Below are positions 1 to 29,720 of a stretch of DNA of 29,720 nt, in pieces. The stretch is from positions 1 to 29,720 of the IMG/VR virus record IMGVR_UViG_3300037104_000459; one strand, given 5' to 3'. The DNA is from a virus. Within the stretch, counting starts at the first letter, position 1. Each line of letters opens with the position of its first letter. The notes under the pieces were generated by a model, which saw only the letters and a program-made list of their open reading frames with translations, was not told the origin of the DNA and did not search any database. The position numbers and the translations under genes are program-made.

Positions 1-374
1 CCCGTGTGTTCGGGCAAGGTCAGAAACGCGAATTCTCCCGCTGTCCAGAACCACAGGCCACCCGCTTGCAATGACCATAGACCATCCGGGGAAACAGGTT
101 GCGCCCGGCCAAATAATGGGCACACGGCCCGCCCGGATTTAAGAGCGGCCTTGACACGCTCGGCAAGGACCTCGTTTTCCTGCGGGCCGTTGCCCAAAAG
201 TGTCTCGACTCGATAGGTGATCGATCGCAGGGGAAGGGTACGCGCGCCCGCGCGATCCTCGCCCCCGGCGATTCCCGAGGCGATCTCGGTCGCCCAGGTC
301 CGCGAGTGCTTGACCTTCTCGGTCCAATTGGGCAGGTGCGGCAAAATCACCGCGTTGTTGATGGTCTCGATCAT
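1..374 (-). CDS. Phage tail protein, cut by left edge
   Basis: The frame is open from an ATG at 374 to the window edge (about 124 residues) and has no stop, so the C-terminus lies outside. It begins MIETINNAVILPHLPNWTEK and continues with GGEDRAGARTLPLRSITYRV. A short opening leading to a hydrophobic/Trp stretch and then a GGEDR-type segment is common in phage proteins encoded just after the tape measure and thought to belong to the tail tip. It is the last visible gene of the late tail operon, 21 bases after a small membrane protein gene. No strong Shine-Dalgarno is visible. Tail-tip role is inferred from position and resemblance. Confidence 0.55.
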   Translation of the reverse strand, partial: MIETINNAVILPHLPNWTEKVKHSRTWATEIASGIAGGEDRAGARTLPLRSITYRVETLLGNGPQENEVLAERVKAALKSGRAVCPLFGRAQPVSPDGLWSLQAGGLWFWTAGEFAFLTLPEHT

Positions 375-395
375 GGTTGGAGAAATTGAGTCATT

Positions 396-494
396 TCAAG
401 GCCGGGTCATGTAAGCCACGAGCACTCCGGTTGCCAACGACGCAATAATCACCGCGCCAATAATCCAGTAATCTCGGATGGGCGAGCGGACCAT
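396..494 (-). CDS. Small single-span membrane protein (32 aa)
   Basis: ATG at 494 to TGA at 396, 32 residues. It starts MVRSPIRDYW and carries one clear hydrophobic segment, roughly residues 10-29 (WIIGAVIIASLATGVLVAYM), ending in a short basic tail TRP. It fills the gap between the secreted protein gene (8 bases upstream) and the tail gene downstream, in the same orientation. One-span peptides in this spot could be holin-like or virion-associated, but nothing identifies a function. The lack of a good ribosome-binding site lowers confidence. Confidence 0.45.
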   Translation of the reverse strand: MVRSPIRDYWIIGAVIIASLATGVLVAYMTRP

Positions 495-502
495 AACCGG
501 GG

Positions 503-1222
503 TTACTTCGTCGTGGCTGTCGTACTTCCGAGTTTGTTCCGCTGCATCGATATCCCGACCTTAATTAAGGCAACGGCGTTGGTGTAGGTGTTCGCCGCAT
601 TTGTCCCTTGTCGAAATAACCTCACCAGCATCTCGTCGTAGACTTTGCCGGTGGCATTCGTGATCGGCGCAAAACTGGATACTTGATGTTGCCAATTCGT
701 CATGCTAACCGCGTTTGTCACATAATCCAGGGTGGTGACTGTGGGAGCGATTCCCTGAGCGAGCCACATATATTCAAGACCCCATACCACATTGGACGCT
801 TCAAGAGCGCCGAGAATTCCCGGCATCCCGTTGGTGAGAGTTTGCGACCAGTGTATGCGAGGGGTGATCGCGCTTCCCTCAACCCATCCGCCCGGCAGGG
901 TGAACTTCGCATATATTTGCTCGTTGGTGCCATCCGTTGGGCCGGCTCCGGAGTTGTTTTCAAAAAACCAGGTGAGGCAATTCCCATTCGTGCCGAACCG
1001 TTTGACCATGGGCGGATTTGTGGTCGTAGTCAAAAGATTGAGCGACAGCTCTTCATATTTCATTGTGCCATTGACCGCGGCGTCAGCGAGAACATACGAA
1101 TTGTAAGCCTGGACGAAGGCGTAGTTCCCGGTGTCATCTCCGATCGGAGCCACTGGTGATGCGGCCCGGGAGGTGAAAGAAAGTCCTAGAATAGCGATTC
1201 CGATAATGATTAATTGTTTCAT
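503..1222 (-). CDS. Exported protein of unknown function in the tail operon
   Basis: 239 residues. The N-terminus is a good signal peptide: Lys at position 3, hydrophobic core LIIIGIAILGLSF, then a probable cleavage site after SRAA (about residue 21). The mature part is rich in Thr, Asn, Val and Tyr, with several TNA repeats, and has no motif I recognise. Its start overlaps the tape measure stop by four bases (ATGA, 1219-1222), so it is translationally coupled to a structural gene. Signal peptides are unusual among late tail genes. It may act in the periplasm or at the host envelope (lysis, superinfection exclusion or adsorption), but this is speculation. Confidence 0.75.
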   Translation of the reverse strand: MKQLIIIGIAILGLSFTSRAASPVAPIGDDTGNYAFVQAYNSYVLADAAVNGTMKYEELSLNLLTTTTNPPMVKRFGTNGNCLTWFFENNSGAGPTDGTNEQIYAKFTLPGGWVEGSAITPRIHWSQTLTNGMPGILGALEASNVVWGLEYMWLAQGIAPTVTTLDYVTNAVSMTNWQHQVSSFAPITNATGKVYDEMLVRLFRQGTNAANTYTNAVALIKVGISMQRNKLGSTTATTK

Positions 1223-4035
1223 GCTCTTACTCCTAATTGTGCTTTGTGCTTCGCGACATGCGAAATTATAACGTGTTGCCCCTCGCGCGAAGCCATGATG
1301 TCGAGAATATCCTGCCGGTTGCGCACCTCGTGAATATGGATATCCGCCGGGACCACCGTCACGTTGCCCGCAAAGGGGTCCTGGGTGGCCGTGCCGCCTC
1401 CGGAGAACGTCGAGCGCGATATCGGGCGCGTCATGCCGGCCGGTATGAACTGGGCCAATTCTTGCGCCCCGATCATACCACGGCGCAGGGCCTCGAACGC
1501 AGCCGGTCCGATCCGTTGCATCGCTGAGTAGGGAAGGAAACCCTCGCCCGGGGAGGCCCAGACGTGCACGCGGTCTTCAGTTGGGCCTCCGGGTCCGGTG
1601 ATGACCCCGCCTGAGGCTAATTTGGGAGCCGCTGCCAGGGATGCCGTTACCACGCCCAGACCCACCGCCGCCGTGCTTCCGCCGCTCAGAATTCCGAACG
1701 CGGTCAGGATGGGGATGGCAATCGTCGCCCATAAAATGGCCGAAATGACCGAGGCGATAAACGAGGTTAGCATTTGCACGCCCATTTCGGCGAACGCCTG
1801 CCCGGCCGACTTAGTGCCCATAATGACCGAGGTAAGCGCGTTGGACACGCCGTCAATCGCGCTCGTGACCGTGTTCGTAATGATCCCCGCCGTCTTTTGC
1901 GCCCATGTCGTGGTTGCGTTTTCCACCTGGTGGAACTTGAGAATCAGCCCGTCCATGACGCTGCCGGGGTCCGGGAGTTTCGCGGCGATATCCCGCTTGC
2001 TCGTGTCCGTGGCGAGCTTGTCCTGGGTCTTGGCGATCTCGTCCGATAGTTTTTGCTGCATCTCGACGGACTGGCCTTTGACGTTCGCTTGCGCCGTGAG
2101 CGTGGCCAACTCTTCTTTGTCCAGGTCAACGGCGGCTTGCAGGAACGCCAGGCGTCCGCTCTGTTTCTGGTTATCGTCGAGTTTCCAATTGGCTTCCAAC
2201 TCGGACGCGCCAAGGTCTATCAAACGGCTCTTGGCCTCGAATGACCGGTTCTGCGTGTCCAGATCGCGCGCGGCCTGGGCGTCCCTGGCTTTGCCGATGT
2301 CGATAGTATTTTGAGCAATCTTGATGTCCGCTTCCGCTCCCGCCGCCTTTTTACGGTTTTGCAAATCGATAATCTGGACGCTCAATTCCTGGACCTTTTT
2401 TATCGCTTCGGCACGCGTGATCGCGTCGGGACTGTTTTGCCCTTTGGTGGGATCATTGGCGATTTTATCGCGTTCGGTCTCAAGATCAGTTATTTGGCTC
2501 TTAATTGAATCCGACTCTTCTTGCAGACTCTTTTCGATAGCCAGTTTGCGGGCGGCGAAATACTGGGTGTCGGAGATGGTTCGGCGCTCGTAGGAATTCT
2601 TGAGAAGCAAATCTTCGTTCTGGGCCTCGAGTTTCAGCATCTCATCCGCGCCTTTCTGATAGGCGTTTTTGACGGCCTCACTATCCGCCGCCATGGCTAT
2701 CAGGTCCGGTTTGCTGGCGATATCCGCCGCCTTTCGCGCCTGGGGTTGCGCCCCCACCAGCTCATTGAGCTTTTGTTGTTCGGCCAAGAGAAGTTTTGCC
2801 GCCGTTACACCCTCCATTGATCCGTCACTGCGGGCCTTTTCAATGTATTGGATGGAAGCCAGCATTTGCCGCATTTGTTCGAGGGTTATTTTTCCCGCCG
2901 CCCCGGCCTGGGTGATCGCGTCATTGAGCGCGTTCCAATAAGCCTGGTTGCGTTGTTCCAGGTTACTTAAAGCTAGGGCCTCTTGCTTTTTAGCGTCCCA
3001 ATATTTCCAAGCTTCGGCCCCGGCCCTGATCACCTCGACCAGGGAAGTGATGGAAATAATGGCCACGGTCAAAGGACCAAAGGCCAAGCCGATGGCCGCG
3101 CCAAAAGCCGACCAACTTGTAAAAGCGGATTTGGCGAGATAAGCCAAATCGGTAACCGAGGCGATCAATCCTAATTTTGCCAGGGCATTGGCCACTCCCA
3201 CCAGAATTGGACTTATCAGCTTTAAACCGGCCAAAGTTGTGAATAAAAAACCCACCCCAACTGCCGCCTCTTTGGCCATGGGTCCCAGGTCTTTCGTCCA
3301 TTGGGCAATATTATTTAACAGGGTGATGACCCCGGTGTTAATGATGATATCCCCCAACTGTTCCTTGATCGCTTCCACCGCCGCGCCCATGGCTTTTAAT
3401 CCGGGCACCGAATTATTGGCCGCCGCCGCCGCGCCTTCGATGCGCGGACGGAGAACCTCATAAAGCTGGGCCAGTTTTTCCTCTTTGGGCAAGGTATTAT
3501 CGATTTCAATGCGCTGGCCGCGAAGCATGATGGTTCCGCCCGAAATCGCATTACCCAGTTGGTGCGCCGCTTCAACCGGTCCCGATTGCATCACGGTGGA
3601 AAGGTTGATCGCATCCTTGGTGAATTGTTTGATATCGTCGGAGCCAATGCCCATGGTCAACCCCATGCGTTGCACGTCCGCAATGACGTGGTCGCCCAGG
3701 CCGGACATTTTCTCGAACTCCTCGCGCTGGGCTTTTAGGTTCTCGGTAAACTCGGCCACCGGTTGCCCGCTTTTTTGGACGGCACTAGCCAGCAAAGCAA
3801 AAGTCTGCCGGGCCTCGGCCGCTTGTTCAACGAAACCCTTCATCGACTCGAAACCGAAATAGGCTTCGAGGGCGTGCCCGGCAGTTTCGATCGAGCTTTT
3901 AATACCCTCGAACGATTTGCCGATAGCCTCGATTTTTTTTGTTTGATCCTCAATACCAGCGAAAAAGTTTTTGATGGCGACTCCCGCGCCCGCGCTGTCG
4001 GCGATAATCTGAATATTGATTAAGGGTCCAGCCAT
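1219..4035 (-). CDS. Tail tape measure protein
   Basis: 938 residues, the longest protein in the window. Long coiled-coil stretches rich in Glu, Lys, Gln and Ala lie at about residues 420-700. Hydrophobic, possibly membrane-inserting segments lie near 230-340 and 755-800. From about residue 806 comes the typical tape-measure C-terminal module: SGGVITGPGGPTEDRVHVWA then SPGEGFLP, as in many lambda-type tape measure proteins. The family sets tail length and helps DNA pass the envelope. The gene follows the tail assembly chaperone pair, the canonical siphovirus order, and overlaps the frameshifted T frame (ends 4039) by a few bases. Confidence 0.92.
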   Translation of the reverse strand: MAGPLINIQIIADSAGAGVAIKNFFAGIEDQTKKIEAIGKSFEGIKSSIETAGHALEAYFGFESMKGFVEQAAEARQTFALLASAVQKSGQPVAEFTENLKAQREEFEKMSGLGDHVIADVQRMGLTMGIGSDDIKQFTKDAINLSTVMQSGPVEAAHQLGNAISGGTIMLRGQRIEIDNTLPKEEKLAQLYEVLRPRIEGAAAAANNSVPGLKAMGAAVEAIKEQLGDIIINTGVITLLNNIAQWTKDLGPMAKEAAVGVGFLFTTLAGLKLISPILVGVANALAKLGLIASVTDLAYLAKSAFTSWSAFGAAIGLAFGPLTVAIISITSLVEVIRAGAEAWKYWDAKKQEALALSNLEQRNQAYWNALNDAITQAGAAGKITLEQMRQMLASIQYIEKARSDGSMEGVTAAKLLLAEQQKLNELVGAQPQARKAADIASKPDLIAMAADSEAVKNAYQKGADEMLKLEAQNEDLLLKNSYERRTISDTQYFAARKLAIEKSLQEESDSIKSQITDLETERDKIANDPTKGQNSPDAITRAEAIKKVQELSVQIIDLQNRKKAAGAEADIKIAQNTIDIGKARDAQAARDLDTQNRSFEAKSRLIDLGASELEANWKLDDNQKQSGRLAFLQAAVDLDKEELATLTAQANVKGQSVEMQQKLSDEIAKTQDKLATDTSKRDIAAKLPDPGSVMDGLILKFHQVENATTTWAQKTAGIITNTVTSAIDGVSNALTSVIMGTKSAGQAFAEMGVQMLTSFIASVISAILWATIAIPILTAFGILSGGSTAAVGLGVVTASLAAAPKLASGGVITGPGGPTEDRVHVWASPGEGFLPYSAMQRIGPAAFEALRRGMIGAQELAQFIPAGMTRPISRSTFSGGGTATQDPFAGNVTVVPADIHIHEVRNRQDILDIMASREGQHVIISHVAKHKAQLGVRA

Positions 4036-4038
4036 ATA

Positions 4039-4218
4039 TCATCGTCCTTTAGCCGATTTAATTTGAGCCTCGATCCGCGCGTTGCATCGATCCATAAACA
4101 GGTCCATCTGTCTGAGGGTGCATTGGTTAATAAGCCAATCGATCGAGTAACCGTTTTGAATCAAGGCATCGCATTGATCGGCGTAGATTTCGTCAGCGGT
4201 TCGCCGGTCGGGTTTTTC
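4039..4218 (-). CDS. Tail assembly chaperone T-domain, read by -1 frameshift from the upstream gene
   Basis: This frame has no convincing start of its own but is open in the -1 phase across the end of the 4161-4622 gene and on to TGA at 4039. After the slip region it encodes RRTADEIYADQCDALIQNGY, followed by SIDWLINQCTLRQMDLFMDR and a basic end. The short helical sequence with Leu-Arg-Gln-Met-Asp-Leu resembles T-region extensions of lambda-like chaperones. A candidate slip site is GAAAAAC (4218 to 4212 on the minus strand, zero-frame codons AAA AAC), though it is not the ideal heptamer. The fusion would be about 194 residues. Lambda GT binds the tape measure during tail assembly. Confidence 0.68.
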   Translation of the reverse strand, partial: EKPDRRTADEIYADQCDALIQNGYSIDWLINQCTLRQMDLFMDRCNARIEAQIKSAKGR

Positions 4219-4622
4219 GCGTCCGTGTTTTCTTTCGCGAACACCTTTTTGACCCGATCGGCCACGGCTTTTCCCCGCGCGAACAGTTCGGGGGATACGT
4301 TGAGTTCAACCGCGGCGTCGAGCAAGTCGAGCATCTCACCCGTGGTCAGCGTGTTCAACCAAGCCGCGTCCCGGCCCGTGGCTTTGCAAATCAGGTGTTC
4401 AATGAGTGCGCCCGATTGGCCGATGATATCGGGCAGCTTGTCCGGAGTGAACGAGATATTGCCCGTAGTCGTCATGACTTGGCCAACCTCTTTCCCCAGG
4501 GCCTGAAGGAACGCGAGCGCGTCCGGCCAGCGCATTTCGCGCACCTCGACGATGTCCTTGCCTTCCGGCCCGGTAGCGACTGGGATAACCGGGTGTAGGA
4601 TTTTGAGCGTAGTTTCTTGCAT
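4161..4622 (-). CDS. Tail assembly chaperone (lambda gpG-like)
   Basis: 153 residues from the ATG at 4622, starting MQETTLKILHPVIPVATGPE. An upstream in-frame start at 4649 is possible, but 4622 has an AGAAAGA motif eight bases ahead, shared with two other late genes. The sequence is helical and acidic, with the EVREMRWPDALAFLQALG segment often seen in phage tail assembly chaperones of the Mu/siphovirus type. It sits between the major tail protein and the tape measure, exactly where G-type chaperones lie. A -1 slip before its stop would fuse it to the T frame (4039-4218). Confidence 0.72.
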   Translation of the reverse strand: MQETTLKILHPVIPVATGPEGKDIVEVREMRWPDALAFLQALGKEVGQVMTTTGNISFTPDKLPDIIGQSGALIEHLICKATGRDAAWLNTLTTGEMLDLLDAAVELNVSPELFARGKAVADRVKKVFAKENTDAKNPTGEPLTKSTPINAMP

Positions 4623-4696
4623 TGAGCGTGTCTTTCTTTTCTGTGGCACAATGGCCGGACCGGAGCATATGAAAACCCCGGCCCGGCAGCGATAAA

Positions 4697-4724
4697 CCCC
4701 GCGCGCTTGTGCCTGCTCGCGGGG
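4697..4724 (-). terminator. Hairpin after the major tail gene, possible attenuator
   Basis: Inverted repeat CCCCGCG / CGCGGGG (7 bp stem, 14-base loop) lies 22 bases past the major tail protein stop. On the minus strand it is followed by TTTATC, a weak T tract. It could be a leaky terminator or mRNA-stabilising stem that raises major tail protein expression relative to the downstream chaperone, which is common in tail operons. The short T run makes termination uncertain. Confidence 0.4.
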
Positions 4725-4745
4725 AAATTAGTTTCCGTTAAGCGG

Positions 4746-5801
4746 TCAAGTGTTAGCTCGAATCCCGAACGTGCCCGCGTCGGCGAGCACCGTAATGGTC
4801 AGGTCATATTGAGCGGCCTTGCTCGCGTCCCACCCCGAGCCGCCCTTGGTGGTCAATTGGGCTTGGAACTCGTAATAGCCAACCGCCCCGCCATCATGCC
4901 ATACGACCATTTGCGCCCAACCGCTCTTGGTGCCGTTCGTCATAGGGGTAACCTGTCGGAACAGTTTGTCCGCGTTCGTCCACTTGTTTATCACAGGCGC
5001 CGCGATTGTGGGGGTAACTGTGGTCACCATCGGATAGAGGAACCGTACCCGGCCCAGTTCGAAATCTATCTTGCAACTCACATCGTCAACGAGCATGGGG
5101 ACAATCGTCAAATTCGATCCCGCATCTGTGCCGGTTAAAGCGGTTCCTCCCGGCGCCGCCGAAACCTGAAATGTGTCGACGGTCACATTCACCAAATAGT
5201 AGGTTGTGGTGCCAAGAATAAATCCACCAGCGGGAGGGGTTCCGCCCACCTGGACCGGCTGACCAGCCAAAAGTCCGTGGCCAGTTTTGGTAAACACATC
5301 CGGGCTGGCATCAAAGGTTACGCTCGTAATAACTGCCGCCACCAACGTGCATGCGGATAGCGCGTAATACTGGACACCACCATGAGTGACATTGTAGAAC
5401 ACGTTTTCGCCCTGGCTTGGGGATCCTGTGGTGAACGCCAGGGTATCGACGGCTTGCGAGCTAAGCACGGTCTGGGACCTGTCCGCCACCACGTCACCCA
5501 TGAGCATATGCGACACCCCATCGGCGTCCAGGGTTTCGAGTTTGATGCCAATCTCGATTTTGCTATCGGTAACCGTCTTGCGATCGGTCCCGAGTTTCCC
5601 CATGCGCACGCTTTTATGGTCCGCCGTGGTTTGACTCGGACTAATGTCGGTCGCCAAGCAATGGCCGAAGTCCTTAAACCCTTTCAGGCTCGAACGGGCC
5701 AAGGCCAAAGTGGTGGCCGCCGGGTCAAGGCAGAATGCTATATTGCATGCGGCATCGTCGATATATTGCAGATCATAAACATCGCCAGCGGTTGCGCTCA
5801 T
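4746..5801 (-). CDS. Major tail (tube) protein with an inserted beta domain
   Basis: 351 residues from ATG at 5801, which has AGAAAGA six bases upstream. It starts MSATAGDVYDLQYIDDAACN. It is rich in beta-strand formers and lies between a tail terminator-type gene and the chaperone pair, which points to the tail tube. Residues about 165-230 form a distinct insert with Val-Phe-Thr-Lys-Thr-Gly-His-Gly-Leu and later TTYYLVNVTVDTFQVSAAPG, a small beta module widespread in phage tail and surface proteins, often added to the outside of the tube. Function comes from gene order and sequence style; no catalytic motifs are expected. Confidence 0.72.
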   Translation of the reverse strand: MSATAGDVYDLQYIDDAACNIAFCLDPAATTLALARSSLKGFKDFGHCLATDISPSQTTADHKSVRMGKLGTDRKTVTDSKIEIGIKLETLDADGVSHMLMGDVVADRSQTVLSSQAVDTLAFTTGSPSQGENVFYNVTHGGVQYYALSACTLVAAVITSVTFDASPDVFTKTGHGLLAGQPVQVGGTPPAGGFILGTTTYYLVNVTVDTFQVSAAPGGTALTGTDAGSNLTIVPMLVDDVSCKIDFELGRVRFLYPMVTTVTPTIAAPVINKWTNADKLFRQVTPMTNGTKSGWAQMVVWHDGGAVGYYEFQAQLTTKGGSGWDASKAAQYDLTITVLADAGTFGIRANT

Positions 5802-5807
5802 AGAAAA

Positions 5808-5818
5808 TCTTTCTGTGG
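5808..5818 (-). promoter_or_regulatory. CCACAGAAAGA ribosome-binding motif, major tail gene
   Basis: Same 11-mer as at 9492-9502, six bases before the ATG at 5801. It supports that start and points to a common initiation signal for abundantly made virion proteins (tail tube, scaffold, and a variant for the tail chaperone). Confidence 0.55.
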
Positions 5819-6322
5819 TTAATCAATGGTTTCTCTGAAGTTGAAAACTATGGTCTGAATCAGCATTCCCGTGGTTGGGTCCGCCGATAATTTGGGAATG
5901 CTCGAGCCGAACAATTGCGGCCGTCCCGGCGCCTCGCGCCAGCCGTGCAGCCCTTTGAATGGCCCTAGGTGCGGGGCGATGATATAGCGCCCGGCCTGGT
6001 AACTCGTCTTGTTCAATCCCGTGGCGCTACGGCAAATAATGGGCATCTCGACGCATTCAATATCGAGCGTCCAATCCATCCGCATCCGGGGACTGTTATG
6101 TTCATTGTTGTTGCCATAGGGGCACCCGATCATGATCGCCAAGCCGCCGCCCGTGGGCGGGGTCGCGGTGGCGTCGCCAAGGGGGCCAAGCGCGGCCTCG
6201 AGTTTGCCCGGCAAATCGCCTTCGTCCTCGGAATAAATTCCGATGGGCACAGGCAGGGAGAACCACGGGTGGGCTTGCAGGTAAGCCTTGATTACGTCCT
6301 GGATGGCGTTGGGTGAACTCAA
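5819..6322 (-). CDS. Probable tail terminator / minor tail protein
   Basis: 167 residues using a TTG start at 6322 that overlaps the upstream stop (TTGA, 6319-6322). It starts with MSSPNAIQDVIKAYLQAHPW. The opening helix followed by a beta-rich body, and a position just before the major tail protein, fit the tail completion or terminator class that caps the tube at the head-tail joint. The sequence alone gives no motif; the assignment is from gene order. An internal ATG is not obvious at the N-terminus, so the TTG with coupled overlap is the best start. Confidence 0.55.
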   Translation of the reverse strand: MSSPNAIQDVIKAYLQAHPWFSLPVPIGIYSEDEGDLPGKLEAALGPLGDATATPPTGGGLAIMIGCPYGNNNEHNSPRMRMDWTLDIECVEMPIICRSATGLNKTSYQAGRYIIAPHLGPFKGLHGWREAPGRPQLFGSSIPKLSADPTTGMLIQTIVFNFRETID

Positions 6323-6981
6323 TTCGGGCCTCCACCCTGCTGGCCCGCGCGGGCCAGCAACATGCTCAGGTAACCCTCGTAAGCGGTGAGCGCCGTTTGC
6401 TCCATCTCAGTTTGCGGCGGGAAACAACCGGGGGTTGCCCGTTGCATCACCCGTTTAACCAGCCAATACATCACTGCGCCTTGGGGTAGTTTGATCTTTT
6501 GGGTGAACGTCTCGACGCCTCCGCCAGCCGTCCTCCTCTGGCTTTTGAACGTTCGCGTTTTGGACATGGCATCTGTGCGAACCAACATAGCCAGGTCCGG
6601 ACGCAATAGAATAAACGCGAGTTTGAACGAGATGGCCGGTTTTCCGTAGGCAAGCGCCGTTGCCGGAATGGTGAGCCATTTCTTTTTTTTAGGCGTGATC
6701 TCGCCCCCGAAATACTTTTGCGCGAAAGCGATGTGCGTAACGTCAATGTGAATTTTGTTAGAGCCGTCAGCTATCGGCTGCGTGACGCTTCGCCCCACAT
6801 TGGTCCAGAAATTGGTTCTTTTTCCCCCGAGTTTATTCGGTTCCGCCGCGTTCTTGGCCTGGAACCAGGCCACGCTCTGGTTGCGCACCGCGCGCCCGGC
6901 CACGCGCAACGCCCCAATCGTGTCCATAATGGCCGCCTGGGTCTCAGGGAACCCGCTGGTTTTGGTGGTTATCGTGATCAT
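6319..6981 (-). CDS. Head-tail joining / tail completion protein (gpG/HK97 gp10-like)
   Basis: 220 residues, ATG at 6981, starting MITITTKTSGFPETQAAIMD. It is basic, contains a Lys cluster (PKKKKW, about residue 100) and ends in QQGGGPN. Its size, basic nature and slot between a connector gene and the terminator-like gene fit the virion morphogenesis proteins of the Mu gpG / HK97 gp10 type, which join the tail to the head. Three bases separate it from the upstream gene stop and four overlap with the next start. This is inferred from position; no diagnostic residue is known to me. Confidence 0.5.
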   Translation of the reverse strand: MITITTKTSGFPETQAAIMDTIGALRVAGRAVRNQSVAWFQAKNAAEPNKLGGKRTNFWTNVGRSVTQPIADGSNKIHIDVTHIAFAQKYFGGEITPKKKKWLTIPATALAYGKPAISFKLAFILLRPDLAMLVRTDAMSKTRTFKSQRRTAGGGVETFTQKIKLPQGAVMYWLVKRVMQRATPGCFPPQTEMEQTALTAYEGYLSMLLARAGQQGGGPN

Positions 6982-6984
6982 GAG

Positions 6985-7425
6985 TTACAACCCGTCTTGC
7001 TGGTCCCGAGTGAAACTCAATACTCGGTCATTCCAGAGCGGCATGATGCCGCCATCGACGAGGGTTAAATCCACGTTAACCGGTTCATCGGGCAGGATCG
7101 GACCGAGCTGTATAAACGCTTTCATCGCGTCGTCATACTCGGTGATCCGGGGTTGCGTGAGGAATTGCGCCATTGGCAAGCGCGTGTAGAGCCGGAACCG
7201 GATTACGGCAAGGCAATGGTGCGCCCAGTTGTCCGGGATTGTTTCTCCGACTTCCAGGTCGGCCTTGTTGCGCAGGCGCCCGCGTAATTCCTTGACTACC
7301 TTATCGATAATATCTGCGGTTGGGTCGGCTTGCCCAGTTGCCAGGGCGGCGGTCTGCAAAGCGTTGACCTCCGCCCCGGCCAGCCGGGTTTTAACGTCCG
7401 CAACGGTGAGCGTGATCCAGGGCAC
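6985..7425 (-). CDS. Head-tail connector (head completion) protein
   Basis: 146 residues from a GTG at 7425, beginning MPWITLTVADVKTRLAGAEV. The pattern of an opening Thr-Val-Ala-Asp-Val-Lys helix, a central HHCLAVIRFRLYTRLP helix and an acidic DDAMKAFI segment is that of small helical connector proteins such as the Mu gp36 (DUF1320) group, which measure membership of the head-tail junction. It directly follows the capsid gene (12 bases), the usual place for a connector. The end of the protein, SFTRDQQDGL, is typical of the group. Confidence 0.6.
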   Translation of the reverse strand: MPWITLTVADVKTRLAGAEVNALQTAALATGQADPTADIIDKVVKELRGRLRNKADLEVGETIPDNWAHHCLAVIRFRLYTRLPMAQFLTQPRITEYDDAMKAFIQLGPILPDEPVNVDLTLVDGGIMPLWNDRVLSFTRDQQDGL

Positions 7426-7437
7426 AACGATCAGCGA

Positions 7438-8400
7438 TTAGCTGTAGGTCGTGGTGATCAACGTGCCCGCGTTGGCGTTGGTGACCTTTTCCGTCTCGTT
7501 CTGGCGCACGCGCAGGATATTGGATCGGACTTTCTCATCCCGGTACGTCTCAGTTACCCACATGCCGCCTTCTTCATTCCAGACAAAGGTGCGCCCGCTC
7601 CCGCCGCCTTCGATCGTTCCGCCCTGGACGGAACCTACCCAGATATAGGTATCCCCCCAGATTTTGCTTATAACTGCGGTTTGGCCTTCTTTCGCCGTAT
7701 TTACCACCGATTGACCAATGAACACGTTCTTGATGCCCTTGTAAGCGAATATCTGCTGGAGCATGTTCGCGTTGACACCCAGGGTCGAGTCCGCCGGGCG
7801 ATTGCCGCGCAACCAGTTCTGGAAGATGGTCGATTGCGCGATGCGATCGGCCACGTTCGAGCTGAGAATAATCGTGTCCGGCATCTCACCTTTGCTCTGG
7901 ACCCGCTGGATCGCGGCGATGATGTCCGCCGGGAAATTGATGGTGGCGATGTTCGCCGCGATGTAAGTCACCACCGGGGCCGTGCCCCCGCCAAATGTAC
8001 CGGTGGACATGATGGCCGCCGCCACGCGCTGTTCGTAGCTGATTTTCATCGAACGCAACAGCCAGCCCGCCGTCGCCACCTCGACGTCGAAAAATCGGCC
8101 AACGTCTTTGGCCACGGTATCATCAACCGCCTCTTCCAAACCGCGATCGAGGCAATCATACGTGTCCGAAGTCCAACCGCGCGTCTGGCGAGGATAGGAA
8201 CCGTCGGGCATGCGCACGTCGCCGTTGCCGGTGAGCAGTCGGCCCGAGCCGGTGACCACCTTGGGATAGATGCCCGCTTTGGTGGGGACCGTAATAACTG
8301 GCATGACTTGCTCGCCGATAAACAGCGCGTCAACGCCCCTGGCCTCCATGATTACTGCGGTTATTTCTCCCCTTATTGTAGAACCACTTATATTATACAT
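7438..8400 (-). CDS. Major capsid protein
   Basis: 320 residues. ATG at 8400 is preceded by a good Shine-Dalgarno (AAGAAGG, 5-6 bases). The start MYNISGSTIRGEITAVIMEA leads into a long N-arm, followed by GEQVMPVITVPTKAGIYPKV, then DTVAKDVGRFFDVEVA and the IILSSNVADRIAQS segment. These are features of phage major capsid proteins of the HK97 fold. The gene lies between decoration protein and connector genes, and its own leader (8401-8461) suggests strong expression. It forms the icosahedral shell after scaffold removal by the protease encoded upstream. Confidence 0.85.
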   Translation of the reverse strand: MYNISGSTIRGEITAVIMEARGVDALFIGEQVMPVITVPTKAGIYPKVVTGSGRLLTGNGDVRMPDGSYPRQTRGWTSDTYDCLDRGLEEAVDDTVAKDVGRFFDVEVATAGWLLRSMKISYEQRVAAAIMSTGTFGGGTAPVVTYIAANIATINFPADIIAAIQRVQSKGEMPDTIILSSNVADRIAQSTIFQNWLRGNRPADSTLGVNANMLQQIFAYKGIKNVFIGQSVVNTAKEGQTAVISKIWGDTYIWVGSVQGGTIEGGGSGRTFVWNEEGGMWVTETYRDEKVRSNILRVRQNETEKVTNANAGTLITTTYS

Positions 8401-8461
8401 AATACCTTCTTGTAAAGTGTTTGTTTCGAGTTGTGATTAAGCGATAGGAAGTGGTTCCGTG

Positions 8462-8830
8462 TTAAGCGCCTTTCAGGAATCGCGCGCACTCGATAATGTC
8501 CCCTGCCGCCGTCGCGGCCTCGAGAGCGATCAGACCCAGGCCGGTTGTACCCGCGTCGTCCACGGTGCCCACCGCCGTGGGGAAAAGTGGGGCGTCGATC
8601 GTGATGGCGGCGCTCGCCGTCAGAAGAAACGTGCCGGGCGCGGACCAGAGACGGATAGTCCCGTAACCGCTGACGGGGATGGGGGCGATAGTCACCCCAT
8701 AGATCACATCGGTTACGCCAGCGGCACTGATAAGTCCGCTGGCGCGCGTGACCATGATGTTAGCGGCGATGGCAGCAGCAGTCGCCTGCTCCGATTTCAT
8801 CCCGTCTGTGTTATAAGCTCCTTTAGCCAT
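8462..8830 (-). CDS. Capsid decoration protein (DUF2190-like)
   Basis: 122 residues, ATG at 8830, starting MAKGAYNTDGMKSEQATAAA. The sequence is short, Ala/Gly/Thr/Ile-rich and predicted all-beta, with SAAGVTDVIYGVTIAPIPVS and a TTGLGLIALEAATAAGD end. It resembles small head decoration or stabilisation proteins that bind the outer capsid. Placement between scaffold and major capsid genes matches the lambda D / Mu order. The upstream 57 bases (8831-8887) are AT-rich and hold no gene. Confidence 0.62.
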   Translation of the reverse strand: MAKGAYNTDGMKSEQATAAAIAANIMVTRASGLISAAGVTDVIYGVTIAPIPVSGYGTIRLWSAPGTFLLTASAAITIDAPLFPTAVGTVDDAGTTGLGLIALEAATAAGDIIECARFLKGA

Positions 8831-8887
8831 ATGAATATTTTAAGTAAATTGTTTTTGTGGTGATGTGAATAAACCGGTCTCAGAGGA

Positions 8888-9484
8888 TTACAGGGTGCCT
8901 CCGCCCGAGTCGCGCCAACGTTTGAGCGCGTCCGGGTGATCGGTCATCATTTTCTTGGTGGCCTCGGCTTTCGAACAACCGTCACTGGCCATGCACTTGG
9001 CCACCAGGTCCGGGAATGTGCCCGAGTTCGGGTGAGGGGTTTGACCGTCCGCGCGGTTAAGCACGGGCTGGCCGTTGGCCACCGGAGCGGGAATAGGCGT
9101 GATGGACTCGAGCAGCGACAGCGTCCCGGAGCGATTCAGGATAAGCTGGGTTTTCCAGTTGTCGCGCGCCTCGGGTTTGAATTTTTCGGCGTGCGCGTTC
9201 AAGTCCGATTCGACGACGATGGTGGTAAGGTCGCTGATTACCCTTTTTTGTTCGGTAATCGTAGCGTTGAGCGCGGTGATATTCGACTCGAGTTCACCCG
9301 CTCGGTTTTTGATCGGGACCGTGCTGTCGAGGGTGGTCTTGAGCTCGGCGGCGTGGGTGGCCTTGGTGGCCTCGAGGGCGGACTCGGCTTTCTCGGCGCG
9401 GTTAAGGACGGCTTTGGCCCCGGCGAATACGGCTTCTTCCGACGCGTCGGGCTGAAGGCCAAGTAAATTGGCTACACTTTTCAT
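8888..9484 (-). CDS. Capsid scaffold made from an internal start (Mu gpZ-like)
   Basis: An in-frame ATG at 9484 gives a 198-residue product (MKSVANLLGLQPDASEEAVF...) covering only the helical scaffold half of the protease gene. Seven bases ahead lies AGAAAGA within CCACAGAAAGA (9492-9502), the same 11-mer that precedes the major tail protein start (5808-5818). An initiation motif inside a coding region is best explained by a nested start. In Mu the scaffold Z is likewise an internal in-frame product of I, and lambda Nu3 of C. The core forms around the scaffold during prohead assembly. Confidence 0.68.
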   Translation of the reverse strand: MKSVANLLGLQPDASEEAVFAGAKAVLNRAEKAESALEATKATHAAELKTTLDSTVPIKNRAGELESNITALNATITEQKRVISDLTTIVVESDLNAHAEKFKPEARDNWKTQLILNRSGTLSLLESITPIPAPVANGQPVLNRADGQTPHPNSGTFPDLVAKCMASDGCSKAEATKKMMTDHPDALKRWRDSGGGTL

Positions 9485-10021
9485 GCGTTTGTCTTTCTGT
9501 GGTTTCTGAGGTTCTGGCGTCGGAGGGACAACCGGAGGCTGTTCCCCTTGCCTGTTTGTTAGCGGAACCATCCCGCGTAAGACGGGATTATTAGTCAGCC
9601 CCGCCGAATCCAGGCGCATGGGGCGCGCTACATTCTTTCCCAGCGGGGTTAAATCTTGTGGCATCCAGGCGGGTGAGATGAGGCGGTACGAGCCGTTGGT
9701 GATAGCTTGGTCGCCCAGGTCAGACCACCGTACTTGCGCCCAGAGCCCGTCATCGCGCTTCGTCATTTCCTTGATCCAGCCCGCGGCTTCCGAGGCTTTG
9801 GACAGGTCATAGGAAAAATGATCGAAGTCGATGCGCGTGCCGGGGAAATTCGGGGATTGTTTATCCGCCTCGAATCGGTTGACAATCGCGTCTAAAGCGG
9901 GGTCGTCGATCACTTGGAGCAAGCCCGTTTGCGGATGTTTGAATTCGCCCTTGGGCGCGATGTGATACCAGCCATCGGCGGGCTTCTTAAAATCACGGTT
10001 GAGGATGGGTAAATTAGTCAT
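8888..10021 (-). CDS. Head maturation protease with C-terminal scaffold (Mu gpI-like)
   Basis: 377 residues. The N-terminal half (about 1-165) matches the Mu I-type prohead protease: GWYHIAPKGEFKHPQTGLLQ, GTRIDFDHFSYD (a likely catalytic His-containing stretch), AAGWIKEMTKRDDGLWAQVR and YRLISPAW. After a Pro/Gln-rich linker, residues about 180-377 are coiled-coil-like and resemble a scaffold, with long Ala/Glu/Lys helices. In this family the protease matures the prohead and cleaves scaffold. The gene overlaps the upstream small gene by four bases. The scaffold half also has its own start at 9484 (see separate entry). Confidence 0.8.
   Translation of the reverse strand: MTNLPILNRDFKKPADGWYHIAPKGEFKHPQTGLLQVIDDPALDAIVNRFEADKQSPNFPGTRIDFDHFSYDLSKASEAAGWIKEMTKRDDGLWAQVRWSDLGDQAITNGSYRLISPAWMPQDLTPLGKNVARPMRLDSAGLTNNPVLRGMVPLTNRQGEQPPVVPPTPEPQKPQKDKRMKSVANLLGLQPDASEEAVFAGAKAVLNRAEKAESALEATKATHAAELKTTLDSTVPIKNRAGELESNITALNATITEQKRVISDLTTIVVESDLNAHAEKFKPEARDNWKTQLILNRSGTLSLLESITPIPAPVANGQPVLNRADGQTPHPNSGTFPDLVAKCMASDGCSKAEATKKMMTDHPDALKRWRDSGGGTL
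9492..9502 (-). promoter_or_regulatory. CCACAGAAAGA ribosome-binding motif, internal scaffold start
   Basis: The 11-mer CCACAGAAAGA lies seven bases before the internal ATG at 9484. It recurs exactly at 5808-5818 before the major tail protein and in an interrupted form (4631-4646) before the tail chaperone. The purine part AGAAAGA probably acts as the Shine-Dalgarno. Its presence here decides the nested start. Confidence 0.55.
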
Positions 10022-10167
10022 TTGGCTTTGGGCGGGGATGGGCGCTTGGGCTGGGAAATAACCGTGGCTTTACCGGGGATGGGCAGGTGGCGAACGGTTA
10101 CCGCCGGCCCCGAGGGTTTATTGCCGCCACGCAAAATGGGAATCATGGGGGGCATTTGAGGATTCAT
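10018..10167 (-). CDS. Small Pro-rich basic protein (49 aa), unknown function
   Basis: ATG at 10167 to TGA at 10018, 49 residues: MNPQMPPMIPILRGGNKPSG, then a Val/Pro-rich stretch and a basic end KRPSPPKAK. Both ends are coupled: its ATG overlaps the upstream stop (10164-10167) and its TGA overlaps the protease ATG (10018-10021). Double ATGA coupling makes it a convincing gene despite its size. The sequence looks unstructured and basic, which could suit DNA or scaffold contact inside the prohead. No family recognised. Confidence 0.65.
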   Translation of the reverse strand: MNPQMPPMIPILRGGNKPSGPAVTVRHLPIPGKATVISQPKRPSPPKAK

Positions 10168-10505
10168 TTGGCTATGGCCTCCGTAAATTGTTTCCGATTC
10201 TCGACGTGCCCGGCCCGGTAAGCCTCCGAACTGTGGTTATAAATGAACCGTTCAAGTTCAGGGATATCGAGTTGACCAAACAACTTCGGAAAATCTCTAG
10301 CCGCTTTCTGGACCGCCTTGAGAAAATCAATGTCCTTTGTCCCCGGATATTCGGCCATGCGCTTTAACCGGGCGATGGCGGCGGCAGCCGGAGCCATGGT
10401 CTTAGCGGCCACCGCGGGCAGCTTGGCGAGCATCGACCGAGTGAGCTTGTCCACGGGCCGCAGCTTGCGCGGATGACGCCGAAGACTCGAGTTGCTACGC
10501 GGCAT
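10164..10505 (-). CDS. Hypothetical late protein between portal and protease
   Basis: 113 residues from ATG at 10505 (MPRSNSSLRRHPRKLRPVDK). A longer TTG/GTG version would run deep into the portal gene, so the ATG with an 11-base overlap is preferred. The N-terminal 40 residues are very basic (RRHPRKLR), the rest is helical: an Ala-rich region, FLKAVQKAARDFPKLFG and a C-terminal AYRAGHVENRKQFTEAI. Position between portal and protease is where Mu-like phages encode minor head proteins. I do not recognise the family. Confidence 0.6.
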   Translation of the reverse strand: MPRSNSSLRRHPRKLRPVDKLTRSMLAKLPAVAAKTMAPAAAAIARLKRMAEYPGTKDIDFLKAVQKAARDFPKLFGQLDIPELERFIYNHSSEAYRAGHVENRKQFTEAIAK

Positions 10506-11862
10506 GGGCGCCTCCGTTGCTTCCGTTGCCCGAGGGCATAAGTCCCGGGCCGCCGCCACTCACCGGAGGTTTGCCAGGCGCGTTGGGATCGAGCGCGGCG
10601 ATGCGTCCACTTTTAGGCATCCCCGGCATATCCTGCGCCCCCGATTGATCCTGGGCTTGACCTGGCGCGGCGAGCTTGGTTACCCGGAACCCGGTCAACT
10701 CTTCGATTTGTTCCGGGGTAACTTCCCAGCCTGCTTGGAAAAGGGTCAAAACCTGGGAGCAAATCGAGGTTATATCCACCTCGGGCTTGCCCGATTGCTT
10801 CCAATACGCCAGCACTTCCTGTCCGGGAAAATGTCGGTCTAATATTTCCTTGTCGATGGACTTCTGAAAAAGCTCGCTAATTTCTTGCGCTTCGCCCTCG
10901 GCGATTTCGTTAAACGCGTCCTGGTGAATTTTCGCAGTGTTCGCCGAGAGCCCCACCGTTTGCGCCAGCATCGTCAACTTGCCCCCGGTAACGGCCACGC
11001 AAATGGCGCTGTCGATATCGGAGAGTAATGGCTGGAATGGGGTCGGTGCCCGGTTTTCGTTTTGCCAGGTTACCTGCGTTCCGAAAGGGAACGCAATGGC
11101 AATGCCGTTAGCGAACGCCTCGGCCGCCTCCAGGAATTCCTTGCGCTGTTTATCCCCGGTGGTGCCCTCCGGCATGGTCAACGCCGGTTTGGGGATGCCG
11201 AATATTTCCGTGTATGCCACCCAATCGCGGATGGCCAGGGTGTAATAGAGGTAGAGCGGAAGCGCGGCCTCGTAGATCGGGTTTTCGACCTCCCGAATAA
11301 CGAACTCCGACGGGACAATTATCGATCCGGGCCGCCCCTCGAGCGACTTGAACCCCATGGGGTCGGCGGTGGGATTCCAGTACCACGGCCCGCGATATCC
11401 GTCCCTGACCCAGTTCCATTGGTCGAGGGGCTCGAGGTGGACGATTTCTCCGGTCTTGGGGTCGCGGTGCTTTTGGCAATGGGCGAATCCGCAGAACTCG
11501 GCGGAGGAAAGAAACCGGATGGCGGAAGAGATATTGTCAATCTTACCATACGCCTCCGTGAGCGCGTCCACCTGGGCCTGGGCTTGAGCGTCCGTGGCGC
11601 TGGGCGGGAGTTGGGCCACCCGGACAACGGACCACTCTTTCTTGAGCAAGGCGGAGGCTCGGCGCTCGCGCAGCGCGCGCAAGATCGGCCATCGCTTGAT
11701 TACCTCGTGAGTGAGCCATTGGGTTCGGCCATGCTCTCCGCGGATCGTGGCCGCGTCCAACATATTCACCAGACGCTCGGCGTCAAGACCGCGGACTAAA
11801 TTGTAAAGCTGGCGCATCCGGTCCAGGGATGGAGCGAGGATGGCCTGGGTTGACGGGGTCAC
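10495..11862 (-). CDS. Portal protein (Mu gp29-like, DUF935)
   Basis: 455 residues from a GTG at 11862. Features of the DUF935 portal group are clear: an early helix with RMRQLYNLVRG, then VIKRWPILRALRERRASAL (the 'R..v..l.w.v' region), SSAEFCGFAHCQ, GYRGPWYWNP, FVIREVENPIYEAALPLYL and YTEIFGIPKPALTMPEGTT. The C-terminal 60 residues are Gly/Pro/Ala-rich and probably disordered. The portal forms the dodecameric ring at one capsid vertex for DNA packaging and tail joining. It follows terminase with only a small HTH gene between, the standard order. Confidence 0.85.
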   Translation of the reverse strand: MTPSTQAILAPSLDRMRQLYNLVRGLDAERLVNMLDAATIRGEHGRTQWLTHEVIKRWPILRALRERRASALLKKEWSVVRVAQLPPSATDAQAQAQVDALTEAYGKIDNISSAIRFLSSAEFCGFAHCQKHRDPKTGEIVHLEPLDQWNWVRDGYRGPWYWNPTADPMGFKSLEGRPGSIIVPSEFVIREVENPIYEAALPLYLYYTLAIRDWVAYTEIFGIPKPALTMPEGTTGDKQRKEFLEAAEAFANGIAIAFPFGTQVTWQNENRAPTPFQPLLSDIDSAICVAVTGGKLTMLAQTVGLSANTAKIHQDAFNEIAEGEAQEISELFQKSIDKEILDRHFPGQEVLAYWKQSGKPEVDITSICSQVLTLFQAGWEVTPEQIEELTGFRVTKLAAPGQAQDQSGAQDMPGMPKSGRIAALDPNAPGKPPVSGGGPGLMPSGNGSNGGAHAA

Positions 11863-11974
11863 AAGTTACCCTGCCTTTCCCGGCCTGCGGAGAGGGATGA
11901 AACGCCCAAGACGATGCGAAGCACTACCGGCACAAAGACAACGTGCCGTCAAAAAAACTAAACTGACAAGCGGT

Positions 11975-12184
11975 CTATTGGCTGATGCTGGCGGGTATTG
12001 GCGCGACCTGGTTTTTATTTGCGGTGAGCCGTTGAATTTCCGCCTCGCTCACGTAATAGTTGCTGTCTATTTTGGTGCCGTGAATATTCCCTTTCTTGAC
12101 TTGCTTGGACACCCAATGCCGGTCTTTTCCCAAGCGATCAGCGGCGGCTTTGATGGATAATATTTTATTGGTAGGTTCACTCAC
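11975..12184 (-). CDS. Small HTH (MerR/excisionase-like) DNA-binding protein
   Basis: 69 residues: MSEPTNKILSIKAAADRLGK, then DRHWVSKQVKKGNIHGTKID and SNYYVSEAEIQRLTANK. The pattern 'sikaAAdrLGkd..wV.k.vkkG.i.g.ki...yyVse.ei.rl' is that of the HTH_17/excisionase-type winged helix. The start overlaps the large terminase stop (ATGA, 12181-12184). A DNA-binding gene sitting between terminase and portal is unusual; it could regulate late genes or help packaging-site recognition. The 112 bases after it (11863-11974) hold no gene that I can support. Confidence 0.7.
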   Translation of the reverse strand: MSEPTNKILSIKAAADRLGKDRHWVSKQVKKGNIHGTKIDSNYYVSEAEIQRLTANKNQVAPIPASISQ

Positions 12185-13695
12185 AGGGTAGCTCTCCTTT
12201 CGCGGCGTGACATAATAGCATGGCTGACTTTGTTATCCTCGAGGATCAGGGGTGAATCGGCGGTGTGACCGCTCAGGAAATTGATGGCGGAGGCCACCGC
12301 GTCAATCTGGTCATCATGCGGCCCGAACGGGAACACCTCGGCCTCGTCAAGAAAGGTCGAGTTCCATATGCCCGACACCAGGCGCATGTTACCGGCCTCG
12401 GCGGCGGCGCAAAACGGTTGGGCGCGCAGCGCCTTGCTGCCGGTGGACCGGACGCCTTGGAAATTGTAGCCCACCAGGACTTCGCGTGCGTAATGGTCGG
12501 TGACGGTCTTACCAGACGAACCGCCCTCCTCTTCCATCGCGATTGGCACTTCCCAGCCGTCCAGACCCGCGGTTTGCCGCACCAGGGTTTCCGTACCCAT
12601 GGGCTGGCTCTGGGTGCGCCGCATGTCGATCACGTACCAAATACCCGCCTTGATGCCCACCTTGGCGCCACAGGTCCAGTCCGGGTCTTTGCCAGTACCC
12701 GCCTCAGTGGCCGCCATGTCCCAGAAACGAACGCAGCGGCAATCGGCGGGCGCCGCGGGGATCGGATCACCGAACCACACGCGCTTAAACATGCCCCCGC
12801 CCCTGGGTGTCGGTCTTTGCTGGAACTGGCTGGCCGTGGCGTACCCGCCAAAGTCCCGTTCCATGCGTTCGACCTCCGCCAAGGGAAACCGGGTAGGCCA
12901 GAGCAGCTCGCCGGGTTGTGTGCGCCAGTCGGGAGAACCCAGGGTGGTGCGGCAAGGGCGCTCGGGCTCGAAACGCATCGGCAGGCACAGGTGATCATAC
13001 CCGCCTTTGGCCAGAACATGGCCGCTCAGATCGTTGCTGTGGATGCGCTGCATGATGATGACCCGATGAAAATCGGCGGGGTCGCTGGCGCGGCCTGACA
13101 CGGTTTCGTCCCACCAATTGCGCACGGACAGGAGCGATGCCGGGGAATCGGCGCTGTCGATGCTGTGCGGGTCATCGGCGACGAAATAATCCGCGCGCTC
13201 GCCCGTCCCGCTGCCCACACCCGCCGCGATCCGGTAGCCTTCGGCGGTCGTATTAAACCGGGTCTTGACGTTCTGATCGCCCGCGAGCCTGAATTTATTC
13301 CCCCAGTTATTCCGGTAATATTCGGAATTAATAATCGTGCGGCACCGCTGGCTATCGCGGGTAGCCAGGTCGGAATTGTACGACGTGAATATAAACCGTT
13401 TGCCGGGGCGCGTGGTCCAGGTCCACGCGGGCCAAAAACACGAAACGAGTAAGGACTTGGCGAAGCCGGGGGGAATATTAATCAGCAGGTTCCCTATGCG
13501 TCCGTCGCTCACGGCCTCGAGGTGGCGACAGATCGCGTCGATGTGCCGTCCGGGAACGAAGTCGCTAGACGGCTCGACGGTATGCCACGCTTGCCGGACG
13601 AACTCGGATAGGTGGACTTCCGCCCGCCGTTTATCGAGGTTCAACCGAAATTCACTCGGCAACTTTCTGGGTGGGGGAGTCTCCAATGATAGCAT
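12181..13695 (-). CDS. Terminase large subunit
   Basis: 504 residues. The ATPase domain has a Walker A variant IPPGFAKS (about 74-81), an adenine-binding Gln region upstream, a Walker B-like YFVADDPHS (about 170-178) and a coupling motif FIFTSYNSDL. The nuclease (RNase H-like) domain begins near residue 320 with RFWDMAAT (Asp about 326), includes MEEEGGSSGK, and ends with DDQIDAVA (about 461-468), supplying acidic metal-binding residues. It packages and cuts concatemeric DNA with the portal and small subunit. The gene overlaps the small terminase by 44 bases. The set is complete and looks functional. Confidence 0.92.
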   Translation of the reverse strand: MLSLETPPPRKLPSEFRLNLDKRRAEVHLSEFVRQAWHTVEPSSDFVPGRHIDAICRHLEAVSDGRIGNLLINIPPGFAKSLLVSCFWPAWTWTTRPGKRFIFTSYNSDLATRDSQRCRTIINSEYYRNNWGNKFRLAGDQNVKTRFNTTAEGYRIAAGVGSGTGERADYFVADDPHSIDSADSPASLLSVRNWWDETVSGRASDPADFHRVIIMQRIHSNDLSGHVLAKGGYDHLCLPMRFEPERPCRTTLGSPDWRTQPGELLWPTRFPLAEVERMERDFGGYATASQFQQRPTPRGGGMFKRVWFGDPIPAAPADCRCVRFWDMAATEAGTGKDPDWTCGAKVGIKAGIWYVIDMRRTQSQPMGTETLVRQTAGLDGWEVPIAMEEEGGSSGKTVTDHYAREVLVGYNFQGVRSTGSKALRAQPFCAAAEAGNMRLVSGIWNSTFLDEAEVFPFGPHDDQIDAVASAINFLSGHTADSPLILEDNKVSHAIMSRRERRATL

Positions 13696-14260
13696 AAATG
13701 GCGTCCACTTGTTCCGCCGTTAAATGGGATAGATCGGTGTTGGCCTGGACTTGCAGCGGTGTGCCCTGGGGTCCGCTCAGTTCGTGCTTGGACGGAGCTT
13801 CGATGCCCAGCAACCGCATGATTTTATCGTCAATATCGAGGATCAGCTTCATGAAAGCGGCGTCCCCGCATTGCCCCTCTTTGGTGAGCCGTTTCTTTTG
13901 GTGTTTGCCCCCGCCGTTTCCGCCCTCGTGCCCGTCCGTGCTTTCTTCGGCGAACTGGCGAACAGAGTCGAGTTTGGACCGTTCCCACGCCCGGTAAAGC
14001 TCGCGCTGGCGCATGCGCAAATCCCGCAGTTGCTTGGCCTTTAGATCGGTGGTGTTTTCGAGCGTGGCGGCTCGCCAGCGGGCCTCGATTTTCTTCACGT
14101 CGAAACTGATTTGCTGGCGGCTTAGCGTGTATTTTCGGATTTTGCTGATTTCCTCGGCGATCTCATGGTGGTATTTTCCCTCGGACAGCCACTGGGATAT
14201 AAGCAGGAGATCGGCCTCAATTTCCTCGGGGCGGCGTTTATTGAGGGGAGAATTATTCAT
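13652..14260 (-). CDS. Terminase small subunit-like protein
   Basis: 202 residues, ATG at 14260. Residues about 10-60 look like a HTH: LLLISQWLSEGKYHHEIAEE then RQQISFDVKKIEARWRA. A helical middle (KQLRDLRMRQRELYRAWERS) and a Gly/Lys-rich linker (GGNGGGKHQKKR) follow, and the C-terminus has LTAEQVDAIYAIIG. The layout of DNA-binding N-terminus and helical oligomerisation region, plus the 44-base overlap with the large terminase, supports a small terminase role in pac/cos recognition. Identification rests on context more than sequence. Confidence 0.7.
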   Translation of the reverse strand: MNNSPLNKRRPEEIEADLLLISQWLSEGKYHHEIAEEISKIRKYTLSRQQISFDVKKIEARWRAATLENTTDLKAKQLRDLRMRQRELYRAWERSKLDSVRQFAEESTDGHEGGNGGGKHQKKRLTKEGQCGDAAFMKLILDIDDKIMRLLGIEAPSKHELSGPQGTPLQVQANTDLSHLTAEQVDAIYAIIGDSPTQKVAE

Positions 14261-14422
14261 GAGGCTGGGCTAACCGTCGGGGCAAACCCGGATGGACCGC
14301 GCCGGACCAAGCCCCGCCAGACCAGACCGTGCCTCGCCAAACCTTGCCGCGCCCGACCGCGCCTTGCCATGGCGCGCACAGCATAACCCGGGGTTACGCG
14401 GGGTGCAACGGTGTTCGTGGGT
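14261..14422. other. Gene-free, low-complexity gap between methyltransferase and small terminase
   Basis: About 160 bases with no gene that I can support. Bases 14290-14375 are a loose C-rich array of degenerate GCCxxACC-type units (for example CCAAGCCCCGCC, CCAAACCTTGCCGCGCCC). It could be a packaging-site region because small terminase often binds near its own gene, but nothing in the sequence proves it. Confidence 0.4.
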
Positions 14423-15709
14423 TTATTCGCCATAACCAGGGTTTAACCCGGTGCCAAAGCGGTTGGCAAAGCGGTTGGCAAAGCGGTTGGCAAAGCGGTT
14501 GGCGAAGCCGGTTGGCGAAGCCGGTTGGCGAAGCCGGTTGGCGAAGCCGGTTGGACCGGGGCGAGAACCGGGGTTAATTTCAACCGCCTGGCATTTACGA
14601 TGAATATTTTCGCAGGCGATTATGGTTGTCCCAACCCCGCAAAAAGGATCGTAAACGTCACCTTGCGTGCAATTTCCAATTAACAGAGCAACCCAATCCA
14701 GCGGCTTGCTATGGTTATTTTCGGATTCGGCGTGAATTTCCGTAATGGGGGCGGAAAACACGTCGGATAGATGCTTCCCTCGCGGATCAGGATTAAATTG
14801 GTAAGAGCCGCGCGTGTTCGTCACTTTATGAGCTTTTAATGGTTCTCCGTAGTGCCAGCCATCGGGATTATATTTTGTCACGTCCCCAAACCATGCGCAG
14901 ATCTTCATCCGTCTTAGCGGGCGATTGGGTGTATACCAGGATGTCACGCAATCCCAAGCGAATAGCCATGCGGGAAAACCAAATAACGCAAATGCCTTGG
15001 CTATGGTCGGACCATCCCCGAACGCGAGAATGGATTCAAATTCACCGGGGCTGTGATATTCACTATCCCACTCAGGGTCATAAAATAACGTGGGTGATTG
15101 GGGTGTTGGGAATTTAGTCGAATCGCCACAGAGTAACCGGTGGTCACCGAGTAACCAGAGTTGACCGGTCTCGACACCCCATTTTTTGCGCAACTCTTCC
15201 GCCTTATCGATCTGGGGTTCGGCGTCCTGGTTGCCGGTGGGCGGGGCGGGCCACTCATCGAGTAGCGATTTCTCGTCAAAACCGAACTCGACCAAGTCTT
15301 TAATCTCAAACTGATTCGCCAGCGCGTCATAGTCCCAATCGCCTTGAAACGGCGCATTATCCGCGATGATGAACCTATCGCGTTGCTCGGGCGTTAGATC
15401 GGCCGCCTTGACCACCCAGGACGCCGGGCAGGCGGTCATACCCAAGCCTTGGGTTATCGCGCGGTAACGCTGGTTGCCGCCTATGACGGCTCCGGTGTCA
15501 TCGTAGACGATAAAGCGAAGCTCCATCATCCTGGGGAACTCGCGGATGGATTTGACGAGCTTGGCGAACGCGGTTTCGGAGATGGTCCGGGGGTTGGTGG
15601 GGTTGACGTGGATCGAGGACAGGTCGAAGGTCGGGAGACTGGGATCGAACGCGGGCGGTTCGGTGGCGTTGCCAATACCCGCGCCAATCTCACTATTTGC
15701 CTTCGACAT
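14423..15709 (-). CDS. ParB-like nuclease / DNA methyltransferase fusion with repeat-built C-terminus
   Basis: 428 residues from ATG at 15709, which has a strong AAGGAG 5-6 bases upstream. The N-terminus (about 28-150) is a ParB/Srx domain with NPTNPR and the GGNQRYRA signature (77-84). The C-terminal half is a beta-type N4/N6 adenine or cytosine methyltransferase: LLCGDS, motif IV-like YDPEW (210-214, usual form DPPY/W) and SAM-binding DPFCGVGTT (354-362). After CQAVEIN (about 379) the usual helix is replaced by repeated TGFANR units coded by a 12/13-base tandem repeat. Such fusions are common before terminase. Altered motif IV leaves activity in doubt. Confidence 0.8.
   Translation of the reverse strand: MSKANSEIGAGIGNATEPPAFDPSLPTFDLSSIHVNPTNPRTISETAFAKLVKSIREFPRMMELRFIVYDDTGAVIGGNQRYRAITQGLGMTACPASWVVKAADLTPEQRDRFIIADNAPFQGDWDYDALANQFEIKDLVEFGFDEKSLLDEWPAPPTGNQDAEPQIDKAEELRKKWGVETGQLWLLGDHRLLCGDSTKFPTPQSPTLFYDPEWDSEYHSPGEFESILAFGDGPTIAKAFALFGFPAWLFAWDCVTSWYTPNRPLRRMKICAWFGDVTKYNPDGWHYGEPLKAHKVTNTRGSYQFNPDPRGKHLSDVFSAPITEIHAESENNHSKPLDWVALLIGNCTQGDVYDPFCGVGTTIIACENIHRKCQAVEINPGSRPGPTGFANRLRQPASPTGFANRFANRFANRFANRFGTGLNPGYGE
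14461..14548. repeat. Tandem repeat, 3 x 12 bp then 4 x 13 bp
   Basis: Plus-strand units GGTTGGCAAAGC at 14461, 14473 and 14485 are followed by GGTTGGCGAAGCC at 14497, 14510, 14523 and 14536; partial units flank both ends. They are inside the 3' end of the methyltransferase gene. Twelve-base units keep frame (FANR repeats); 13-base units cycle through all frames, so copy number changes would alter the protein end. Confidence 0.9.
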
Positions 15710-15806
15710 CCGTTCTCCTTCGTTATCAGACCGTTCTCCGCCGTTCAATCACTCGTATTCGTTGACGGGTTAAAACCCGCCATGGGACACCGGTTTTCAC
15801 CGGGCA

Positions 15807-16064
15807 CTACCGGTTATTACCACGGGGAGGCAGAGGTTGGCAAGCCGGTATTATCGAGGGTGACTTGAGAATAGCGCTCTCGATCTCCAGCGGTATCAGT
15901 CGGTGCAACGGCAATACGTGCGCCATGGCCGATTCTCGGTCCAGGGCAATATCGAGTTGTTGTACGGGACCGGGTGGCATTTGGATAACCACCGTGATCA
16001 TGAATAGCGAGGGATTGCAAATCGGTAAAACAACAGTGGCAGGAATCAATGGGTGATCTTTCAT
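15807..16064 (-). CDS. Small hypothetical protein (85 aa)
   Basis: ATG at 16064 overlaps the upstream TGA (16061-16063), so translation is coupled. The protein begins MKDHPLIPATVVLPICNPSL and continues FMITVVIQMPPGPVQQLDIA, then has an Ala/His stretch and ends PLPPRGNNR. It has moderately hydrophobic beta-like strands but no clear membrane span or known motif. It lies between a Pro-rich small gene and the ParB-methyltransferase gene, with the CRISPR array just upstream of the pair. Function unknown. Confidence 0.55.
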   Translation of the reverse strand: MKDHPLIPATVVLPICNPSLFMITVVIQMPPGPVQQLDIALDRESAMAHVLPLHRLIPLEIESAILKSPSIIPACQPLPPRGNNR

Positions 16065-16423
16065 AACGGGTTTTCTGGGGTTGGTGGTTCGGAAGTTGCG
16101 TCGGATTCGTCCGCTCCAATCATCGCGTCGGCGGCGGCGAAGCAAAACGCGATGGTTTCCTTGCGGTTATCCGGTCGCCAACCGCCGTCCATTTGACCGG
16201 CCAGGATTTGCACCGCCGTCCAGTAACGCCGGGATATCCCAGGATAAGACCCATCCGCGCAACTCGCCGGGAACGCCGGTCCGCCGCCTTCATCCCAGGG
16301 ATCAATCTCGGGTTCTGGCGCAGGGGTGGGATAGGGTGGTGGCGTAGGGGGAATAGGGCCGGTCCAAAGTGGTTTGGTGGCAGTGGGTGCGCCCCAGGTA
16401 ATGGTGAGTTTGCCGATTTTCAT
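16061..16423 (-). CDS. Small late protein with Pro-rich linker (120 aa)
   Basis: ATG at 16423 gives MKIGKLTITWGAPTATKPLW, then a Pro-rich linker (about 24-40), acidic DPWDEGG, and a C-terminal helix region GISRRYWTAVQILAGQMDGG ... ETIAFCFAAADAMI. A C-terminal 'YA..ADAMI' helix of this kind occurs in many small phage proteins of unknown role. The frame stays open further upstream through three CRISPR repeats, but those repeats are not coding (see rejected list), so the first ATG after the array is chosen. No strong Shine-Dalgarno. It starts 22 bases after the array. Confidence 0.6.
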   Translation of the reverse strand: MKIGKLTITWGAPTATKPLWTGPIPPTPPPYPTPAPEPEIDPWDEGGGPAFPASCADGSYPGISRRYWTAVQILAGQMDGGWRPDNRKETIAFCFAAADAMIGADESDATSEPPTPENPL

Positions 16424-16444
16424 AATGGGTTTAATCAGGGCCTG

Positions 16445-16697
16445 CCCGCAGTAACCCTCGTTCCCTTCGGTTACTGCTGGGCCCCCAAGACCGCCGCAAC
16501 GTGCTTTGACCATGCGCCCGCAGTAACCCTCGTTCCCTTCGGTTACTGCTGGCGTTTGATCGGGGGGCGGTGCGCCCACCAAGATGTTCCCGCAGTAACC
16601 CTCGTTCCCTTCGGTTACTGCTGGAATTCTCGCAGCAGGACGATGCAACAGACCTGGAGCTCCCGCAGTAACCCTCGTTCCCTTCGGTTACTGCTGG
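16445..16697 (-). CRISPR. Mini-CRISPR array: 4 identical 36-bp repeats, 3 spacers, no cas genes
   Basis: Repeats lie at 16445-16480, 16517-16552, 16589-16624 and 16662-16697 and are identical over all 36 bases; bases just outside differ, so 36 is the true length. Spacers are 16481-16516 (36), 16553-16588 (36) and 16625-16661 (37) and share no sequence. Repeat ends form an inverted repeat, GCAGTAACC ... GGTTACTGC (12-base arms with one mismatch, 12-base centre CTCGTTCCCTTC on the plus strand), so the RNA can fold as a stem-loop. It lies in the 287-base gap between two minus-strand late genes and would be co-transcribed with them; the minus orientation is assumed. No cas gene, leader or tracrRNA-like match was seen in the window. 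The repeat class cannot be assigned with confidence; ends that pair with each other recall type II and some type V repeats. Confidence 0.93.
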
Positions 16698-16710
16698 CAT
16701 TTAACGCAAA

Positions 16711-17535
16711 TCATAATTGCACCTCATCTCCAGACACTCTTGCACCGTCGCCAAGCGCGCTTAAAAGTACCTGCTTAATGCCTTCGTCCATACCTTCGAT
16801 GCCCGATTTTTGGTATTCTCGGAGTTGCACATCGGGCGGAGCGATCTGCGTATCAGCGTCGAGCAAACCCAACTCGACGCAGGTTGCCCTGTCAACATCC
16901 TCGGTGCCCATTTGCGAATTATAACCGAAAGGCTCATAAGGTAAGTCAAATCCGCCAATGTCCGGGCTGTTCATCGCGAGCCAAAAAGCCAGATCATCCT
17001 TCAGGTGAATCTCGTCGCGGTGTTCTTCATGAAGCGGGCGCGGTTCTTGGACAAAACCAACTCTGATAAATCGTTGGCCTGGAAAATAATCCAATATTTC
17101 GGGCAGGTTGCCTTCCTCGAATTGCGCTCTGCCGAAACTCATACGCAGGTTCGTTTCAAAAATAAGCTGCGTCCGGGTCGTGCTCAAAAGATCGGTGATG
17201 CGTCCGCCTCCCTCATCCGGCCCGCCACCGAACATCTCTTTGGCGTCACGGACGAACCCAGCTCGCCCCTGGGCCTTCAACGCGATGGTGGTGGTGCCGT
17301 CCGGCAAGGTGACCGTCTCGACGGCCTTGGACAGAAAATCGTCGAGGAACGTCTTGTAGGAATTGAGCATGCGGGCGCTCGCCGTGTGCGCGCTGAAAAA
17401 GGCGTCTTGCCGAAAATACGGGGGCACGAAGTCGCGCCAGTCGGCGGCGGACCAGTCCACGGCCACGGGCTGGCGCTTTTTAAGCGCGGCCAGTGCTTGG
17501 CGGAACGGGGCGGCTTTGGATACGTCGATAGGCAT
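16711..17535 (-). CDS. Putative head morphogenesis protein (Mu gpF/SPP1 gp7-like)
   Basis: 274 residues; ATG at 17535 has GAGAGGA a few bases upstream. It begins MPIDVSKAAPFRQALAALKK. Middle segments NSYKTFLDDFLSKAVE, IFETNLRMSFGRAQFEE and the late RFIRVGFVQEPRPLHEEHRD look like the pattern of minor head proteins, where an 'R..W'-type segment is followed by a 'DSRTRPxHxxxxG'-type motif; here PRPLHEEHRDEIHLKDD could be the counterpart. Such proteins are injected or line the portal during head assembly. Placement before terminase is unusual for the family, so the call is tentative. Confidence 0.45.
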   Translation of the reverse strand: MPIDVSKAAPFRQALAALKKRQPVAVDWSAADWRDFVPPYFRQDAFFSAHTASARMLNSYKTFLDDFLSKAVETVTLPDGTTTIALKAQGRAGFVRDAKEMFGGGPDEGGGRITDLLSTTRTQLIFETNLRMSFGRAQFEEGNLPEILDYFPGQRFIRVGFVQEPRPLHEEHRDEIHLKDDLAFWLAMNSPDIGGFDLPYEPFGYNSQMGTEDVDRATCVELGLLDADTQIAPPDVQLREYQKSGIEGMDEGIKQVLLSALGDGARVSGDEVQL

Positions 17536-17550
17536 AATTTATCCTCTCAT

Positions 17551-17739
17551 TTAAATGGTTGGAGTCGCCTCAATAGTTGGCACGGTTTGCCCATGCTTAA
17601 CCAGTTTCCTTGCGCCTTGCGCCGCCGTCGCGGCCTCCGCCTTGGTGAGCTCCGAGCCCTGGGCCAACACCTGGTTGGTGCGGCGGCACCGGATAACCCA
17701 GGTCCAACCGCATCGGGTGTACTGCGTGGTGAGTTTCAC
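17551..17739 (-). CDS. Small hypothetical protein (62 aa)
   Basis: GTG at 17739 overlaps the upstream TGA (GTGA). Sequence: MKLTTQYTRCGWTWVIRCRR, then TNQVLAQGSELTKAEAATAA and a Lys/Thr-rich end. The short strand-rich start followed by an Ala-rich helix (AEAATAAQGARKLV) resembles a small single-domain fold with pattern 'W.. .r.....a.g...t..eA...a'. No function recognised. Coupled to the zinc-binding gene upstream and 15 bases before the head morphogenesis gene. Confidence 0.5.
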   Translation of the reverse strand: MKLTTQYTRCGWTWVIRCRRTNQVLAQGSELTKAEAATAAQGARKLVKHGQTVPTIEATPTI

Positions 17740-17972
17740 GGGGTGGCCTCGGGGTTGGCCGGCGTGGCCTTGGGTTTCCGGTTTTTGCGCCGCGCCTGGG
17801 TGGCCTTGGCGGAGATCGCCTGGTAATACGAGGTGTCACCCCGGGATTTGCAATCGCCGGTTACCTGACCTCCCAGGCGCCCGGCGGCGCACGAGAAATG
17901 CTTAATCGGTGTCAGTTTACCGCACGCGGGGCAGGTGAAATACTGGATGGGTTTAGCGGGTCGCTTGGGCAT
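17736..17972 (-). CDS. Small zinc-finger protein (78 aa)
   Basis: ATG at 17972 lies one base after the upstream stop (TAAT ATG), which fixes the start; a TTG at 18014 would overlap that gene. The protein starts MPKRPAKPIQYFTCPACGKL with a CPAC knuckle, followed by IKHFSCAAGRLGGQVTGDCK (two more Cys, plausible zinc ligands) and a basic Ala/Lys/Pro-rich tail RRKNRKPKATP. Probably a nucleic-acid or protein-binding accessory protein; no family assigned. Confidence 0.55.
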   Translation of the reverse strand: MPKRPAKPIQYFTCPACGKLTPIKHFSCAAGRLGGQVTGDCKSRGDTSYYQAISAKATQARRKNRKPKATPANPEATP

Positions 17973-17973
17973 A

Positions 17974-18111
17974 TTAACGGGGGTTAGGGGTTCCGCCCAC
18001 CTGGACACGTTCAATCATGCGTAGGTGCATCGCTTCGGCGGCTAAACGGGTGAGCGTGCCCGCTCCCTGATCCATCATGTTTCGCGCGGCCTGGCGCAAG
18101 GGGTTTTTCAT
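17974..18111 (-). CDS. Very small protein (45 aa) with strong RBS
   Basis: ATG at 18111 is preceded by AAGGAG at good spacing and overlaps the upstream stop (ATGA). Sequence starts MKNPLRQAARNMMDQGAGTL and continues TRLAAEAMHLRMIERVQVGG, ending TPNPR. It is a single amphipathic helix with basic residues. The strong ribosome-binding site and coupling on both sides (next ATG one base after its TAA) show it is real. Function unknown. Confidence 0.65.
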   Translation of the reverse strand: MKNPLRQAARNMMDQGAGTLTRLAAEAMHLRMIERVQVGGTPNPR

Positions 18112-18299
18112 TGGCACTCCTTAATTTTGGTCGAGTACTCGACAATGATATTCCGCTCCCAAAGGTACGTTTTCTCACACGCCCCGCATTCGGTTTCCCC
18201 ATCCGTACCGCCATCGCCCAATTCCCAGGAATCCCGGTCAATATGGCCGCAGTAAGGGCAAACGGCGTTGGGCGTAAACTCGTGTTTTATCTCGCTCAC
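18108..18299 (-). CDS. Zinc-ribbon protein (63 aa)
   Basis: MSEIKHEFTPNAVCPYCGHI then an acidic stretch ELGDGGTDGETECGACEKTY and LWERNIIVEYSTKIKECQ. Two knuckles, CPYC (about 14-17) and CGAC (about 38-41), form a rubredoxin/zinc-ribbon motif with a beta C-terminus, typical of phage zinc ribbons that hold Zn as part of a small nucleic acid-binding or assembly factor. Overlaps both neighbours by four bases. Confidence 0.7.
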   Translation of the reverse strand: MSEIKHEFTPNAVCPYCGHIDRDSWELGDGGTDGETECGACEKTYLWERNIIVEYSTKIKECQ

Positions 18300-18586
18300 G
18301 CCACGCCTCCTTTCCCCGCCACCGCCACGGCCCCGAGCTTCCCATATTTCTCGGCGATCCCAAACACCAGGCTTTGCGCGGCGTGAAGTTCGCTGTGCTC
18401 CCGGGCGGTGAGCAGGTAGACCGCCGTCACGATGGCCTTGGTGATGAGGCGATCAGCGGCGCGCAGGTTGGAAGTGAACGCGGCGCGGTCCAGCGCCTCG
18501 CTCGGGGAGTCCGACGCCTCGGGGTAAGTAGAACCGGGTTGACTTGGGGCGGGGTCTTGCATTATCGTATTCATCGTCGTAGTCAT
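18296..18586 (-). CDS. Helical small protein, first gene of the late operon
   Basis: 96 residues from ATG 18586; a second in-frame ATG (MNTIMQ) follows four codons later. N-terminal 30 residues are Ser/Pro-rich, the rest is helical: LRAADRLITKAIVTAVYLLT, AREHSELHAAQSLVFGIAEK. It is the first gene after the late-type promoter at 18679-18707 and after a 93-base leader. The pair of ATGs separated by ACGACG resembles the leaders at 25845, 27022 and 28027. Function unknown. Confidence 0.6.
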   Translation of the reverse strand: MTTTMNTIMQDPAPSQPGSTYPEASDSPSEALDRAAFTSNLRAADRLITKAIVTAVYLLTAREHSELHAAQSLVFGIAEKYGKLGAVAVAGKGGVA

Positions 18587-18678
18587 TCAGTTTCAGTTTC
18601 GTTACGGGTTCTCCGTTATCGTTCAGCTATCGCACTTTCAGTTCGTCGTTTCGTTCGTGTTCGTTCTTACTGTCCCCA

Positions 18679-18707
18679 ATATACCGCCAGCCCTTGCGCA
18701 TGTCAAA
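18679..18707 (-). promoter_or_regulatory. Sigma70-type promoter for the late/head operon
   Basis: Minus strand: TTGACA (18702-18707), 17-base spacer, TATATT (18679-18684). This is a near-consensus -35/-10 pair with ideal spacing, in the gap between the nuclease stop (18784) and the first small gene (18586). It should start transcription near 18672 and drive the head/tail genes to the left. An A/T-rich tract lies just upstream. Confidence 0.78.
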
Positions 18708-18783
18708 AATAATCGGAATATATTTTCAGGCACCGGGGCGCAAGCCGGTTTTATTGGGGTAAAGGACCGGACGGGGAAGCGGA

Positions 18784-19299
18784 TTAGCGTGGGATTTCCA
18801 CCACGGTCCAATGCCCGTCCGCCTGCTTTTGCGCTTTAATGAACACCCACCAGGGATAGAGACGCGCGGCGGTCTTGAGCTTGACCCAAGAATCTTCGCG
18901 GACATACGGGCCTTTGACCTCGAACAGGACAAAGCCGCGATCCGGGGTCATGGCCGTGAAGTCGGGCCGGTACGTGCAACGGTACGCCAGCCCCAGGCGA
19001 ATATTCTGGATGCCGATATTCCGGTATTGACCGGGTTTGGCGCGGAGCCAGGCGAGAAAGGCGCGCTCGGTTTTATTCAGCGCGTCCTCGTCGCTGGTAG
19101 CTTCGCTTAAGCGCGGGTTGGCCATGGGATGCTTCGCCGCAGGCTTCCGGGCCTTAACCAGGGTGGGCGCAGTTGAGGGGCACGTACCGGCCACCAGGGG
19201 GCCAAGGCCGAGCGCCGCGCGGTCCTCTGCCCGCGTCACTAAGCGATCCAGGTTGGCGCGGGAGATACCGGCGGCGAAGCTATGCGGGTTGCAGGGCAT
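18784..19299 (-). CDS. PD-(D/E)XK-like phage nuclease
   Basis: 171 residues from ATG 19299. The C-terminal domain has the nuclease pattern: 'YRPDF' (a conserved Asp, in YRCTYRPDFTAMTPD), GFVLFEVKGPYVRED (E-x-K catalytic pair) and KLKTAARLYPWWVFI, the helix/strand pattern of PD-(D/E)XK nucleases like the DUF1064 phage group. The N-terminal 80 residues are Ala/Pro-rich. A recombination or Holliday-junction nuclease role (RusA-like niche) is plausible. It follows a HNH protein with a 20-base overlap. An upstream TTG start adds 6 residues. Confidence 0.7.
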   Translation of the reverse strand: MPCNPHSFAAGISRANLDRLVTRAEDRAALGLGPLVAGTCPSTAPTLVKARKPAAKHPMANPRLSEATSDEDALNKTERAFLAWLRAKPGQYRNIGIQNIRLGLAYRCTYRPDFTAMTPDRGFVLFEVKGPYVREDSWVKLKTAARLYPWWVFIKAQKQADGHWTVVEIPR

Positions 19300-19738
19300 G
19301 ACGGGGTCTCTTGGCAAATGCTGTTGTTTTTACCTTATGACAAGGAATACATAAAGTTTGCATATTGGCGAGTAGGTGCGATCCGCCGGCGGCGAACTCG
19401 ATAATATGGTCCATCTCGAACCATTTGCGCCCGTACACCAATGGGAATGGATTCTCCGGGTGGCGCCGCAGGTATTCGACCCGAGCCGCCGCGCATCCCC
19501 GGTCCTCCACCAGTCCCCGGTACTCCCGGCGCAATGCCTTCGCGTCCACCCCGCACCGAGCACACACACCCTTGTCCCGCAGAATGGCTTGGCGCTTGAC
19601 CGCCTGGGGGCACAGGATGCGGTAGCACTCGTTCGAGCACCACGTCTGCCGCCCCTGGGGCACCGGAGCGCCGCAGCCCCGGCAAAGCGGTTTGCCTTCG
19701 GCATCCTGGTGGAACTCGGGATAACGGCGCAGGCGCAT
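19280..19738 (-). CDS. HNH endonuclease with N-terminal zinc knuckles
   Basis: 152 residues from ATG 19738; a GTG 11 codons upstream (19771) is an alternative. It has CRGCGAPVP ... TWCSNEC (four Cys) then CARCGVD and the HNH core WFEMDHIIEFAAGGSHLLAN ... LCIPCHKVKT. The 'DHI', Asn and His spacing matches the HNH nucleases (McrA/restriction type). Free-standing phage HNH proteins often assist packaging or mobility. The window has a second HNH protein at 25509. Overlaps the following nuclease by 20 bases. Confidence 0.82.
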   Translation of the reverse strand: MRLRRYPEFHQDAEGKPLCRGCGAPVPQGRQTWCSNECYRILCPQAVKRQAILRDKGVCARCGVDAKALRREYRGLVEDRGCAAARVEYLRRHPENPFPLVYGRKWFEMDHIIEFAAGGSHLLANMQTLCIPCHKVKTTAFAKRPRHALQPA

Positions 19739-19780
19739 GGATTTTAAGTGGCCGTCTCTCCGACCTGTCACGCTTTCCCG

Positions 19781-19999
19781 CTACACGGGCGCCGCGTTCA
19801 CTGACTGGGTTGGGTTTGGCAATTCGGAATATCCCCGCTTACCGAGCCGCGCGCAGCCACAGGGATTACCAGCCTGACCGAATATGTTGAGCGCGTTCAT
19901 GGCGCAAATCAGTGCCGGGTTCTCTCCCCCCGGCGAAGTCACGAATGTTGCCCAGGCTCGGTCTTCGATCTTCCGTTCTGGGACGGGCCTTCGTTGGCC
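19781..19999 (-). pseudogene. Open frame without start directly after an in-frame TGA
   Basis: 72 sense codons follow, in the same frame, the TGA that ends the 52-residue gene at 20000, up to TAG at 19781. It reads GQRRPVPERKIEDRAWATFV, then TSPGGENPALICAMNALNIF and GQAGNPCGCARLGKRGYSEL. There is no ATG/GTG near the front; the first ATG is in the middle (ICAMNAL). Together with the frame before it this looks like one 120-plus residue gene broken by a stop, or a readthrough protein. The Cys-x-Cys pattern is intact. Function unknown. Confidence 0.4.
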
Positions 20000-20158
20000 T
20001 CAGTTTTTGGTGTGATATTGCCCAGCACTTACCAATCTCTTCAGGGTTCTCGCAAGATAAGGCTTGCTCTGAATTTTATCCCTTACTGCGTTGGGGCGTT
20101 GAGAAGTCATGTAAATTATTGGGTTTTGTAGCAATTTGAACTGCCATAAATTGTTCAC
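20000..20158 (-). CDS. Small protein (52 aa) ending at a TGA in an otherwise open frame
   Basis: A GTG at 20158 overlaps the upstream TGA (GTGA). It reads MNNLWQFKLLQNPIIYMTSQ, RPNAVRDKIQSKPYLARTLK and RLVSAGQYHTKN then TGA, beyond which the same frame stays open for 72 codons. The local sequence is more AT-rich than neighbours, with ATA and TTA codons, hinting at recent acquisition. Function unknown. If the TGA is an error or suppressed, this is the N-terminal part of a longer protein. Confidence 0.45.
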   Translation of the reverse strand: MNNLWQFKLLQNPIIYMTSQRPNAVRDKIQSKPYLARTLKRLVSAGQYHTKN

Positions 20159-20364
20159 CCTACCCGCTGCATTTCCCTTTCCCGCCACTTACGCTGGGAG
20201 CGATTCTGGTTTTCGCGATGTTCCTCATCACTCAATTTTCTCATGTCGTGGTAGAGTTTGATTATAGTCGGGCATATGTCGCAGACCGGTTCTCTACCAT
20301 ATTCCCAGTGCGTGGCCCGGTTGCCGCAATCGCAATTATAATCGCTGGCGTTAGGACTTCTCAT
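20155..20364 (-). CDS. Small Cys-rich protein (69 aa)
   Basis: MRSPNASDYNCDCGNRATHW then EYGREPVCDICPTIIKLYHD and a basic helix SQRKWREREMQR. Two pairs, CDC and CDIC, flank a short strand and could bind zinc; the C-terminal helix is strongly charged. It starts inside the previous gene's stop (ATGA) and couples to the next. Likely a zinc-binding accessory phage protein of unknown role. Confidence 0.6.
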   Translation of the reverse strand: MRSPNASDYNCDCGNRATHWEYGREPVCDICPTIIKLYHDMRKLSDEEHRENQNRSQRKWREREMQRVG

Positions 20365-20546
20365 TTCGCCTCGTCGGTTCTACCGATGGGTGGATCGGGC
20401 CATGGATCGGGCACCAACTTGTGGTTCACCGGTTCCTCAATCGCGGTCTTCGTGATCGGCGAGCGGTGCAGGTGGCGCAACTTCAACAAGCCGAACAAGA
20501 TTAATCCGGAGACGCACCATAGAATCATGAAATATAGCAGCGTCAT
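20361..20546 (-). CDS. Small membrane protein (61 aa)
   Basis: MTLLYFMILWCVSGLILFGL gives a single N-terminal transmembrane segment (about residues 2-20), followed by a basic stretch LKLRHLHRSPITK and a Pro-rich tail. Coupled to neighbours at both ends by four-base overlaps. A ribosome-binding GAGGGATG lies upstream within the previous reading frame. One-pass phage proteins like this may serve exclusion, lysis or membrane anchoring; no motif identifies which. Confidence 0.6.
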   Translation of the reverse strand: MTLLYFMILWCVSGLILFGLLKLRHLHRSPITKTAIEEPVNHKLVPDPWPDPPIGRTDEAK

Positions 20547-20725
20547 CGGTTCATCCCTCGGTTGAAGCGCGCCTCCGGGCCGCCGCCCGTGTCCGGGCGT
20601 TTGGTGGCGGTGAATGACCCGGCGGCGCGGTTGCTACAACTACAGCCAGAGGGACTAGAGTGCGCGGCTCCCCGCGCGCTCGAGGGATTAAGGCAAGTCG
20701 GATAAATCAAAAAAGTCGTGATCAT
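20543..20725 (-). CDS. Possible small protein (60 aa), overlaps another frame
   Basis: ATG 20725 begins MITTFLIYPTCLNPSSARGA, then a Ser/Gly/Cys-rich portion and Arg-rich end, whose stop overlaps the next ATG (20543-20546). The first 38 bases overlap the 3' end of a better-looking frame (20688-20867), so only one of the two, or a coupled pair, is likely right. The C-terminal composition looks non-coding. Low confidence. Confidence 0.3.
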   Translation of the reverse strand: MITTFLIYPTCLNPSSARGAAHSSPSGCSCSNRAAGSFTATKRPDTGGGPEARFNRGMNR

Positions 20726-20867
20726 CTCGTCTGTGGGTTCGTCTCGGGTTAGGGTTAATCTTCATTTTCGTTCGGGTCTGGGCGCTCGTCAATTTATTCA
20801 TCCATCGGTCAATCGATCGGTTCGTTTCGTAACCCGAAAATATCCCATAGGGTCGTTTCATTGTCAT
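20688..20867 (-). CDS. Small basic protein (59 aa), first gene of a leftward set
   Basis: ATG at 20867 (second ATG two codons on) to TAA at 20688. It reads MTMKRPYGIFSGYETNRSID, RWMNKLTSAQTRTKMKINPN and PRRTHRRDDHDFFDLSDLP: a very basic body with an acidic-aromatic tail (FFDLSDLP). Codon choice and amino-acid pattern look more natural than the overlapping 20543-20725 frame. It would lead the small-gene set leftward, away from the integrase. Function unknown; a regulatory or DNA-binding role is possible given its position. Confidence 0.45.
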   Translation of the reverse strand: MTMKRPYGIFSGYETNRSIDRWMNKLTSAQTRTKMKINPNPRRTHRRDDHDFFDLSDLP

Positions 20868-21058
20868 ATCCGTCTGGGTCTTTCGAGTGGGTTAAGTCTC
20901 GATCAATTTCCCAATTCCGTCAAACTTATTTTCCCTAATTCTTACCGGGGGAGTTGAAAAAGGTTATTCCAGCACCCGGTCAAGGATGATGTTACGCCCT
21001 AAAACGCGTCCAATCGCCTTAAAGATGTCCGCTAAAGCGGGCATCACCTTATCAGTGC
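20868..21058. other. Divergent intergenic region before the integrase
   Basis: About 190 bases separate the leftward small genes and the rightward integrase. It is more AT-rich than its surroundings, with TTGACG (minus, about 20918) and TTGACC-type sequences but no convincing -10 at proper spacing. Probably holds two divergent promoters. No gene can be supported. Any att site would be expected near here, but no direct repeat partner is visible in the window. Confidence 0.4.
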
Positions 21059-21832
21059 GTGCCCCTGTCCCGCGTGAACGAAACCGCGGTCGAGAAATAC
21101 CAGGCCACCCAGGTGACGCGGTATCTGGCCGAACCGGACGCCGTACCGCGCGAGGCGCGCGAGCGAGCGTTGCGCTCGAGCCGGAGCGTGGTCAACCAGG
21201 CGCGGGCGGTTTTTAAGCGGGACAAGCCCTTAAGGAATAAATACGCGGAGCGCAAAATCATCCTCCCCCAGTGCGTGGACGATTTTTTGACCTGCCCGCT
21301 CCTGGGCAAAAAAATCAAAAAGGAATATCTGGCCCCGGCGTCCGAGGTGGTCGAGGCGGCTTTCGCCGATATTGATAAATTCCTCAAACTCGATCCCAAT
21401 ATCTGGCTCGCGTTCTGGCTGGCAGTGGGAGCGGGATTGCGCCGCGGGGAAATTAGAGCGGTGCGCTGGGAACATGTCATTCAACGCGGCGAGGCGATGT
21501 GGATCAGCGGTGGCATCGGCAAGGACGGCGAGAAAATCGAGGTGCCCATCCAGGCGCGGGCCTGGGAACAACTCAAAACCATGCGCCGGGAGTCGGGTCC
21601 GATCCTGATCGAGCGCGGGCTTTCCTGGGCGCGGCGCATTAATTTTTGGATGAAAAGCCTGGGATGGAACACGCAAAAGAAATTGCACGAGTTACGCGCT
21701 TATATTGGTTCCCTGATTTACCAGAAAAACCCGGTGGCGGCGATGAAGTTTATGCGCCATAAATCCATCGCCATCACTGAGAAATATTATTGCCGATACG
21801 GGACCGAACAGAAAATACCGGATGTGCTCTGA
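21059..21832 (+). CDS. Tyrosine recombinase (integrase), short at the N-terminus
   Basis: 257 residues from a GTG at 21059; the frame is closed by TAA at 21020-21022. The catalytic domain is complete: Arg in GAGLRRGEIR (about 128), Lys in the GGIGKDGEKIEVPI hairpin, HELR (His about 210, Arg about 213), MRHKSIAITEKYY with His about 234 and Tyr about 243. Only the end of the core-binding domain remains at the N-terminus; typical phage integrases are 330-420 residues. It would insert phage DNA into the host chromosome. Missing N-terminal parts suggest decay, another start, or an unusual short enzyme. It is the only clear plus-strand gene. Confidence 0.82.
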   Translation: MPLSRVNETAVEKYQATQVTRYLAEPDAVPREARERALRSSRSVVNQARAVFKRDKPLRNKYAERKIILPQCVDDFLTCPLLGKKIKKEYLAPASEVVEAAFADIDKFLKLDPNIWLAFWLAVGAGLRRGEIRAVRWEHVIQRGEAMWISGGIGKDGEKIEVPIQARAWEQLKTMRRESGPILIERGLSWARRINFWMKSLGWNTQKKLHELRAYIGSLIYQKNPVAAMKFMRHKSIAITEKYYCRYGTEQKIPDVL

Positions 21833-21833
21833 T

Positions 21834-22085
21834 TTAATCCCGCTCGGGCACGACCAATATTTTAATCGCGTGCAAGCGCAGGTAATTATTCACGGACTCG
21901 ATCTCGACCAGGATTTTTTTGTCGAGACGCACGGCGGTGATTTCGCCGGAGGCAATTTTGCGTTTCAGCCATTTATCCGATACGTCGAGGATATTCGATA
22001 GCCGCGCGCAGTCCATGTGTTGCTTGACCGCGTGGCGCCCCAGGGACTCGAGCAGGGGCGCGGTGTTGAGAGTATTCGATCCCAT
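21834..22085 (-). CDS. HTH regulator / excisionase-like protein
   Basis: 83 residues: MGSNTLNTAPLLESLGRHAV, KQHMDCARLSNILDVSDKWL, KRKIASGEITAVRLDKKILV then EIESVNNYLRL. The central 'vsdkwLkrkIasGeItavrldkkiLv' resembles excisionase or MerR-type winged helices. It is convergent with the integrase, one base between the two stops, which suits an Xis-like directionality factor, though it also could control early genes. Function inferred from fold and neighbour. Confidence 0.55.
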   Translation of the reverse strand: MGSNTLNTAPLLESLGRHAVKQHMDCARLSNILDVSDKWLKRKIASGEITAVRLDKKILVEIESVNNYLRLHAIKILVVPERD

Positions 22086-22121
22086 GATTTTTCCTTGGCA
22101 GGTGGGTTATGGGGTTGTGCG

Positions 22122-22709
22122 TCACGCGGCGGGCGCGGGTTGAAACTCGGGATCGGGATCGCGGTACGTCACCTGGGCCGCCGTGGCGGGGACCGGGGTT
22201 GATTCGCTCTTGGGCCGGTTCTTCGCGCCAGGGGGTCTGCCGCGCCCGCGTTTGACCGGGGGCGGTGTGTTGGGAGCCTCGGACCCGGACGCGTGGTCCT
22301 GGGGCATTCTGGAGGCCATAGATTCGGAGTCCCGTATGTTGCTCCCGCTCCCAGCCGGCGTATCGCTCGTTTTGAACTGGTGCTCATTGACGCGGTTCAA
22401 AAGGGAATCGCTGGTTAACCACGGGAGTGCGGTTCCCTCGAGCGGGAGCGCCGGCTGGTTTGGGTCGTTAAATTCGGCGTGGCGTCCATCCTTGACCTTT
22501 TTCGAGTAACTGATCTTCACATCGAGGCTGGCGGGTTCCTCGGCGAAATTAATCGAGCAGGTCATGCCGATTTTCACGCCGTTTTCCTCGGTTATTAGCT
22601 TTCGGAAGTGCTCGAGGTGATCGTTGAGCAGGTCGGTTACCATCGAGCCGGTGCGCTCGATCATGGCGGGAATGCGGGGGTCTTCGTTTATTTCGGTCGC
22701 GGTCTTCAT
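22122..22709 (-). CDS. Phage protein with C-terminal AT-hook
   Basis: 195 residues. The N-terminal half (about 1-100) is a compact domain, MKTATEINEDPRIPAMIERT and GMTCSINFAEEPASLDVKIS ... YSKKVKDGR. The C-terminal half is disordered and includes KRGRGRPPGAKNRPKSES, an AT-hook-like basic element with the core RGRP, for minor-groove DNA binding. It follows its own 140-base leader with a promoter. Role unknown; DNA-binding accessory protein of replication or regulation is likely. Confidence 0.6.
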   Translation of the reverse strand: MKTATEINEDPRIPAMIERTGSMVTDLLNDHLEHFRKLITEENGVKIGMTCSINFAEEPASLDVKISYSKKVKDGRHAEFNDPNQPALPLEGTALPWLTSDSLLNRVNEHQFKTSDTPAGSGSNIRDSESMASRMPQDHASGSEAPNTPPPVKRGRGRPPGAKNRPKSESTPVPATAAQVTYRDPDPEFQPAPAA

Positions 22710-22797
22710 TGTTCCTTCATTCTTTCTTGGATTCGGTCGTTATCGTTTCGTCGTTATTTTCCGGCTTTTGGGCACCGGTACAATCGGGTTCTTTGCT

Positions 22798-22835
22798 GAA
22801 CGTGGTTATTATCGGGGATAATCGGTTAAACACAA
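22798..22835 (-). promoter_or_regulatory. Probable promoter for the AT-hook gene
   Basis: Minus strand TTGTGT (about 22828-22833) then 16 bases and GATAAT (22812-22819 region). The -10 is one base off consensus, the -35 weaker. The region 22710-22849 is a gene-free leader rich in AACGA motifs, similar in style to the other early leaders. Spacing supports a sigma70 site. Confidence 0.35.
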
Positions 22836-22849
22836 GGAATATTCATGGG

Positions 22850-23140
22850 TTAATTCAAAATCGTGAGGTGGTCTTTTATTTGCCGTTGGAGAAAGCGCAC
22901 CACCGCGAGCTGGTCGGGCGCGATCCCCGCCCAGTCTTCATCGGTGGCTTTCGAGACCGATACGACGCCTCCATCCGTCACCAGGAATCGCAGCAGGGTC
23001 GCGCATTTCAAGCACAAGCTCACATCGCCGGTCTTGGGCGCTATAATCGCGCCATTAATCTCGGTGGCGCGGTCCATCCGGTAGCCGCACTCCGGGCAGG
23101 CGTGCCAGTTCACCGGGGTCGAGTGGTCAAGCGTGGTCAT
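22850..23140 (-). CDS. Zinc-ribbon-like protein downstream of primase-helicase
   Basis: 96 residues from ATG 23140, four bases after the primase-helicase stop. Sequence: MTTLDHSTPVNWHACPECGY, RMDRATEINGAIIAPKTGDV then SLCLKCATLLRFLVTDGG and a helical C-terminus. CPEC (about 15-18) and CLKC (about 43-46) make a zinc ribbon. A longer start upstream would overlap the helicase gene. Probably an accessory replication protein by position; function unproven. Confidence 0.6.
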   Translation of the reverse strand: MTTLDHSTPVNWHACPECGYRMDRATEINGAIIAPKTGDVSLCLKCATLLRFLVTDGGVVSVSKATDEDWAGIAPDQLAVVRFLQRQIKDHLTILN

Positions 23141-23144
23141 GGGG

Positions 23145-24785
23145 TTAGTTGTCCTTGCAAGCCGGGTTGTTTTGAATGGGAATATCCTGCTCACGTACCG
23201 GAGATAACTCGACAATCCGCATCGTTCTATCCTCGATCTTGCATCGGATTATCTGGGTTGACTTGCCTTTGGTGTTCTTGAGCACCCGCAAGTTAAGTTC
23301 GTCCGGGGTGGTCGAGTCTCGCCAAATTCCAATGACCACACCGCTGGAATTTTCGATACTGCCCGAGTCCTTGGCGTCATGCAGAAATACCTCGGGTCCT
23401 TCTTTTCCGCGTCCGATCTGGCTGCACATGATAATCACCGTGCCCGTATTTTTGGCGACGATTTTTAATTGTTCAGCCACCCCGGAGGTTTTCTCGTAGC
23501 GAGAATTTCCAGACCCTTTGACGAGTTGAATGTAATCGACCAAAACCAGCGTGGGCCGCGTGCCGATGCGCAACTCGCTCTTGAGGATCAGCGATTCAAT
23601 TTCCTCGGGGGTTAACCGGGATTTTGAACAGGTGAAAACGTGGCCTATGGTTGAATAATCCAACCGCTTTTCCGTCCGGTAAATATCGTAAACTTCCGCG
23701 CCTGTCTTGCGCGTGGCGATCCCCACGAACCGCTCGAATGTCAGCGCGTCCGGCAGTTCAAGTTCGAAAAGCAGGGTCGAGACTTTGCAGCACATGGCGA
23801 TGTGTTGCAGCACGTAGGTTTTCAAGCTTCCGGTATCGCCCACGATGGAAACCAGTTCCCCACCCACGAGCGGGCGCACAGCGGACAAGCTTGGTATCCA
23901 GTCCCCCAGGTTCACCGTCCGGGTCTTGGACGTTTTGATGTGCTCGATATATTCCAGTTCCATTTCCGCCATGCTTTTAATCGGCAGTACCGTGCCCGCT
24001 AAAAGCACCTGGGCCGTATCGAACATCGGGGCCAGAGCATTCGCGAACGCCACCTTGTCTTGGAATGACGCCGCGAAATCGGAGATGTCTTTGGCAGGCG
24101 CGGGTATTTCGATCTTGCGAACGCTGTTGGCGTGGGGTTCCAATGAGGCCAACACTTGTTTCATGTGTTTGCGCCCGGGTTCGTCGTTGTCCCCGCACAG
24201 CACAATATCTTTTCCTTTGAGCGCCTCGGCGTAGGCATCATGCCATTTCCCCGCGCCACTACAGTTGCAGGTCGCCACCATGCCGATGCCGCGCAGGGTT
24301 TCTACGTCCTTCTCACCCTCGACAATCCACACATAGGGATTTTTTGGATTCTGCAATTCGGGCAGCCGGTACAAGATTTTCTCGACGCCTTCCGTATTCC
24401 AAATCCAATCTCCCTTTCCGTCGGGTCTGCGTTGGCGAAAACTTTTCGGCAATAGTCGGCACACCTGATAAGCGAGCGTGCCAAACCGATCTTTATAATC
24501 GTAGGTGGCGACGATCTCGCCGTGAGGGGCGATGTTGCTCCCGGCCAACTCGTGGTAAACCTCTTTCTTGTCTCGGTTCTCAAGTTTGGCGATGAACTCG
24601 ACCACGCTTCCACCTTCCCCGCACACATCGCACATCCAGGTATTTTTCTCGTTGTTTACCCGGAAGTTGGGGCGTTTTCCGTCTTTGTGAAATGGACAGG
24701 AGGCGTAGAATTCAGCGCCCTGTTTTTTAAAAGTTAGTCCGCGATCCTGGCAGACGGTTAGGAGATTATCCGCAATATGGTTCAT
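23145..24785 (-). CDS. Primase-helicase fusion (CHC2 zinc finger, TOPRIM, DnaB-like helicase)
   Basis: 546 residues, ATG 24785. The N-terminus has a CHC2-like primase zinc finger (Cys30, His33, Cys52, Cys55: ASCPFHK ... WMCDVCGEGGS). TOPRIM follows: IVEGEKDVETL (about 154-163) and LCGDNDEPGR (about 196-205). The helicase part has Walker A GDTGSLKT (316-323), Walker B LVLVDYIQL (413-421), a probable arginine-finger region CSQIGRGKEG and a C-terminal KNTKGKS. It primes and unwinds DNA at the phage fork, as in T7 gp4. Its start overlaps the initiator gene by 20 bases. Confidence 0.92.
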   Translation of the reverse strand: MNHIADNLLTVCQDRGLTFKKQGAEFYASCPFHKDGKRPNFRVNNEKNTWMCDVCGEGGSVVEFIAKLENRDKKEVYHELAGSNIAPHGEIVATYDYKDRFGTLAYQVCRLLPKSFRQRRPDGKGDWIWNTEGVEKILYRLPELQNPKNPYVWIVEGEKDVETLRGIGMVATCNCSGAGKWHDAYAEALKGKDIVLCGDNDEPGRKHMKQVLASLEPHANSVRKIEIPAPAKDISDFAASFQDKVAFANALAPMFDTAQVLLAGTVLPIKSMAEMELEYIEHIKTSKTRTVNLGDWIPSLSAVRPLVGGELVSIVGDTGSLKTYVLQHIAMCCKVSTLLFELELPDALTFERFVGIATRKTGAEVYDIYRTEKRLDYSTIGHVFTCSKSRLTPEEIESLILKSELRIGTRPTLVLVDYIQLVKGSGNSRYEKTSGVAEQLKIVAKNTGTVIIMCSQIGRGKEGPEVFLHDAKDSGSIENSSGVVIGIWRDSTTPDELNLRVLKNTKGKSTQIIRCKIEDRTMRIVELSPVREQDIPIQNNPACKDN

Positions 24786-25512
24786 GTTGTTTAGCTTTCG
24801 TGATTATTTTCCCGTTTCGTTTTTTCCCGTGGTGGGTTCCATTCATCCACTCGGGACTTTCCCGGCTCCATCGCGTGGTGATGTACTCAAGCCATTTTCT
24901 CGGGCAACGGTTGGCATCATTCCCGCCTCGACCGGCCCAATCGTCGTATACGTAGGAGGCGAAGTCCGGGGCCACACCAGCGTTGACGGTCATCGCAATC
25001 GCTTGATCCTTATCCGGGATTTCAATGCCTCCGCGATCCGGTGGAGATGTTTCCCCCGCTCCCCCTTCAGTACCTTTACCTTTACCTTTACCTTTACTAT
25101 TACTTGTGGGGCTTGGTAGCCCCTTTGAAGCTACTTCCAAGGTCCTGGCAAGATCCTCGTAAGGGCCTAAGAAACCACGGGCGAGCAAAGTCTTTAAAAC
25201 CCCTTTATGGCAAGGGTTTGCGGGGTTTAACTCACCTTGCTGAAACTGAATGAACTTGGTCAACCACCATTTGCCGTCCGCCACCACCTTAACGCGGTCA
25301 GAACCACCGGACGCGCTCGTGTTGAAGAGCCTCAAAGCCTCCTCTTGATCCAATGGAGCCCCTATCATGAAGCTTGCAAGCTCCATGTCAGGGTCCCAGA
25401 AGCCCGCCATGTCACAGGTATCCAGCAGGTATAAAAAGAACAATTTATAGAAGGGTGGCAGCTTGCGAAACCACGGGTCCGGCCACTTCTCGGTTGCGGT
25501 GAACCGTTTCAT
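24766..25512 (-). CDS. Replication initiator-like protein (winged helix N-terminus, helicase-loader context)
   Basis: 248 residues from ATG 25512, which overlaps the upstream stop (ATGA) and has GAGG nearby; a longer start is unlikely. N-terminus RFTATEKWPDPWFRKLPPFY and FFLYLLDTCDMAGFWDPDME matches phage replication proteins with a winged-helix fold. A repeat-coded linker KGKGKGKG (about 155-162) joins a C-terminal region with ASYVYDDWAGRGGNDANRCP and KWLEYITTRW. The order initiator then helicase is standard (lambda O/P-like). It may bind an origin and load the helicase. Confidence 0.68.
   Translation of the reverse strand: MKRFTATEKWPDPWFRKLPPFYKLFFLYLLDTCDMAGFWDPDMELASFMIGAPLDQEEALRLFNTSASGGSDRVKVVADGKWWLTKFIQFQQGELNPANPCHKGVLKTLLARGFLGPYEDLARTLEVASKGLPSPTSNSKGKGKGKGTEGGAGETSPPDRGGIEIPDKDQAIAMTVNAGVAPDFASYVYDDWAGRGGNDANRCPRKWLEYITTRWSRESPEWMNGTHHGKKRNGKIITKAKQHEPYCG
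25072..25097 (-). repeat. Hexamer tandem repeat coding a KG linker
   Basis: About four copies of the plus-strand unit CCTTTA, with partial units on each side, code for the alternating Lys-Gly linker of the replication protein. Six-base units preserve the reading frame if copy number changes. Confidence 0.85.
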
Positions 25513-25841
25513 TCGGGGGCCTCCATCCGTGCCTCGTGGCACCGGTCACATTGCGCGATCAAGAGACCCTTCGGATATTCCCAGGCCATGCGCCCGCGCA
25601 GGTAGTGGCAATGGTGGACTTGCAAGTTGCGGGTGTTGCCGCACTCGGAGCACCTGAAATTGTATTCCCTAAGCACGTCGATCCGCCGCCGCATCCAGCG
25701 TTCATCCTGAAGTTGCTCCGCGTAAGATGGCGCGGGTTCCTGGCGGTTTTTATCGCCGTTCGTGAGAAGTCTAAGGCGTTGGGTAAATTGGACGCCAAGA
25801 CCGGCGTCAAGCGGGTTTAATTCGGATCGTTTCGCGTTCAT
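25509..25841 (-). CDS. HNH-type zinc protein
   Basis: 110 residues: N-terminal helix, then RCSECGNTRNLQVHHCHYLR, GRMAWEYPKGLLIAQCDRCH and EARMEAPE. The CSEC/CDRC pairs and the 'LQVHH..Y..G..aWeYp...L..lC..CH' pattern are those of a small HNH domain found in phages, often annotated HNH endonuclease-like. The first His pair is present, but it may be structural rather than a nuclease. Its stop is coupled to the replication protein start (25509-25512). Confidence 0.75.
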   Translation of the reverse strand: MNAKRSELNPLDAGLGVQFTQRLRLLTNGDKNRQEPAPSYAEQLQDERWMRRRIDVLREYNFRCSECGNTRNLQVHHCHYLRGRMAWEYPKGLLIAQCDRCHEARMEAPE

Positions 25842-25881
25842 AAATCATCGTCGTTTTCATTTCTGTTTCAGGGTTATTCAT
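25807..25881 (-). CDS. Leader peptide-like tiny gene (24 aa)
   Basis: ATG at 25881 has GAAGG just ahead and the frame runs MNNPETEMKTTMIYERETIR then IKPA and stop at 25807, overlapping the HNH gene start (25841) in another frame. It contains the paired ATG-ACGACG-ATG element found in other early leaders. It may be a leader whose translation couples to the HNH gene, rather than a functional protein. Confidence 0.35.
   Translation of the reverse strand: MNNPETEMKTTMIYERETIRIKPA
25845..25862 (-). repeat. Early-leader module C (shared tandem-ATG element)
   Basis: Plus-strand TCATCGTCGTTTTCATTT is identical over 18 bases to part of the 28027-28065 leader and close to 27022-27063 and 18570-18586. 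On the minus strand it reads ATGAAAACGACGATGA, two ATGs separated by ACG codons. Confidence 0.6.
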
Positions 25882-26016
25882 CCTTCACTCTTTTCTCTCG
25901 GTTCCTATCTCTCTCTCGGTCTTGATCGGTCCTTCGTGTTCGTTGCCCCTGGGGGCCTCCGTCCTCTAGCTTGCCCCGCCTTGCCGCCTGCGCGCGGTTC
26001 TGGCGGGGTTTACCGG

Positions 26017-26169
26017 TCATTCATGGGTTGTCCTAGGGTTGGGGGTTAGCGTGGTCTGTAGGCGGCCACCGAGGTGAATCCGGTGAACCGAGGACAAGGG
26101 GTGCCATCGCAAGCCGCAACGGTGACCGCCGACAAAGCGCGCTAAAAATGATGTGGAATAAATATTCAT
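26017..26169 (-). CDS. Weak small frame (50 aa)
   Basis: ATG at 26169 starts MNIYSTSFLARFVGGHRCGL and ends at TGA 26017. No good ribosome-binding site, no motif, a high Arg/His content in the second half. It is the only frame in a 446-base gap and may be random. Confidence 0.2.
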   Translation of the reverse strand: MNIYSTSFLARFVGGHRCGLRWHPLSSVHRIHLGGRLQTTLTPNPRTTHE

Positions 26170-26293
26170 CCGATCAGGCCGATTCACCAGCCTTTTGACT
26201 ACCCGACTTTTCCTGTGACTCCCCTACTCTAGCGGCTCTCCGCGCCCGTGTACACCGATTTAATCGGTTATTTACTCACGCGAGTCTACCAGG

Positions 26294-26314
26294 TTATTCA
26301 CCGAGTTATTCACA
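26294..26314. promoter_or_regulatory. Pair of DnaA-box-like sites
   Basis: TTATTCACC (26294-26302) and TTATTCACA (26306-26314) match TTATNCACA with one and zero mismatches and are 12 bases apart, next to an inverted repeat and near replication genes. DnaA binding is inferred. Confidence 0.4.
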
Positions 26315-26327
26315 CCCGGGTTAAACC

Positions 26328-26534
26328 TCAGCGCAGGAGGGCGCCGATGATCAGTACCAGCAGGAAAATGAAGGGTGATATGGCCCCCATAAAGAATAAA
26401 CCGACGATCGCTTTAAATAGTAATACTCGAAAATGACCCATCACATTTACGGGCTTGACCGGAACCGGGGCGGGCGGGTTAGGCGGTCTCTCGTCAATGA
26501 GATCGAGTTTGCGCAGCATATCCTTAAGCGCCAT
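26328..26534 (-). CDS. Small membrane protein (68 aa)
   Basis: ATG 26534: MALKDMLRKLDLIDERPPNP, then PAPVPVKPVNVMGHFRVLLF and hydrophobic AIVGLFFMGAISPFIFLLVL IIGALLR split over two possible spans (about 35-50 and 51-66). A Pro-rich linker follows a charged N-terminal helix. It directly follows the secreted protein gene and ends at the putative origin area. The fold suits an envelope-anchored early protein such as an exclusion or lysis-inhibition factor, but there is no direct evidence. Confidence 0.6.
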   Translation of the reverse strand: MALKDMLRKLDLIDERPPNPPAPVPVKPVNVMGHFRVLLFKAIVGLFFMGAISPFIFLLVLIIGALLR

Positions 26535-26562
26535 AAATTCAGGTTCTTTCCGGGATAATCGG

Positions 26563-27045
26563 TTAATTAGCGGCAATTGTCCGGGGATCGCACACCAGGG
26601 CGAAGCTTCCCGAGCCCGCGTCTGCCGAAAATTGGTAAAGCGGCAACATCTGGGAGGCCAGCCGTCCAACCGACACCGTGTACCGGGTGATCCCGGCCAC
26701 CGGAAGTCCGGCGCTCAGGCCAAAAAAGAACGCGGAGTACGCTTTTCCCTGGGTGAAGGAAAACACGTTCGTCCCGTTCTGGGTCACCAAGAACAATCCG
26801 CCACCCAGGCACGGACTCGCGGTCCTTACCGCCAGGGGCACCCCGTGTTGCGGGTTGGTGATTGACCCAGGGTTGATGACCACGGAGCCGTAGGGATGGC
26901 GCGTAGGCGTCACCGGAGGCTCTACCGGGGGAATTATGGAAGCCGGGATTGAAGTGATGGCCGCCAGGGCGAGCAGGACCGCCGCCGCGCCCGTGGTAAC
27001 TGAGTTTCTGTTTCTGTTTGTCGTTTTCATCGTCGTTTCTTTCAT
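26563..27045 (-). CDS. Exported protein of unknown function (early leader)
   Basis: ATG 27045 (or 27030) leads into a signal peptide: basic NRNRN, core AAAVLLALAAITSIPASIIP. The mature part has PHYGSVVINPGSITNPQHG-like Gly/Pro/Asn-rich strands and PLYQFSADAGSGSFALVCDP at the end; beta-rich with two Cys. Expressed from the leader at 27022-27070. Two exported proteins in one phage (see 503) are notable. Possible envelope modification or exclusion function; unproven. Confidence 0.6.
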   Translation of the reverse strand: MKETTMKTTNRNRNSVTTGAAAVLLALAAITSIPASIIPPVEPPVTPTRHPYGSVVINPGSITNPQHGVPLAVRTASPCLGGGLFLVTQNGTNVFSFTQGKAYSAFFFGLSAGLPVAGITRYTVSVGRLASQMLPLYQFSADAGSGSFALVCDPRTIAAN

Positions 27046-27070
27046 TTTCGTTTATTCGTTCCTGATTATA
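27022..27070 (-). promoter_or_regulatory. Early promoter-leader module A
   Basis: A -10 hexamer TATAAT (27065-27070) sits two bases from a leader block (27022-27063) that matches 28027-28065 except for a small insertion. No consensus -35 is seen at 15-18 bases. The leader carries ATGAAAGAAACGACGATG, which starts the gene twice in frame. Confidence 0.55.
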
Positions 27071-27106
27071 TATCGGCATTATCCTGGGAAACTGAAGCGA
27101 ATATTC

Positions 27107-27154
27107 GGGTTTAATCGGGAATATTCGAGGGAACCGGGGTTTAATCGGGAATAT
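27107..27154. repeat. Direct repeat pair, 18 bp
   Basis: GGGTTTAATCGGGAATAT occurs at 27107-27124 and 27137-27154, 30 bases apart, just upstream of the module A promoter. The 30-base period (about three helical turns) could suit a repressor or activator operator pair. Confidence 0.7.
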
Positions 27155-27162
27155 CCACCTGT

Positions 27163-28047
27163 TCAAACCCCGCACATACCTTCACATTCATTGTTCCAAA
27201 GCGATCCTTGCCCGCGCTCCTCTTCCGTACTCCAGTCGATTTCCACGAGTGGAACGCATTTGCGGTGCAAGAACGGGGTCGAGTGGAAATTATCGCTGGT
27301 TGCCTTGGCCACTTGTAAATCCTGTTCGAACTTAACCGCCTTAATGAACTCCGCCGGTTCAAACGTTTTGAGACGTCGCCATTCCCGGTCGTCATGGAAC
27401 GGGCAGAACACGCATGCCGAACGGGGAGGCTCGGGGAAATGATGATCCTCCATCCAGCGGAGGCAATCCGTTCGGCTCATGCGCTTCTCGATCAGGGGCC
27501 AGCGGTTTTCCTGCCAGACATCCCGGCTTTCTTTCATGCGCCAAACTTCGTCGAGGCTAATGCCTATCCACTGGATTACGCTGACGGTTTTCTGGCCGCG
27601 TTTTATTTCCGCCTCCCCGCGCACGAATTTTCTGATCGGTTTGATTTTAAAGTCCCGTGTGCATCCGCGTTTGATGATCTTCCCTACTTTATTCGCGGAG
27701 CTCAACGTAAAGTTTGGAATGCTGCAAGTTGAGAATTTTCGACCATCCTTGGTAACGTGCATTTGCAGCACCTTCTTTTCCAGATTGCCCGCCGTAACGG
27801 TGTGGACTGGGAATGGTAAATGTTTTCGCAGCCATTCCAGCCAGGTATAAACCGTTTGCGGCTCGGCTCCGGTGTCGGCGAACACTGCGAATTTTGGCAT
27901 GGGCGCAAATTCTCCGGTGGCAGCCATGAGTGCCATGGTCGAGGATTGTACGCCTGCTCCCAGGCTGATTACGTGTATAGGGTCCGGAGAATCCGTGTTT
28001 ACCGTGTTAATTCTGTCTGTCGTATTCGTTTTCATCGTCGTTTTCAT
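27163..28047 (-). CDS. PAPS reductase-like (adenine nucleotide alpha-hydrolase) protein
   Basis: 294 residues. PP-loop-like ISLGAGVQSSTMAL (about 27-40), then FAVFADTGAEP, KFSTCSIPNFT (Cys about 108), KRGCTRDFKIKPI (Cys about 129) and SACVFCPFHDD (Cys about 212 and 215). Cys pairs and the PP-loop match the phosphoadenylylsulfate reductase-like phage family, related to DndC-type sulfur transfer proteins; the Cys probably bind an Fe-S cluster. Substrate is unknown. It lies beside a cytosine methyltransferase, suggesting a DNA modification or nucleotide-chemistry role. Starts with paired ATGs (MKTTMKT). Confidence 0.72.
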   Translation of the reverse strand: MKTTMKTNTTDRINTVNTDSPDPIHVISLGAGVQSSTMALMAATGEFAPMPKFAVFADTGAEPQTVYTWLEWLRKHLPFPVHTVTAGNLEKKVLQMHVTKDGRKFSTCSIPNFTLSSANKVGKIIKRGCTRDFKIKPIRKFVRGEAEIKRGQKTVSVIQWIGISLDEVWRMKESRDVWQENRWPLIEKRMSRTDCLRWMEDHHFPEPPRSACVFCPFHDDREWRRLKTFEPAEFIKAVKFEQDLQVAKATSDNFHSTPFLHRKCVPLVEIDWSTEEERGQGSLWNNECEGMCGV

Positions 28048-28072
28048 TTTCGTTTATTCGTTCCTATTTATA
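28027..28072 (-). promoter_or_regulatory. Early promoter-leader module B
   Basis: A -10 TATAAA (28067-28072) lies two bases from a leader block (28027-28065) shared with 27022-27063. The same spacing in both copies supports a real promoter. The block contains ATGAAAACGACGATG, the double start of the PAPS reductase-like gene. Confidence 0.55.
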
Positions 28073-28133
28073 TCAACGAGTTGCTTCATAATTTGTGTTT
28101 AAGCGCCGGTTTCTCCGCGGGGTTAGCTTCGGC

Positions 28134-28970
28134 CTAGGCATTGAACTGGGCTTTGATCGCGCTTAGAATCACGTAGGCAACTTGGGGAACGACGCTGTTT
28201 CCGAGGGCTTTGATTCTCTCACGGCGGTCCAGTTTTTGGGAAATCCCATGTACCTCTCGCAAAAGGCCGAAGTCAGTTTCAATCGTGCAAGGCCGATCAC
28301 TTTCGACAAGGGCCGAGCGTTCTTCTCGTTGCCCCGCAGATTTTGAATTAGGTCTCCGCGTTGTCCCTGGTCGGAGTCCGTTGCTCGAAGCGTGGGCATC
28401 ATGCTCTCTATTTTTTGGGTCAACGTCATTGACCATGGATGTTTGCATTCTTGTTTCACCGGTCCTCGTTTCGTCTCCGAACTTAATAGGGTGGGAAATG
28501 ATGAAGACCCGTTCTCTTTCGTGATCCGCGCCAACGGAGCAAGCCGGTATAGTTTCCCAGCAACCATCATACCCTGCCGCATGGATTTCACCGAGGATTC
28601 GCTCGAAGGCATATCCGCCGTGAAGAGAAAGAATTCCTGGCGGGTTCTCAAACACCGCCCAACGGGGTCGAAGCTCGCGTAATATTCGAAGTGCTTCGGG
28701 CCACAGCCACCGGATGTCCTCTTCACCACGCCGCGCCCCGGCACAGCTAGCAGGCGAGCAAGGAGGGCCTCCCGTAAGCAAGTCAGGCGATGCAAGCGTG
28801 GTTCGGTCGATGTTTCTACAGTCTCCATAATTCGGTACGTTTGGCCAATGTTTGGCGAGCACTTTACTCGCGTAAGGGTCGATCTCGGAGAACCCGATGG
28901 TTTCAATCCCGGCCCAGTGCGCTGCGAGGCTGAAGCCCCCAATGCCGCTGAATAAATCCAGGTGCGTCAT
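28134..28970 (-). CDS. C5-cytosine DNA methyltransferase
   Basis: 278 residues. Motif I LDLFSGIGGFSLA (4-16), motif II-like SEIDPYASKVL, motif IV GGPPCSPAS (catalytic Cys about 71; Ser replaces the usual Gln), motif VI ENPPG (about 108-112), motif VIII HERERVFII and motif X ALGNSVVPQ near 256-265. The short target-recognition region between VIII and X is expected. It likely protects phage DNA from host restriction. Just after an ABA-sandwich gene, with four bases between. Confidence 0.9.
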   Translation of the reverse strand: MTHLDLFSGIGGFSLAAHWAGIETIGFSEIDPYASKVLAKHWPNVPNYGDCRNIDRTTLASPDLLTGGPPCSPASCAGARRGEEDIRWLWPEALRILRELRPRWAVFENPPGILSLHGGYAFERILGEIHAAGYDGCWETIPACSVGADHERERVFIISHPIKFGDETRTGETRMQTSMVNDVDPKNREHDAHASSNGLRPGTTRRPNSKSAGQREERSALVESDRPCTIETDFGLLREVHGISQKLDRRERIKALGNSVVPQVAYVILSAIKAQFNA

Positions 28971-28974
28971 GGTT

Positions 28975-29430
28975 TTATAATGGTTGTTTTTCCTCCGGTT
29001 CGTCCACCCAGAGACCTAGGCAGCGCAAGAAAGCCTCCGCGCGTTGCGCGGCGGTGGATCGTAAGATTCTCCAACAAATATCGAATCGGTCAGCCATCAC
29101 AGAGCCGGTGTCCAACATGAGATAGTCCCAATACATCGAGCGCGTGTCCACATCACATCTATCCAGGGTTGCCTCGGCTAGCGCCATCGCGTTCAAATCC
29201 CCGAGCCAATCATGTGAGATAACCAGTTCCGTGATGGCGGCGGCCCGGCACGCCTCGGGTGTTGGGTGATTGCAACCCGATAGCCTCCCTTTTGACCCGG
29301 ACATAATCCACATCCCGGACAGATCAATACCGCGATACCCAATGGTGCCGGGCGGATTCTGGACGGGCGTGAGCTGTTCCTGGTCAAGCAACCATGTGGC
29401 AATCGCGATCCGTTGCGCCTCGGGTTTCAC
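28975..29430 (-). CDS. Phage protein, ABA-sandwich-like
   Basis: 151 residues, ATG 29430 overlapping the upstream stop. It starts MKPEAQRIAIATWLLDQEQL, contains DWLGDLNAMALAEATLDRCD and ends RILRSTAAQRAEAFLRCLGL WVDEPEEKQPL. The 'DLNAM.EAE..L' and 'ataaQRAEAfLR.lG' patterns match the phage ABA sandwich domain group, widely found in phages of varied hosts, function unclear. It may be a replication- or recombination-side accessory. Confidence 0.5.
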   Translation of the reverse strand: MKPEAQRIAIATWLLDQEQLTPVQNPPGTIGYRGIDLSGMWIMSGSKGRLSGCNHPTPEACRAAAITELVISHDWLGDLNAMALAEATLDRCDVDTRSMYWDYLMLDTGSVMADRFDICWRILRSTAAQRAEAFLRCLGLWVDEPEEKQPL

Positions 29431-29720
29431 GGGGTCACCCCGCTTTCACCGGTGACTGAGCCGGTCAACTGGGGTTTGAAAAAACCGAGCATCCCCCGGC
29501 AGGATTGAAACAGGGTTGCTTTCGCGCGGGCGACCCTAAAGCCATAAGGGCCAACGAACCAGGGAGATGGCACGATTTCAGAGGCATTGAAGCAACCCAC
29601 AATTTCCGCCTCACCCACAATTCCGCCGCGTTCAAGCACCCCCATGTTTGGAATCATTTGCGGCAGATCGATGTTGATAGCCTTGCAGAATTCAAGAGCC
29701 TCGGAGATAAATGGGCTTGG
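29427..29720 (-). CDS. ASCH-domain protein, cut by right edge
   Basis: The frame continues to the window edge and ends at TGA 29427; the ATG at 29657 is internal, because codons beyond it also fit the fold. Visible residues include ISEALEFCKAINIDLPQMIP, RGGIVGEAEIVGCF, SPWFVGPYGFRVARAKATLF and SCRGMLGFFKP. The 'GgIVGeaeivdc...spWf.GpyGf' pattern is typical of the ASCH (PUA-like) fold, which binds RNA or modified nucleotides. N-terminus is missing. Confidence 0.7.
   Translation of the reverse strand, partial: PSPFISEALEFCKAINIDLPQMIPNMGVLERGGIVGEAEIVGCFNASEIVPSPWFVGPYGFRVARAKATLFQSCRGMLGFFKPQLTGSVTGESGVTP

What the first reader, a model, noticed from the sequence alone, without database searches (positions are those of the whole stretch)
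16445..16697. Cas-less mini-CRISPR array inside a phage late operon
Four 36-base repeats are identical, and three unrelated spacers have lengths 36, 36 and 37 bases, which is the hallmark geometry of a CRISPR array (72, 72, 73-base period). Repeat ends pair (GCAGTAACC with GGTTACTGC). No cas gene is present in the 29.7-kb window, so the array would depend on a host or helper effector. Mini-arrays in viruses are known to target rival viruses, but carriage in a Mu-like/siphovirus head-gene region with this repeat is not one I recognise.
Basis: partly seen in the sequence, partly recalled or inferred. Interest (0 to 1): 0.95.

Follow-up and report, generated by a model that had tools for sequence, protein, structure and literature searches.

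The report
Cas-less CRISPR-like array in a phage
An uncultivated phage carries a tiny CRISPR-like array (four identical 36-base hairpin repeats with three unrelated spacers) without any detectable CRISPR protein gene, so it most likely borrows its host's CRISPR machinery, a trick already known from other viruses; neither its host nor its targets could be found.

Summary
Four identical 36-mers lie at 16445, 16517, 16589 and 16662, separated by unrelated spacers of 36, 36 and 37 bases; shuffled sequence never gives this. The array fills a 287-bp gap between two minus-strand genes: a head-morphogenesis-like gene (16711-17535) and a small ORF (16061-16423). It sits between the replication and packaging modules. 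No cas gene was recognised in 30 ORFs scanned. Best reading (about 0.7): a Cas-less, leaderless, virus-borne mini-CRISPR array that would work through the host's effector. This kind is known; an archaeal virus (Chiyouvirus) has arrays with the same four-repeat, three-spacer layout.

The decisive links are missing. The exact repeat occurs in no genome of 84,980 species and in no other IMG/VR contig. Its 9+9-bp stem occurs elsewhere only singly. 19-20-base cores of all three spacers hit nothing in IMG/VR. Relatives at about 40% protein identity lack an array there. The repeat is one full-length hairpin without the unpaired tag common in type I/III repeats, so a non-CRISPR hairpin cluster (DNA- or RNA-binding sites) stays a serious rival. 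A protein-repeat reading is unlikely: the 73-base step breaks the frame and codon statistics are non-coding.

The parts
16445..16480 (.). repeat 1 (36 nt, identical to the others)
16481..16516 (.). spacer 1 (36 nt) GCCCCCAAGACCGCCGCAACGTGCTTTGACCATGCG
   Evidence: no 20-nt core hit in IMG/VR
16517..16552 (.). repeat 2
16553..16588 (.). spacer 2 (36 nt) CGTTTGATCGGGGGGCGGTGCGCCCACCAAGATGTT
   Evidence: no 19-nt core hit in IMG/VR
16589..16624 (.). repeat 3
16625..16661 (.). spacer 3 (37 nt) AATTCTCGCAGCAGGACGATGCAACAGACCTGGAGCT
   Evidence: no 20-nt core hit in IMG/VR
16662..16697 (.). repeat 4 (not degenerate)
16424..16710 (-). intergenic gap that holds the array; if co-transcribed with the neighbouring genes, the RNA is read on the minus strand, where the hairpin is the more stable one
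   Evidence: gene layout; fold; no sigma-70 promoter beside it
16711..17535 (-). flanking gene, 274 aa, head-morphogenesis-like (about 37-39% identity to Akkermansia phages Chambord and Chantilly)
16061..16423 (-). flanking ORF, 120 aa, no family; its frame stays open back through repeats 1-3 to a TTG at 16648

Best explanation
A virus-borne mini-CRISPR array without cas genes and without a recognisable leader. Shown: four identical palindromic repeats, three unrelated spacers of near-constant length, an intergenic place in a phage contig, no cas gene recognised. Inferred: the array is transcribed, probably by read-through on the minus strand together with the flanking genes; the hairpin repeats are recognised and processed by the host's crRNA-processing machinery; the crRNAs load host effector complexes and direct them against competing mobile elements (superinfection exclusion). 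The repeats may also act as decoys that occupy host Cas proteins. The spacers were probably gained in an earlier host by Cas1-Cas2 or by recombination with a host array.
For: Geometry and identity. Not chance. Exact copying of only the 36-nt unit with unrelated DNA between copies, at a 36-37-nt ruler, is what Cas1-Cas2 produces; slippage would copy the spacers too (inference). Strong hairpin. The period 72/72/73 breaks any common reading frame and codon statistics are non-coding in all six frames. Absence from relatives at the same junction fits an accessory insertion. Precedents: phage mini-arrays lack leaders (PMC6858448); Chiyouvirus carries two arrays of four repeats and three spacers, one of them without known targets (PMC10848311).
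Against: The repeat occurs in no genome of 84,980 species and in no other IMG/VR contig. The 9+9 stem is found elsewhere only singly. No Rfam family fits. Spacer cores have no hit in IMG/VR, and phages and plasmids give only chance-level matches. No promoter or leader. The whole repeat is one hairpin (12-nt arms, 12-nt loop) with no unpaired 8-nt tag and no ATTGAAAS-type end, which is unusual for type I/III repeats (own knowledge).
Confidence: 0.68

Rival explanations
1. Not CRISPR: a cluster of four identical hairpin sites bound by a phage or host protein as DNA or RNA (packaging/pac site, partition-like or origin site, or a structured untranslated RNA between the replication and packaging modules), spaced at about seven helical turns.
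For: The conserved unit is exactly the hairpin, ends included. It lies close to a ParB-domain/methyltransferase gene (14423-15748) and the terminase genes. No CRISPR counterpart was found anywhere. The flanks of copies 1 and 2 extend the stem.
Against: Perfect identity of all 36 bases including the 12-nt loop is more than protein sites usually need. The stem extension is not significant (p 0.07-0.19). No such cluster in 80 TerL relatives or next to the homologous head gene. The hairpins are not followed by T runs, so they are not intrinsic terminators.
Confidence: 0.2
2. Repeat-mimic decoy (Racr-like): the transcribed repeats titrate host Cas6/Cas proteins and the spacers are irrelevant.
For: No targets found for any spacer. 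Racrs are intergenic repeat mimics (PMC10651486).
Against: Racrs are solitary units; this is a regular four-repeat array with uniform spacers. No host repeat is known to be mimicked.
Confidence: 0.08
3. Repeats within a protein: the 120-aa ORF continues upstream through three in-frame copies (PAVTEGNEGYCG every 24 residues).
For: The frame 16061-16648 is open and 72 is a multiple of 3.
Against: The fourth copy is out of frame (73). The array is also open in other frames. Codon log-odds are negative or zero in all frames of the array against +0.12 to +0.28 for three clear genes (those genes were in the training set). Third codon positions never vary among copies, and the stretches between copies share no similarity.
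Confidence: 0.04

Closest known systems
Mini-CRISPR arrays of Saccharolobus portogloboviruses SPV1/SPV2 (PMC6858448)
   Same: Few spacers, intergenic, no cas genes in the virus
   Different: SPV repeats and leaders match host arrays and spacers match a rival virus; here no host repeat, leader or target was found, and there are three spacers rather than one or two
Chiyouvirus mini-CRISPR arrays 1 and 2 (PMC10848311)
   Same: Four repeats and three spacers each; array 2 has no known targets
   Different: Array 1's repeat equals the host's, two spacers are self-targeting, and the virus has a cas2-like gene; none of these is seen here
RNA anti-CRISPRs / solitary repeat units (PMC10651486)
   Same: CRISPR-like repeat in an intergenic region of a phage without cas
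   Different: Solitary there, a regular four-copy array here; no cognate host repeat known here
Type III toxin-antitoxin RNA repeats (ToxIN type; own knowledge)
   Same: Tandem structured repeats of about 36 nt
   Different: Those are contiguous and lie beside a toxin gene; here 36-nt unrelated spacers and no toxin gene recognised

Membership tests
virus-borne mini-CRISPR array | near-identical direct repeats of CRISPR length | tested here: met
   4 identical 36-mers
virus-borne mini-CRISPR array | unrelated spacers of uniform length | tested here: met
   36, 36, 37 nt; no similarity beyond shuffles
virus-borne mini-CRISPR array | carried by a virus, no cas genes | tested here: met
   terminase, portal, capsid, protease present; PADLOC on 30 ORFs and a Cas1 search negative; the contig may be incomplete
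virus-borne mini-CRISPR array | repeat identical or close to the host's CRISPR repeat | tested here: inconclusive
   no exact match in 84,980 species; stem never repeated; no array match in about 580 genomes of two phyla; host unknown and Verrucomicrobiota could not be sampled with mismatches
virus-borne mini-CRISPR array | spacers match other viruses or plasmids | tested here: inconclusive
   19-20-nt cores: no hit in IMG/VR; blastn on phages and plasmids chance-level only; diverged or unsequenced targets would be missed
virus-borne mini-CRISPR array | transcription and crRNA processing | not testable with these tools
   no RNA data; no sigma-70 promoter next to the array
RNA anti-CRISPR (solitary repeat unit) | solitary repeat | tested here: not met
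   four regularly spaced copies
Type III toxin-antitoxin RNA repeats | contiguous repeats beside a toxin gene | tested here: not met
   36-37-nt spacers; no toxin family in the flanking ORFs
repeats within a protein | copies in one reading frame with coding codon statistics | tested here: not met
   73-nt step breaks the frame; log-odds not coding

The most novel reading that the evidence does not exclude
The array belongs to no described CRISPR repeat class: its repeat is wholly a 12-12-12 hairpin without a tag, used either by an uncharacterised host effector or by a non-CRISPR system that spaces identical hairpins regularly along a phage genome.
Probability: 0.2. Interest if true: 0.65.

Novelty: new member of a known kind. 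Interest (0 to 1): 0.42.

Why it matters
The repeat is then a ready probe for finding that host and its effector type. If it is not CRISPR, a regularly spaced hairpin cluster between the replication and packaging modules would be an undescribed phage element that CRISPR finders misread.

Tried and rejected
Exact repeat against genomes and IMG/VR: none. Stem pattern: 106 bacterial/archaeal and 5 viral stretches, all single hairpins. Rfam at lax threshold: only meaningless microRNA/snoRNA-type scores. Self-targeting in the window: best matches equal shuffles. Short DNA matches in Streptomyces phage ZL12 and a Rhodococcus plasmid (E 0.3 and 10): no array there. Two weak Planctomycetota genome hits across the repeat 1/spacer 1 junction (E 1.5e-4 and 5e-4 per genome, 294 genomes searched); the one examined lies in a Mur-ligase-like reading frame, so chance similarity. 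Stem extension by the flanks: not significant. Intrinsic terminators: rejected, no T runs. Integron attC sites: rejected, no GTTRRRY/RYYYAAC boxes and no cassette genes (read from the sequence). The repeat as text in papers: none. Verrucomicrobiota could not be sampled with the genome search, because no genome handle of that phylum was reachable. Searches with the terminase and the neighbouring gene gave only distant relatives.

Full report
Observation. The four 36-base repeats are real and identical, at 16445-16480, 16517-16552, 16589-16624 and 16662-16697; spacers are 36, 36 and 37 bases. Base identity stops at the repeat ends. Spacers do not resemble one another, and neither spacers nor repeat have another copy in the window. 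Shuffled windows never give a regularly spaced three-copy family of 10-mers or longer. The same detector run over about 190 unrelated loci found mainly families with periods divisible by 3, as expected of repeats within proteins, and nothing like this.

Surroundings. The window is an IMG/VR virus record of 29,720 bases. The recognised genes all lie on the minus strand: terminase, portal, head protease, major head protein and a tail protein at low coordinates, and HNH, resolvase, primase-helicase, PAPS reductase and DNA methyltransferase genes at high coordinates. The array occupies the gap 16424-16710 between the two modules. Upstream in the direction of transcription lies a 274-aa gene whose residues 34-238 match 'head morphogenesis' proteins of Akkermansia phages Chambord and Chantilly at about 37%. 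Downstream lie an ORF of 120 aa without family, another small ORF, and a ParB-domain/methyltransferase gene before the terminase genes. The phage is far from anything known: TerL relatives are at most about 43% identical over most of the protein, the portal 22-25%. The Akkermansia match hints at a Verrucomicrobiota host, but TerL matches point elsewhere, so the host is not known.

Is it coding? The frame of the 120-aa ORF is open backwards through repeats 1 to 3, and the plus strand is open through the whole array, so an open frame is not evidence here. The 73-base step puts repeat 4 in another frame, the copies have no synonymous change, and codon log-odds are zero or negative in all six frames over the array, against +0.12 to +0.28 for three clear genes (those genes were part of the training set). 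The protein reading is unlikely.

Is it CRISPR? For: geometry, identity, hairpin, intergenic place, and absence from distant relatives at the same junction. Copying only the 36-base unit with unrelated 36-37-base inserts is hard to explain except by Cas1-Cas2 or by recombination with an array (inference). Against or missing: the repeat is in no genome of 84,980 species and no other IMG/VR contig; the 9+9 stem with loops of 6-18 is found in 106 genome stretches, and with loops of 8-16 in 5 viral ones, never repeated; no array match in about 580 genomes of two phyla; no Rfam family; 19-20-base cores of the spacers hit nothing in IMG/VR, and blastn on phages and plasmids gives only chance-level matches; no promoter-like site beside the array. 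No cas homologue was found in 30 ORFs with PADLOC or with a Cas1 profile; the contig may be incomplete.

A caution from the anatomy: the conserved unit equals the hairpin itself, 12-base arms and a 12-base loop, with no unpaired tag. Type I and III repeats usually leave an unpaired 3' tag; repeats paired at their ends occur in class 2 systems such as II-C and VI-B, but with about 30-base spacers (own knowledge). So the repeat cannot be assigned to a subtype, and a cluster of protein-binding hairpins remains possible. Pairing between the flanks of each copy was tested and is not significant.

Comparison. Virus-borne mini-arrays without cas genes are established: SPV1/SPV2 (PMC6858448), phage and prophage mini-arrays that lack leaders (same paper), and Chiyouvirus with two arrays of four repeats and three spacers, one without known targets (PMC10848311). 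A review describes mini-arrays whose repeats equal the host's and whose spacers mostly target related viruses (PMC11656645). This locus has the anatomy, but neither the host-repeat match nor the target match could be shown. Solitary repeat units that act as RNA anti-CRISPRs (PMC10651486) differ in being solitary.

Verdict. Observation confirmed; interpretation partly supported. Most likely a new member of a known kind, with host, effector type and targets unknown.

Noticed in passing
window 14460-14554 (-): Tandem 12-13-bp repeats (consensus CGGTTGGCGAAGC, about 7.5 copies) at the 3' end of the ParB-domain/methyltransferase gene, encoding a GFANRFANRFANR-like tail.
   Followed up: partly
window about 27030-27071 and 28032-28073 (-): Two nearly identical start regions TATAA(A/T)(T/C)AGGAACGAATAAACGAAAATGAAA before two genes, with weaker copies near 18643 and 25845: probably a repeated early promoter/ribosome-binding unit.
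   Followed up: partly
window 27163-28047 (-): PAPS-reductase-like protein (phrog_424, E 1.5e-47) that also matches the PADLOC model SspD (E 1.3e-19); beside a C5-cytosine methyltransferase gene at 28134-28970.
   Followed up: no
L193, L194, L197, L198: The homologous head-morphogenesis gene is longer in relatives (about 557-661 aa) than here (274 aa); in the Akkermansia phages the part beyond the shared domain holds a CHEIGHYVD motif that looks like a zinc-peptidase site.
   Followed up: no
window 25071-25097: Short simple repeat (TACCTT, 4.5 copies) inside the minus-strand ORF 24766-25542, next to the primase-helicase gene.
   Followed up: no
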